Source: Planctomycetota bacterium
Lineage (GTDB): Bacteria; Planctomycetota; Phycisphaerae; Phycisphaerales; SM1A02
Assembly (NCBI GenBank): GCA_016873255.1
Contig: VGXR01000013.1
Coordinates: 1 to 56,631, forward strand
DNA length: 56,631 nt
Direction: 5' to 3'
The notes beneath the pieces were generated by a model, which was not told the DNA's origin, did no database searches, and was given only the letters and a program-made list of their open reading frames with translations. The stretch's first letter is position 1. The number at the start of each line of letters is the position of its first letter. Positions 1-56,631 of this stretch are shown here, in pieces. The position numbers and the translations under genes are program-made.

Positions 1-396
1 TACCTGAGCGCGGACCCCGGCATGAACAGCGGCTACATGATCGCCCAGTACGCGGCGGCGGCGTGCTGCAACGAGCTGCAGGTGCTGGCGCACCCCGCGA
101 GCGCGCACAACGTGGTCACGAGCGCCGGCATCGAGGACTACAACTCGATGGGCGCCACCAGCGCCAACCACCTACGCGCGGCGGTGCGGCTGGCGACGGA
201 CGTGATCGCGATCGAGCTGCTCGTGATGTGCGAGGGGCTGGAGTACCAGCGCCCGCTCCGGTCGGGCGCGGGCGTCGAGGCGCTGCACGCGGCCGTGCGC
301 GCGAGCGTCCCGCGGCTTGCCGGGGACCGCTCCCCCGCTCAGGACATCGCGGAAATCGCGCGCCTCGTGGCTGCGGGGTCGCTGGCCGGCGCGTGA
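1..396 (+). CDS. hutH: Histidine ammonia-lyase, C-terminal part (cut by window edge)
   Basis: The frame is open from base 1 and stops at 394-396, giving the last 131 residues of a histidine ammonia-lyase. This enzyme deaminates L-histidine to urocanate, the first step of histidine degradation. Visible family features are the [11 protein letters not shown] stretch, LAHPAS and EDYNSMG, all typical of the C-terminal helical part of the HAL/PAL family. The ASG segment that forms the MIO cofactor lies upstream of the window. hutU follows 40 nt later on the same strand and performs the next step, which supports the assignment. The start codon is not in the window. Confidence 0.93.
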
Positions 397-423
397 GCGG
401 GCCGGCCGGATGCGGCCGCGGCC

Positions 424-429
424 TAGAAT
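424..429 (+). promoter_or_regulatory. -10 box (TAGAAT) of hutU, leaderless type
   Basis: TAGAAT ends 7 nt before the hutU ATG at 437, so transcription would start at or next to the A of the start codon. No convincing -35 is visible. It suggests hutU can be transcribed separately from hutH. Confidence 0.5.
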
Positions 430-436
430 CGTCCCC

Positions 437-2098
437 ATGACGACCGCCGCCGCAAGCCGCACCATCCGCGCCCCGCGCGGAAACACGCGCACCTGCAAGA
501 CCTGGGCCGCCGAGGCGGCCATGCGCATGCTCATGAACAACCTCGACCCCGAGGTTGCCGAGCGGCCGGGCGACCTGGTGGTCTACGGCGGCCGCGGCCA
601 GGCCGCGCGCAGCTGGGAGTGCTTCGATGCCATCATCGAGGGCCTGAGGCGACTCGAGGCCGACGAGACGCTCCTCGTGCAGAGCGGGAAGCCCGTCGGC
701 ATCGTCCGCACGCACGCCGATGCGCCGCGGGTGATGATCGCCAACTCCAACCTCGTGCCGCACTGGGCCACGCAGCAGCACTTCGACGACCTGTGCGCGC
801 GCGGCCTGATGATGTTCGGGCAGATGACCGCGGGCAGCTGGATCTACATCGGCACCCAGGGAATCCTGCAGGGCACCTACGAGACGTTCGCCGAGTGCGC
901 GCGCCAGCACTTCGGCGGCACGCTGCGGGGCACGCTCAACGTCACCGCCGGCTGCGGCGGCATGGGCGGCGCGCAGCCGCTCGCCATCACCATGAACGAG
1001 GGCACCGCGCTGGTGGCCGACGTCTGCCGCGAGCGCCTCGAGAAGCGCGTCCACGACCGCTACCTCGACGAGGTGCACGACGACCTCGACGCCGCCATCG
1101 ACCGCGCGCTCGACCTGAAGCGCCGCGGCGAGGGCATCTCGGTGGGCGTGCTCGCGAACGCCGTCGACATGCTGCAGCGCCTGCATGACCGCAAGATCGT
1201 GCCCGACACGCTGACCGACCAGACCAGCGCCCACGATCCGCTCGAGGGCTACTACCCGGTGGGGATGACGCGCGAGTCGGCGGACGCGCTGCGAGCGCGC
1301 GACCCCGAGGAGTACCAGCGCCTCTCCATGAGGAGCATGGAGCAGCACGTTCGCCTCATGGTGCAGTTCATGCGCGCCGGCAGCAAGACGTTCGACTACG
1401 GCAACAACATCCGCCAGCGCGCCTTCGACCAGGGCTTCGAGGACGCGTTCGCCTTCCCGGGCTTCGTGCCGGCCTACATCCGCCCGCAGTTCTGCACGGG
1501 TCGCGGGCCCTTCCGCTGGGTGGTGCTCTCGGGCGACCCGGATGACATCCGCGTCACCGACGAGGCCGTGCTCGAGCTCTTCCCCGAGGACAAGGGGCTG
1601 CACCGATGGATCCGCATGGCGCAGAAGCGCGTGGCGTTCCAGGGGCTGCCCGCCCGAATCTGCTGGCTGGGCCTGGGCGAGCGGCACCGGGCCGGGCTGC
1701 GCTTCAACGAGCTGGTGGCGCAGGGCAAGGTCAAGGCGCCGATCGTGATCGGCCGCGACCACCTCGACTGCGGCAGCGTGGCCAGCCCCAACCGCGAGAC
1801 CGAGGCCATGAAGGACGGCACCGACGCGGTGAGCGACTGGGCCATCCTCAACTTCGCCGTGAACATCGCGAGCGGCGCCAGCTGGACCAGCTTCCACCAC
1901 GGCGGCGGCGTCGGCATCGGCTTCAGCCAGCACGCGGGCCAGGTGATCGTGGCCGACGGCACGCCGGAGGCCGCAAGGCGCCTCGAGCGCGTCCTGACCA
2001 ACGACCCGATGATGGGCGTGTTCCGCCACGCCGACGCCGGCTACGAGCTGGCGCAGGACTGCGCAACGCGCCTGGGCGTGAAGATCCCGATGCGGTGA
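437..2098 (+). CDS. hutU: Urocanate hydratase
   Basis: Urocanase hydrates urocanate to imidazolonepropionate using tightly bound NAD+ as an electrophile. The 553-residue product matches the usual family length of about 555. It has the NAD-binding glycine-rich stretch [11 protein letters not shown], the family sequence [15 protein letters not shown], and [12 protein letters not shown], whose Cys (about residue 409) corresponds to the active-site-region Cys410 of the Pseudomonas enzyme. [16 protein letters not shown] near the C-terminus is also diagnostic. The ATG at 437 was chosen because the protein aligns from there and a TAGAAT box ends 7 nt upstream. The neighbour hutH supplies the substrate. 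Confidence 0.96.
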
Positions 2099-2130
2099 GC
2101 GAGGGGGCGAGAGGCCCCGCGAGCGTTGCC

Positions 2131-4227
<2,097 letters not shown>

Positions 4228-4236
4228 GGACAGGCT

Positions 4237-4259
4237 GGTCCCGTTCCTCCCGGACCGAT
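4237..4259. repeat. Single arm of a dispersed palindrome (family B)
   Basis: These 23 bases match 51317-51339 at 20 of 23 positions; the shared core is CTCCCGGACC. The second copy is part of a 22-bp inverted repeat between two other genes. The copy here lacks a facing arm and may be a degraded element. Confidence 0.55.
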
Positions 4260-4270
4260 TTCAGCGGGGA

Positions 4271-4293
4271 CGGCGGCCGAGCACCAGCCGCCG
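4271..4293 (+). terminator. Possible terminator of uvrB
   Basis: CGGCGGC and GCCGCCG form a perfect 7-bp stem with a 9-nt loop, 43 nt after the uvrB stop. No T-run follows, so the assignment is weak. Confidence 0.3.
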
Positions 4294-4536
4294 CGACGCG
4301 CGCTCGACCAGGGCAAGTTCGCCGCGGTCGGCACGGGGACGCCGCCGCAGGGGTGCCGCAACGATCCCGGCAGCCACGCGGCTGAGCGCGGCCTGACGGG
4401 CATCGGGGCGGAGGTTGGCGGCGGCGCCGGAGAGCATCGCTCCCAATCATTCGACCGCCGGACGCGTGGAGACGCACAAATCGGGGTTTCGCGCCCGCAA
4501 CCGGGCCGGCCCACCGCCGCAAGCCGCTGGCAGCCC

Positions 4537-4542
4537 TATATT
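4537..4542 (+). promoter_or_regulatory. -10 box (TATATT) of uvrA
   Basis: TATATT stands out in GC-rich surroundings and ends 12 nt before the uvrA ATG at 4555. This predicts a leader of only a few nucleotides. No clear -35 is seen. Confidence 0.5.
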
Positions 4543-4554
4543 TGCGGACTGCCC

Positions 4555-7560
<3,006 letters not shown>

Positions 7561-9748
7561 CGCTGCCGCGCGGCAGGATCGCCTGCACGGTGCCCACGCC
7601 GAACAGCGGGTGCCGCACCGCGCAGCCCACCGGGAACTGGCTGCCGAGTCCGCGCGGCGAGTCGAACTCGTCGCGCCACGGCTCGTCGGCGCCGTTCCCG
7701 CCGTCTCCCGACATCCACCCTCCGGCGAGGTCCTCGCGGGCGACGTTCGCCTCGGCGATCTCCCGGAGGAACTCGCTCTCCATCGAGCTCATCCTCATGC
7801 CTCGGACGGTCCGGTTGGCGGCGTAGGTCATGAGCAGCCGGCGCTTGGCGCGGGTCATGCCCACGAAGCACAGGCGGCGCTCCTCCTCGATGTCCTCGCC
7901 GCCCTCGCGGGCGCGCGCGTGCGGCAGCAGGCCCTCCTCGCAGCCGACCATGGACACCAGCTCGAACTCCAGGCCCTTGGCCGCGTGCAGCGTCATCAGC
8001 GTCACCGCGCCGCTCTCGGGGTCGAACGCGTCCGAGTCGGCGACCAGCGCCACCGACTGCAGGAACCCCTGCAGCGCGCGCAGGAGCGTCGGCGCCGCGC
8101 CTGCCGGGTCCTCCGGGAGCTCGAAGTCCCCGGCCGCGTTCACCACCTCGTCGAGGTTCGCGCGGCGCTGGTCGAGGTCGTCGCCGTCGGTGCCGTCGGC
8201 GAACTCACGCAGGCCGGCCTCGTCGAGCACCATCTCGACGAACGCCGCCAGCGCGCCCGGCTCGCCCTGCTCGAGCACGCCGCGCCAGCGCGACACCATG
8301 CCGCGGAACTCGTCGATCCTGCGCGCCGTGCGGTCGGCCACGCCCGCGTCGCGCGCCAGGCGCAGCGCGTCGAGGAGCGGGATGCCGCGGACCAGCGCCG
8401 TGCGCTCGATCTTGGCGACCGAGCTCTCGCCGATCCCGCGCGGCGGCACGTTCACCACGCGCGCGCAGGCCACGTCGTCCGCGGCGTTGGCCACGATGCG
8501 CAGGTAGGCCACCAGGTCCTTGACCTCCTTGCGCTCGAAGAACGCGGTGCCGCGCACGATGCGGTACGGCACCTGGCGGCGGCGGAGCGCGTCCTCGACG
8601 ACGCGGCTGAGCGCGTTCATCCGGTAGAGCACCGCCATCTCGCGCCACGGGACGCCCGCGGCGTTCGCCGACACGATTGCCTTCGCCACCTCGTCGGCCT
8701 CGGCATGCTCGTCGGGCACGCGCACCACGCGCACCTGCTCGCCGGAGCCCTGCGCGGTGTAGAGCGGCTTGGCCTTCCGGCGCTTGTTGTGCCGGATCAG
8801 CGAGTCCGCGGCGGCCACGATGTGCTCGGTGGAGCGGAAGTTCTCGCCGAGCGCCACGGCGGTGGCGCCCTCGAACGACTCCTCGAACTCCAGGATGTTG
8901 CGGATGTCCGCCCCGCGCCAGCGGTAGATGGACTGGTCGGGGTCGCCGACGACGCAGATGTTCCGGTGCTCGCCCGCGATGTGCCGGGCGATGGCGAACT
9001 GCGCGCGGTTGGTGTCCTGGTACTCGTCGATGAGCACGTAGCGGTAGCGCGCCGACACCGTGCGGCGCAGCGCGTCGTCGGTGCCGAGCGCCGTCGCGAC
9101 GCGCATCAGCAGGTCGTCGAAGTCGAGCGCCTTGTTGCGCGCCAGGATCCGCTCGTACGCCTCGTAGGCCTTGGCCACCTGGCGGGACGAGAAGTCCGAG
9201 GCCTCCTCGCGGAACGCCGCCGCGTCGAGCAGCTGGTTCTTGGCGCCGCTCACCTTGGACAGCACCGCCGCGGGCTGGAAGTTCTTGGCGTCGAGGCCCG
9301 CGTCGGCGAGCGCCGACTTCATCGCGCTCCGCTGGTCGTCGGCGTCGTAGATCACGAAGTCGGGATCGACGCCGCACTCCGTCGCGTGCCGGCGCAGGAA
9401 CATCGCGCAGAACGCGTGGAAGGTGCTCACCACCAGGCCGCGCCGGCCGGGAACGTGCGCCGGCACCATCTCCTCGACGCGTCGCTTCATCTCGCCCGCG
9501 GCCTTGTTGGTGAAGGTGAGCGCGAGCACCTGCCACGCGGGGATGCCGAGCGCCACGAGCCGCGCGACGCGGCGCGTGATCACGCGAGTCTTTCCCGAGC
9601 CCGGCCCCGCCAGCACCAGGAGCGGGCCGTCGACGTGCGAGACGGCGGTGCGCTGGTCTTCGGTGAGCCCCACGAGCAGCGAATCGGGGTCGAGCGCGGG
9701 CGTCACCACCGGGCCATCGGACGAGTCGTCTGCATCAAGAGACAGCAT

Positions 9749-10142
9749 GAATATGGAGCTTTCCGCCGTGTGCGAAGGGAGCGAGTCTAGGAGACAGGCA
9801 TTGACACGCTGTCCACATCCGAGAAATGACGGACGACGATCTTCACAGAACCTAAACCGCTGCCATCGGGCCAGTTGTGGATCGACGCCAGAAAGTCAAT
9901 AAAAACGCTCATGCAACGGGTTGCACCCACAACCGGTAGGGGTACCATGACCCGCCGCTCGCAACCGTTAGTGGTGTTGGGAGCGGCAGCAGTCTACCAA
10001 ACATCGCCCGAACATGGGCCTGTTCGGTAGCAAAGAGTCGAGGTTCCTCGGCGTCGGCGTTGGTGCCGCCGGCACGAGTTCGTGGTGGGTCGTTCGTCGT
10101 GGCATTCGTCGGACCAGGACGGTCCGTTCAAGGGGTCGGGCA
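9749..10142. other. Divergent intergenic region between pcrA and dcd
   Basis: This 394-nt region is less GC-rich than the genes. On the minus strand TAGACT (9789-9784) can serve pcrA. On the plus strand TTGTGG (9875) is followed after 17 nt by AATAAA (9898), a weak promoter candidate for dcd with a leader of about 230 nt. The leader would contain alternative hairpins at 9994-10030. I see no gene in it. Confidence 0.5.
9994..10030 (+). promoter_or_regulatory. Two mutually exclusive hairpins upstream of dcd
   Basis: TGTTCG (10021-10026) can pair with CGAACA (10009-10014) in a perfect 6-bp stem. Alternatively TGTTCGGTAG (10021-10030) can pair with CTACCAAACA (9994-10003) with one mismatch. The two folds exclude each other. 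The GAAC/GTTC pair could also be a protein-binding dyad. The element is 112 nt before the dcd start. Confidence 0.3.
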
Positions 10143-10748
10143 ATGAGCATTCTGTGCGACACGCAGATCCGCGATTCCGTGCGGATCATCCCCTTCGCGG
10201 ACAATGCGAAGCGCCCGGGCACCGTCTCGTTCGGCGTGTCGAGCTACGGCTACGACGTCCGGGTGGGCACGCGCTTCAAGGTCTTCACCAACGCCACGAG
10301 CGGCGGCACGGCGATCGTCGACCCCAAGGCGTTCACCAACGACCTGTTCATCACCATCGACACCGACGAGACGGGCAAGGACCACATCGTGATCCCGCCG
10401 AACTCGTTCGCGCTGGCCGAGACCGTGGAGACCATCGAGGTACCCCGCGACATCCTGGCCATCTGCGTGGGCAAGAGCACCTACGCCCGCTGCGGCATCA
10501 TCGTGAACGTCACGCCGCTCGAGCCCGAGTGGCGCGGCAAGGTCACGATCGAGATCAGCAACACCACCCCGCTCCCCGCCAAGATCTACGCCAACGAGGG
10601 CATCGCGCAGATGATCTTCCTCAAGGCGCAGGTGGCGTGCTCCATGAGCTACGCGGACAAGGGCGGCAAGTACCAGGACCAGGCCGGACTCACGCTTCCC
10701 CGCGTGGACGGCGTTGCATTCACCGACACCCCGAACCACCGACGCTGA
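10143..10748 (+). CDS. dcd: dCTP deaminase
   Basis: Dcd deaminates dCTP to dUTP on the route to dTMP. The 201-residue protein has the family motifs [32 protein letters not shown] and VTIEISNTT (catalytic Glu region), then EGIAQMIF and [11 protein letters not shown]. These resemble the short alphaproteobacterial-type enzyme. The start at 10143 is preceded by AAGGGG 8 nt upstream and gives the canonical [10 protein letters not shown]-terminus. The ribonucleotide reductase gene begins 115 nt later, so two steps of deoxynucleotide supply sit together. Confidence 0.96.
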
Positions 10749-10863
10749 CACGCACCGACCAGGGCGCCGCGCCTCGGATGGCCGGCGTCGCACCGACTTC
10801 GAGTTCCCGAGCATGGCGCGCAGGCATCGCGCGCCCGACCCCCAGAGAGACACGGACAGCACA

Positions 10864-13800
10864 ATGCGCATCGCACGACGCTTCACCACCGCAGGCAAGG
10901 ACGTCTACGCATCGGTCGAGTGGACTACCCGCTCGAGCCGCATCAGCAACTCCGACGGCAGCACCGTCTTCGAGATGCATGATGCGCAGGTGCCCGCCAC
11001 CTGGAGCCAGCTGGCCACCGACATCGTGGTCAGCAAGTACTTCCGCAAGGCCGGCGTGCCGCAGCTCGGCAAGGACGGCCGCCCGCTGAAGGACTCCAAC
11101 GGCAAGCCGGTCCTCGGACCCGAGCGCAGCGTGCGCCAGGTGGTGCACCGCCTCGCAGGCTGCTGGCGCCACTGGGGCGACAAGTTCGGCTACTTCACGA
11201 CCAAGAAGGACGCGGACGCGTTCTACGACGAGCTGGCGCACATGCTCGTCAACCAGATGGCTGCGCCGAACAGCCCGCAGTGGTTCAACACGGGCCTCAA
11301 CTACGCGTACGGCATCAGCGGCCCGGCGCAGGGCCACTGGATCGCCGACCACAAGACCGGCAAGTGCACGCTGGCCAAGGACGCCTACACGCACCCGCAG
11401 CCGCACGCCTGCTTCATCCAGGGCGTGAAGGACGACCTCGTCGGCGAGGGCGGCATCATGGACCTCTGGACGCGCGAGGCCCGCCTCTTCAAGTACGGCT
11501 CGGGCACCGGCACCAACTTCTCGAACCTCCGCGGCGAGAACGAGCCGCTCTCGGGCGGCGGGCGCAGCTCGGGCCTGATGAGCTTCCTCAAGATCGGCGA
11601 CCGCGCCGCGGGTGCCATCAAGTCGGGCGGCACCACGCGCCGCGCCGCCAAGATGGTGTGCCTCGACGTCGATCACCCCGACATCGAGAAGTTCGTCAAC
11701 TGGAAGGTCCGCGAGGAGATCAAGGTGGCCGCCCTGGTCGAGGGCATGAAGCACCTCGCCCCGAACCAGCAGGCCATCGCCGAGCAGCTCGGCCTGAAGC
11801 TCGACTACGACTTCAACGGCGAGTCGTACTACACGGTCAGCGGCCAGAACTCGAACAACTCGGTCCGCCTGTCGGACGCGTTCATGGACGCGGTGGAGAA
11901 GGACGGCGAGTGGCAGCTCACCCGCCGCACCGACGGCAAGGCTGCCAAGACGCTGCCCGCGCGCGACCTGTGGAAGCAGATCAACGAGGCCGCCTGGCAC
12001 TGCGCCGACCCGGGCGTGCAGTACGACAGCACCATCAACGCATGGCACACCTGCCCGGAGGGCGGGCGCATCAACGCCAGCAACCCGTGCAGCGAGTACA
12101 TGTTCCTCGACAACACGGCGTGCAACCTCGCGTCGATCAACCTGATGAAGTTCTACGACTCCGAGTCGCGGACCTTCGACCTCGAGGGCTACGAGCACGC
12201 GATCAGCCTGTGGACGGTGGTGCTCGAGATCAGCGTGCTGATGGCGAGCTTCCCGTCCAAGGAGATCGCCGAGCTCAGCTGGAAGTACCGCACGCTCGGC
12301 CTCGGCTACGCCAACCTCGGTGCCATGCTGATGCAGGCCGGCATCCCCTACGACAGCGAGGCCGGCCGCGCCGTGTGCAGTGCGCTCACGGCGATCCTCA
12401 CCGGTCGCAGCTATGCCGCGAGCGCCGTCCTGGCGGCCGAGCACGGCGCCTTCGACGGATACGCCGACAACAAGGAGCACATGCTTCGCGTGGTTCGCAA
12501 CCACCGCCGGGCGGCCATGGGCGTCGCGCGCGACGGCGGCGAGTACGAGTCGCTGCGAATCGCGCCGGTGCCGATCGACCACGGCATCTTCCAGTCCGGC
12601 GGCGTGGCGCTTGCCAACGCGAGCGACCTGCTCGGCCGCGCCGTGGCCGCGTGGGATGACGCGCTCACCTTCGGCAAGAAGCACGGGTTCCGCAATGCCC
12701 AGGTCACGGTGATCGCCCCCACGGGCACCATCGGGCTCCTGATGGACTGCGACACCACGGGCGTTGAGCCCGACTTCGCGCTCACCAAGTTCAAGAAGCT
12801 CGCCGGCGGCGGCTACTTCAAGATCGCCAACCAATCGCTGCGCCCCGCGCTCTCGGCCCTCGGCTACTCGCCGGTGCAGGTCGACGAGATCGTGACGCAC
12901 GTGATGGGCACGCTCAGCCTCGAGGTGCCGATGCCCGCCGAGGATGGCACCATCCCCGCGCACGGCACCAGCTTCCGCGACTTCCTCCTGCAGGAGGGCT
13001 TCACCGGCGACGAGCTGGTGAAGATGGAGAACGGGCTGCCGACGGTCTTCGAGATCTCGTTCGCGTTCAGCGCCTGGAGCATGCCCGAGCGCGTCCTCGC
13101 GGCGCACGGCATCGACCCGTCCGCCGCCCGCAACGACGCCAAGTTCAACGGCCTCCGGGCGCTCGGCCTCAACCGCCGGCAGATCGAGGCGCTCAACCTC
13201 CGCATCTGCGGCTCGCAGACCGTTGAGGGCGCGCCGCACCTGAAGGAGCGCCACCTCGCGGTGTTCGACTGCGCCAATCGCTGCGGGACGCTCGGGACGC
13301 GGTTCATCGCGCCCGAGGGCCACATCCGCATGATGGCCGCCGCGCAGCCCTTCATCTCGGGCGCCATCAGCAAGACCATCAACCTGCCCAACGAGGCGCA
13401 CGTCGAGGACATCGGCGCGTGCTACCGCCTGAGCTGGGAGCTTGGCCTGAAGGCGAACGCCCTCTACCGCGACGGCTGCAAGCTCAGCCAGCCGCTCAGC
13501 ACCAAGAGCGACGCGTCCGAGGAGCGCGAGGAGGCCGATACCGAGGGCCTGCCCGCGGCGTCCACCGTCACCGTGGTGGAGCGCGTGGTCGAGGTCGAGC
13601 GCGTGGTCGAGGTCGAGCGGGTCGTCGAGCGCCCGATGCGCCGCCGGCTTCCTGACACCCGCGAGTCGGTCACGCACAAGTTCAACGTGGCCGGCCACGA
13701 GGGCTACCTGATCGTCGGCCTCTACGACGACGGCAAGCCCGGCGAGCTCTTCATCACGATGGCGAAGGAGGGCTCGACGATCGGCGGGCTCATGGACTCC

Positions 13801-14445
13801 CTCGGCACGGCGATCAGCCTCGCCCTGCAGTACGGCGTGCCCGTCGAGAGCATCGTCACGAAGTTCGCGCACCAGCGCTTCGAGCCGATGGGGATGACCA
13901 CCAACTCGGACATCCCCTTCGCCAAGAGCCTGGTCGACTACATCTTCCGGTGGCTCGGCATGCAGTTCATCGCCGGCTACCGGGAGCAGAACGCACCGCG
14001 TCGCTCGAAGCCGGCGGAGGTCTCCGCCGCGGGCGGCACCCACGGCGCAGGAGGCGCCGCGGCATCCATCACCGAAGGCAAGGAGGCCGGATGGCAAGGA
14101 CGCATCAGCGCGCAATCGCACGTCGCCCCGATGGACGGTCCATCGGCGGCAAGCGTGCCCGGTGCCGCCCCGGCGAAGGTCGACGTTCACTCGATCCTTG
14201 CCCAGCGGTCCATCTCCGTCATTGCGGCCGCGTCGACGGACGCCGGTTCGGGTGGGGCGCTGGTGGGGGCCGCGGCCCCGGACCAGTCGGCGTCCGCCGA
14301 GGCGCGCGGCGGCAGCGTGCTTGACCAGTCCAACGCCAGCCTGATGGGCGACGCCCCGGCCTGCGACAGCTGCGGCTCCATCACCGTCCGCAACGGCACC
14401 TGCTACCGCTGCCTCAACTGCGGCAGCTCGATGGGCTGCTCCTGA
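10864..14445 (+). CDS. nrdJ: Adenosylcobalamin-dependent ribonucleotide reductase (class II)
   Basis: NrdJ reduces ribonucleotides to deoxyribonucleotides using a radical generated from adenosylcobalamin, without oxygen. The 1193-residue protein shows NSPQWFNTGLNYAYGI, HACFIQGV (first active-site cysteine), NPCSEYMFLDNTACNL (N-C-E radical site), PTGTIGLLMDCDTTG and a TSCPD-type domain (about residues 940-1045). It ends in a zinc-ribbon-like tail CDSCGSITVRNGTCYRCLNC and a terminal MGCS cysteine. Before the TSCPD domain is a repeated VERVVEVERVVE linker. Between the TSCPD domain and the tail is about 120 residues of Ala/Gly/Ser-rich sequence. The ATG at 10864 gives a typical N-terminus. No cobalamin riboswitch is visible in the 115 nt after dcd. 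Confidence 0.96.
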   Translation: MRIARRFTTAGKDVYASVEWTTRSSRISNSDGSTVFEMHDAQVPATWSQLATDIVVSKYFRKAGVPQLGKDGRPLKDSNGKPVLGPERSVRQVVHRLAGCWRHWGDKFGYFTTKKDADAFYDELAHMLVNQMAAPNSPQWFNTGLNYAYGISGPAQGHWIADHKTGKCTLAKDAYTHPQPHACFIQGVKDDLVGEGGIMDLWTREARLFKYGSGTGTNFSNLRGENEPLSGGGRSSGLMSFLKIGDRAAGAIKSGGTTRRAAKMVCLDVDHPDIEKFVNWKVREEIKVAALVEGMKHLAPNQQAIAEQLGLKLDYDFNGESYYTVSGQNSNNSVRLSDAFMDAVEKDGEWQLTRRTDGKAAKTLPARDLWKQINEAAWHCADPGVQYDSTINAWHTCPEGGRINASNPCSEYMFLDNTACNLASINLMKFYDSESRTFDLEGYEHAISLWTVVLEISVLMASFPSKEIAELSWKYRTLGLGYANLGAMLMQAGIPYDSEAGRAVCSALTAILTGRSYAASAVLAAEHGAFDGYADNKEHMLRVVRNHRRAAMGVARDGGEYESLRIAPVPIDHGIFQSGGVALANASDLLGRAVAAWDDALTFGKKHGFRNAQVTVIAPTGTIGLLMDCDTTGVEPDFALTKFKKLAGGGYFKIANQSLRPALSALGYSPVQVDEIVTHVMGTLSLEVPMPAEDGTIPAHGTSFRDFLLQEGFTGDELVKMENGLPTVFEISFAFSAWSMPERVLAAHGIDPSAARNDAKFNGLRALGLNRRQIEALNLRICGSQTVEGAPHLKERHLAVFDCANRCGTLGTRFIAPEGHIRMMAAAQPFISGAISKTINLPNEAHVEDIGACYRLSWELGLKANALYRDGCKLSQPLSTKSDASEEREEADTEGLPAASTVTVVERVVEVERVVEVERVVERPMRRRLPDTRESVTHKFNVAGHEGYLIVGLYDDGKPGELFITMAKEGSTIGGLMDSLGTAISLALQYGVPVESIVTKFAHQRFEPMGMTTNSDIPFAKSLVDYIFRWLGMQFIAGYREQNAPRRSKPAEVSAAGGTHGAGGAAASITEGKEAGWQGRISAQSHVAPMDGPSAASVPGAAPAKVDVHSILAQRSISVIAAASTDAGSGGALVGAAAPDQSASAEARGGSVLDQSNASLMGDAPACDSCGSITVRNGTCYRCLNCGSSMGCS
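13579..13632 (+). repeat. 18-bp tandem repeat inside nrdJ
   Basis: Two identical 18-bp units (13579-13596, 13597-13614) and a third diverged copy encode a six-residue ERVVEV repeat. The acidic/basic/valine pattern predicts an extended or helical charged linker. In-frame tandem units of this kind can change number by slippage without breaking the gene. Confidence 0.8.
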
Positions 14446-14460
14446 GCCCACGGACCACGT

Positions 14461-14503
14461 CCCTGCGTGCGGCGCGCCACGGATTGGTGCACCGCACGCA
14501 GGG
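14461..14503 (+). terminator. Terminator hairpin after nrdJ
   Basis: CCCTGCGTGCGG (14461-14472) and CCGCACGCAGGG (14492-14503) are perfect 12-bp complements, and imperfect pairing continues inward. It begins 16 nt after the nrdJ stop. No T-run follows. Confidence 0.6.
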
Positions 14504-14853
14504 GCCTCCTGAAATCCGCCTCGAGCGACGCACGGCCGCGTCGCGCAGGCCACACCTGCACATGCGCCGCGCGCGGACTCCGACCCGCGCCGGCGCGACA
14601 ATCGACGCGATGTGGGCGAGTGCGCGAAGGCGCTTCGGTCAGCGAGTGGATGGACCCTCCTTGCACGGCCGGATGAGCACGGATAGCGCGCACTTCGGCC
14701 CCCTCCACCGGGAACGGATGCCCCCCCCCGGCTTCGGGCGCGCTCGACGCGTCCCCTGCCGGGCCCGGACAGGGTGACCGCAGGCGCCGACCGCCTCGCC
14801 CCATCGCGTCACTCACCACGACGGCTGCCCGCAAGGCGCATGCCGTTCCTCCT

Positions 14854-14889
14854 CCCCCTGCCGCGGATGCCCACCCCCGCGGCAGGGGG
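14854..14889 (+). terminator. Rho-independent-like terminator
   Basis: CCCCCTGCCGCGG (14854-14866) and CCGCGGCAGGGGG (14877-14889) form a perfect 13-bp stem with a 10-nt loop, followed by CTGCCTTTTG. It stands about 410 nt after nrdJ and shortly before the next promoter, so it may insulate the Dabb gene. Confidence 0.6.
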
Positions 14890-14978
14890 CTGCCTTTTGC
14901 GGTGGGGCCACGCGCGGCGGCACTGCTTTCGGACGTGCGTCGGGCCCGCGACGCGATCCGGGACATCCCGCGCCAAAC

Positions 14979-14984
14979 TAGACT
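14979..14984 (+). promoter_or_regulatory. -10 box (TAGACT), leaderless type
   Basis: TAGACT ends 7 nt before the ATG at 14992, which places the predicted transcription start at the start codon of the Dabb lipoprotein gene. Confidence 0.5.
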
Positions 14985-14991
14985 TACCGCA

Positions 14992-15741
14992 ATGCGCTCT
15001 CCCGCGATGGCTCAACCCCGGCACTACCGAACACCCATGCTTGCGTGGGGCGCATGGATGCTGCTGGCTGCGGGGTGCGCATCAACCCCGGAAGCGGAGT
15101 CGCTTGCGCGCAAGGACGACCTCGGCACCGCCCCGATCACGCACGTGGTGCTGGTGCAGCTGAAGGACCCGACCCGCATCGGGGAACTCGTTGCCGACTG
15201 CGACCGCGCGCTGCCCGGGATCCCGGGCGTTGCCGCCTATTCCTGCGGCGTTCCGCTGGACATGGGGCGCACGAACGTCACCAAGGATTACGACGTGGGC
15301 ATCTACGTGGGCTTCGCCGACGCCTCCGCCTACCGCGGCTACCTGGATGACCCGCGGCACCTTGCGCTGGTGGAGGAGTGGCGGGACGGATGGAAGGCCG
15401 TTCGCATCTTCGACGTGTTGGCAGGCGACCCTGCCGCCGTGCAGGCGGTCACCGCAAGCCGCACCGCGCCGCCGCCCGCGGAAGTGCCTGCGCCGAAGCC
15501 GGCCGCGCCCGCACCGCCGGCCGCGCCCGCACCGCCGGCCGCGCCTGCTCCGAAGCCGGCCGCGCCTGCTTCGACTCCCGCGCCAGCGCCGGCCGCCCCG
15601 GCATCCTCGGCGCCAGCGAGTTCCGCGCCGCCGAGCGCGGCTCCGGCAAGTGCCGTGCCGCCCAGCGCCGCGCCTGTGGCCCCTCCTCGTGCGGCGCCAT
15701 CTGCCGCCGGTGCCGCCACGCCGGCCGTGCCGAAGCGCTGA
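14992..15741 (+). CDS. Dabb-domain lipoprotein with Ala/Pro-rich tail
   Basis: The 249-residue product starts with a lipoprotein signal (hydrophobic MLAWGAWMLLAAGC, lipobox LAAGC). A stress-responsive A/B-barrel (Dabb) domain follows over about residues 45-140: ITHVVLVQLKDP, IPGVAAYSCGVPLDMGRTN, DYDVGIYVGFADASAYRGYLDDPRH. Dabb domains are dimeric alpha/beta barrels of varied or unknown function. From about residue 155 the chain is almost pure Ala/Pro/Ser with APKPA and APPA repeats, likely a flexible envelope-spanning tether. The first ATG is used because a TAGACT box lies 7 nt upstream; ATGs at 15007 and 15037 are alternatives. The substrate or partner is unknown. Confidence 0.8.
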   Translation: MRSPAMAQPRHYRTPMLAWGAWMLLAAGCASTPEAESLARKDDLGTAPITHVVLVQLKDPTRIGELVADCDRALPGIPGVAAYSCGVPLDMGRTNVTKDYDVGIYVGFADASAYRGYLDDPRHLALVEEWRDGWKAVRIFDVLAGDPAAVQAVTASRTAPPPAEVPAPKPAAPAPPAAPAPPAAPAPKPAAPASTPAPAPAAPASSAPASSAPPSAAPASAVPPSAAPVAPPRAAPSAAGAATPAVPKR

Positions 15742-15752
15742 CCGCGCACGGC

Positions 15753-15758
15753 TACACT
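15753..15758 (+). promoter_or_regulatory. -10 box (TACACT), leaderless type
   Basis: TACACT ends 6 nt before the ATG at 15765 and starts 11 nt after the preceding stop codon. It would drive the membrane protein and the B12/GTPase gene behind it. Confidence 0.5.
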
Positions 15759-15764
15759 CCGCCA

Positions 15765-16487
15765 ATGGCCGTCGAGACCTCGCTGCAGCCCCGCCAGAAG
15801 TGGTGGAACATCCTTTACGCCGTGATCTGCGGGGGGCTGGCCCTCTGGGGCGCATACGACTACTGGGTCACCATCCCTCGCCGCGAGGTGGCCGTGCAGC
15901 GCTACGACGCAGCCGCCGCACGCTACGAGGAACTCGAGGCGAAGACCCGCCCCGCCACGCCGGGCGATCCCGTCGGCACGCTGACGCCAGCGGAGATCGA
16001 GGACTACAAGCAGGCCAAGGCCACCGTCGACAAGGGCAAGCCCGTCGCGCCGGCCGCCTACGACCGGCCCGTGCAGCTCTGGCTCTACATCGTGGGATGC
16101 GGCATCATGGGGGTTCCGTGGTTCCTCTGGCAGTGGCTGGCGGTGGCCGGCAAGAAGTACCGCCTCGATGATGACGGCACCCTGGAGGTGCCCGGCGGGC
16201 CCGCGATCGCCGCGTCGGACATCGAGGACATCGACATGTCGAGGTGGATGTCGAAGTCGATCGCCACCGTGAAGGCCCGCGGCGGGCGACTGGTGGTGCT
16301 CGACGACTACAAGTTCCGCAACGTCCACCTGATCGTCGGCGCCATCGCGTCGCGGATGCACCCGGAGGACTGGACGGAGGACGCGCGCGACCTGAAGAAG
16401 ATCCGCGCCGAGGAAGCGGAGGCGGCGGCGCGGCCCGCGGAGGCGCCGGCGGACGGTGCCTCGCAGGGTCCCGGGGCACAGGGCTGA
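15765..16487 (+). CDS. Two-pass membrane protein of unknown function
   Basis: The 240-residue product has one hydrophobic segment near residues 14-32 (WWNILYAVICGGLALWGAY) and another near 105-128 (LYIVGCGIMGVPWFLWQWL). A charged, partly helical loop lies between them. After the second segment comes a beta-rich stretch (KYRLDDDGTLEVPGGPAI...VKARGGRLVVLDDYKF) reminiscent of bacterial PH-like domains, and then an Ala/Glu-rich tail. I do not recognise a named family. It ends 3 nt before the B12-binding/GTPase gene and is probably co-transcribed with it, though no functional link is evident. Confidence 0.75.
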   Translation: MAVETSLQPRQKWWNILYAVICGGLALWGAYDYWVTIPRREVAVQRYDAAAARYEELEAKTRPATPGDPVGTLTPAEIEDYKQAKATVDKGKPVAPAAYDRPVQLWLYIVGCGIMGVPWFLWQWLAVAGKKYRLDDDGTLEVPGGPAIAASDIEDIDMSRWMSKSIATVKARGGRLVVLDDYKFRNVHLIVGAIASRMHPEDWTEDARDLKKIRAEEAEAAARPAEAPADGASQGPGAQG

Positions 16488-16490
16488 CCC

Positions 16491-17609
16491 ATGCGCTCGA
16501 CCGCGGAGCCCACCACTTCCATCCCGAAGCAGGACCGCTGCAGCGACCTGCCGCACCGCCCGCGCGTGCTGCTCGGCAAGATGGGCCTCGACGGCCATGA
16601 CCGCGGAGTGAAGCTCATCGCGCGCGTGATGCGCGACGCGGGCATCCACGTCGTGTACAGCGGCCTGTGGCAGACGCCGCGGAGCCTGGCGATCGGCGCG
16701 CGCGACGAGGACGTCGACTGCGTGGCCGCGTCGATGATGTCGAACTCGCACCTGGTGCTCGTGCCCCGGCTCCTGCAGGAACTCAAGGCCGTGGGACGCG
16801 GCGACATCGCGGTGAACGTCGGCGGCATCATCCCGCAGGCGGACGTGCAGGCGCTCCTCGATGCCGGCGTGGCGCGCGTCTACCACACGGGCACGGGCAT
16901 GGAGGAGATCGTCGACAGCGTGCGCGCCTCGGTGCGCCCGTATGCGCCGCTCGCGGCGGGCAGCGTCCGCGAGGCGACGCTCGCGCGCCGGATCTCGATG
17001 GCGCATGCCGGCACCCTGCCCCCGGGAACGGAGCTCAAGCGCCCCGCGCGCGTCGTCGGCATCACCGGCTCGCCCGGCGCCGGCAAGAGCACGCTGGTGG
17101 CGGCGATGGCCAACGAGGCGGTCCGCCGCGGCCAGCGCGTGGCCGTGGTCGCCTTCGACCCGATGAGCCCGATCACCGGCGGCGCGCTCCTCGGCGATCG
17201 CCTGCGCGTCGACTTCAACGCGGTGGACGACAAGGTCTTCTACCGCTCGCTGGCGATCGTCGGCGAGGACTACCGCAGCCTGCCCACCATCGTCGGCCTG
17301 ATCGGCGCGGCGGGCTTCGACAGCCTGATCATCGAGACCGTGGGCGCGGGCCAGAACGACGTTGCCATCCGCGAGCACGTGGACCGCACCGCCGTGGTGG
17401 TGGTGCCCGGCATGGGCGATGCGGTGCAGATGGACAAGGCCGGCATCCTCGAGATCGCCGACCTCTTCGTGGCCAACAAGGCCGACCACGCAGGCGAGGC
17501 CAAGCTGGTGCGCGAACTGCTCGACATTGCGTCCGGCAGGCCGATCCTCGAGACCGTTGCCACCGAGGGCAAGGGCGTCGTGGAACTGCTCGACGCGCTG
17601 TTCGCGTGA
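16491..17609 (+). CDS. B12-binding domain fused to MeaB-like GTPase chaperone
   Basis: This 372-residue protein joins two parts of an acyl-CoA mutase system. Residues 24-150 are a cobalamin-binding domain like the small subunit of methylmalonyl/isobutyryl-CoA mutase: RVLLGKMGLDGHDRG has the base-off DxHxxG motif (D34, H36, G39), followed by VYSGLWQTP and VNVGGIIPQAD. Residues 187-372 are a MeaB/ArgK-type G domain with Walker A GSPGAGKST (193-201), switch-like DPMSPITGGALLGDR, ETVGAGQ (282-288) and NKAD (329-332). The MeaB dimerisation arm appears absent. The order B12-GTPase equals the first two thirds of IcmF. The mutase domain itself is separate, at 31571-33247. Family knowledge says the GTPase gates cofactor loading. 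Confidence 0.9.
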   Translation: MRSTAEPTTSIPKQDRCSDLPHRPRVLLGKMGLDGHDRGVKLIARVMRDAGIHVVYSGLWQTPRSLAIGARDEDVDCVAASMMSNSHLVLVPRLLQELKAVGRGDIAVNVGGIIPQADVQALLDAGVARVYHTGTGMEEIVDSVRASVRPYAPLAAGSVREATLARRISMAHAGTLPPGTELKRPARVVGITGSPGAGKSTLVAAMANEAVRRGQRVAVVAFDPMSPITGGALLGDRLRVDFNAVDDKVFYRSLAIVGEDYRSLPTIVGLIGAAGFDSLIIETVGAGQNDVAIREHVDRTAVVVVPGMGDAVQMDKAGILEIADLFVANKADHAGEAKLVRELLDIASGRPILETVATEGKGVVELLDALFA

Positions 17610-18326
17610 TCACTTCCAGTGTTCCGCCACCCAAGGGGTGGGCAGCACGTGCCGCGTCAGCTTGATGCTGCGGCCCGCGATCGCGTCCGGCGGGTTGGGG
17701 TGGCCGTGGAACACCACGATGCGCGCGCCTGCGGGGATGCGCGCGGGCCTCCACCAGCAGGCAGGGAACGGCGCCATGCACCCGTACTTGAACGAGACGC
17801 ACCACTCCTTGGGCCAGTACGAGAGCTTGCCGGCGCGGTGCAGCTCGCGCGAGATGTACTCCTGCTCGTTGCGCACCTCGCGGCGCACGGCCGCGTGCTC
17901 GCGCATGAACCGATCGAGGAGCTCCGGGTGAGCGCCCGCGTTGAAGCGATAGACGGACGAGTTGCCCGTCGGCCGCCACGGCCGCTTCCAGTCCTTGATG
18001 ATCAGGAACTCGCCGGGGTGGTCGAAGAGCGGGCCGAGGTCGCCCACCACCACCACGTCGAGGTCCAGGAAGAGCGTGGGCCCCTCGAGGTCGAAGAGCG
18101 GCCGGCGGAACGTCGAGATCTTGCGCCAGCCCCGCTCGGGGCCGCCCGGGTCGTCGAAGTCCGGGAGCGGGCGCGCGTCGATTCCGGGGTCGAGCCCGGA
18201 CGGGTCATCGGTCATGCACACGAACCGGTGCGGCCGCTTCAGGTGCCGGCGGACCATGGACGCAAGCCGATTGGCGTATCCGGGGCCGTACTTGGTGCCC
18301 CATCGCATGCAGATCACGTTCGCCAT
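17610..18326 (-). CDS. GT-A-type glycosyltransferase (GT8-like)
   Basis: The 238-residue protein resembles small nucleotide-sugar-dependent glycosyltransferases. The N-terminal MANVICMRWGTKYGPGYANRL is followed by a strand carrying FLDLDVVVVGDL, whose D-x-D (residues 88-90) is the expected metal/UDP-sugar site. NAGAHPELLDRF and the late VVFHGHPNP (His about 207) fit the GT8-like layout. The acceptor is unknown. Its stop abuts the convergent B12/GTPase gene: 17609 and 17610 are adjacent bases. A TACCCT box lies 8 nt upstream of the ATG at 18326. Confidence 0.75.
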   Translation of the reverse strand: MANVICMRWGTKYGPGYANRLASMVRRHLKRPHRFVCMTDDPSGLDPGIDARPLPDFDDPGGPERGWRKISTFRRPLFDLEGPTLFLDLDVVVVGDLGPLFDHPGEFLIIKDWKRPWRPTGNSSVYRFNAGAHPELLDRFMREHAAVRREVRNEQEYISRELHRAGKLSYWPKEWCVSFKYGCMAPFPACWWRPARIPAGARIVVFHGHPNPPDAIAGRSIKLTRHVLPTPWVAEHWK

Positions 18327-18334
18327 CGACGGCG

Positions 18335-18340
18335 AGGGTA
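18335..18340 (-). promoter_or_regulatory. -10 box (TACCCT) of the glycosyltransferase
   Basis: TACCCT on the minus strand ends 8 nt before the start at 18326, the leaderless layout. A plus-strand TACACT box (18354-18359) for the divergent gene is 14 nt away, so the two promoters are back to back. Confidence 0.45.
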
Positions 18341-18353
18341 GCACGGCCCGCCC

Positions 18354-18359
18354 TACACT
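18354..18359 (+). promoter_or_regulatory. -10 box (TACACT) of the MmgE/PrpD gene
   Basis: TACACT lies 70 nt before the ATG at 18430, leaving a leader of about 64 nt. This leader carries GAAGGAAGAG, a ribosome-binding stretch, 14-23 nt before the start. It is one of the few genes here with a real leader. Confidence 0.45.
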
Positions 18360-18429
18360 GCCCGGCTCGCCGCGGCGGGCGCGACGTCCCGCAGGCCGCC
18401 CGGCGAACCCGAAGGAAGAGCACAACGCC

Positions 18430-19965
18430 ATGAGCATCGAACTCAAGCCCAGCGCCAACCAGGCCCTCCAGATCGGCCAGTTCGCCGTCGACTTCATGCA
18501 GAACGCGCGCCCGTCGGCGCTGGTCGAGGAGCGCACCAAGCTCTTCCACACCGACAGCGTTCTGTGCGGCATCAGCGCCGTGGCCCTCGGCACCAACGCC
18601 CCGTGCCTGCTGCGCGAGGAGGCGCTCGAGTACCGGCGTGGCGACGGCGTGCCGTTCTTCGGGAGCACCGTGAAGGTGGCCCCCGAGAAGGCGATCGTGG
18701 CCAACAGCTCCGCCGTGCGCGAGTGGGACTCCAACGGCACCAACTTCGGCTTCCGCAAGGATCTTGGCTTCACCGCCGGCGAGTTCGGGCACAACGACTT
18801 CTACCCGGTGGCCATCGCCGCCGCGCAGATGAAGGGCCGCGACGGCGCGTGGGCGCTCAAGGGCATGATGCTGTCGGACGAGATCCGCGGCCGCCTCGCC
18901 GAGGTGTTCAGCCTCAAGACCTACAAGATCGACCACGTGGTGCACGGGGCGATCGCGAGCGCCGCCACCTGGGGCGCCATGATGGGCGCCACGCCCGAGC
19001 AGATCGAGAGCGCCATCGGCATGGTCGTGGCGCACTACATCCCGTGGCGCGCGATCCGAGCCGGCAAGCAGCTCTCCGATTCCAAGGGCGCGAGCGCGGC
19101 AATCAGCACCGAGGTGGCCGTCCTCAGCATGATGCGCTCGATGCGCGGGTTCATCGGACCGAAGGACATCTTCCGGAACCCGGAGAGCATGTTCCGGCAG
19201 TTCGAGAAGACCCAGGGAGACAGCCCGTTCCCCCTCGTCCTCTCCACGCAGGGCGATGACTTCGCCGTGATGGGCATGCACTTCAAGCTCGGCCTCTACG
19301 AGCACCAGTCCGCGGGCGCGCTGCAGGGCATGATCGACCTGATGCGCAAGCACCCGGAGATCCTCGAGAACCCCGCGCTCATCAAGGGCATCAAGATCGT
19401 GGCGTACGAGCCGGCGTTCGGCATCATCGGCGACCCGGCGAAGCGCGACCCCAAGACCCGACAGAGCGCGGACCACTCGATGGTCTACATCGTGGGAACG
19501 CTGCTGCGAAAGGCGGTCGAGAAGGCCGCCGAGATGAAGACCGGGCAGATCGCCGCCGACAACGACGCGATGTGGAAGACCCTCTTCCTCTCGCCCTACG
19601 ACTACAGCGCCGACGCGATCCACAACGCGGTGACGCGCGGTTACATGGCGAAGATGGAGTTCGCGCACGGCGGCCCGGAGTACGACCGCAACTACCCCGA
19701 CGGCATCCCGACGAGCGTGGTGATCACCACCACCGACGGCCGCAGCCTCGACAGCGGCTTCGTGATGTACCCGAGCGGCCACGCGCGCAACACGGCGGCG
19801 GACCTCAAGGGCATCCTCGCCAACAAGTTCGAGCAGCTCGGCAGGCTGGCCATGCACGACCCGAAGCCGCTGGTCGAGAAGCTGAACGGCCTCGACCGCC
19901 TCGACGCCGCGCAGCTCGCGGCGCTGTACGACTTCGAGATCGTGAACCGCGGGAAGTTCGAGTGA
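18430..19965 (+). CDS. MmgE/PrpD-family protein (2-methylcitrate dehydratase-like)
   Basis: The 511-residue product belongs to the MmgE/PrpD family, whose known members dehydrate 2-methylcitrate or isomerise related acids such as cis-aconitate. Supporting features are the N-terminal helical part (SALVEERTKLFHTDSVLCGISAVALG), the SNGTNFGF/GHNDFYPVAIAAAQ region, the long helical domain and the YDFEIVNRGKFE end. The exact substrate cannot be read from sequence. Propionyl-CoA metabolism is plausible because a B12-dependent acyl-CoA mutase and a thiolase lie within 15 kb, but no citrate synthase or lyase partner adjoins. A family A palindrome follows its stop. Confidence 0.85.
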   Translation: MSIELKPSANQALQIGQFAVDFMQNARPSALVEERTKLFHTDSVLCGISAVALGTNAPCLLREEALEYRRGDGVPFFGSTVKVAPEKAIVANSSAVREWDSNGTNFGFRKDLGFTAGEFGHNDFYPVAIAAAQMKGRDGAWALKGMMLSDEIRGRLAEVFSLKTYKIDHVVHGAIASAATWGAMMGATPEQIESAIGMVVAHYIPWRAIRAGKQLSDSKGASAAISTEVAVLSMMRSMRGFIGPKDIFRNPESMFRQFEKTQGDSPFPLVLSTQGDDFAVMGMHFKLGLYEHQSAGALQGMIDLMRKHPEILENPALIKGIKIVAYEPAFGIIGDPAKRDPKTRQSADHSMVYIVGTLLRKAVEKAAEMKTGQIAADNDAMWKTLFLSPYDYSADAIHNAVTRGYMAKMEFAHGGPEYDRNYPDGIPTSVVITTTDGRSLDSGFVMYPSGHARNTAADLKGILANKFEQLGRLAMHDPKPLVEKLNGLDRLDAAQLAALYDFEIVNRGKFE

Positions 19966-19974
19966 CGAAATTGC

Positions 19975-20007
19975 GTCCGGGGTAACCCCGCACTTCTTTA
20001 CCCGGAC
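19975..20007. repeat. Short palindromic repeat, family A
   Basis: GTCCGGGGTAACCCCGCAC (19975-19993) differs at one base from the arm at 23331-23353. GTCCGGG at its start is the reverse complement of CCCGGAC at 20001-20007, so the unit can fold. It starts 10 nt after the preceding stop codon, as the second copy also nearly does. Confidence 0.7.
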
Positions 20008-20134
20008 CCAGGCGCCGAGCCGGACCGCGCCGCCGAGCCGGAACCCGCCGAGGCCCGGACGCCGGCCGTGGATACGCTGAGACCATGCCACGGGTGGGCC
20101 ACTTTCCCAGCGCGCACGCGACGTGGATCGATGA

Positions 20135-20260
20135 GCAGCCGACGACAGCGGCCAGGTCGACGGCGCGGATCTCGGCATGCTTCTGTTCAGCTGGGGCCCG
20201 TGCCCGAGCAGCAACGTCCCCGCGTAGGCGACGGTACTCGAGACGCAGCCGGACCCGGCC
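20135..20260 (+). pseudogene. Dockerin-like remnant upstream of the SUMF1 gene
   Basis: In the SUMF1 reading frame, 20141-20224 encodes DDSGQVDGADLGMLLFSWG and a short CPSSNVPA end. This is the calcium-loop/helix pattern of a dockerin-type repeat. The frame is closed by TGA at 20132 and again by TAG at 20225. After the TAG it continues as ATVLETQPDPAVV straight into the SUMF1 gene. The simplest reading is that a larger secreted protein with a dockerin-like module and SUMF1 domain has lost its 5' part and gained stops. Confidence 0.6.
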
Positions 20261-21049
20261 GTGGTCACCGACCCGACGCTGCGCGCGGCGATCACTGCTA
20301 CGGGCCTGCCGTGGCGCGTGCGGGACACGGGCACCGGGATCGAGATGCTGCTCGTGCCGCCGGGCACGTTCCAGATGGGGTGTTCGGCGTCGGACCAGTG
20401 GGGGTGCTGGGCGGGCGAGTACCCGGTCCATTCCGTCACCATGAGCACAGCGTTCTACATGGGTCGATACGAAGTGACGCAGGCCCAGTGGCAAGCCAGG
20501 ATGGGAAGCAACCCAGCCTTCTTCTCAAACTCGAACGGACAAGCGGGCTCGGACGATCGACCAGTGGAGATGGTCAGTTGGAACGACGCCCAGGGCTTCC
20601 TGATGTCATCCGGGATGCGCCTGCCGACGGAGGCCGAGTGGGAGTATGCGTATCGCGCCGGCACGACCACTGCGTACCACGGCTGGGCAGCGAACCCCGG
20701 CGGCACTAACAATGACGGCGAAGTCGGCGCGATCGGGTGGTACATCTACAACACTTGCTACGCCGACGGATGCGGCACTCGCGCCGTCGGCCTCAAGGCA
20801 GCCAACGGCTTTGGCCTGCAGGACATGCTCGGGAACGTGTCGGAGTTCGTCGGCGATTGGTACGGCGACTACGAAGCTGGTCCTCAGTCGAACCCCACTG
20901 GCCCTGTCTCCGGAACCCAGAGGGTCATCCGGGGCGGCTCTTGGTTCAACTCGACGCCTTCCTTCAACGTGCGAAGCTCGTTCCGGATCGGATTTGACCC
21001 GGATCGCCGCACTGAATTTGAAGGCTTCCGCGTCGCCCGCAACCCCTGA
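20261..21049 (+). CDS. Formylglycine-generating-enzyme-family (SUMF1) protein, 5'-truncated
   Basis: From the GTG at 20261 the frame encodes 262 residues with a near-complete FGE-sulfatase (SUMF1/EgtB/PvdO-type) fold: MLLVPPGTFQMGC, MGRYEVTQAQWQARMG, RPVEMVSWNDAQGF, LPTEAEWEYAYRAG, GLQDMLGNVSEFVGDWYG and RGGSWFNS. The C-terminal EGFRVARNP has Val where true formylglycine-generating enzymes have a catalytic Cys, so sulfatase activation is unlikely. No signal peptide precedes it, and the upstream frame is stopped by TAG at 20225. The gene uses visibly more A and T at third positions than its neighbours, suggesting a different history. Expression is uncertain. Confidence 0.7.
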   Translation: MVTDPTLRAAITATGLPWRVRDTGTGIEMLLVPPGTFQMGCSASDQWGCWAGEYPVHSVTMSTAFYMGRYEVTQAQWQARMGSNPAFFSNSNGQAGSDDRPVEMVSWNDAQGFLMSSGMRLPTEAEWEYAYRAGTTTAYHGWAANPGGTNNDGEVGAIGWYIYNTCYADGCGTRAVGLKAANGFGLQDMLGNVSEFVGDWYGDYEAGPQSNPTGPVSGTQRVIRGGSWFNSTPSFNVRSSFRIGFDPDRRTEFEGFRVARNP

Positions 21050-21061
21050 TCTCGCCCCCGC

Positions 21062-22078
21062 CTACTTCACGAACCTCGCCACCGCCGCCACCTCATCGCG
21101 GCTCCCCAGCACCAGCGGCACGCGCGCATGCAGCTCGCGCGGCACGAGGTCCATCGTGCGGCGGCCGTCGGCGGTCATGCTCGTGCCGCCGGCCTGCTCG
21201 ACGAGGAAGCTCATCGGGTTCGCCTCGTACAGCAGCCGCAGCTTGCCGCTCGGGTGCTTCTTGGTGGGCGGGTACAGGAATACGCCGCCGTTGAGGAGCG
21301 TGCGGTGGATGTCCGCGACCATGCTGCCGATGTAGCGGCTCGAGTAGCCCTCGGCGTGCGCCCACTTCAGGTAGTCCTGGAAGCCCTTCGGGAAGCCATC
21401 GCTGTTGGCCTCGTTGACCGAGTAGATCTTCCTCCGCGGGGGCATCTGCAGGTCGCGCTTCACGAGCATGAAGCTGCCCACCGCGGCGTCGAGCTCAAAC
21501 ATGTGCACGCCGTGGCCGGTGGTGATCATGAACACCGTGCTCGAGCCGTAGAGCACGTAGCCCGCGGCAACCTGCTGGTGGCCGGGCTGGCAGACGGTCT
21601 CAACCGCGCCCGGGATGTGCGGATCGTTGCGGAGGATGGTGAAGATGGTGCCCACGCCGACCGCGGTATCGAGGTTGCTGGAGCCGTCGAGCGGGTCGAA
21701 CAGCACGCAGTAGCGGCCGCCCTCGTGGCCGCGCCGCAGGATGGTCGGCTCCTCGTCCTCCTCGCTGCCGAGCACCGCGATCGAGCTGCGGCCGCCGAGG
21801 ACGCGCATGATCACCTCGTTGGCGATCACGTCCATGCGCAACTGGTCCTCGCCCTGGATGTTGGTGGCGCCCTCCTCGCCGAGCACGCCCTGCAGGCGCA
21901 CGTGGCGCACCTTGTGGGCGATGATCTTGGCCGCCAGGCTGATGGCGCTGATGATCCAGCTGAACTCGCCCGTGGCGCTCGGATGCCGGGCCTCCTCCTC
22001 CAGGATGAAGCTCTGCAGCGACACCAGGTTGTCCTTGACCACGCCCCGGGGGGCCTGCTTCGGTGCGGGTTCGGCCAT
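21062..22078 (-). CDS. fbp: Fructose-1,6-bisphosphatase, class I
   Basis: Class I FBPase hydrolyses fructose 1,6-bisphosphate to fructose 6-phosphate in gluconeogenesis. The 338-residue protein shows GEEGATNIQGEDQ, SEEDEE (metal-binding acidic run) and FDPLDGSSNLD at 128-138. Further matches are RYIGSMVADIHRTLLNGGVF and KLRLLYEANPMSFLVEQAGG, all canonical. The start at 22078 is supported by a TAGCCT box 7 nt upstream. The gene diverges from the thiolase gene with an overlapping promoter and converges on SUMF1, 12 nt away. Confidence 0.97.
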   Translation of the reverse strand: MAEPAPKQAPRGVVKDNLVSLQSFILEEEARHPSATGEFSWIISAISLAAKIIAHKVRHVRLQGVLGEEGATNIQGEDQLRMDVIANEVIMRVLGGRSSIAVLGSEEDEEPTILRRGHEGGRYCVLFDPLDGSSNLDTAVGVGTIFTILRNDPHIPGAVETVCQPGHQQVAAGYVLYGSSTVFMITTGHGVHMFELDAAVGSFMLVKRDLQMPPRRKIYSVNEANSDGFPKGFQDYLKWAHAEGYSSRYIGSMVADIHRTLLNGGVFLYPPTKKHPSGKLRLLYEANPMSFLVEQAGGTSMTADGRRTMDLVPRELHARVPLVLGSRDEVAAVARFVK

Positions 22079-22085
22079 GGGCGGA

Positions 22086-22095
22086 AGGCTAACAT
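22086..22095. promoter_or_regulatory. Overlapping divergent -10 boxes for fbp and thiolase
   Basis: On the minus strand TAGCCT (22091-22086) ends 7 nt before the fbp start. On the plus strand TAACAT (22090-22095) ends 9 nt before the thiolase start. The two boxes share the central TA step, so only one polymerase could melt the site at a time. Confidence 0.5.
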
Positions 22096-22104
22096 GGTTC
22101 CCCC

Positions 22105-23277
<1,173 letters not shown>

Positions 23278-23280
23278 AAC

Positions 23281-23353
23281 GGTGTCCGGGGAAGCCCCGC
23301 ACCTGTCTATGCGGAATGGCCGGACAAAGGGGTGCGGGGCTACCCCGGACACC
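23281..23353. terminator. Family A inverted repeat, likely bidirectional terminator
   Basis: Two 23-bp arms (23281-23303 and 23331-23353) are reverse complements with one mismatch, around a 27-nt loop. The core is TCCGGGGTAGCCCCGCAC, and each arm can itself form a small CGGGG/CCCCG hairpin. It fills the gap between two convergent genes, 3 nt after one stop codon and 2 nt before the other. A shorter copy lies at 19975-20007. Confidence 0.75.
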
Positions 23354-23355
23354 AC

Positions 23356-24033
23356 TTACCGAATCGTCAGCAGCTTCATCCCGTCCTTCGTCTGCTCGAA
23401 CTCCACGACGCGCAGGTTGAACTGCTCCCAGAGGTGCGGGGCGAGCGTGGCGCGCATGACGCCGGGGCGCACCTCCTTCATGGCCACGTCCGAGCCCACG
23501 GCGTTGAACCGCATGCGGTTGAGGAGCTCCATGGTCGGCTTGCGGTTCGTGCGGCACCACTGCTCGAACGCCTGGAAGCCGCCCGTGCGCTCGTAGGCAT
23601 CGCGCGACTCAGGCGCGAGCAGCTGGTCCCACATCAGCCGGTACTCCTCGTTGCGGAAGCAGGCCATCGCATTGGCCACCACGTCCGCCGGCATGAGGTT
23701 GCGCAGGATCACCGTGCCGTCGTCGAGTTCCTCGCGCGGCTGGAAGACCTTCCTCGGGACCGGCTTGCCGTCGGGCCCGAGCACGGGGGCGGCCGCCTCG
23801 GCGGACGGCTTCGGCTGCCCGAGCGGCTCGTCCACGAACACCACGCGCGTGCCGTCCGCGAGCGTCACCTCCTTGGGCGCGCTCGGGTCGGTCATGAACG
23901 ACGGGCGGTAGCGGTACTCGACGCGCTCCTCGGCACAGCCGAAGGGCACGAGCAGGCACGCCACGACCGCGCCGCGCACGGCGCGCACACACGCCGGCCC
24001 CGCTCCCGTCCGCGCCCGCACGGTCCCCGTCAC
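23356..24033 (-). CDS. Small lipoprotein of unknown function
   Basis: The 225-residue product has an arginine-rich N-terminus, a hydrophobic run (AVVACLLVPFGC) and a lipobox Cys at about residue 33, so it should be lipid-anchored. The mature part (YRYRPSFMTDPSAPKEVTLADGTRVVFVDEP and the helical ADVVANAMACFRNEEYRLMWDQLL) matches no family I know. The GTG start at 24033 overlaps the nadB stop in a GTGA junction, which implies translational coupling. This is the last gene of a three-gene minus-strand operon. Confidence 0.75.
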   Translation of the reverse strand: MTGTVRARTGAGPACVRAVRGAVVACLLVPFGCAEERVEYRYRPSFMTDPSAPKEVTLADGTRVVFVDEPLGQPKPSAEAAAPVLGPDGKPVPRKVFQPREELDDGTVILRNLMPADVVANAMACFRNEEYRLMWDQLLAPESRDAYERTGGFQAFEQWCRTNRKPTMELLNRMRFNAVGSDVAMKEVRPGVMRATLAPHLWEQFNLRVVEFEQTKDGMKLLTIR

Positions 24034-25682
24034 GCCGTCACCTCCGCGGCACGCACGCGCCGAAGCGCCCCGGCACGGTCGATTGCCCAGTCGAGGTGCA
24101 CCGCCTGCGCGGGATCGGTCGCCGGCGCATCGGTGCGCTGGTGCGTTCCGCGGCTCTCGGCCCGCTCGAGCGCGGCGCGTGCCATCAGGCAGCCGACGGT
24201 GAGCAGGTTCTGCACCTCCCACCCCTCGGGCGCCTCGAACACCTCGTCCATGCCGTAGCGGCCCCAGAACTCGAACATGCCGAGCACGTCCGGCAGCTTC
24301 CCGCCATGGCGCTCGATGCCCACGTTTCGCCACATGGCGCTGCGCAGGCTGGAGCGGATGTCGGCAAGGTCAAGCTCGCCGTGCGTCGCGGTGGTGACGT
24401 CGCTGGCGAGCTGCCGCGGAAGCGCCTCGCCCGGCGCGTCACGGACGATCGACTCCGCCACGCGGCGACCGAATACCAGGCCCTCGAGCAGGCTGTTGGA
24501 TGCCAGGCGATTGGCACCGTGGACGCCGTTGGCCGCCGCCTCGCCGCAGGCCCAGAGACCCGCGAGGCTGGTGCGGCCGTCGAGGTCGGTGCGCACGCCG
24601 CCGATCATGTAGTGCGCTGCCGGCGTCACGGGGATGCGGTCGCGGGCAGGATCGATGTCGAACCCCGCAAGCATCCGGTGCAGCCCAGGGAACCGCTCGG
24701 CGAAACGCCCCGCCGGGAAGTGCCGGCAGTCGAGGAACACGTGGCCATCGCCGGTGCCCGCGAGGTGGCGGACGATGCACTTGCTGACGATGTCGCGCGG
24801 CGCGAGCTCCGCCATCGCGTGCACGCCCTGCATGAACCGCGTGCCCGCGCGGTCGACGAGGTGCGCACCCTCGCCGCGCACGGCCTCGCTGATGAGCATG
24901 CGCCCGGCACCCGCGACGTAGAGCGCGGTGGGGTGGAACTGGAAGAACTCGAGGTCGCTCAGCTCCGCGCCCGCGCGCCACGCCATGGCGATGCCGTCGC
25001 CCGTCGTGACCTTCGGGTTGGTCGTCTCGCGGAACACCTGCCCCGCACCGCCGGAGGCGAGCACGGTGGCGCGCGCCCACACGATCTGCAGGCCGTACCG
25101 CGGGTGCCAGGTGAGCGCGCCCGTGACGCGCCCCGAGCCGTCCGACGCACGCAGCAGGTCCACCGCGAAGCAGCGGTCGAACACGCGGATGCCGCGCATG
25201 GCGCGCGTCCGCTCGATCAGGCAGCGCGCCAGCTCGTGCCCCGTGGCGTCGCCGTCGGAATGCACGATGCGCGCGTGCCGGTGCCCGCCCTCGAGCCCGA
25301 GCGCGGGCCGGCCGTCCGAGCCGCGGTCGAGCTGCATGCCCCATTCGAGGAGCTGCGCGATCTCCCGAGGACCCTCGGCGACGAGCGTCCGCACCGCGCC
25401 GGCATCGCAGAGGCCCGCACCGGCCTCGAGCGTGTCCGCGACGTGGCTTTCGACGGTGTCGTCGGCCGCGAGCACGGCCGCGATGCCGCCCTGCGCCCAG
25501 CTGGTGTTGGAGAGGTCGACCGCTTCCTTGGCCAGCACGATCACGTCGCCGTGCCGAGCCGCCTCGATCGCGGTCCGCAGCCCGGCGACCCCGGTGCCGA
25601 CCACCAGGACGTCCGTGAAGACCTGCGGCAGCAGCGCGCTGCGGAACGGGATCAGGAATCGGCGGTCGCGGTAGATGCGCAT
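24030..25682 (-). CDS. nadB: L-aspartate oxidase
   Basis: NadB oxidises L-aspartate to iminoaspartate with FAD, the first step of NAD synthesis from aspartate. The 550-residue protein has the FAD-binding GTGVAG (residues 29-34). It continues with NTSWAQGGIAAVLA, HSDGDATGHELARCL, FFQFHPTALY, EAVRGEGAHLVD, the active-site stretch GIPVTPAAHYMIGGV-like (here RIPVTPAAHYMIGGV), and NRLASNSLLEGLVFG. These are diagnostic against succinate dehydrogenase. The ATG at 25682 lies 1 nt after the upstream stop and is preceded by AAGGAG at good spacing. nadA and nadC are not in the window. Confidence 0.95.
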   Translation of the reverse strand: MRIYRDRRFLIPFRSALLPQVFTDVLVVGTGVAGLRTAIEAARHGDVIVLAKEAVDLSNTSWAQGGIAAVLAADDTVESHVADTLEAGAGLCDAGAVRTLVAEGPREIAQLLEWGMQLDRGSDGRPALGLEGGHRHARIVHSDGDATGHELARCLIERTRAMRGIRVFDRCFAVDLLRASDGSGRVTGALTWHPRYGLQIVWARATVLASGGAGQVFRETTNPKVTTGDGIAMAWRAGAELSDLEFFQFHPTALYVAGAGRMLISEAVRGEGAHLVDRAGTRFMQGVHAMAELAPRDIVSKCIVRHLAGTGDGHVFLDCRHFPAGRFAERFPGLHRMLAGFDIDPARDRIPVTPAAHYMIGGVRTDLDGRTSLAGLWACGEAAANGVHGANRLASNSLLEGLVFGRRVAESIVRDAPGEALPRQLASDVTTATHGELDLADIRSSLRSAMWRNVGIERHGGKLPDVLGMFEFWGRYGMDEVFEAPEGWEVQNLLTVGCLMARAALERAESRGTHQRTDAPATDPAQAVHLDWAIDRAGALRRVRAAEVTA

Positions 25683-25683
25683 C

Positions 25684-26922
25684 TCAATGCTCCTTCGCCG
25701 CCGACCCCGCCGCCAGCGGCACCTTCCGCTTCGCGGCCTCGAGGTCGAACTCGGCAACCCACACCTGGCTCGACGGCTTGCCGCCGCCGGCATCGTCGCT
25801 GCCGCGCTGGGCGGTCCAGAGCATCCACCTGCCGTCGGCACTGAAGACGGGCAGCACGTCGGCACCGGGACACTCGGTGATGCGGATCGACCGCTCCGGA
25901 TGCTCGGCATCGCGCATCAGCACCTCGTAGTTGGAGTGCCCGACCTCGCTCGAGCCGTACACGAAGTGCCGGCCGTCCGGGTGGTAGTACGGGCACCAGT
26001 TCACGTGCTCGTTGGCCGTGAGCGCGCGCTCGTCGGCGATGCCGGTCACCTTGCCGGACGCGTCGCGCACGAGGTCGGCCTGGTAGATCTGCAGGAGGTT
26101 GTCCTCGCGGCGGTCGCTGCGGTAGATGATGCGCTTGCCGTCGGGCGAGAAGAACGGCCCGCCGTCGTACCCGGGTGCCTGCACGATCCGACGCCGCTCG
26201 CCCGTGGGCATGTCGAGCACCCACAGGTCGCCCTGCGTCTTCGGGTCGACCTCCGTGTAGAGGAGCGTGCGCGCATCGGGGCTGAGGCTGCACTCGGCGG
26301 CGTAGCCGTTGCCGTCGCCGACGAGCGGCCGCAGCGACCGCGCCGTGCCGTCGGCCGTGCGCAGGTCGCACTGCACGACGCGCATCTCGGGCGGGAACTG
26401 CCAGCGGTATCGACCCGTGCCGCGCTGGTAGCCGGGGGTCTCGCGGTTGGACGGCGGCACCACCGTGCTGCCGAAGATCACGAGGTTCGGGTCCGTGGGG
26501 TGGAACCAGCCGCATGTGTTGGCGCTGCCCTCGGGACTGATGCGGCGGATGCCGTCGATGCCGGTGATGCGGCCGCCTGCATCGCGCACGACGTCGGCGA
26601 CGTACATGCAATAGAACTCGCTCGGCGCACCGCCGTCCTTCGGCCGCTCCACGGCCTGGAACACGATGCGGCGGTCGTCTGGGCTGAAGTAGTTCTCGCC
26701 TGCCTTGGCGAAGCGGTCGGCGAACGTCAGCTGCACGTGGTTGCGCAGCACCGGGGCCTCGGCGGCGCTGCAGTCGCCGGCGCGCGCGGCGAGCGCCGCG
26801 GCGGGCTCCGCGCGGGCGGCACCCGGTTGCGCCACGGCGCCGGCACCGCCCGCGCCACCGCCGGACGCGCAGGCGGCGAGGAACGCGATCAGACCCAACG
26901 AGGCAATGGCGGCGCTGCGCAT
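25684..26922 (-). CDS. TolB/WD40-like beta-propeller lipoprotein
   Basis: The 412-residue product starts with a lipoprotein signal (AAIASLGLIAFLAACAS, lipobox LAAC). It continues with PD40/TolB-like propeller blades: NYFSPDDRRIVFQ, CSLSPDARTLLYTEV, PFFSPDGKRIIYRSD, PYYHPDGRHFVYGS and VFSADGRWMLWTA. Such blades usually mediate protein contacts in the periplasm. The ATG at 26922 was chosen because a minus-strand TAGAAT ends 7 nt upstream and the signal peptide starts there. It leads the operon with nadB and a second lipoprotein, but a shared function is not apparent. Confidence 0.85.
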   Translation of the reverse strand: MRSAAIASLGLIAFLAACASGGGAGGAGAVAQPGAARAEPAAALAARAGDCSAAEAPVLRNHVQLTFADRFAKAGENYFSPDDRRIVFQAVERPKDGGAPSEFYCMYVADVVRDAGGRITGIDGIRRISPEGSANTCGWFHPTDPNLVIFGSTVVPPSNRETPGYQRGTGRYRWQFPPEMRVVQCDLRTADGTARSLRPLVGDGNGYAAECSLSPDARTLLYTEVDPKTQGDLWVLDMPTGERRRIVQAPGYDGGPFFSPDGKRIIYRSDRREDNLLQIYQADLVRDASGKVTGIADERALTANEHVNWCPYYHPDGRHFVYGSSEVGHSNYEVLMRDAEHPERSIRITECPGADVLPVFSADGRWMLWTAQRGSDDAGGGKPSSQVWVAEFDLEAAKRKVPLAAGSAAKEH

Positions 26923-26929
26923 CTCGGGG

Positions 26930-26939
26930 ATTCTAGGAT
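26930..26939. promoter_or_regulatory. Shared divergent -10 boxes
   Basis: The ten bases ATTCTAGGAT contain TAGAAT on the minus strand (26935-26930, 7 nt before the propeller gene) and TAGGAT on the plus strand (26934-26939, 11 nt before the pseudouridine synthase gene). The two boxes overlap on the same TA step. Confidence 0.55.
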
Positions 26940-26950
26940 GCCCACCCCGC

Positions 26951-27589
26951 ATGACCGGCGACGGCTACGAACTCCTGCACCGGGACCGGCACCTGCTGGT
27001 GGTGACCAAGTCCTGCGGGCTGCTCACGGTGCCCGGCATCGGGCCGGAGAAGGCCGACTGCCTGATCGCCCGCCTCGCCGCGCGCTTCCCCGGCGCCCGC
27101 GTGGTGCACCGGCTCGACCGCGACACGAGCGGCGTGCTGGTGGCGGCCCTCGACGCCGACACGCACCGAGCGCTGAGCATGCAGTTCGAGCGGCGCGAGA
27201 CGGGGAAGACCTACGTGGCGCTGGCGGCCGGGCACCCTCCCAAGGACGCCGGCGAGATCGACCTGCCCATCCGCAAGGACCTGGTGAACACGCCGCTGCA
27301 GGTGGTGGACTTCGTGCACGGCCGCCCCAGCGTGACCCGCTGGAACGTGCGCGCCAAGCTGGACGACCCCGCCCGCACGCGCTTCGAGCTGCTGCCCGTC
27401 ACCGGCCGCAGCCACCAGCTGCGCGTGCACCTGCTGGCGATCGGCCACCCGATTCTCGGCGACGACCTCTACGCCCCGCCCGAGGTCCGCGCAATGGCGC
27501 CGCGCCTCTGCCTGCACGCGGAGCGGCTCGAGTTCACGCATCCCGCATCGGGGGAACGCGTGGCGTTCCACGCGCCGGCCGGGTTCTGA
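26951..27589 (+). CDS. RluA-family RNA pseudouridine synthase
   Basis: This enzyme isomerises uridine to pseudouridine in rRNA or tRNA. The compact 212-residue protein has the catalytic motif HRLDRDTSG with Asp56, followed by MQFERRETGKTYVALAAG. A later KLDDPARTRFELLPVTGRSHQLRVHL segment and ILGDDLY are both typical of the RluA/RluC/RluD group. No S4 RNA-binding domain precedes the catalytic part, so it is closest in layout to RluA. The exact target cannot be deduced. It ends 46 nt from the convergent cyclase gene. Confidence 0.9.
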   Translation: MTGDGYELLHRDRHLLVVTKSCGLLTVPGIGPEKADCLIARLAARFPGARVVHRLDRDTSGVLVAALDADTHRALSMQFERRETGKTYVALAAGHPPKDAGEIDLPIRKDLVNTPLQVVDFVHGRPSVTRWNVRAKLDDPARTRFELLPVTGRSHQLRVHLLAIGHPILGDDLYAPPEVRAMAPRLCLHAERLEFTHPASGERVAFHAPAGF

Positions 27590-27635
27590 CCGCACGCGCG
27601 CGGCGCCTGCGCCCCGCACCCCCTTGCGTCAAGCG

Positions 27636-29708
27636 TCAGCGCGCCAGCTCCGGCTCGCGTCCCGCGCGCCCGCGCACGTGGCCCGCGGACGCCTCCTGCA
27701 CGGTGATGCCATGCGCCGCAAGCACGCGGCCGATCGCCATGAGCGGGAAGTACAGGCGGTACATGTGGTAGCGCAGGTAGAAGACCTTCGGGAAGCCCGT
27801 GCCCGTGAACTCGGTCTCGACCCAGCTGCCCGGCGGGTCGCCGTCCGGGTTGAGCCTGCGATCCACCGAGTCCGCCACGGAGAGCTGCGTCCCGGCAAGC
27901 CAGCGAAGTGCGCGCCAGAGGTCCGGGTCGTTCGGGCCGTAGACCTCCTGCAGCACCATCGCCGCCCATGCGGTCTGGCTGGCGGTGCTGGGCCCGGTGC
28001 CCATCAGCGCGCGGTCCTCGTAGCTGTTGGCACTCTCGCCGAAGCTGCCGTCGGGCTTCTGCACGCTCTTGATCCACGCGCCGGCGCGCTGGATCCAGGG
28101 CTCCGTGCGCGGCACGCCGCAGCGGATCGGTCCGATCACCGCCTGCCACGTGCCGTAGATGTAGTTGACGCCCCAGCGGCCGTAGAAGCAGCCCTCGGGC
28201 TCCTGGTGCGACTTGACGTACTCGACGGCCCTCGCGATCGCGGGATTGTCGATGCCGTGGCCGAGCCAGCTCATGCACTCGAGCGTGCGGCCGGTGATGT
28301 CGTGGCACGAGGGATCCTGCATCGCGTTGTGGTCGGCGAACGGGACGTACTCGTACACTTGGTGGCTGCTGCTGCGGTCGAACGCGGCCCATCCGCCGTC
28401 GTCGCACTGCATGGCGAAGACCCACTCGATGGCGCGCCGCGCGGCGGCCTCGTTCTCCGTGCCGCCCGCGCGCTTGAGCGCCATGGCCACCATCACGGTG
28501 TCGTCGACGTCGGGGTACCACGCGTTGCGGTACTCGAAGAACCAGCCCGCGGGACGCGTGCCGGGGCGGACGTTCGCGGCCCAGTCGCCGGTCCAGCGGA
28601 CCTCCCTCGACCGCAGCCACTCGCTCGCGCGCGCGAGCGCGGGCTCGCTGGCCGAGGTCAGGCCGCAGTCCGTGAGCGCGTAGCTGGCGATGCCCGTGTC
28701 CCAGACCGGGCTGAAGCACGGCTGGATGTGGATGGTGCTGCCGAGCACGGGGTCGCGCTCCTCGATGAAGAAGGCGTCGAGGTCGCGCTCCGCGCGCTGC
28801 ACCAGCGGGTCGTCGCGCCGCACGCCGAGGGCGTGGAACACCACCTGGATGTAGACCATCGGCGGGAAGATCGCACCGAGCCCCTCGGTGGGTGCGGGGG
28901 CGTCCTGCGAGGCGCGCGCGAGGATCCAGTCGTAGGCCCTGCGGATCGCGGGCCTGCGGGGCCCGGTGCCCACCAGCCGTCCGACGGCCTTGAGCGTGGC
29001 ATCCACGGCCTTGAAGAAGACGCGCCAGAACGCGGGAGTGCTGCGACGCATCTTCAGACGGTGGCGGTCGCGCTCGCTGACGAAGAGCTCGTCGATCCCC
29101 TGCCCCGCGCCCAGCCTGCGCGTGGGCTGCAGCGTGGCCACGATGGCGAGCGGCAGGATCATCGTCCTGCTCCACGCGCTCATGCGGTCCATGTGGAAGT
29201 AGAACCACCTCGGCAGCCACACCACCTCCGGGGGGATGGCAGGCACGGCGTTCCAGCTGATCTGGCCGAGCGCCGCGAGGTAGAAGTTGGTGAAGCTGTT
29301 GCAGCCCTCGGCGCCGCCCATGCCGCGGATGACCGCACGCGCCTTCTGCATGTGCGGCGCGTCCGGCGAGTCGCCGTGGAGCTTGAGGCAGAAGTAGGCC
29401 TTGACCGTGGCGCTCAGGTCGACGGCGCTCCCGGGGTACTGGCCCCAGCCGCCGTCGGGGCGCTGCTGCGAGCGCAGGTACGTGACGATCTTCGCAAGCG
29501 TGGCCGGCCCGTCGCGCCCGTCGGCCATCGGCGCGCGCTCCTGCCCGAGGACCCACTTCATGAGCAGGTACTCGCTCTGCAGGATCGAGTCGCCCTCGAG
29601 TTCCGCGCACCAGTGGCCGTCGGCGCGCTGCAGCGACTTCAGCGCGGTGAGCGCGCCGGCTGCGGTGCGGGCGAGTGTCTCGAGCGTCTGGCGGTCGGGC
29701 GCGGACAT
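27636..29708 (-). CDS. shc: Squalene-hopene cyclase
   Basis: This membrane-bound cyclase converts squalene to hopene, the base of hopanoid lipids. The 690-residue protein contains the catalytic DVDD (about residues 400-403, in WYPDVDDTVMVAMAL) and several QW-type repeats, for example QRPDGGWGQYPGS, QCDDGGWAAFD, QEPEGCFYGRWGVNYIYGTW and QKPDGSFGES. Length and motif order agree with bacterial cyclases. A TACACT box lies 9 nt before the start. No other hopanoid gene adjoins; the upstream neighbour is a glycosyltransferase on the same strand, 52 nt away. Confidence 0.96.
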   Translation of the reverse strand: MSAPDRQTLETLARTAAGALTALKSLQRADGHWCAELEGDSILQSEYLLMKWVLGQERAPMADGRDGPATLAKIVTYLRSQQRPDGGWGQYPGSAVDLSATVKAYFCLKLHGDSPDAPHMQKARAVIRGMGGAEGCNSFTNFYLAALGQISWNAVPAIPPEVVWLPRWFYFHMDRMSAWSRTMILPLAIVATLQPTRRLGAGQGIDELFVSERDRHRLKMRRSTPAFWRVFFKAVDATLKAVGRLVGTGPRRPAIRRAYDWILARASQDAPAPTEGLGAIFPPMVYIQVVFHALGVRRDDPLVQRAERDLDAFFIEERDPVLGSTIHIQPCFSPVWDTGIASYALTDCGLTSASEPALARASEWLRSREVRWTGDWAANVRPGTRPAGWFFEYRNAWYPDVDDTVMVAMALKRAGGTENEAAARRAIEWVFAMQCDDGGWAAFDRSSSHQVYEYVPFADHNAMQDPSCHDITGRTLECMSWLGHGIDNPAIARAVEYVKSHQEPEGCFYGRWGVNYIYGTWQAVIGPIRCGVPRTEPWIQRAGAWIKSVQKPDGSFGESANSYEDRALMGTGPSTASQTAWAAMVLQEVYGPNDPDLWRALRWLAGTQLSVADSVDRRLNPDGDPPGSWVETEFTGTGFPKVFYLRYHMYRLYFPLMAIGRVLAAHGITVQEASAGHVRGRAGREPELAR

Positions 29709-29717
29709 GGACCGCGC

Positions 29718-29723
29718 AGTGTA
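29718..29723 (-). promoter_or_regulatory. -10 box (TACACT) of shc
   Basis: TACACT on the minus strand ends 9 nt before the shc ATG at 29708, within the 52-nt gap to the upstream gene. It gives shc its own near-leaderless promoter. Confidence 0.5.
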
Positions 29724-29760
29724 GCCGGAAGCGCGCGATTCTCAGCGGGATTCGTGCGCT

Positions 29761-30927
29761 TCAGGCGCCGGCGGCGATCGCCGCGCCAAGTTGCGCGTCA
29801 AGCTCCGCGGGGTCGATCGCAAGGTCGCGGTGCGGATCCCCGCCCGAGCCCCCGGCCTCGCGGCCCTCGATGACGCGGTAGCGCAGGCCCGCCTCGTTCG
29901 CCATCACCAGGTAGCACGCCACCGCGTACCACGAGGGCACGACCTCCACGAGCGCGGATCCGGCGGGCATGAAGATGGCGTTGGTGAGCCCCGCGCCGTG
30001 CGCACCGACAAGCAGCGAGGCGCCCGCGAACATGCGCACCTGCTCGTCGAACGACAGGCCCTCGGTGGCGACCACCTCGACGCCGTGCTTGCGCAGCACG
30101 GGCTCGACGGCATCCATGTTGGCCACGCGTCGCGTCGCCTTGCGCGCGAGGAACAGACGGCGGCGTGCGTCGGGCCGGTCGCGCAGCTCGCGCGGGATGC
30201 ACCGCTCGCGGAGGAATGCGACGGAGCGCGCGGTGGCCCCGCCGAGCGGCGCGGGCGGGCTGCTGACCACGAGGCGCTCGCACTCCACGTGCGCGCCGCG
30301 GCCGTGCCAGTGGATGCGCGAGGGGTCAATGCCGCACAGCTCGAGGATGCGCCCCGCGGCGCCGAGCGGCGTCCGCGGCAGGATCCAGCGGTCGATGCCC
30401 TCTGCGCGGCCCGCGGCACGGATCAGCTCGATCCGCGGGATCATGTCGAACATCCAGTGGTAGTAGTTGCGGTGGCCGCTGGCACCCACGAGCGCCGAGG
30501 TGCCGGGCAGGCGCCGCGGCGGCGGCGCCCAGAGCGAGTTCACGACGGCACGATGGCGCTCGACCGGCACCCAGTGGTGCGGGCTGGCGTCGGCAAGCAC
30601 CACTCCGCCCGGGGCGATGGCCGTGCACGCGCCGCCGAGCACGCGTCCGCGGGGAATCTCCGCCACGAAATGCGGCCACGGCGGGCACGGCGCCGCCTGC
30701 GGAGCAAGCCGTGCGCCGAAGGCCGGCGGCTGCGAGGTGATCGCCTCCAGCGGTCGGTGCATGCCCTGCCCCAGCGACCAGGAATGCCAGCAGCGCTCGG
30801 CACAGAGGGCGGGTGTGGATCCGGTCGCGGAGGTGGGGAGGTGCGTCAGCGCATCCTGGATGCCGTGCGGCAGGCGCCGGCGCAGGCCAGCCCACCGCGC
30901 GAAGCACGCCGTGCGCAGCGTCCTCAC
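29761..30927 (-). CDS. GT61-family (DUF563) glycosyltransferase
   Basis: The 388-residue protein resembles capsular-polysaccharide/EGF-xylosyl-type glycosyltransferases of family GT61. Visible features are SGHRNYYHWMFDMIPRIELI, RRRLFLARK, VEVVATEGLSFDEQVRMFAGASLLVGAHGAGLTNAIFMPAGSALVEVVP; the GAHGAGLTN block is diagnostic. It probably transfers a sugar to an envelope glycan, acceptor unknown. The GTG start at 30927 overlaps the preceding stop as GTGA. It is the third gene behind the acyl-CoA mutase large subunit, an unexpected combination. Confidence 0.85.
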   Translation of the reverse strand: MRTLRTACFARWAGLRRRLPHGIQDALTHLPTSATGSTPALCAERCWHSWSLGQGMHRPLEAITSQPPAFGARLAPQAAPCPPWPHFVAEIPRGRVLGGACTAIAPGGVVLADASPHHWVPVERHRAVVNSLWAPPPRRLPGTSALVGASGHRNYYHWMFDMIPRIELIRAAGRAEGIDRWILPRTPLGAAGRILELCGIDPSRIHWHGRGAHVECERLVVSSPPAPLGGATARSVAFLRERCIPRELRDRPDARRRLFLARKATRRVANMDAVEPVLRKHGVEVVATEGLSFDEQVRMFAGASLLVGAHGAGLTNAIFMPAGSALVEVVPSWYAVACYLVMANEAGLRYRVIEGREAGGSGGDPHRDLAIDPAELDAQLGAAIAAGA

Positions 30928-31574
30928 GCGGAACCGCGCCCCGTGCCGGTCGACGCGGGGGCAGGCACCGGCCTCACGACGGCAGCGATCGCCGCGCTCG
31001 CCACGGTCCACGTGAGGAACGTGTCGGCGATGCCCATGTACACCCAGCGCGCAGGCAGCTGGAACCAGGCGAGGTCCGGTCCGTCCGCGGCCATCGCCGC
31101 GAAGAGCGCGATGACCACGCCGATGGCCCAGCGGCCCGCCCACGACGGGCAGCGCATGGTGGCCATGAGCACGCTCATGAGGAGCGAGCAGAACGCGAGG
31201 TAGCCGGCACCGATGAGGTAGCGCTGCGGCGCGAGCGGGTCCTTCCCCTGCTGGCGCACGAGGAGCACGCCCACCGGGCCGTCCTGCGTGCGCGCGCGCC
31301 ATGCATCCACGGTGGCGCGGCGGGACTCCGGCGGCGCGGCGCGCGCCGCGTCCATGTCGATCCACGGGAACGCGTAGGCCCCGTCCTTGGGCACCGCGCG
31401 CGCGATGGCGGACGACACCTCGGCCTCCGCGGGGATGGGCTGCACCGCCCAGTCGTAGAGCCGTACCGAGGACCAGCTGACGTACGCCCACGCGAACGCG
31501 GCGATCGTGCCGACCACGGTGCCGAGCGCCACGCGGCGCAGAAGATGGTCCGGGAGGAACGGGGCCAATCTCAC
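30924..31574 (-). CDS. Polytopic membrane protein of unknown function
   Basis: The 216-residue product has a first hydrophobic segment near residues 13-36 (VALGTVVGTIAAFAWAYVSW). A soluble loop of about 85 residues follows (EVSSAIARAVPKDGAYAFPWIDMD). Three more segments lie near 118-140, 145-165 and 180-205. No family is recognised. Its start (GTG at 31574, or the adjacent GTG at 31577) overlaps the mutase stop as GTGA, and its stop overlaps the GT61 start in the same way. All three should be translated from one mRNA. Confidence 0.7.
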   Translation of the reverse strand: MRLAPFLPDHLLRRVALGTVVGTIAAFAWAYVSWSSVRLYDWAVQPIPAEAEVSSAIARAVPKDGAYAFPWIDMDAARAAPPESRRATVDAWRARTQDGPVGVLLVRQQGKDPLAPQRYLIGAGYLAFCSLLMSVLMATMRCPSWAGRWAIGVVIALFAAMAADGPDLAWFQLPARWVYMGIADTFLTWTVASAAIAAVVRPVPAPASTGTGRGSA

Positions 31575-33247
31575 CACTCGGGGCCGCCCGAATAGCGGCC
31601 GTAGACGTCTGCCATGGCCTGCACCATCTCGCCGAGCGTGCACTTGGCGAGCGCCCCGTCGACGAGCGCGGGCATCACGTTCTGCCCCGCGCGCGCGGAT
31701 GCGCGGATGCCGTCGAGCGCGCGCTTCACGCCGTCGGCGCTCCGCTCGCGGCGGAACCGCGCGAGGCGGTCGCACTGCTCGGTCTCGACCGCGTGCGGGA
31801 TCTGCAGGATCTCGACCTGGTGCCCCTCGTTGCCGTCGGTGTAGGCGTTCATGCCGACCACGAGGCGGTCACCGGCCTCCATCTCCTGGCCGAAGCGGTA
31901 GCTCGCCTCGGCGATCTGCCGGCGGAAGTAGCCCTTGTGGACGCCGGCCACCACGCCGCCCATGTCGTCGATCTCGCGGACGAACTGGTTGGCGTCCTTC
32001 TCCATCTGGTCGGTGAGCGCCTCGACGTACCAGCTGCCGCCGAGCGGATCCACGGTGCGGTGCACGCCTGTCTCGTGCGCCAGGATCTGCTGCGTGCGCA
32101 GCGCCACGCGGACGGCCGTCTCGGTGGGCAGGCCCAGCGTCTCGTCCATGCTGTCGGTGTGCAGGCTCTGGCAACCGCCGAGCACGCCGGCCATCGCCTG
32201 GTACGCCACCCGCACGATGTTGTTGAGGGGCTGCTGCTCGGTGAGGCTGCAGCCGGCCGTCTGCACGTGCGTGCGCATCAGCATGCTGCGCTCGTGCCTG
32301 GCGCCGTAGCGGTCGCGCATGGCGTGCGCCCAGATGCGGCGCGCGGCGCGGAGCTTGCAGATCTCCTCGAAGAACTCGTTGTGGCTGTTGAAGAAGAAGC
32401 TCAGGCGCGGCGCGAACGCATCCACGTCCATGCCGCGCTTCATGCACGCCTCGACGTACTCCATCCCGTCGCGGAGCGTGAAGGCCAGCTCCTGCGTGGC
32501 GGTGGAGCCTGCCTCGCGGATGTGGTAGCCGGAGATGCTGACCGAGTTCCACCTGGGCAGGTGCTGCACCGCGAACTCGATGGTGTCCACCACCAGCTTC
32601 ACGCTCGCCTCGGGCGGGTAGATGAACTCGTTCTGCGCGTGGAACTCCTTGAGGATGTCGTTCTGCAGCGTGCCGCCGATCGAGCTCCACGGGATGCCGC
32701 GCTCCTTGGCCATCGCCAGGTACATGGCCCAGATCACGGCGGCCGGCCCGTTGATGGTCTGGCTGACGGTGACCTCGCCCACCGGGATGTCCGCGTACAG
32801 CCGGTGCATGTCCTCGATGGTGCTGATGGCCACGCCGCAGCGGCCCACCTCGCCCGCCGACAGCGGGTCGTCCGAATCGCGGCCCATCAGCGTCGGCAGG
32901 TCGAACGCGGTGGAGAGCCCGGTGTTCGCCTTCGTGCCCTTGGCGTTCTCGAGCAGGTACTTGAAGCGGCGGTTGGTGTCGTCGGCCGAGCCGAAGCCCG
33001 CGAACTGGCGCATGGTCCAGAGGCGGCTGCGGTACATCGTGGAATGCACGCCGCGCGTGAACGGGAACTGGCCCGGCTCGCCGATGCGCGGGTGCGGCCT
33101 CGAGGCATCCGCCGGGTCGTTCACCTGCACGGACCGCGGCCCGTAGCGCTCGTCGATCACGTAGCCCGAGAGCGTGACGGTCTCGGGATCGACCGCGGGC
33201 TTGGCGGGCGTAGCGGGCTTCGCGGCGGTCGGTTGGCTGGCCGTCAT
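31571..33247 (-). CDS. B12-dependent acyl-CoA mutase, large subunit (isobutyryl-CoA mutase-like)
   Basis: The 558-residue protein is the substrate-binding TIM-barrel subunit of a methylmalonyl-CoA mutase-family enzyme: GLSTAFDLPTLMG, NSVSISGYHIREAGSTATQELAFTL, FAPRLSFFFNSHNEFFEEICKLRAARRIWA and CQSLHTDSMDE. It lacks the C-terminal B12 domain, which lies in the gene at 16491-17609. Tyr89 of methylmalonyl-CoA mutase is Phe82 here (TMRQFAGFG), and Arg207 is Gln205 (KEFHAQNEFIYPP). That Phe/Gln pair is the known isobutyryl-CoA mutase signature. The first about 20 residues are Ala/Pro/Lys-rich. The ATG at 33247 follows GGAG and a TAGAAT box 25 nt upstream. Confidence 0.92.
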   Translation of the reverse strand: MTASQPTAAKPATPAKPAVDPETVTLSGYVIDERYGPRSVQVNDPADASRPHPRIGEPGQFPFTRGVHSTMYRSRLWTMRQFAGFGSADDTNRRFKYLLENAKGTKANTGLSTAFDLPTLMGRDSDDPLSAGEVGRCGVAISTIEDMHRLYADIPVGEVTVSQTINGPAAVIWAMYLAMAKERGIPWSSIGGTLQNDILKEFHAQNEFIYPPEASVKLVVDTIEFAVQHLPRWNSVSISGYHIREAGSTATQELAFTLRDGMEYVEACMKRGMDVDAFAPRLSFFFNSHNEFFEEICKLRAARRIWAHAMRDRYGARHERSMLMRTHVQTAGCSLTEQQPLNNIVRVAYQAMAGVLGGCQSLHTDSMDETLGLPTETAVRVALRTQQILAHETGVHRTVDPLGGSWYVEALTDQMEKDANQFVREIDDMGGVVAGVHKGYFRRQIAEASYRFGQEMEAGDRLVVGMNAYTDGNEGHQVEILQIPHAVETEQCDRLARFRRERSADGVKRALDGIRASARAGQNVMPALVDGALAKCTLGEMVQAMADVYGRYSGGPEW

Positions 33248-33272
33248 GGGCGTGGTCTCCTGGCTGCCCCGC

Positions 33273-33278
33273 ATTCTA
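33273..33278 (-). promoter_or_regulatory. -10 box (TAGAAT) of the mutase operon
   Basis: TAGAAT on the minus strand lies 25 nt before the mutase ATG. The short leader contains CCAGGAGACC, a plausible ribosome site. Confidence 0.5.
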
Positions 33279-33320
33279 GGGGGTGCATGCAGCGGGGATC
33301 CCGCGCCCCGGGCGAGGCCC

Positions 33321-33326
33321 TACACT
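33321..33326 (+). promoter_or_regulatory. -10 box (TACACT) followed by a C9 tract
   Basis: TACACT ends 12 nt before the patatin-like gene start. Between them lies a run of nine C (33329-33337), ending one base before the ATG. The predicted transcription start falls inside the C run. Confidence 0.5.
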
Positions 33327-33338
33327 CGCCCCCCCCCA

Positions 33339-34519
33339 ATGTCACGCACGCGCTCCACGCTTCGGATCGCCCTCGCGGCAACCCTCGCCGCATCGCTCGC
33401 CGCCTGTGCCCAGCGCCGTCCCGAGCAGAGCGAGGCGGAACTCCTCGCGGAACGCACGGAACTCCGCGCGGAGCTCATGGGCCAGGGACTGGAAGCGATC
33501 TCCTCGCTCGTCGAGCGCATGCACGAGCGACAGGCCATGGACCCGAACGCGACCCTCGATGTCCTGGCCATCTCCGGCGGCGGCGACTGGGGCGCCTTCG
33601 GCACGGGCCTCCTGCGCGGCTCGGGCGAGGCGACCGACCCGGCCTTGAAGCGCCCGCAGTTCGACGTGGTGAGCGGCGTGAGCACGGGCGCGCTGATCGC
33701 GCCGTTCGCGTTCCTCGGCACCGACGCGGACCTGAAGACCGTGGACGACCTGTACCGCAACCGGAAGGCCGACTGGGTGAAGACGCGCGGGCTCCCCTTC
33801 CTCGTGCCGGACAACGCCAGCTTCGCCGAGGTGCCGGGCCTCGAGCGCGAGATCGATGCCGTGATCACGGAGGAGTTCGCGGAGCGCGTGGCGCGGGCCG
33901 GCGACGACGGCAGGGTCCGCATCATCAACACCACCAACCTCGACGACGGCAGCCCGCAGCCGTTCCGATGGGCAATGGCGGCGCGCGATGCCGTGGAGAA
34001 GCACGACCTGAAGCGGCTTCGGAACATCCTGCTTGCCTCGAGCGGAGTGCCGGCCGCTTCCCGCCACGCGAGATCGACGGGTCCATCTACGTCGACGGCG
34101 CCGTCACGAGCAACACCATCTGCGGCGGCAACGTGAAGCGCGGGATGTCCTTCGGCGCCATCTGGAAGCGGATGTGCCCGGACGCGCCGGTGCCGACCGT
34201 CCGCTACTGGGTGATCCTGAACAACTCTGCGCAGGCCCAGCCGCGCACCGTGCAGCCGACCTGGCCCTCGGTCATCGAGCGCAGCCTCGAGATCGCGGTG
34301 CGCGCATCCACCAACATCGCGCTCCGCCACCTGTACGCCATGACCGAGGCCAGCGAGCTGCGGGGCGAGGGCCATGTCGAGGTCCGCTGGGTGGCCATCC
34401 CGAGCACGTGGAAGCAGCCCGAGGCGGGCGTCTTCAAGGAGTCCACCATGCGATCGCTGTCCGACGTCGGCGCGGAGGCAGGCCGCAACCCGGCCTCCTG
34501 GATGACCGAGTCGCCGTGA
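33339..34519 (+). pseudogene. Patatin-like phospholipase lipoprotein, frameshifted
   Basis: The gene encodes a lipoprotein (lipobox LAAC, Cys23) with a patatin-like acyl-hydrolase domain: oxyanion hole GGGDWG (80-85) and nucleophile elbow GVSTG with Ser115. Around 34056-34058 the frame slips by -1. The first frame reads LLASSGVPAA and then nonsense to a stop at 34134-34136. The frame one base back continues as FPPREIDGSIYVDGAVTSN with the catalytic Asp (DGA) and runs to 34519. One missing C (GCTTC for GCCTTC) explains it. Without the second part the Ser/Asp dyad is incomplete. A sequencing error is possible, because the downstream half is well preserved and overlaps the next gene by GTGA. Confidence 0.85.
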
Positions 34520-35451
34520 ACGCCCCGCGCTCGCAGGTGGTCGCCGCCTTCGCGGCGCTGTACGTCTTCTGGGGATCGACGTACCTCGGAAGCAAGTTCG
34601 CGATGGCGAGCTTCCCGCCGGCACTGCTCAGCGGCATCCGCTTCATCATCGGCGGCATCGCGATGGCGGCGCTGATGGCCGCCACCGGCAACCTCCGGGC
34701 CGCCGACTTCCGCAACCTGCGATGGTGGCGCAACGGCGCGATCGCCGGCGCCCTGCTCTTCGCCGCCGCCAACGTGCTCGTCTCCTCGGGCGTGCAGCGG
34801 ATCCCCTCCGGCGTGGCGGCGCTGATCGTGAGCGTCAGCAGCGTGTGGATCGTGCTCTTCGACCGGCTGATCACGCGCGCCGGGGCGCCGAGCCGGACCA
34901 TCCTGCTCGGGCTCGCGTGCGGCCTCGGGGGCGTGGCCATCCTCGGCATGACCGGCGACGGGGCCGCCGTGGGGGGGCTCGACACCGTCGGCGTCCTGCT
35001 CGCGGCGGCAAGCACAGTGGCATGGGCGCTCGGCACCATGGTCGCGAAGCACTCCGAGCGCTCGCCCTCGCTCTGGGCCGCCAGCGTGATGCAGATGCTC
35101 GGCGGCGGCGCGGTGGCGTTCGTGGTCACGGCGATGCTGGAACGCGACCGCTGGCCGTCGTGGGAGGCCGTGACGCCCGGATCGCTGTGGGCCATCGCGT
35201 ACCTGGTGGTGTTCGGGTCCCTCCTCGGATTCACCGCGTACGTCTGGCTCCTGAACCACGTGAGCGCGGCCTCGGTCGCCACGTACGCGTACGTGAACCC
35301 GATGGTCGCCCTGGTGCTCGGCTCGCTGCTCGCCGGCGAACGCATCCCCGCGCGCGTGGCGCTTGCCGCGCCGCTCATCCTCGGGAGCGTCGCGCTGCTG
35401 CGTTTCGTGCGGCCGCCCTCCAAGGACGAGCCGCCGGTCGAGGAGGAGTGA
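34516..35451 (+). CDS. EamA/DMT-family transporter
   Basis: The 311-residue product has about ten hydrophobic segments in two halves with the EamA pattern: ALYVFWGSTYLGSKFAM at the start, LLSGIRFIIGG, SGVAALIVSVSSVWIVLFD, then VVFGSLLGFTAYVWLLNHVSAASVATYAYVNPMVALVLGS in the second half. These inner-membrane carriers export metabolites such as amino acids; the substrate is not predictable. The GTG at 34516 overlaps the patatin stop (GTGA). The tail is acidic. Confidence 0.9.
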   Translation: MNAPRSQVVAAFAALYVFWGSTYLGSKFAMASFPPALLSGIRFIIGGIAMAALMAATGNLRAADFRNLRWWRNGAIAGALLFAAANVLVSSGVQRIPSGVAALIVSVSSVWIVLFDRLITRAGAPSRTILLGLACGLGGVAILGMTGDGAAVGGLDTVGVLLAAASTVAWALGTMVAKHSERSPSLWAASVMQMLGGGAVAFVVTAMLERDRWPSWEAVTPGSLWAIAYLVVFGSLLGFTAYVWLLNHVSAASVATYAYVNPMVALVLGSLLAGERIPARVALAAPLILGSVALLRFVRPPSKDEPPVEEE

Positions 35452-35463
35452 GGACCGCGGCCG

Positions 35464-36063
35464 TCACACCGTCCACGCCCGGACGTGCCCACCGACCACG
35501 GCGGTGAACACCGCCAGCACGCGGTCGCGGTGCGTGCGCACGACGACGCGCTGCGCGCCGTCGGGCTCGAGCACGCCGGCATGCTGGACGCGGAGCGTGC
35601 GACCGAGCAGGTCGGCCCCCACGCGCTCGGCCTTCACGCACGCCTCCTTGGCGCACCAGAGCCGCAGCGGCCAGTGCTCGTCGCCCCACGCAAGGCCCGC
35701 CTCGCCGGTCTCCTCGGCCAGCCGGCGCACCGCGCCGGACGCGGCGGCGCCGACCGGCTCCGCATCGATCCCGGGCGGCTCGCAGCCCGGTGCCGCGATC
35801 GCGCAGCCGGCGAGCCCCAAGGTGTGCGCGATGGACAGGTGCGGCGCATCGGGGTGCCCCTCGACGAGCGGCGCCCCGCGCGCATCGTGGCCGATTGCCG
35901 CGTCGAGCCACTCGGCCCTTCCATGGCGCGACTGCCACTCGCGCGCGGCCAGCCCGAACGCGGTCCTGCTGGCGGCGCGTCCCAGCGCACGCAGCTCCGC
36001 GCGCGGCGCGGAGGCGTGGAACGGGAACGGGAGCCAGAGGACCGTGGGGTGGCCGGCCGTCAC
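35464..36063 (-). CDS. 4'-phosphopantetheinyl transferase, Sfp type
   Basis: This enzyme moves the phosphopantetheine arm of CoA onto a conserved Ser of acyl or peptidyl carrier proteins. The 199-residue protein has the Sfp-type magnesium motif GIDAEPV (Asp100) and WCAKEACVKA (Trp136, Lys139, Glu140, Lys144), with HLSIAHT before them. It is somewhat shorter than Sfp (about 225). The GTG start at 36063 overlaps the metH stop as GTGA, so it should be translated together with methionine synthase. No polyketide or peptide synthase is in the window. Confidence 0.88.
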   Translation of the reverse strand: MTAGHPTVLWLPFPFHASAPRAELRALGRAASRTAFGLAAREWQSRHGRAEWLDAAIGHDARGAPLVEGHPDAPHLSIAHTLGLAGCAIAAPGCEPPGIDAEPVGAAASGAVRRLAEETGEAGLAWGDEHWPLRLWCAKEACVKAERVGADLLGRTLRVQHAGVLEPDGAQRVVVRTHRDRVLAVFTAVVGGHVRAWTV

Positions 36064-39000
36064 GCCGCGAAGTATCCCGCACCCGGGTGGTGGACCACAA
36101 GCGCGCTCGTGGACTGCTCGGGGTCGATCTGGAAGTTCTCGGTGAGCCGGCAGCCGATCCGCTCGGGCTGCAGCAGGCGCCAGAGCTTCTCCTGGTCGGC
36201 CATGTCGGGGCACGCCGGGTAGCCGAAGCTGTAGCGGCAGCCGCGGTACTTCTGCTGGAAGAGCTCGCGGATGCGCGGGCTGTCGTCGTGGCCGACGCCG
36301 AGCTCCGCGCGCATGCGCTTGTGCCACAGCTCGGCGAGCGCCTCCGCGCACTCCACGCCGAAGCCGTGCGCATACAGGTACTCGGTGTAGCGGTTGCCCT
36401 CGAAGAGCGCCTTCGCGCGCTCGCTCGCGCGAGGGCCCATCGTGACGCAGGTGAAGCCGACCACGTCGCGCTCCCGCCCGGAGACAGGGCGGAAGAAGTC
36501 GGCGATGCACAGCCTCCGCCCCGACTTCTGCCGCGGGAACGCGAAGCGCTCGAGCTCGCGGCCCGGGTCCTGCGGGTCGAAGACCACGAGCGCGTCGCCG
36601 TCGGCGGCGCACGGGAACCAGCCGTAGACCACCTTGGGCGCGAGGAACCCCTCGCCGTCCTCGCGCGCCTGGCGCTGCAGGCGCTCGAGCGCCGGGCGCG
36701 CCTCGCGCTCGAGCAGTTCCTCGTACGCGTCCGCATCGAGCGCCCCCGGCTTGAGGCCCCACTGCCCGCGGAAGAGCGCGTTGTGGTTGATGTAGGGGAA
36801 CACCTCGTCGAGCGCCACGCGCTCCACGACGCGCGCGCCCCAGAACGGGGGCTCCGGCACGCGGTCCACCGGCTCGATCCCGCCTGCCGCGCGCGCCGCC
36901 TCGGTGCCCGCGGCACCCTGCTCGCCGCGCGCCGCGGCGCCGCCGTCGACGCTCTCCGCCACCACGGTGGCACCGCCGGGCTCCTTGCCCGCGGCGCAGG
37001 CGCGGGACGCGGCCACGCGCGCATCCACCGCCGCGCGCTTGCCGAGGCGCTCGTCGATCTGCGCGTCGATGGCCGCCAGCGCGCCGGTCGCCAGCGCATC
37101 GCACACCGAGAGCCCCTCGAACGCGTCCTTGCCGTAGTAGAGCGGCCCCTTGTAGCTGGATCGGAGGTGGCCCTCGCAGTAATGGCGGGTGAGCGCGGCG
37201 CCGCCGAGGAGCACCGGCACCCTGATGCCGCGCTCGTTCATCTCGTGGAGGTTCTGCTCCATCACGGCCACGCTCTTCACCAGCAGGCCGCTCATCCCGA
37301 GCGCATCCGCCTTGGTGCGGTCGACCGCGTCGAGCATCGTCGCCAGCGGCTGCTTGATGCCGATGTTGTGCACCTCGAAGCCGTTGTTGGTGAGGATGAT
37401 GTCCACCAGGTTCTTGCCGATGTCGTGCACGTCGCCGGACACCGTGGCAAGCACGATGCGCGCCTTGGCCTTGCCGGCGGCACCGGACTTCTCCATGTGG
37501 GGCTGCAGCAGCGCGACGGCCTTCTTCATCACGGTGGCGCTCTGCAGCACGAACGGCAGCTGCATCTTGCCCTCGCCGAAGAGGTCGCCGACGATCTTCA
37601 TGCCGGCCAGGAGGTGGTCATTGATGATGGCGAGCGGCGGGTACTGCGCCAGGCCGCGCTCGAGCGTCTGCTCGAGGCCCTTGTCCTCGCCGTCGATGAT
37701 GTGCCGCTGCAGCGCCTCCTCCACGGGCAGGTCCGCGAGCGTGCGCTTGGCCTCGACGGTCTCCGTGCCCTCGGGGAAGAGCCCGATGAAGTGGAGCAGC
37801 GGGTCGAACGACTCGGGCATGCCCTCCGGGCGGGCGGCGCCCCGCCGGTCGAAGATGAGCCACATCGCGGCGTCCCACTGCTCGCGCGGGATGCGGTTCT
37901 GGGGGAGGATCTTGCTGGCGTGCACGATGGCCGCGGTGAGTCCCCGCTGGCGCGCCTCGTGGAGGAACGCGCTGTTCAGCACCGTGCGCGCCGCGGGCTT
38001 CAGGCCGAAGCTGATGTTGGAGAGCCCCAGCAGGATCTGGCACTTCGGGAAGCGCCGCGAGATCCGCTCGATGCCGTCGAGCGTCTCCAGCCCGAGGCGC
38101 CGGTCCTCCTCGTTGCCCGTGGCGATGGTGAAGGTCAGCGGGTCGAAGAAGAGGTCGTCCTCGCGAAGACCCCACTTGCGGGTGTAGAGGTCGTGGATGC
38201 GCGCGGCGATCGACTCCTTCCGGTCCGCGGTCTTGGCCATGCCGGCCTGCGGGTCCTCGTCGATGGTCAGCGCCACGCACGCGGCGCCGTACCGCCGCAG
38301 CAGCGGGCAGATCTCGTCGAGGCGCTTCTCGCCGTCCTCGAGGTTGATGCTGTTGACGATGCACCGGCCGCCGGAGCGCTTCAGCGCGGCCTCGATCACG
38401 TCGGCCTGCGTGCTGTCGACCATCAGCGGCGCGTTCACGTGCTGCACCAGCCGGCTGGACACCTCGGCCATGTCCTTCACGCCGTCGCGGCCCACGAAGT
38501 CGACGCACACGTCGAGCAGGTGGCTGCCGTCGCGCATCTCCTCCTTGGCCATGCTCACGATGCCGTCCCAGTCGCTGGCATCGAGCAGCGTCTTGAACTT
38601 CTTGCTGCCGTTGGCGTTGGTGCGCTCGGCGACGATCAGGAAGCTGTTGTCCTGGCGGAACTCGGTGAATCCGTAGAGGCTCGAGCAGCCCGGCGTGCGC
38701 ACGGCCGCGCGCGTCACCGGCGAGCGCGTGCCCACCTGCTCGCGCAGCGCACGGATGTGGTCGGCGGTGGTGCCGCAGCAGCCGCCGACGATCCCCGCGC
38801 CGAATTCCTCGAGGAACCGGCGCATGGCCACGCCGAAGGCGTCGGCCCGCAGCGGGTACTCGGTGCGGCCGTCCACGAGGATGGGGAGGCCCGCGTTCGG
38901 GATCACGCTGAAGGGACGGTCCCAGTGCCTGGCGAGGTACGCCACGTGCTCGGCCATCTCGGTGGGCCCGGTGGCGCAGTTGAGCCCGAGGCTCGCGATC

Positions 39001-39662
39001 GGGAGCGGCGCCAGCGCGTTCACCACCGCGGCCATGTCGGAGCCCAGCAGCATGGTGCCCGTGGTCTCCATGGTCACGCTCGCGAGGATCGGGATGTCCT
39101 CGTGCGTCTTGCCGGCCGCGGCCAGCGCGTCGAGGCACGCGTTGACCGCGCACTTGACCTGCAGAAGGTCCTGGCACGTCTCCACGATGAGGCAATCGAC
39201 GCCGCCGTCGACCAGCCCGCGCACCTGCTCGCGGTACGAGTCGAGCATCGTCTCCCAGCTTGCCTGCCCCAGGGTGATGAGCTTGGTGCCGGGCCCGATC
39301 GATCCGGCGACGAAGCGCGGGCGGTCGCGGGTGCTGAACTTCTCGCACGCGGCCCGCGCGACCTGCGCCGAGCGGACGTTGAGGTCGTAGACCCAGCCCA
39401 CCATCTCCTGGTCGAACTCGGCGGCGACGAGCTTGTTGGAGCCGAACGAGTCGGTCTCCACCACGTCGGCACCGGCCGCGAGGAACGACTCGTGGATGCG
39501 CTGGATGAGGTCCGGCCGGCTCCGCACCAGGATGTCGGTGCAGTTCTCGCGCCCGAGGTAGTCGTCCGGCCCGCAGTCCGCGCAGGCATGGATGCTGGTG
39601 CCCATCGCACCGTCGAACACGATCACGCCCTTCCCGAGCGCCGACTGGAAGCCACTGGCCAT
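36060..39662 (-). CDS. metH: Cobalamin-dependent methionine synthase
   Basis: MetH transfers a methyl group from methyltetrahydrofolate to homocysteine through B12. The 1200-residue protein has all four modules. The homocysteine domain has DGAMGTSIH and zinc-site GGCCGTT. The pterin domain has IVAERTNANGSKKF and NSINLEDGEKR. The B12 domain has DVHDIGKNLV with the cobalt-ligand His. The activation domain has ALFRGQWGL and YRGCRYSFGYPACPDM. A variable Ala/Gly-rich insert of about 60 residues separates the B12 and activation domains. A TACTGT box 6 nt upstream, a TTGAAA -35 and an adjacent palindrome precede the start. No cobalamin or SAM riboswitch can lie in such a short leader. Confidence 0.97.
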   Translation of the reverse strand: MASGFQSALGKGVIVFDGAMGTSIHACADCGPDDYLGRENCTDILVRSRPDLIQRIHESFLAAGADVVETDSFGSNKLVAAEFDQEMVGWVYDLNVRSAQVARAACEKFSTRDRPRFVAGSIGPGTKLITLGQASWETMLDSYREQVRGLVDGGVDCLIVETCQDLLQVKCAVNACLDALAAAGKTHEDIPILASVTMETTGTMLLGSDMAAVVNALAPLPIASLGLNCATGPTEMAEHVAYLARHWDRPFSVIPNAGLPILVDGRTEYPLRADAFGVAMRRFLEEFGAGIVGGCCGTTADHIRALREQVGTRSPVTRAAVRTPGCSSLYGFTEFRQDNSFLIVAERTNANGSKKFKTLLDASDWDGIVSMAKEEMRDGSHLLDVCVDFVGRDGVKDMAEVSSRLVQHVNAPLMVDSTQADVIEAALKRSGGRCIVNSINLEDGEKRLDEICPLLRRYGAACVALTIDEDPQAGMAKTADRKESIAARIHDLYTRKWGLREDDLFFDPLTFTIATGNEEDRRLGLETLDGIERISRRFPKCQILLGLSNISFGLKPAARTVLNSAFLHEARQRGLTAAIVHASKILPQNRIPREQWDAAMWLIFDRRGAARPEGMPESFDPLLHFIGLFPEGTETVEAKRTLADLPVEEALQRHIIDGEDKGLEQTLERGLAQYPPLAIINDHLLAGMKIVGDLFGEGKMQLPFVLQSATVMKKAVALLQPHMEKSGAAGKAKARIVLATVSGDVHDIGKNLVDIILTNNGFEVHNIGIKQPLATMLDAVDRTKADALGMSGLLVKSVAVMEQNLHEMNERGIRVPVLLGGAALTRHYCEGHLRSSYKGPLYYGKDAFEGLSVCDALATGALAAIDAQIDERLGKRAAVDARVAASRACAAGKEPGGATVVAESVDGGAAARGEQGAAGTEAARAAGGIEPVDRVPEPPFWGARVVERVALDEVFPYINHNALFRGQWGLKPGALDADAYEELLEREARPALERLQRQAREDGEGFLAPKVVYGWFPCAADGDALVVFDPQDPGRELERFAFPRQKSGRRLCIADFFRPVSGRERDVVGFTCVTMGPRASERAKALFEGNRYTEYLYAHGFGVECAEALAELWHKRMRAELGVGHDDSPRIRELFQQKYRGCRYSFGYPACPDMADQEKLWRLLQPERIGCRLTENFQIDPEQSTSALVVHHPGAGYFAA

Positions 39663-39668
39663 GCTGGA

Positions 39669-39697
39669 ACAGTACCCCCGGCCTCGGTGCCTTTCAA
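39669..39697 (-). promoter_or_regulatory. metH promoter (TTGAAA-17-TACTGT), leaderless
   Basis: On the minus strand TTGAAA (39697-39692) and TACTGT (39674-39669) are separated by exactly 17 nt, and the ATG comes 6 nt after the -10. This is one of the best full sigma-70-like promoters in the window and predicts a leaderless mRNA. Confidence 0.65.
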
Positions 39698-39717
39698 CCG
39701 TTCATCCGGATGAACGG
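39698..39717. promoter_or_regulatory. Perfect 20-bp palindrome abutting the metH -35
   Basis: CCGTTCATCCGGATGAACGG is a perfect palindrome ending at the base next to the metH -35 hexamer. Its half-site continues as GGATGGAT downstream. The position suits a dimeric regulator, possibly one sensing methionine-cycle metabolites; which one is not known. Confidence 0.6.
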
Positions 39718-39808
39718 ATGGATAGGAGAGATACCTTGGTTCTCGGACTATTTCATGGTATGGCGATGCCATGGCAGTTTCGTCCGCCCAAGCCCATCTG
39801 CCCGCTCG

Positions 39809-39814
39809 TAGCCT
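39809..39814 (+). promoter_or_regulatory. -10 box (TAGCCT) of the S41 protease gene
   Basis: TAGCCT ends 9 nt before the ATG at 39824, in the same near-leaderless spacing as other genes here. It is divergent from the metH promoter 110 nt away. Confidence 0.4.
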
Positions 39815-39823
39815 CCGGCCCCA

Positions 39824-41203
39824 ATGACCCGGAGTCCGTGGAACGCTCTTGCGGCGACGCTTCTCCTCGCCGCGTCGCCCGCGGCGTCCCAGGAGGCGAC
39901 GCCAAAGGTCGACGCCGCGCGCCGCGAGCTCAACGCCGCCACCTTCGATGCCATGTGGACCATGGTCCGCGACACGCACTGGGACCCCGCTGCCGTCGGC
40001 GCCCCGTGGGATGCCGCACGCGCCGAGTTCCGCCCGCGCGCCGAGGCCTCCGCCACGGACGACGCGCTCCGCGCGGTGCTCCGCGACACGCTCGAGCGTC
40101 TCGGGCAGAGCCACTTCGGCATCATCCCGCGCGAGCTGAACGAGGGCACCGCAGAGGCACCCGCGCAGCGCGAGGGCCGATCCGGCGCGACGCTCGCCTT
40201 CCTTCCGAAGGACGGCAGCACCGGCTTCGAGGCCATCGTCGTGTCGGTGGCGCCCGCGTCGCCCGCCGCGGGCGCGGGCATCGTGCCCGGCGATCGCGTG
40301 CTTGCGATCGACGGCCGCGACCCGACGGCGCGCGTCCCCGCAGGCACCGGCCGCGAGCGCGAGCGCCGCGGATCGCTCGCGGAGGCGCTGGCCACGGGCG
40401 AGCCGGGCGCGAGCACCACGTGGCGCATCGAGCCGTTCGGCGGCGAGGCACGCGACGCGACCTTCACGTTCGCGTCGGACGATCGTCCGCACGCGAAGTT
40501 CGGCAACCTGCCGCCGCTGCCGACGGAACTCACCGCGCGCGAGCTCGCCACCGACGAGGCCACGCGCCTCGGCGCGCGCGATCGCCGCATCGGCCTCGTC
40601 TCGTTCTCGGTCTGGCTGATCCCCGTGGCCCGGCCGTTCGACGTCGCCGTCGACCGGTTCCGCACGGCCGACGGCATGGTGCTCGACCTGCGCGGGAACC
40701 CCGGCGGGATCGGCGGCATGTCCATGGGCATCGCCGGTCACTTCACGCCCAAGGCCGAGCCGCTCGGAACGATGCGCACGCGCGACACCGAGATCACCTT
40801 CACGACCAACCCGCGCCGCTCGAGCGCCGACGGCAAGGCCGTCGACCCGTACGCGGGCCCGCTCGCCATCCTCGTCGACGAGGGCAGCGCAAGCACCACG
40901 GAGATCTTCGCGGGCGGGCTGCAGTTCCTCGGCCGCGCGAAGGTGTTCGGCAGCCGCACCGCCGGCGCCGCCCTGCCCTCCGCCGCGGAGCCGCTGCCCA
41001 ACGGCGACGTGTTCCTGCACGCCTTCGCCGACTACCGGCTGCCCGACGGCCGCGCCCTCGAGGGCGGCGGCGTCGCGCCCGACAACGCACGACCGTATGT
41101 CCGCGCCGACTACGCGCGCGAGGGCGACCCTGCCCTCGCCGAGGCGGTGCGGTGGATCGCCTCGCAGCGGCGGGACACCCCCGCCAAGGAACCGAACCCA
41201 TGA
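39824..41203 (+). CDS. Secreted S41-family peptidase
   Basis: The 459-residue product has a signal peptide (ALAATLLLAASPAASQ). A PDZ-like part follows (PASPAAGAGIVPGDRVLAIDG), then an S41 peptidase core: GMVLDLRGNPGGIGG and ILVDEGSASTTEIFAGGLQFLG with the nucleophile Ser, ending VFGSRTAGAALPS. The Lys of the CtpA-type Ser/Lys dyad (normally in TxGKG) is missing, so it fits better with the IRBP/tricorn-like branch that uses a Ser-His-Ser-Glu tetrad. It is probably periplasmic. The downstream gene starts inside its stop (ATGA). Confidence 0.85.
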   Translation: MTRSPWNALAATLLLAASPAASQEATPKVDAARRELNAATFDAMWTMVRDTHWDPAAVGAPWDAARAEFRPRAEASATDDALRAVLRDTLERLGQSHFGIIPRELNEGTAEAPAQREGRSGATLAFLPKDGSTGFEAIVVSVAPASPAAGAGIVPGDRVLAIDGRDPTARVPAGTGRERERRGSLAEALATGEPGASTTWRIEPFGGEARDATFTFASDDRPHAKFGNLPPLPTELTARELATDEATRLGARDRRIGLVSFSVWLIPVARPFDVAVDRFRTADGMVLDLRGNPGGIGGMSMGIAGHFTPKAEPLGTMRTRDTEITFTTNPRRSSADGKAVDPYAGPLAILVDEGSASTTEIFAGGLQFLGRAKVFGSRTAGAALPSAAEPLPNGDVFLHAFADYRLPDGRALEGGGVAPDNARPYVRADYAREGDPALAEAVRWIASQRRDTPAKEPNP

Positions 41204-42123
41204 ACCGAGCGAACGCACGCATCGCAGCATTCCTGGCGCCCCTGGCGCTCTCCGCACTCTCCGCAGCGCAGCAGCCCGCGGCCCCGGCCGCGCCGGCACC
41301 CGCGCCCGCGCAGGCAGCGCCCGCCAAGCCCGAGGGCCAGCAGTTCAAGGCGATCGCGTTCGAGGGAGCGAAGCCGGCGGCGGTCGACGTCTTCCGCAGG
41401 CACCTCGAGGCCGTGGGCGGCGAGAAGGCCTGGGAGACCAAGAAGCAGGCCCGCATGAAGGGCGGGCTCGAGATCCCCTCCGCGGGGCTCAAGGGCTCCA
41501 TGGAGATGCTGACCATCGCGCCAAGCAAGGTGCTGGTGACGATTGACCTTCCCGGGATGGGCATCACGCGCTCCGGCTGCGACGGCACCACTGGCTGGTC
41601 GATCGACCCCATGCGCGGCCCGGCGCTGATGTCCGACTCCGAGATCGCGGACCTCCTGCGCGACTCGAACTTCCAGCGCGACCTGGGCCTGGTCAAGGAT
41701 CCCGCGGGCGCGGAGGTGCTGGGCCTCTTCGAGTTCGAGGGCGCGCCGTGCTGGCGCGTGAAGGTGATGGGCACGGGCACCAAGCCGCGGGAGATGCACC
41801 AGTTCTACGAGAAGGACTCCGGCCTCATGCGCGGCACCTCGCTGCGCGTACCCACGCCCATGGGCGAGATCCCCGCGGTGATCGAGGTCACGCAGTACGA
41901 GGACTTCGGCGACGTGCGCATGCCCACCGTCACCACCACCAGGGTGATGGGGCAGCGCCAGGTGATGACCGTCGACTCCGTGGAATGGTCAGGCGTGGAC
42001 GAGAAGGCGTTCGAGCTGCCCGAGGAGATCAAGGCGCTGAAGGCGGGCCCCGCGAAGCCCGCGGGCGCGGCCCCGGCCGGCGGCGCACCCGCCGCACCGG
42101 CAGCGCCGCCGGCCGCGAAGTGA
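41200..42123 (+). CDS. LolA-like secreted protein
   Basis: The 307-residue product has a signal peptide (IAAFLAPLALSALSAAQ), an Ala/Pro linker, and a LolA/LppX-type half-barrel: GGEKAWETKKQARMKGGLEI, LTIAPSKVLVTIDLPGMGI, GCDGTTGWSIDPMRGPALMSDSE, WRVKVMGTG, MHQFYEKDSGLMRGTSL. Such domains bind lipid or lipoprotein in the envelope. The C-terminus is again Ala/Pro/Gly-rich. It overlaps the S41 protease stop by 4 nt and is followed 4 nt later by the ABC exporter genes, so the four are probably one operon. Confidence 0.75.
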   Translation: MNRANARIAAFLAPLALSALSAAQQPAAPAAPAPAPAQAAPAKPEGQQFKAIAFEGAKPAAVDVFRRHLEAVGGEKAWETKKQARMKGGLEIPSAGLKGSMEMLTIAPSKVLVTIDLPGMGITRSGCDGTTGWSIDPMRGPALMSDSEIADLLRDSNFQRDLGLVKDPAGAEVLGLFEFEGAPCWRVKVMGTGTKPREMHQFYEKDSGLMRGTSLRVPTPMGEIPAVIEVTQYEDFGDVRMPTVTTTRVMGQRQVMTVDSVEWSGVDEKAFELPEEIKALKAGPAKPAGAAPAGGAPAAPAAPPAAK

Positions 42124-42127
42124 TCCC

Positions 42128-43075
42128 GTGAACGCACCGGCAGTCATCCTCCGCAATGTCAGCAAGCGCTTCGGCGAGGTGCAGGCGGTGCGCGGCATCT
42201 CGCTCGAGGTGCAGCGCGGGTCGCTCACCGGGTTCATCGGGCCGAACGGCGCCGGCAAGAGCACCACCATCCGGATGATCATGTCGATCATCCACCCCGA
42301 CGCGGGCACGCTCGAGGTGCTCGGGGCCGATGCCATCCGCGCCAAGGACCGCATCGGCTACCTGCCCGAGGAGCGGGGCCTCTACCGGCGCATGCGCGTC
42401 GCGGAGTTCCTGCGCTACATGGCCACCCTCAAGGGCGTGCCCCCGGCGGGCCTCGGTCGCCGCGTGGAGGGGTGGCTCGAGCGCGTGCAGCTGCCCGAGG
42501 CCGCGCGCAAGCGCTGCCAGGAGCTCTCGAAGGGCCAGCAGCAGAAGATCCAGTTCATCGCATCGGTGATCCACGAGCCGGAGCTCGTCATCCTCGATGA
42601 GCCGTTCAGCGGCCTCGACCCGGTCAACGCCCGGCTCCTCAACCGGCTGATCCGCGAGCTGCACTCGCAGGGACGCACGATCATCTTCTCGACGCACGTC
42701 ATGCACCAGGCCGAGCAGCTCTGCGACCGGATCGTGCTCATCAACCGGGGCGAGAAGATCCTCGACGCCACGATGCCCGAGATCCGGGCCCGCTTCGACC
42801 CGCGCACCGTGCAGGCCGAGCCCGTCGCGGCGGATCCGTCGTGCGCGGACGCGCTGGCCCGCCTGGCGGGCGTGGAGCACGCGCACTGGGTGCCCGAGCG
42901 CCGGGCCGCGGAGCTGACGGTGGCCCGGGACGTCGACCCGCAGCAGGTCATGCGCGAGGCGATGGCCTCGATGCCGATGCGGTCGGTCGAGCTCCGCCGC
43001 ACGTCGCTCGACGACGTGTTCGTGGAGCTCGTCGGCGAGGCCCTTCCCCCGAGCGAGGAATCCGGCAATGGATGA
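42128..43075 (+). CDS. ABC transporter ATP-binding protein (NatA-like)
   Basis: The 315-residue ATPase has Walker A GPNGAGKST near residues 38-46. The signature stretch is LSKGQQQKIQ, in which the usual LSGGQ is altered as is common in NatA/ABC-2 exporters. Walker B is LVILDEPFSGLDPVN, and the H-loop is FSTHVMHQAEQLCD. A C-terminal extension of about 100 residues follows the ATPase core. The GTG start gives the canonical N-terminus. It pairs with the permease gene, overlapping it by 8 nt. Family members export sodium, drugs or lipids; the substrate is unknown. Confidence 0.92.
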   Translation: MNAPAVILRNVSKRFGEVQAVRGISLEVQRGSLTGFIGPNGAGKSTTIRMIMSIIHPDAGTLEVLGADAIRAKDRIGYLPEERGLYRRMRVAEFLRYMATLKGVPPAGLGRRVEGWLERVQLPEAARKRCQELSKGQQQKIQFIASVIHEPELVILDEPFSGLDPVNARLLNRLIRELHSQGRTIIFSTHVMHQAEQLCDRIVLINRGEKILDATMPEIRARFDPRTVQAEPVAADPSCADALARLAGVEHAHWVPERRAAELTVARDVDPQQVMREAMASMPMRSVELRRTSLDDVFVELVGEALPPSEESGNG

Positions 43076-44462
43076 GCGAAGTCCCATGCAAAAGGACCCG
43101 GCGGCGCTGCGGCGCGTGCTGGCGGTGGCGTGGCGCGAGTTCCGCCACACGGTGCTCACCAAGGGCTTCATCTTCGGCGCGCTGGTGATGCCGGTGGTGA
43201 TGTTCGTGGCGGTCGCCGCCATCGGCGCGTTGGTCGGCTCGCAGATGGCGCCGGTCTCCGGCACGCTCGCGGTGATCGACCCGAGCGGCTCCGTGGCCGG
43301 GTACCTCCCGGCCGAGCTCGGCCCCGATGCGGTTGCCGCCGAGGCGCGCAAGGCGCTGGAGCGCAACTCGACCCTCCTCCCCGAGGGCGCCGCCGGGCAG
43401 GCCGCGTCGCAGGCGGCCGCGCTGGCGCCGCGCGTGGACGTCAAGGTCCAGCAGGTGGCGGATGCGTCGCAGGAGGACGCGCTCCGCGCGCAGGTGCAGT
43501 CGGGCGAGCTCCTCGGGCTGGCGATCGTCCCGGCGGAGCTGCTGCAGGCGAACCCCGTCGCCGCCGACGGGACACCGGCCACCTTCACGCTGATCGTGCC
43601 GAGCAAGAGCCCGCCGCGGCTGACGGGCCTGCTCGAGCGCGCACTGGCGGACTCCATCGTGAAGGCCCGCGTGCAGAAGGCAGGCAGCGACTACGGGTCG
43701 CTGAGCACGCTGCTGAGCAAGCCGGCCACCGCGGTGCGAAGGCTCTCGGCCGAGGGCGGCGAGGCCTCCGAGAGCAAGGTGGCGAAGACCCTGCTCCCGA
43801 TGGGCTTCATGATGCTCCTCTGGATCGCCACGTTCACGAGCGGCAACTACCTCCTCACCACCACCATCGAGGAGAAGTCCAACAAGGTGATGGAGGTCAT
43901 CCTGAGCGCGGTCAGCCCGATGCAGCTGCTCTTGGGCAAGATCCTCGGCTACGCGGCGGTGAGCGCGCTGATGCTCGGCATGTACGGCGGGCTGGGGCTG
44001 TCGCTCCTGGCGGCGGCGGCCATGGCGGACCTGGTGTCGGTCAAGCTGCTGCTGCTGCTCGGCGTGTACTTCGTGATGGCCTACGCGTTCGTGGCGGTGA
44101 TGATGGCGAGCGTGGGCAGCGCGGTCAGCGACCTGCGCGAGGCACAGAGCCTGGTGACCCCGGTGATGCTCGTCATGATGGTGCCGCTCATGCTGTGGCT
44201 GCCGATCAGCGAGCAGCCCAACGGCTGGCTTGCCACCGTCGCGAGCTTCGTGCCGCCGGCCATCCCGTACGTCATGGCCCTGCGCGTCTCCGCAAGCAGC
44301 GAGCCCATCGCCGCGTGGCAGGTGGCCGCCAGCATCGTGTGGGGCTTCGCGTGGGTGTTCGTCTTCCTGTGGGGCGGTGCCAAGATCTTCCGGGTGGGCG
44401 TCCTGATGCAGGGCAAGCCGCCGAGCCCGCGCGAGCTGCTCAAGTGGATCCGGATGGCCTGA
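43068..44462 (+). CDS. ABC-2 type permease (NatB-like)
   Basis: The 464-residue permease has an N-terminal hydrophobic segment (ALVMPVVMFVAVAAIGALVG, about residues 38-57) and a large extracytoplasmic loop of about 180 residues. Five further segments follow from about residue 245 on (GFMMLLWIATFTSG; LGYAAVSALMLGMYGGLGLSLLAAAAM; LLLLLGVYFVMAYAFVAVMMAS; VMLVMMVPLMLWLPI; IVWGFAWVFVFLWGGA). This is the NatB/ABC-2 layout. It forms a transporter with the preceding ATPase, and the ATG lies inside that gene's 3' end. Confidence 0.92.
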   Translation: MDERSPMQKDPAALRRVLAVAWREFRHTVLTKGFIFGALVMPVVMFVAVAAIGALVGSQMAPVSGTLAVIDPSGSVAGYLPAELGPDAVAAEARKALERNSTLLPEGAAGQAASQAAALAPRVDVKVQQVADASQEDALRAQVQSGELLGLAIVPAELLQANPVAADGTPATFTLIVPSKSPPRLTGLLERALADSIVKARVQKAGSDYGSLSTLLSKPATAVRRLSAEGGEASESKVAKTLLPMGFMMLLWIATFTSGNYLLTTTIEEKSNKVMEVILSAVSPMQLLLGKILGYAAVSALMLGMYGGLGLSLLAAAAMADLVSVKLLLLLGVYFVMAYAFVAVMMASVGSAVSDLREAQSLVTPVMLVMMVPLMLWLPISEQPNGWLATVASFVPPAIPYVMALRVSASSEPIAAWQVAASIVWGFAWVFVFLWGGAKIFRVGVLMQGKPPSPRELLKWIRMA

Positions 44463-44486
44463 GGGCACGCGGCCGCGCAGCCGGGC

Positions 44487-44492
44487 TAGAGT
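44487..44492 (+). promoter_or_regulatory. -10 box (TAGAGT), leaderless type
   Basis: TAGAGT ends 6 nt before the GTG at 44499. It gives the zinc-ribbon membrane protein its own promoter, 24 nt after the ABC permease stop. Confidence 0.5.
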
Positions 44493-44498
44493 GACCGC

Positions 44499-46019
44499 GT
44501 GGCCACGCTCACGGCACTCCTCATCGCCGGCTTCGGGCTGGTGGCGCTCTTGGCGGCGGCCGGGGTCGGCGTGATCTGGTGGGCACTGTTCGGCGACAAG
44601 GCCAACGGGCGCCGGCGCTGCCCGGGGTGCTGGCACGACCTCTCGCGCACCCCCGGGCTCACGTGCGGCGAGTGCGGGTTCGTGGCGGCCAGCGAGGGGC
44701 AGTTCGCGCAGGCGCGGCGCCGCTGGGGCGTGGCCGCGCTGGCGCTCATGACCATCATGGTGGGGGCGGCGTGGGCCCAGTCGAGCCTCCTCAACCGCAC
44801 GTGGGCCTCGTGGGTTCCGGACGCGGTGCTGGTCAGGCTGCCGTCGCTCCTGCCGGTGGAGGCGCAGCCCGCCGACCTGGTGGCCGAGCTCCGGAATCGG
44901 CTGTCATCCGGCGACCTCGATGCCGACGAGGTCATCACCGCGGCTCGGGCGCTCGCCGCGGACGGCGTCGCCTCCGGCGGCATCGAGCAACCGCGCGCTC
45001 AGGTGCTGCAGGCCGTCGGGTTCGCGAACCCCGCGGAGCACGCGCCGGTGCCCGGCGAACCGGGCTCGGCGACGTCTGCCAGGGAAACGGCGCGCCGGGC
45101 GTTCGCGCTCGAGCGCGCGGGGATCCTCGATGCGCTGCCGCCGTGGTTCGAGGCCGTGCCGCTCGACCGATTCCCCGCCGGCGGTCCGGCCCTCGTCGGC
45201 ATTCGCGCCACGGTCTGGGGCACGGATGCGCAGTGGCGCATCCGCGAGGCGGGCAGCGACGGGCCATGGCTCTGCGGGACCGGCGAGTCGGGGATGCGCA
45301 GGTCGCCGGCAGGGACCGTGCTGGCCGTGACGCGCGCACCCGTCGACGGCCGCCTGCGCGCGAAGCTCGTGACGCAGGTGCGCCGACTGTCGGGCGACGG
45401 CGTGGGCTGGGGACCGTGGGAGGATGGGCCGACGGTCGTCGCCGAGGGCCCGGCCATCGCGACCGACCTCGCGCCGCTCCAGGGCGAGGACACCGAGGCA
45501 ACTCAGGCCAGCGCAATGCAGTGCTTCAGCCAGCCGGTGGTGGCGTGGAAGGACGACGGGTACCCCATCGCACTGCAGTTCTTCATGCAGTCCTTCGGAC
45601 GCAACGGATTCGGCGACATGCTGGTGGGCCTGCGCGCGGAACTCCTCGAGGAAGGCGTGCCTCGGCGCCGCTCGCGGCTCTGGTGGCACGGATCCAGCCG
45701 ATCCGGATGGGTGGTGGAGTACCAGGACACGGCCGCGCTCCGCAGGCTTCGGGATTCAGTCGCTGCGGCGTCGGCCAGCGCCGAGCCCACGGCGGAGGGG
45801 GTCGCCGTGCCTGGATGGACCGTCCGCGTCACCGCCGAACGGGACACCGCCGCGCGCGCGCTGCCGCCCGGCGCCGGCCCGGCGCCTGCGTGGCGCGTGT
45901 GGGCGGGGTCGCTGGAGGTGCCGGTCCGCGGGGTGCTGGAGGACTCGCCATCCGGGCGCCGCGGATTCTGGCTCGAGCCGGCGGACGGAGCGACGAATGA
46001 AGGCAGTGGCTCGCAGTGA
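44499..46019 (+). CDS. Membrane protein with zinc-ribbon motif
   Basis: The 506-residue product has a first hydrophobic segment at about residues 3-30. A short cytoplasmic-looking zinc ribbon follows (CPGCWHDLSRTPGLTCGECGF, two CxxC pairs), then a second hydrophobic segment (VAALALMTIMVGAAWA, about 76-92). After it lies a large domain without recognised motifs that contains an alpha-helical stretch with DLDADEVITAARALAADG. The ribbon-between-two-helices pattern recurs in planctomycete proteins of unknown function, as I recall. The GTG start is supported by the TAGAGT box 6 nt upstream. Confidence 0.75.
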   Translation: MATLTALLIAGFGLVALLAAAGVGVIWWALFGDKANGRRRCPGCWHDLSRTPGLTCGECGFVAASEGQFAQARRRWGVAALALMTIMVGAAWAQSSLLNRTWASWVPDAVLVRLPSLLPVEAQPADLVAELRNRLSSGDLDADEVITAARALAADGVASGGIEQPRAQVLQAVGFANPAEHAPVPGEPGSATSARETARRAFALERAGILDALPPWFEAVPLDRFPAGGPALVGIRATVWGTDAQWRIREAGSDGPWLCGTGESGMRRSPAGTVLAVTRAPVDGRLRAKLVTQVRRLSGDGVGWGPWEDGPTVVAEGPAIATDLAPLQGEDTEATQASAMQCFSQPVVAWKDDGYPIALQFFMQSFGRNGFGDMLVGLRAELLEEGVPRRRSRLWWHGSSRSGWVVEYQDTAALRRLRDSVAAASASAEPTAEGVAVPGWTVRVTAERDTAARALPPGAGPAPAWRVWAGSLEVPVRGVLEDSPSGRRGFWLEPADGATNEGSGSQ

Positions 46020-46021
46020 CC

Positions 46022-46062
46022 GGGTCCTCCGGGTCACCGGGTCACCGGGTCACCGGGTCTCC
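46022..46062 (+). repeat. 8-bp tandem repeat (GGGTCACC)
   Basis: GGGTCACC occurs three times head to tail (46031, 46039, 46047), flanked by the variants GGGTCCTCC and GGGTCTCC. It begins 3 nt after the preceding stop codon and lies in the 148-nt gap before the next gene. Length is not a multiple of three per unit and the site is non-coding. Confidence 0.8.
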
Positions 46063-46618
46063 CGGCCACCCCGCCAGCGACCCGATTCCGGGACAAAAAC
46101 TGCCAATATTCGTGAGTTTCGTGAGCCGGGCACCCGTCAAGCCGCGCCTATGCCAGCGGAGAGAGGAATGTTCCGTCCGCGCAGCAGTGCGAGGGCAGCG
46201 ATGGACCACGGCCTCCCCGAGACTTCTCTTCCACCCCTTCCCGTCGATCTTCCCCGAAAGATCGCGCTGTCGACCAGATCGGCAGCCCCGGCCTTCGAGC
46301 GCGCCATCGTGCGCCTGGGACGGTCCGAGCACGAGTGGCTCCAGACCAAGGAAGGCGAAGGGTCGGACTTCGAGCACGGGCAAGCCCGGATGCTGGTGCT
46401 GCCGGGCCGGTGCATCGCATCGACCGACGACGCCCCCATCGAGATTGAGCTCGTGATCTCTCGCGGCACCGCCGCAGCCGTGGCCGACCTGCTCTACCGG
46501 CTTCCCGGCGGGAGCACGCTTGCCGTGGAGGACGCCTGGGATTGGCCGATGTTCGACGCCATCCCGGACGAGCGCGAGGATCGTGCCTCGATCGAGCTTC
46601 CCGACGGCCGAGTACGGA

Positions 46619-47776
<1,158 letters not shown>

Positions 47777-47829
47777 TCCCACGTCCCCTTTCCCGTCCGT
47801 TCGAAACACGCGAGGCCCACGGCCCCGGG

Positions 47830-48486
47830 TCACTTGCCCGCGTCGGCCTCCGGACCGTCGTCGTCGCCGAGCTCGATGCCGAGCTTCTGGGCGAGGAACG
47901 CGCGTCCGAAACGCCAGTCGCGGTTCACCGTCGGGCGCGACACGCCGAGCGCCTCTGTGATCTCCGCCACGGTCATTCCCGCGAACACCTTGCACTCAAG
48001 CACGCGCGCGGCGCGCTCGTCCATCTCCGTGAGTTCCTTGAGGGCCTCGTCGATGGCCACCACGTCGGCGGGGTCCACCTGCGAGGCAGGCACGAACGCG
48101 AGCGCCGCGTCGCCCCCGCGCCGCGAGGCTCCGCGCTTGACGGCACCGCGCGAACGCGCATGGTCCACCAGAACGCAGCGCATGGCATGCGCGCTGACGG
48201 CGAGCAGGTTGCTCGCCGACGCGAACTCGTCGGGGCGCCGGTGCGCCAGGCGCAGGAAGGCCTCGCTCACGATCGCGGTCGGCTGCAGCGTGTGGCTGGC
48301 GCGCTCCTGGCGCATCAGCACCGATGCCATCGACCGCAACTGCGGGTAGATCTCCCCGAAACCGTCGGCAATCGTCCGCAGCCGCGGTGCCATGCGGCCT
48401 CCGGCCGCGGCACCACCGCATTGGTCGCCCTGCTCAAAGGGGTCAACATCAACGACCTTTTCCTCTGCCTGAACCGAACTGCTCAC
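47830..48486 (-). CDS. ECF-type RNA polymerase sigma factor (TIGR02999-like)
   Basis: The 218-residue protein has sigma region 2 (YPQLRSMASVLMRQERASHTLQPTAIVSEAFLRLA...MRCVLVDHARSRGAVKRG). Region 4 follows (DEALKELTEMDERAARVLECKVFAGMTVAEITEALGVSRPTVNRDWRFGRAFLAQKLG). The HTLQPTAIVSEA and VNRDWRFGRAFL phrases are typical of the planctomycete/acidobacterial ECF-like group. The GTG start at 48486 follows GGAGG at good spacing. No anti-sigma factor adjoins; the kinase gene does. The promoter upstream has a dyad between -35 and -10. Confidence 0.9.
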   Translation of the reverse strand: MSSSVQAEEKVVDVDPFEQGDQCGGAAAGGRMAPRLRTIADGFGEIYPQLRSMASVLMRQERASHTLQPTAIVSEAFLRLAHRRPDEFASASNLLAVSAHAMRCVLVDHARSRGAVKRGASRRGGDAALAFVPASQVDPADVVAIDEALKELTEMDERAARVLECKVFAGMTVAEITEALGVSRPTVNRDWRFGRAFLAQKLGIELGDDDGPEADAGK

Positions 48487-48510
48487 TGGAGTTTCCCTCC
48501 TCCGGCCCCG

Positions 48511-48538
48511 ACCATAACCCCGATCCGGGGCGAGTCAA
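48511..48538 (-). promoter_or_regulatory. Promoter of the sigma-kinase operon with internal dyad
   Basis: On the minus strand TTGACT (48538-48533) and TATGGT (48516-48511) are 16 nt apart. CCCCGATCCGGGG (48518-48530) fills most of the spacer and is a 5-bp dyad around ATC. A repressor bound there would block polymerase. Confidence 0.55.
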
Positions 48539-48721
48539 ACAAACACGGAAGATGGTTGTGGGTGACGGGACCATCATGCACCGACCCAGGGTTGCCGCAA
48601 GTGCCTGCGGCCACGGGAGGTACGAACGGAATCTATTTCTCTGGAGAAATCCACTGCACAGGACCACGAAGGCCCACGCCGCTGCCCGGCAACACCTTGC
48701 ATCGATCTCAAAAGCACAGCT

Positions 48722-48761
48722 CGGCTTCAGCCCTGCCGTTCCCGGGTCAGGACTGAAGCCG
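48722..48761. repeat. 14-bp inverted repeat (hairpin)
   Basis: CGGCTTCAGCCCTG (48722-48735) and CAGGACTGAAGCCG (48748-48761) are complementary at 13 of 14 positions with a 12-nt loop. It lies in non-coding sequence and could end antisense or readthrough transcripts. Confidence 0.6.
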
Positions 48762-48935
48762 CTCTCGAATTCCGCTACGCACATAAGCGCGAGAGGCTGC
48801 GCGTGGTTGACCGGTCTGCGTCCGCAACGGGGTTCCCTATTCCGTGTGCGGCCCGGTCGCCCTTTCGGTTCGCCATCGGAGGCGCGGAGCACTGCGCGAA
48901 CGGATCACGGATTCGCGCGGAATGTCGAAAAACAC

Positions 48936-48966
48936 CGCGCGCGCGCCAGAGGGTGGCGCGCGCGCG
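48936..48966. repeat. 13-bp (CG)n hairpin
   Basis: CGCGCGCGCGCCA (48936-48948) and TGGCGCGCGCGCG (48954-48966) are perfect complements with a 5-nt loop GAGGG. Alternating CG can also adopt left-handed DNA. It precedes the HIT gene by about 120 nt. Confidence 0.65.
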
Positions 48967-49073
48967 ACTGTTGAGGCGGCGAGGAGGTCATGAGCCTCGC
49001 CTGCACCCTTCAAGGCGCAAACCGGCACGAAGGAGGATCATGCCTTGCCGGGAAATTCGGAAATTCGCCTCCG

Positions 49074-49079
49074 TACACT
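49074..49079 (+). promoter_or_regulatory. -10 box (TACACT) of the HIT gene
   Basis: TACACT ends 6 nt before the ATG at 49086, the leaderless spacing seen for many genes here. Confidence 0.5.
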
Positions 49080-49085
49080 CGCGGG

Positions 49086-49610
49086 ATGATGCAATCGCTG
49101 TGGGCACCGTGGCGGATGGCCTACATCCGCGGCCTGGAGTCGCAGGCCGAGGCGGCGCGCGCGGCCCCGGCGGGCGGATCCCCCAACTTCCTGGCCGAGT
49201 ACTGGGCGCATCCCGAGCGGGACCGCGAGCAGCACGTCGTCTTCCGAGACGACCGGGGAATGATCCTCCTCAACCGCTACCCCTACACCAATGGCCACCT
49301 GCTGGTGGCGCTCGGCGAGGCACAGCCGACGATCGACCGATACCCGCCGCCGCAGCGGGCCCACTTCTGGCTCCTGATGGAGCGCGCCATGGACCTGTGC
49401 CAGCGGACGTTCGAGCCCCAGGGGATGAACGTCGGCGTCAACCTCGGGCGCGCTGGAGGGGCGGGCCTGCCCGAGCACCTGCACGGCCACGTGGTGCCAC
49501 GTTGGGCCGGCGACACCAACTTCATGAGCGTCCTGGGCGGCGTTCGCATGATCCCGGACAGCCTCGAGCGTGCCTACGAGGCGTATCGCGCCACCGCCGG
49601 GCGCGGCTAG
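49086..49610 (+). CDS. HIT-family nucleotide hydrolase/transferase
   Basis: The 174-residue protein belongs to the histidine-triad family. It starts with the group's typical LWAPWRMAYI, has RYPYTNGHLLVAL, GMNVGVNLGRAGGAGLPEHLHGHVVPRW (triad HLHGHVV at 131-137) and the C-terminal WAGDTNFMSVLGG. These phrases match the Ap4A-phosphorylase-like/HIT branch that acts on dinucleoside polyphosphates or nucleoside phosphoramidates. The start at 49086 is chosen because of the TACACT box 6 nt upstream and the family N-terminus. An in-frame ATG at 48990 with a good ribosome site would add 32 residues. Confidence 0.92.
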   Translation: MMQSLWAPWRMAYIRGLESQAEAARAAPAGGSPNFLAEYWAHPERDREQHVVFRDDRGMILLNRYPYTNGHLLVALGEAQPTIDRYPPPQRAHFWLLMERAMDLCQRTFEPQGMNVGVNLGRAGGAGLPEHLHGHVVPRWAGDTNFMSVLGGVRMIPDSLERAYEAYRATAGRG

Positions 49611-49845
49611 ACTTGGATCGATCGACGGGGTCCGACCCCCTCGGGTGCACGGCTCGGGGCCTATTTGCTCGAACCGATGCGAACCCCAAGGGATCGCCCC
49701 TTAATTGCTGCGACGATGGCCATGCCTCCTCTGAGTGGAAGGCCGGGATCGACGGCAGGCGAGCCCACCTACGCTTGGGGTTCGAGCTTCGCCCCGGTCG
49801 GCCCCCGACGGGGTCGGGCCCCGTCGATCCCCCACCGCCCCCTCG
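49611..49845. other. HIT-MFS intergenic region
   Basis: This 235-nt gap is almost entirely filled by the inverted-repeat element at 49620-49829. A TAGACT hexamer (49608-49613) overlaps the HIT stop codon and would start transcription at the first base of the element. Nothing else is seen. Confidence 0.6.
49620..49829 (+). repeat. Roughly 210-bp element closed by 20-bp inverted repeats (family C)
   Basis: GATCGACGGGGTCCGACCCC (49620-49639) and GGGGTCGGGCCCCGTCGATC (49810-49829) are complementary at 19 of 20 positions; in RNA the odd pair is G-U. Inside, GAACCCCAAG (49681-49690) pairs perfectly with CTTGGGGTTC (49774-49783), and GATCGACGG recurs near 49748. The right arm ends 16 nt before the MFS start codon. 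It could be a small mobile element (MITE-like) or a structured RNA in the MFS leader. Confidence 0.6.
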
Positions 49846-51312
49846 ATGAAGCACGTCGCACACCCCCGCACGCTGGTTGACCTGCTGACCGGCTGGCTGT
49901 GGAGCTTCCACCCGCGGGCGATCCCGACGATGCAGCGCGCCAACTACGCGCGCGAGCTGGTCTCGTGGGCCTTCCTGCCGATCATGCTCGGCGCGATCGA
50001 GGGCGGCACGATGTCGGTCATCGTGAAGAAGGCCTGGGCCGGCGTGCCCGGCGTCTCGCCCGCGGCACTCGACTTCGCGGTGGCGCTCGTGAGCGCGGCA
50101 CCGAACTTCGCCAACCTCACCAGCTTCCTCTGGAGCCGCGTCAGCAACGGGCGCGACAAGGTGGCGTTCATCTCGCGCATCCAGCTGGCCACGTGCGCGT
50201 GCGTGGCGCTGGTGGCGGCCATGCCGGTGAGCGAGTGGGGGCTGCTGGGCACGTGCGTGCTGGTGCTGCTGGCGCGCAGCACCTGGACGGGCGTCATCAC
50301 GGTGCGCGCGGCAATCTGGCGCCAGAACTACCCGAAGAACGGGCGTGCGAGCATCGCCGGCAAGATGGCCACCGTGCAGTCCATCATGCTGGCACTCGCC
50401 GGATGGGTGGTGGGCGCGAGCATGGACCTGAACCCGGCGAGCTTCCACGTGGTGTTCCCCGTGCTCGCGGCGGTCGGCGTCTACGGCAACTCCATCTTCC
50501 GCCACGTGCGCCTGCGCGGCGGCAGGCGCCTCGCCGAGCGCGAGCGCGCCGAGGCCGGCACCGCGGAGGTGTCGGCGAACCCTGTCCGCACCGCGGCCGT
50601 GGCGGGCGACGCGCTGCGCACCAACTGGCGCGTGCTGGTCGAGGACCGCCCCTACCGGACGTTCATGGCGTGGATGTTCGTGTTCGGGCTCGGCAACCTG
50701 ATGATCGGCGCGCCGCAGGCCATCTTCCTCGAGGACCGTCTGGGCGCCACCTACCTGCAGGCCATCCTGGCCACGACGATCATCCCGCTCCTCACCATGC
50801 CGCTCGTGATCCCGGTGTGGGCGCGGCTCCTCGACCGGCTGCACATCGTCAAGTTCCGGTCGATCCACGGCTGGAGCTTCGTGACCGCCGCGGGCGTGAT
50901 GTGGCTGGCGGCATGGTCGGAGTCGCTGTGGCTCTTCTACGTGTCTGGCGCCCTGCTCGGGGTCGGCTTCGCAGGCGGCAGCATCGCGTGGAACATCGGC
51001 CACCAGGACTTCGCCAGCGCGGAACGCGATGCGCTCTACATGAGCGTCCACGTGACGCTGAACGGCATCCGCGGGGTGATCGCGCCCTTCCTGGCGGTGG
51101 CGCTCTACAAGTGGCTGGACGCGACGGGAGTGTCGCACCTCACGTTCGCCGTCTGCTTCGCCGTCAACGTGGTGGGCGTGCTCGGGTTCGCCTCGCAGTG
51201 GCGCACCATGCGCACGACGCTGGCCGGCTTCGACCGCGCCGCGACGAAGGCGTCCATCGACGAGGACGAGCCGCTGACGCGGATCCGGGCGTCGATCGAC
51301 CGCGGCGACTGA
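49846..51312 (+). CDS. Major facilitator superfamily transporter
   Basis: The 488-residue product has about 12 hydrophobic segments in two halves joined by a charged loop (RLRGGRRLAERERAEAGTAEV). Examples are LVSWAFLPIMLGAIEGG, LATCACVALVAAMPV and FMAWMFVFGLGNLMIGAPQ. Further ones are TIIPLLTMPLVIPVWARLLDRL (MFS cytoplasmic-loop-like) and VSGALLGVGFAGGSIAWNIGHQDFA. The substrate is not predictable. The C-terminus is acidic and soluble. The ATG at 49846 lies 16 nt after the family C element. Confidence 0.87.
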   Translation: MKHVAHPRTLVDLLTGWLWSFHPRAIPTMQRANYARELVSWAFLPIMLGAIEGGTMSVIVKKAWAGVPGVSPAALDFAVALVSAAPNFANLTSFLWSRVSNGRDKVAFISRIQLATCACVALVAAMPVSEWGLLGTCVLVLLARSTWTGVITVRAAIWRQNYPKNGRASIAGKMATVQSIMLALAGWVVGASMDLNPASFHVVFPVLAAVGVYGNSIFRHVRLRGGRRLAERERAEAGTAEVSANPVRTAAVAGDALRTNWRVLVEDRPYRTFMAWMFVFGLGNLMIGAPQAIFLEDRLGATYLQAILATTIIPLLTMPLVIPVWARLLDRLHIVKFRSIHGWSFVTAAGVMWLAAWSESLWLFYVSGALLGVGFAGGSIAWNIGHQDFASAERDALYMSVHVTLNGIRGVIAPFLAVALYKWLDATGVSHLTFAVCFAVNVVGVLGFASQWRTMRTTLAGFDRAATKASIDEDEPLTRIRASIDRGD

Positions 51313-51315
51313 GAC

Positions 51316-51404
51316 TCGTCCCGCTCCTCCCGGACCAATCTCGGCCGCGCGGGCGGCGCAGTTATCGAGGACGTTCGGGAAATGGTCCGGGAGGGACGGG
51401 ACGA
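51316..51404. repeat. Family B inverted repeat, possible terminator
   Basis: The 22-bp arms 51316-51337 and 51383-51404 are complementary at 20 of 22 positions around a 45-nt loop, 3 nt after the MFS stop codon. The left arm is shared with 4237-4259. It lies upstream of the rpsA promoter and may terminate the MFS transcript. Confidence 0.65.
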
Positions 51405-51422
51405 ATGCCCCCGCGGTTGCTG

Positions 51423-51428
51423 TACCCT
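51423..51428 (+). promoter_or_regulatory. Possible -10 box (TACCCT) of rpsA
   Basis: TACCCT lies 96 nt before the rpsA ATG, giving a leader of about 90 nt. The leader contains a small CCCCGG/CCGGGG hairpin and no strong ribosome site, compatible with the S1 autoregulation known in other bacteria. Confidence 0.35.
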
Positions 51429-51524
51429 GCGCGGTTCTCCCCCGGTGCCGTTGCCGGGGAACTCGCACCGCCGCATTCGCGACGCGCGTCGTGACGGCCA
51501 GCCACGCACCACCAGAAAGACATC

Positions 51525-53261
<1,737 letters not shown>

Positions 53262-53882
53262 TCGAGCACCGGCCCGCTGAAACGCAACACTCCACGCAGG
53301 CGCCCTTCCCGGGGCGCCTGCGGTGCCTTTGGAGGCTCGGGTCATCGCGCGGTCGAACGCACGCACTCACGGCGTGCGCATCGCGCGCGACGATGAGGCC
53401 ATTGCGGAGCCGACGCCACCGGCAAATCGGGTGCCTGGCCCCCTCGCCGGAGGGGCGGCGGCGGCGCCATGCCGCCCGCCCCGCAAGGCGAGGGTGGGCA
53501 GTGCGCCGGCGCCATGCGAACATCGCAAGCGCCGCCCCGCCCGCAAGTGCCACGCGCAAAAGGCACCGAAGCGCGGACTTCGTCCGCGCTTCAGAGTGGT
53601 TCCGGCCTCGAGGGGCGGCCGGTCCATTCGTGCCCGCGCTCAGCAGAGCGCGAGGAAAGCGAAGGCAGCCAGGACGAGAATGCGGCGAGCGCTCTCCTCG
53701 ACCGAGATCACGTTGGATGCTGCAATGGCGACGGTGCGCATGGTTCTGCTCTTCGATTTCACAGACGTGCGGCGCGGGGGACGGCTGGTTGCCGTGGACC
53801 CCCCCGCGCTACGATGAGAGTCTTCCCCGACACGCGGGATTCGTCCACCGATGTGAGCGCCGAACGCGCGGAAACCTGCGAG
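53262..53882. other. Intergenic region after rpsA
   Basis: This 621-nt gap has the rpsA terminator at its start and a TACGAT box (53810-53815) near its end. A 33-codon minus-strand frame (53741-53640) ends in a hydrophobic stretch but has no ribosome site, and I do not call it. I see no other gene. Confidence 0.5.
53295..53322 (+). terminator. rpsA terminator
   Basis: CGCAGGCGCCC (53295-53305) and GGGCGCCTGCG (53312-53322) form a perfect 11-bp stem with a 6-nt loop 33 nt after the rpsA stop, followed by GTGCCTTT. Confidence 0.7.
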
Positions 53883-55835
53883 ATGACACTGATTATGCGG
53901 GCTTTGCCCTGTAAAGCCGTCATTCTCGGACTCGTGTGGCCCGCGCTCGCGGCTGCCGAGGCGTCTCCGCTGCCGCAATCCGCACCCGAATCCCCCGCCG
54001 TCACCACGTTCGCGCCTCCGGGGAGCAGCCCTGCTTCACCTGCCGGGCCCCCCGCACCCAACGCAGCAAGCGGCCACGATGCGCCGAGCGCGGAGGCCGC
54101 TGTCGCCACCTACCTCGCGGCCCGCCGCTGGCTTGATGCCGCCGGGCGCGGCGAACCGGTTCCCACGCCGGCCGATGTGCACGCGGCCGCCGTCGTGCTG
54201 CGCGTTCGGGGCCGCACGGTCGGCATCGGGAAGGCGCTTGCCGAGGGGAGGACGCCGGCGCCCGTCGATGCCGCGCTCCGCGCCGCGCTCGAGGATGCGT
54301 TCAGCCGCCGCGCGGTCAAGGGCGCCGAGCGCGCAGCCGAATTCCCCCGGACCGTGACGCTGGAACTTGAGCTCGCGGGCCCGAGGCAACCGCTCATCGG
54401 CCGGACGTTCGAAGAGGTGGCCCGGAGCGTCGAGCCGGGCGAGTGCGGCCTGGTGATGGCCGACGGCAGCCGGACCGCCTACGAACCGGCGTCCGTGCTG
54501 CTCGCGCGCAGGATGGCATCGCCGGTCTCGCGCGCCGTGCTGTCGCTCGTCACCGACCTCGGCCTGCCGCCGCGCGACCTGCCGGAGCTTCAGGAACTCG
54601 GCGGCGCCACGGCGATCTACGCGTCGCGCTCCATCCGCATCGCGCAGGGCGCGCCGGACGCCATGCCCTTCGTGCTCGCACGCGCGGTGCCGGCCCTGCA
54701 ATCGGAACCGGCACGGGCCGGCGAGGCTGCGCGGCTCGCGGCCGGCGTGATCGCACGACTGTCCGCGCAGCTGCAGCCCCCGTCGCCGGCCGAGGGACTC
54801 CCCGACGATGCCGCGGCGCAGATCGCGCGCACCGGCCTGCGCGGCGACTACGCGATCGCGGCGGACCGATACGAGCCCTTCGCGGCGGGCCCGGCCGAGC
54901 AGGCGCTCTGCGCGTGGGCGCTGGCGCGCGCATCGACCGTGGCGTCATGGCCTGCCCCCGTTCGCGCGCAGGCGCGCGATGCCGCGCTTCGCGTGCTCGC
55001 CGCGCTGCAGGACACCGACCCGACCGAGCGACCGACCGCCGCCGAGCCGGCGGCGGTCGCGTATGCGCTGCTCGCGGCGGCGGACCTCGGCGGCGATGCG
55101 CACGACCGGCTCGCCGCGCAGCTGGTGCCGACGCTCGCATCGCTCGCCACGCCCGCCGCGCTTGCCTCGGTGCGGCCCCACGTGCGCGCGGCAGTGCTCG
55201 ACGCCGCGGCCGCGCGCGCCGCGGCGGGCGCCGTGCTCCTCGAACGCGCGGCGCTCGAGCGCCTCCTCGACGAGACGCTCGCGGAGACGCCCGCGGCCGA
55301 GCTGCCGCTCGTGGCACCCATCGTCTTCGACGCGCTCCGCCGGCTGCTCGGCGATGCCTGGGCGGCCGCGGCCGCACCGCACCGCGATCGGCTCGAGGCC
55401 GCGCGCACGGTGCTCCTTGCCACGCAGGTCCGGCCGGATGACGGGACCCGGCCCGCCTCGCTCGCGGACATGGACGGCGCCTACCCGATGGCGGGTTCCG
55501 CGGCCGGCCGCATCAGCGCACAGTCGCTCCGGTCGCAGCTCTTCGTGGCGATGCTCGCGGGCCAGCCGGCATGGCGCGCGCCGATGCGGGACGGCGAGGA
55601 CCGAGCATCGCTCCGCTGGGCCGTCCGCTTCGTCGCGCAACTCGCCGCACCGGGCAGCATCGCCTACTGCGCGCCCACCCCGGAGCGCGCCGTCGGCGGC
55701 ATCCTCGCCTCGCCCGCGGACGCGGCGCAGCCCGTGGCCGCGCAGGCCGTCGCGATCCTCGCGCTTGCCGAGTCCGAGGCGGCACTGGAACGGCTCTCGG
55801 AGCCGGTTCCCGGCCAATTCGGCCCGAATCCGTGA
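53883..55835 (+). CDS. Large secreted alanine-rich protein of unknown function
   Basis: The product (650 residues from ATG 53883) has a signal peptide (MRALPCKAVILGLVWPALAAAEA), a Pro/Ala/Ser-rich spacer to about residue 60, and a long helical, alanine-rich chain without recognised domains. Recognisable but unassigned stretches include VTLELELAGPRQPLIGRTFEEVA and GGATAIYASRSIRIAQG. The latter is like an anchoring pattern preceding FVLARAVPALQ. In-frame ATGs at 53814 and 53895 are alternatives. A TACGAT box at 53810-53815 would start the mRNA about 60 nt upstream of the chosen ATG. It may share an envelope role with the next gene. Confidence 0.65.
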   Translation: MTLIMRALPCKAVILGLVWPALAAAEASPLPQSAPESPAVTTFAPPGSSPASPAGPPAPNAASGHDAPSAEAAVATYLAARRWLDAAGRGEPVPTPADVHAAAVVLRVRGRTVGIGKALAEGRTPAPVDAALRAALEDAFSRRAVKGAERAAEFPRTVTLELELAGPRQPLIGRTFEEVARSVEPGECGLVMADGSRTAYEPASVLLARRMASPVSRAVLSLVTDLGLPPRDLPELQELGGATAIYASRSIRIAQGAPDAMPFVLARAVPALQSEPARAGEAARLAAGVIARLSAQLQPPSPAEGLPDDAAAQIARTGLRGDYAIAADRYEPFAAGPAEQALCAWALARASTVASWPAPVRAQARDAALRVLAALQDTDPTERPTAAEPAAVAYALLAAADLGGDAHDRLAAQLVPTLASLATPAALASVRPHVRAAVLDAAAARAAAGAVLLERAALERLLDETLAETPAAELPLVAPIVFDALRRLLGDAWAAAAAPHRDRLEAARTVLLATQVRPDDGTRPASLADMDGAYPMAGSAAGRISAQSLRSQLFVAMLAGQPAWRAPMRDGEDRASLRWAVRFVAQLAAPGSIAYCAPTPERAVGGILASPADAAQPVAAQAVAILALAESEAALERLSEPVPGQFGPNP

Positions 55836-55857
55836 TCTGCCCGGCGGAGCCCCTCCG

Positions 55858-55863
55858 TACACT
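55858..55863 (+). promoter_or_regulatory. -10 box (TACACT) of the secretin-N-like gene
   Basis: TACACT lies 21 nt before the ATG at 55885, and a strong AAGGAGG ribosome site sits between them. Here the box is combined with a true short leader. Confidence 0.5.
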
Positions 55864-55884
55864 CCGGGAGCAAGGAGGTCCCCG

Positions 55885-56631
55885 ATGACCAGGATCCGAC
55901 CCATGTTCGCCTGCACCGGCCTGCTGGCCGCCGTCGTGGCGACCTCCGCATCCGCACAGAGCCTCGGCGAGCGCATCGCCATCGTGGGCCAGCAGCGCCA
56001 GGCGGAGCGCGCGGCCACCAAGATGGGGATCCTGCGCGTGCTGCTGACCACCGGCGTCAGCGTGAAGTTCGACCAGACCAAGGCGAAGGACGCGTTCGCG
56101 TACCTGCGACAGCTCCTCGGCGTGCAGATGCTCGTACGGTGGTCCGACGACCCCGGCGCCTCCGACGGATTCGACCCCGAGACGCCCATCACGCTCGAGA
56201 TGAGCAACGCGCAGGCCCTCGTGGTGCTCGAGCGCATGATCGAGATGACCACCACGGAGCCCGCCAGCTGGCAGCTTCGGCAGGGCTACCTGGAAGTGGG
56301 CCCCAAGTCCCGGCTCAACGCGCGCAACGCGCTCGAGACGCAGATCTACCCGATCCGTGACCTCCTCTTCGAGGCGCCGAACTTCGACAACGCGCCGGAG
56401 TTCAACCTCAACCAGGCCGTGCAGCAGGGCAACCAAGGCGGCGGCGGAGGCGGTGCCGGCGGTGGTGGCGGCGGATTCGGTGGCGGCGGTGGCGGCGGTG
56501 GCGGCGGTGGTGGTGGTGGTGGCGGCGGCGCCCCGTTCGGCCAGCCCGGCGAGGCACCCGACCGACGACCCGCGGCCGAGAAGGCCGAGGAGCTCATCGA
56601 CCTCATCAAGTCACTCGTCGAGCCCGACATC
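55885..56631 (+). CDS. Secreted secretin-N/STN-like protein with polyglycine tract (cut by window edge)
   Basis: The frame is open from ATG 55885 to the last base (249 codons, no stop). It starts with a signal peptide (FACTGLLAAVVATSASAQ). A secretin/TonB short N-terminal-like domain follows: VSVKFDQTKAKDAFAYLRQLLGVQMLVRW, then PITLEMSNAQALVVLERMIEM and WQLRQGYLEVGPKS. Next come YPIRDLLFEAP and FNLNQAVQQ, a tract of roughly 30 residues that is almost only glycine (about residues 190-215), and ELIDLIKSLVEPDI. The pattern recalls planctomycete proteins related to secretin N domains. The rest of the protein is outside the window. Confidence 0.75.
   Translation, partial: MTRIRPMFACTGLLAAVVATSASAQSLGERIAIVGQQRQAERAATKMGILRVLLTTGVSVKFDQTKAKDAFAYLRQLLGVQMLVRWSDDPGASDGFDPETPITLEMSNAQALVVLERMIEMTTTEPASWQLRQGYLEVGPKSRLNARNALETQIYPIRDLLFEAPNFDNAPEFNLNQAVQQGNQGGGGGGAGGGGGGFGGGGGGGGGGGGGGGGGAPFGQPGEAPDRRPAAEKAEELIDLIKSLVEPDI

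Follow-up and report, generated by a model that had tools for sequence, protein, structure and literature searches.

The window, by which we mean the whole analysed stretch of 56,631 nucleotides, carries a gene for a HIT-domain protein and, downstream on the same strand, a gene for an MFS transporter. The gap between the two is occupied by a single long hairpin on the + strand (49620-49829), whose closing-stem arms (49620-49639 and 49810-49829) form a 20-bp duplex that includes a single G-U; the ATG of the MFS gene (49846) lies 16 nt past the end of the stem. An earlier note on this DNA had described the gap-filling hairpin with its single G-U, a TAGACT at 49608 and the 16-nt distance to the MFS start, and each of these was recovered where it had been placed. 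The region 49600-49860 reaches an MFE of -146.6 kcal/mol, compared with -115.75 +/- 5.09 kcal/mol for 200 shuffles (z -6.06, none of the 200 as low). The AT-rich internal stretches mentioned in the same note were overstated, as the element has a G+C content of 69% vs 71% for the window and contains a few short AT stretches. The features of the locus are as follows.

49086-49610, + strand: HIT-domain protein gene (Pfam PF01230), conserved neighbour of the RNA gene
49608-49613, + strand: -10-like box (TAGACT) sharing its TAG with the HIT stop codon (position; recurrence in relatives)
49620-49829, + strand: predicted 6S RNA (SsrS) gene, ~210 nt (RF00013 match at 49634-49816; 127.3 bits with our model R1, whose training included the element)
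49620-49660, + strand: closing stem P1, 5' arm (MFE fold; inverted repeat)
49659-49678, - strand: predicted product RNA (pRNA), reading AUCGGUUCGAGCAAAUAGGC with start AUCGGUUCGAGC, placed from the E. coli pRNA start
49667-49675, + strand: helix P2, 5' strand GCTCGAACC, partner 49779-49787 (94.8% of cells paired in the alignment)
49676-49689, + strand: central bubble, 5' side, putative open-promoter mimic (MFE fold, RF00013 alignment)
49681-49690, + strand: inner stem or collapse helix, 5' strand (folds, covariation, homologue fold test)
49690-49766, + strand: apical stem-loop arm (alignment helices 2-6; helix 4 with both-side changes in 8 of 8 pairs)
49764-49778, + strand: CCCACCT and 3' side of the central bubble (fits the RF00013 consensus; invariant alignment columns)
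49774-49783, + strand: inner stem or collapse helix, 3' strand (folds, covariation, homologue fold test)
49779-49787, + strand: helix P2, 3' strand GGTTCGAGC (covariation alignment)
49791-49829, + strand: closing stem P1, 3' arm (MFE fold; inverted repeat)
49846-51312, + strand: MFS transporter gene (Pfam PF07690, MFS_1), frequent neighbour of the RNA gene

Elsewhere in the window, 20-bp arms that start no more than 300 nt apart and have no more than one irregularity occur only at 23281-23353. This second long hairpin has one mismatch and lies just past the ORF 22105-23277, presumably a thiolase-like gene. A search of its genome with 23260-23375 gave 12 matches, counting itself, spread over 7 contigs, so this hairpin looks like a repeated palindromic element of the REP or MITE type. 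The - strand upstream of HIT carries two adjacent genes (46622-48486), one for an ECF-type sigma factor (Sigma70_ECF) and one for a protein kinase.

6S RNA, found widely among bacteria, resembles a promoter in its open state and sequesters RNA polymerase. The hairpin matches the 6S family RF00013 at 49634-49816 with 38.1 bits (E 5.1e-6) over model positions 1-187 of 187, and this full-length alignment contains the closing stem, the central bubble, the apical arm and landmarks such as CCCACCU. No other Rfam family matches 49300-50200 at E <= 1 or 49550-49900 at E <= 10. The score falls below the RF00013 gathering score of 46.4 bits, and consequently a standard Rfam scan of the window reports nothing; this cut-off is a curator's library threshold and not a property of the RNA, and membership was rested on other grounds. 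Similar scores are displayed by the window's family, where RF00013 gives 33.7 to 42.1 bits in the 8 of 20 scanned loci that it matches at E <= 0.1, the cut-off being reached in none of the 20.

An independent comparison is offered by R1, a covariance model of the core (125 positions) built from 33 sequences of planctomycete relatives only. R1 locates E. coli K-12 ssrS, which was outside its training, at 510-639 within the annotated 484-666 (24.9 bits, E 5.6e-4). It was also run on 15 RF00013 loci of the phylum's other lineages, likewise kept out of training: R1 and RF00013 agree on the place in 13 at E <= 1, and 8 of these are at E <= 0.01; three further matches elsewhere (E 0.34-0.81) look like chance. 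We take the matches to E. coli ssrS and to the RF00013 loci of the phylum as homology to 6S RNA. In addition, E. coli ssrS has the window's CCGAT word at the equivalent position.

Among 101 genomes of relatives, homologues were found by plain DNA search in 59 and by R1 in 83 (the window's own genome included in both counts), R1 giving one place per genome. Under stricter filters, RF00013 detects 23 of these genomes, 7 of them over the cut-off at the homologous place and belonging to the window's order, and misses the window's own copy; all 23 places coincide with R1 places as compared by eye, 12 of them having been used to train R1. In 292 genomes from across the phylum, R1 matches in 26, and RF00013, again under the stricter filters and again missing the window's copy, matches at E <= 0.001 in 127, with 71 over the cut-off. 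The four R1 matches outside the order (G147, G221, G273, G299) are RF00013 places over the cut-off. Eighteen of the 101 genomes are without an R1 match, four of them near-complete and from one genus. These four (G061, G066, G070 and G074; family f2, genus g46; 98-100% complete) match neither R1 nor RF00013, which may reflect loss of the 6S RNA or divergence past both models under the stricter filters. Variation in length is seen as well, as the core measures 141 to 167 nt in G028, G029, G038 and G057 compared with 125 model positions, and the aligned loci L015, L016, L018, L021 and L028 have extra sequence in the apical loop.

Covariation was assessed on an alignment of 33 rows (32 distinct), consisting of 30 DNA-search loci (L001, L004-L032), less the near copy L009 and the contig-end locus L011, and five of the 23 RF00013 loci (L033-L055). 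As RNAalifold on the full alignment A1 blended P2 with the pairs of the collapse helix, we counted each helix on its own in alignment A2. For the open-bubble structure, 94.1% of cells are paired vs 85.5% in shuffles, doubly changed cells amount to 69 vs 15.4, and both-side changes occur in 17 of 34 pairs vs 9.4, with none of 500 shuffles as high on these measures. When the partners are slid by one column, pairing falls to 42-43%. Most of the covariation resides in the apical arm; P2 is little variable, with three of its nine pairs never varying and two changed on both sides. The compensatory changes that we had looked for as a mark of 6S RNA are present. The check proposed with the earlier note, homologues in related genomes with covarying stems, was borne out by the 83 R1-positive genomes and the covarying helices.

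The overall anatomy shared with E. coli ssrS and RF00013 comprises the rod, the closing stem, the central bubble, a P2-like helix and the apical arm, in a single gene of ~180-210 nt with CCGAT at the expected pRNA start. The window differs from RF00013 in its sub-threshold score and its near-perfect 20-bp outer stem, and from E. coli in its neighbours, HIT and MFS genes in place of zapA and fau. Such a shape can also be adopted by a separate RNA class. Ms1 RNA of Actinobacteria is 6S-like in shape, and its partner is the core RNA polymerase, free of the primary sigma factor, according to the excerpted text of PMC9130861, demonstrating that the shape need not mean holoenzyme binding. A separate class with a different polymerase partner, for example the core enzyme, would fit the sub-threshold RF00013 score. 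However, RF00013 does score above its cut-off at the homologous place in other members of the order, E. coli ssrS is within reach of R1, and the bubble words and CCGAT are common to E. coli or the RF00013 consensus, which makes a separate class very improbable. From Ms1 itself the window's RNA is set apart by its direct RF00013 match with no other Rfam family reported, a distinction drawn from the Rfam scan. Judged from its sequence, the element is a diverged 6S RNA, homologous to the known 6S RNAs and a new member of their family; the earlier note had thought of an undescribed RNA, a label that no longer holds.

Initiation of the RNA is expected near 49620. The -10-like TAGACT lies at the end of the HIT gene, its TAG being the HIT stop codon. 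In 34 of 62 homologous loci, a TANNNT starts 9-18 nt before the predicted stem, compared with 5.3 +/- 2.1 (maximum 13) in 500 shuffles. The distribution peaks at -12 with 14 loci, the position of TAGACT relative to 49620. This count is rough, as the MFE fold over-extended some stems (the window row L001 was thus scored as a miss) and the control is a single-base shuffle; L059 was omitted, and dropping duplicate cores and rows near an end left 62 of 80 rows. In nine loci of the window's genus, the RNA is preceded by GGGCTAGACT in six, by CGGCTAGACT in the window and by GGGCTAGAAT in one, while L005 lacks the box sequence and has TACACT. No -35 box was matched upstream of TAGACT, the hexamer 17 bp upstream being ATCGCG. 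The covariation and the enrichment of a -10-like hexamer ~12 nt before the stem favor the idea in the earlier note that the RNA is structured and has a promoter-like box to itself, for which no -35 was found. No terminator was found at the 3' end of the element; the only terminator-like site (49639-49659) lies inside the 5' arm and was taken as chance.

The gene order around the RNA offers a further level of detail. The RNA is found within 1.4 kb downstream of HIT in 48 of 80 HIT loci, and in 43 of the 48 its core starts 30 to 179 bp past the HIT match; the 32 loci without it include 7 with fewer than 300 bases downstream, where absence says little. Relative to HIT, the RNA is on the plus strand in 14 of the 48 loci and on the minus strand in 34. 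On a HIT tree of 78 loci and the window (with L056 and L123 skipped), which is a protein tree and not a genome tree and in which long branches were flagged, the orientations need two changes, both on well-supported branches; shuffled orientation labels need 12 on average, and none of 500 shuffles needs as few as two. A neighbour test covered 10 proteins at 10 of 15 loci drawn from the 48, with MFS identity judged by Pfam family only. An MFS-family gene lies on the HIT strand beyond the RNA in 8 of the 10; of the remaining two, L101 has an S1-domain gene and L075 a protein with no Pfam match. The RNA is on the plus strand in three of the MFS-bearing loci (L057, L085, L115) and opposite to MFS in five (L071, L086, L116, L129, L126). 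At L116 and L126, a further ORF of ~150 aa lies between the RNA and the MFS gene. The RNA gene seems to have been reversed in place, its neighbours keeping their order and strand, and our guess is that the hairpin arms served as inversion repeats.

These orientations bear on the proposal, made in the earlier note, that the hairpin controls the MFS gene. A riboswitch-like cis-acting 5' leader would be in keeping with the 16-nt distance between the stem and the MFS ATG in the window, and with the presence of an MFS gene at 8 of 10 loci. However, a leader must lie upstream on the same strand, and in five of the eight MFS-bearing relatives it does not; moreover, the family that it matches acts in trans. 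As the RNA gene seems to have been reversed next to MFS genes that stay on the HIT strand, it does not generally serve as a leader of MFS. We rejected the cis regulator on orientation and regard it as highly unlikely, and in the window's genus read-through into MFS may occur. A MITE or REP-type mobile hairpin inserted between the two genes, also suggested in the earlier note and hinted at by the long near-perfect inverted repeat filling the gap and by the variable orientation beside HIT among relatives, was rejected as having a negligible chance of being correct, since the element matches only itself and its two arms in its own genome (a single copy where scattered near-identical copies had been sought), each of the 83 positive genomes has one R1 match, the position beside HIT is conserved and the helices covary.

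Having assigned the element to 6S RNA, we turn to its central bubble. The inner perfect 10-bp stem of the earlier note (GAACCCCAAG at 49681-49690 with CTTGGGGTTC at 49774-49783) does exist, but its 3' strand largely overlaps that of the 9-bp helix P2 (49667-49675/49779-49787), so that the two compete, and P2 is the one preferred by the fold of the free RNA (-132.7 vs -129.0 kcal/mol). In that fold, the 5' bubble side is unpaired between P2 and the apical arm save for a 3-bp GCG/CGC contact, and the CCC of the conserved CCCACCT pairs within the apical arm. Extrapolating from where the E. coli pRNA begins, we took the pRNA to start at about 49678 and blocked segments ending there as a pRNA would. 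With at least 8 nt blocked, the MFE fold shifts to the inner stem, with 9 of its 10 pairs formed, and from 10 nt on P2 is gone.

The same alternative is present among the relatives. Folded freely, 26 of the 33 homologues are predicted to form P2; in the remaining seven, the collapse helix is already there in four (L021, L026, L027, L033) and neither helix in three. Upon blocking of the P2 5' strand, 28 of the 33 form at least 6 collapse pairs, compared with 3.35 expected with shuffled bubbles, and five do not switch. In the alignment, the collapse helix has 13 doubly changed cells vs 3.3 (none of 500 shuffles as high) and a score of 0.222 vs 0.141 in shuffles, again with none as high. The number of pairs with double changes (3 vs 2.0) is not exceptional, being reached in 147 of 500 shuffles. 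Its covariation is located at the distal end, and its last pair is formed in 59% of cells. At L013, L021 and L026, two P2 pairs are broken and the inner stem has 9, 9 and 10 of 10 pairs, respectively; at L032, also with two broken P2 pairs, it has 7 of 10.

A comparable rearrangement is known from other 6S RNAs. The excerpted text of PMC8876501 describes, for B. subtilis 6S-1 RNA, a collapse helix between the P2 3' strand and the distal 5' bubble, and, for E. coli-type 6S RNAs, a hairpin forming in the 3' bubble. The latter hairpin is absent from the MFE folds of the window's RNA, where the alternative pairing is the collapse helix. The pairing of the central bubble collapse helix of 6S-1 and of Aquifex aeolicus is possible and conserved in the window's RNA. 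The two helices differ in strength, as that of the window has 10 perfect pairs, six of them G-C, compared with the weak A:U and tandem G:U pairs of 6S-1 described in the same excerpts, and its function in the window's RNA would be the one suggested by this likeness.

Combining these observations, we propose the following course of events. Transcription probably starts from a promoter of the gene's own at the HIT stop codon, and the RNA of ~210 nt is computed to form a rod made up of a long closing stem, central bubble and apical arm. As expected for a member of the 6S family, the bubble would mimic an open promoter and capture RNA polymerase with the primary sigma factor, and this capture would damp transcription when nutrients run low. 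On return of NTPs, the 5' bubble strand would template a short pRNA from ~49678 towards 49659, the synthesis of which would open helix P2. The freed P2 3' strand could then re-pair with the distal 5' bubble into the collapse helix, with 10 pairs possible, and by analogy to B. subtilis 6S-1 RNA this helix would close the bubble and eject the polymerase. The computations show that the alternative helix exists, is conserved and is predicted to form, whereas the release of polymerase is extrapolated from 6S-1 RNA. As a whole, a 6S RNA gene, with a bubble that would capture RNA polymerase and a collapse helix that would release it, is the best explanation of the element and one that we hold to be very probably correct.

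A bolder possibility combines gene order and switch. The 6S gene might turn over in place via its hairpin arms, with the reversed gene remaining in use and its promoter box carried along or regained, in the same lineage in which the collapse switch extends up to ten perfect pairs. We put this forward tentatively, as an idea that is rather doubtful at present.

6S RNA has been reported absent from Pirellula staleyi and Rhodopirellula baltica (Wehner et al. 2014, as cited in the excerpted text of PMC5673643) and was not found in Thermogutta terrifontis (same excerpts). Expanded 6S RNAs are mentioned in PMC2864571, as the content of a supplement. Within the available portions of these two articles, no 6S RNA of the window's order is described, and it may have been published earlier elsewhere. 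These reports of absence in planctomycetes stand against the 83 of 101 genomes positive by R1 and the 127 of 292 genomes of the phylum positive by RF00013. Since the cut-off hides the RNA in all 20 scanned loci of the window's family, such genomes likely carry a 6S RNA that is left unannotated. With its conserved collapse helix, this group of RNAs makes it possible to test by comparison how RNA polymerase is released from 6S RNA.
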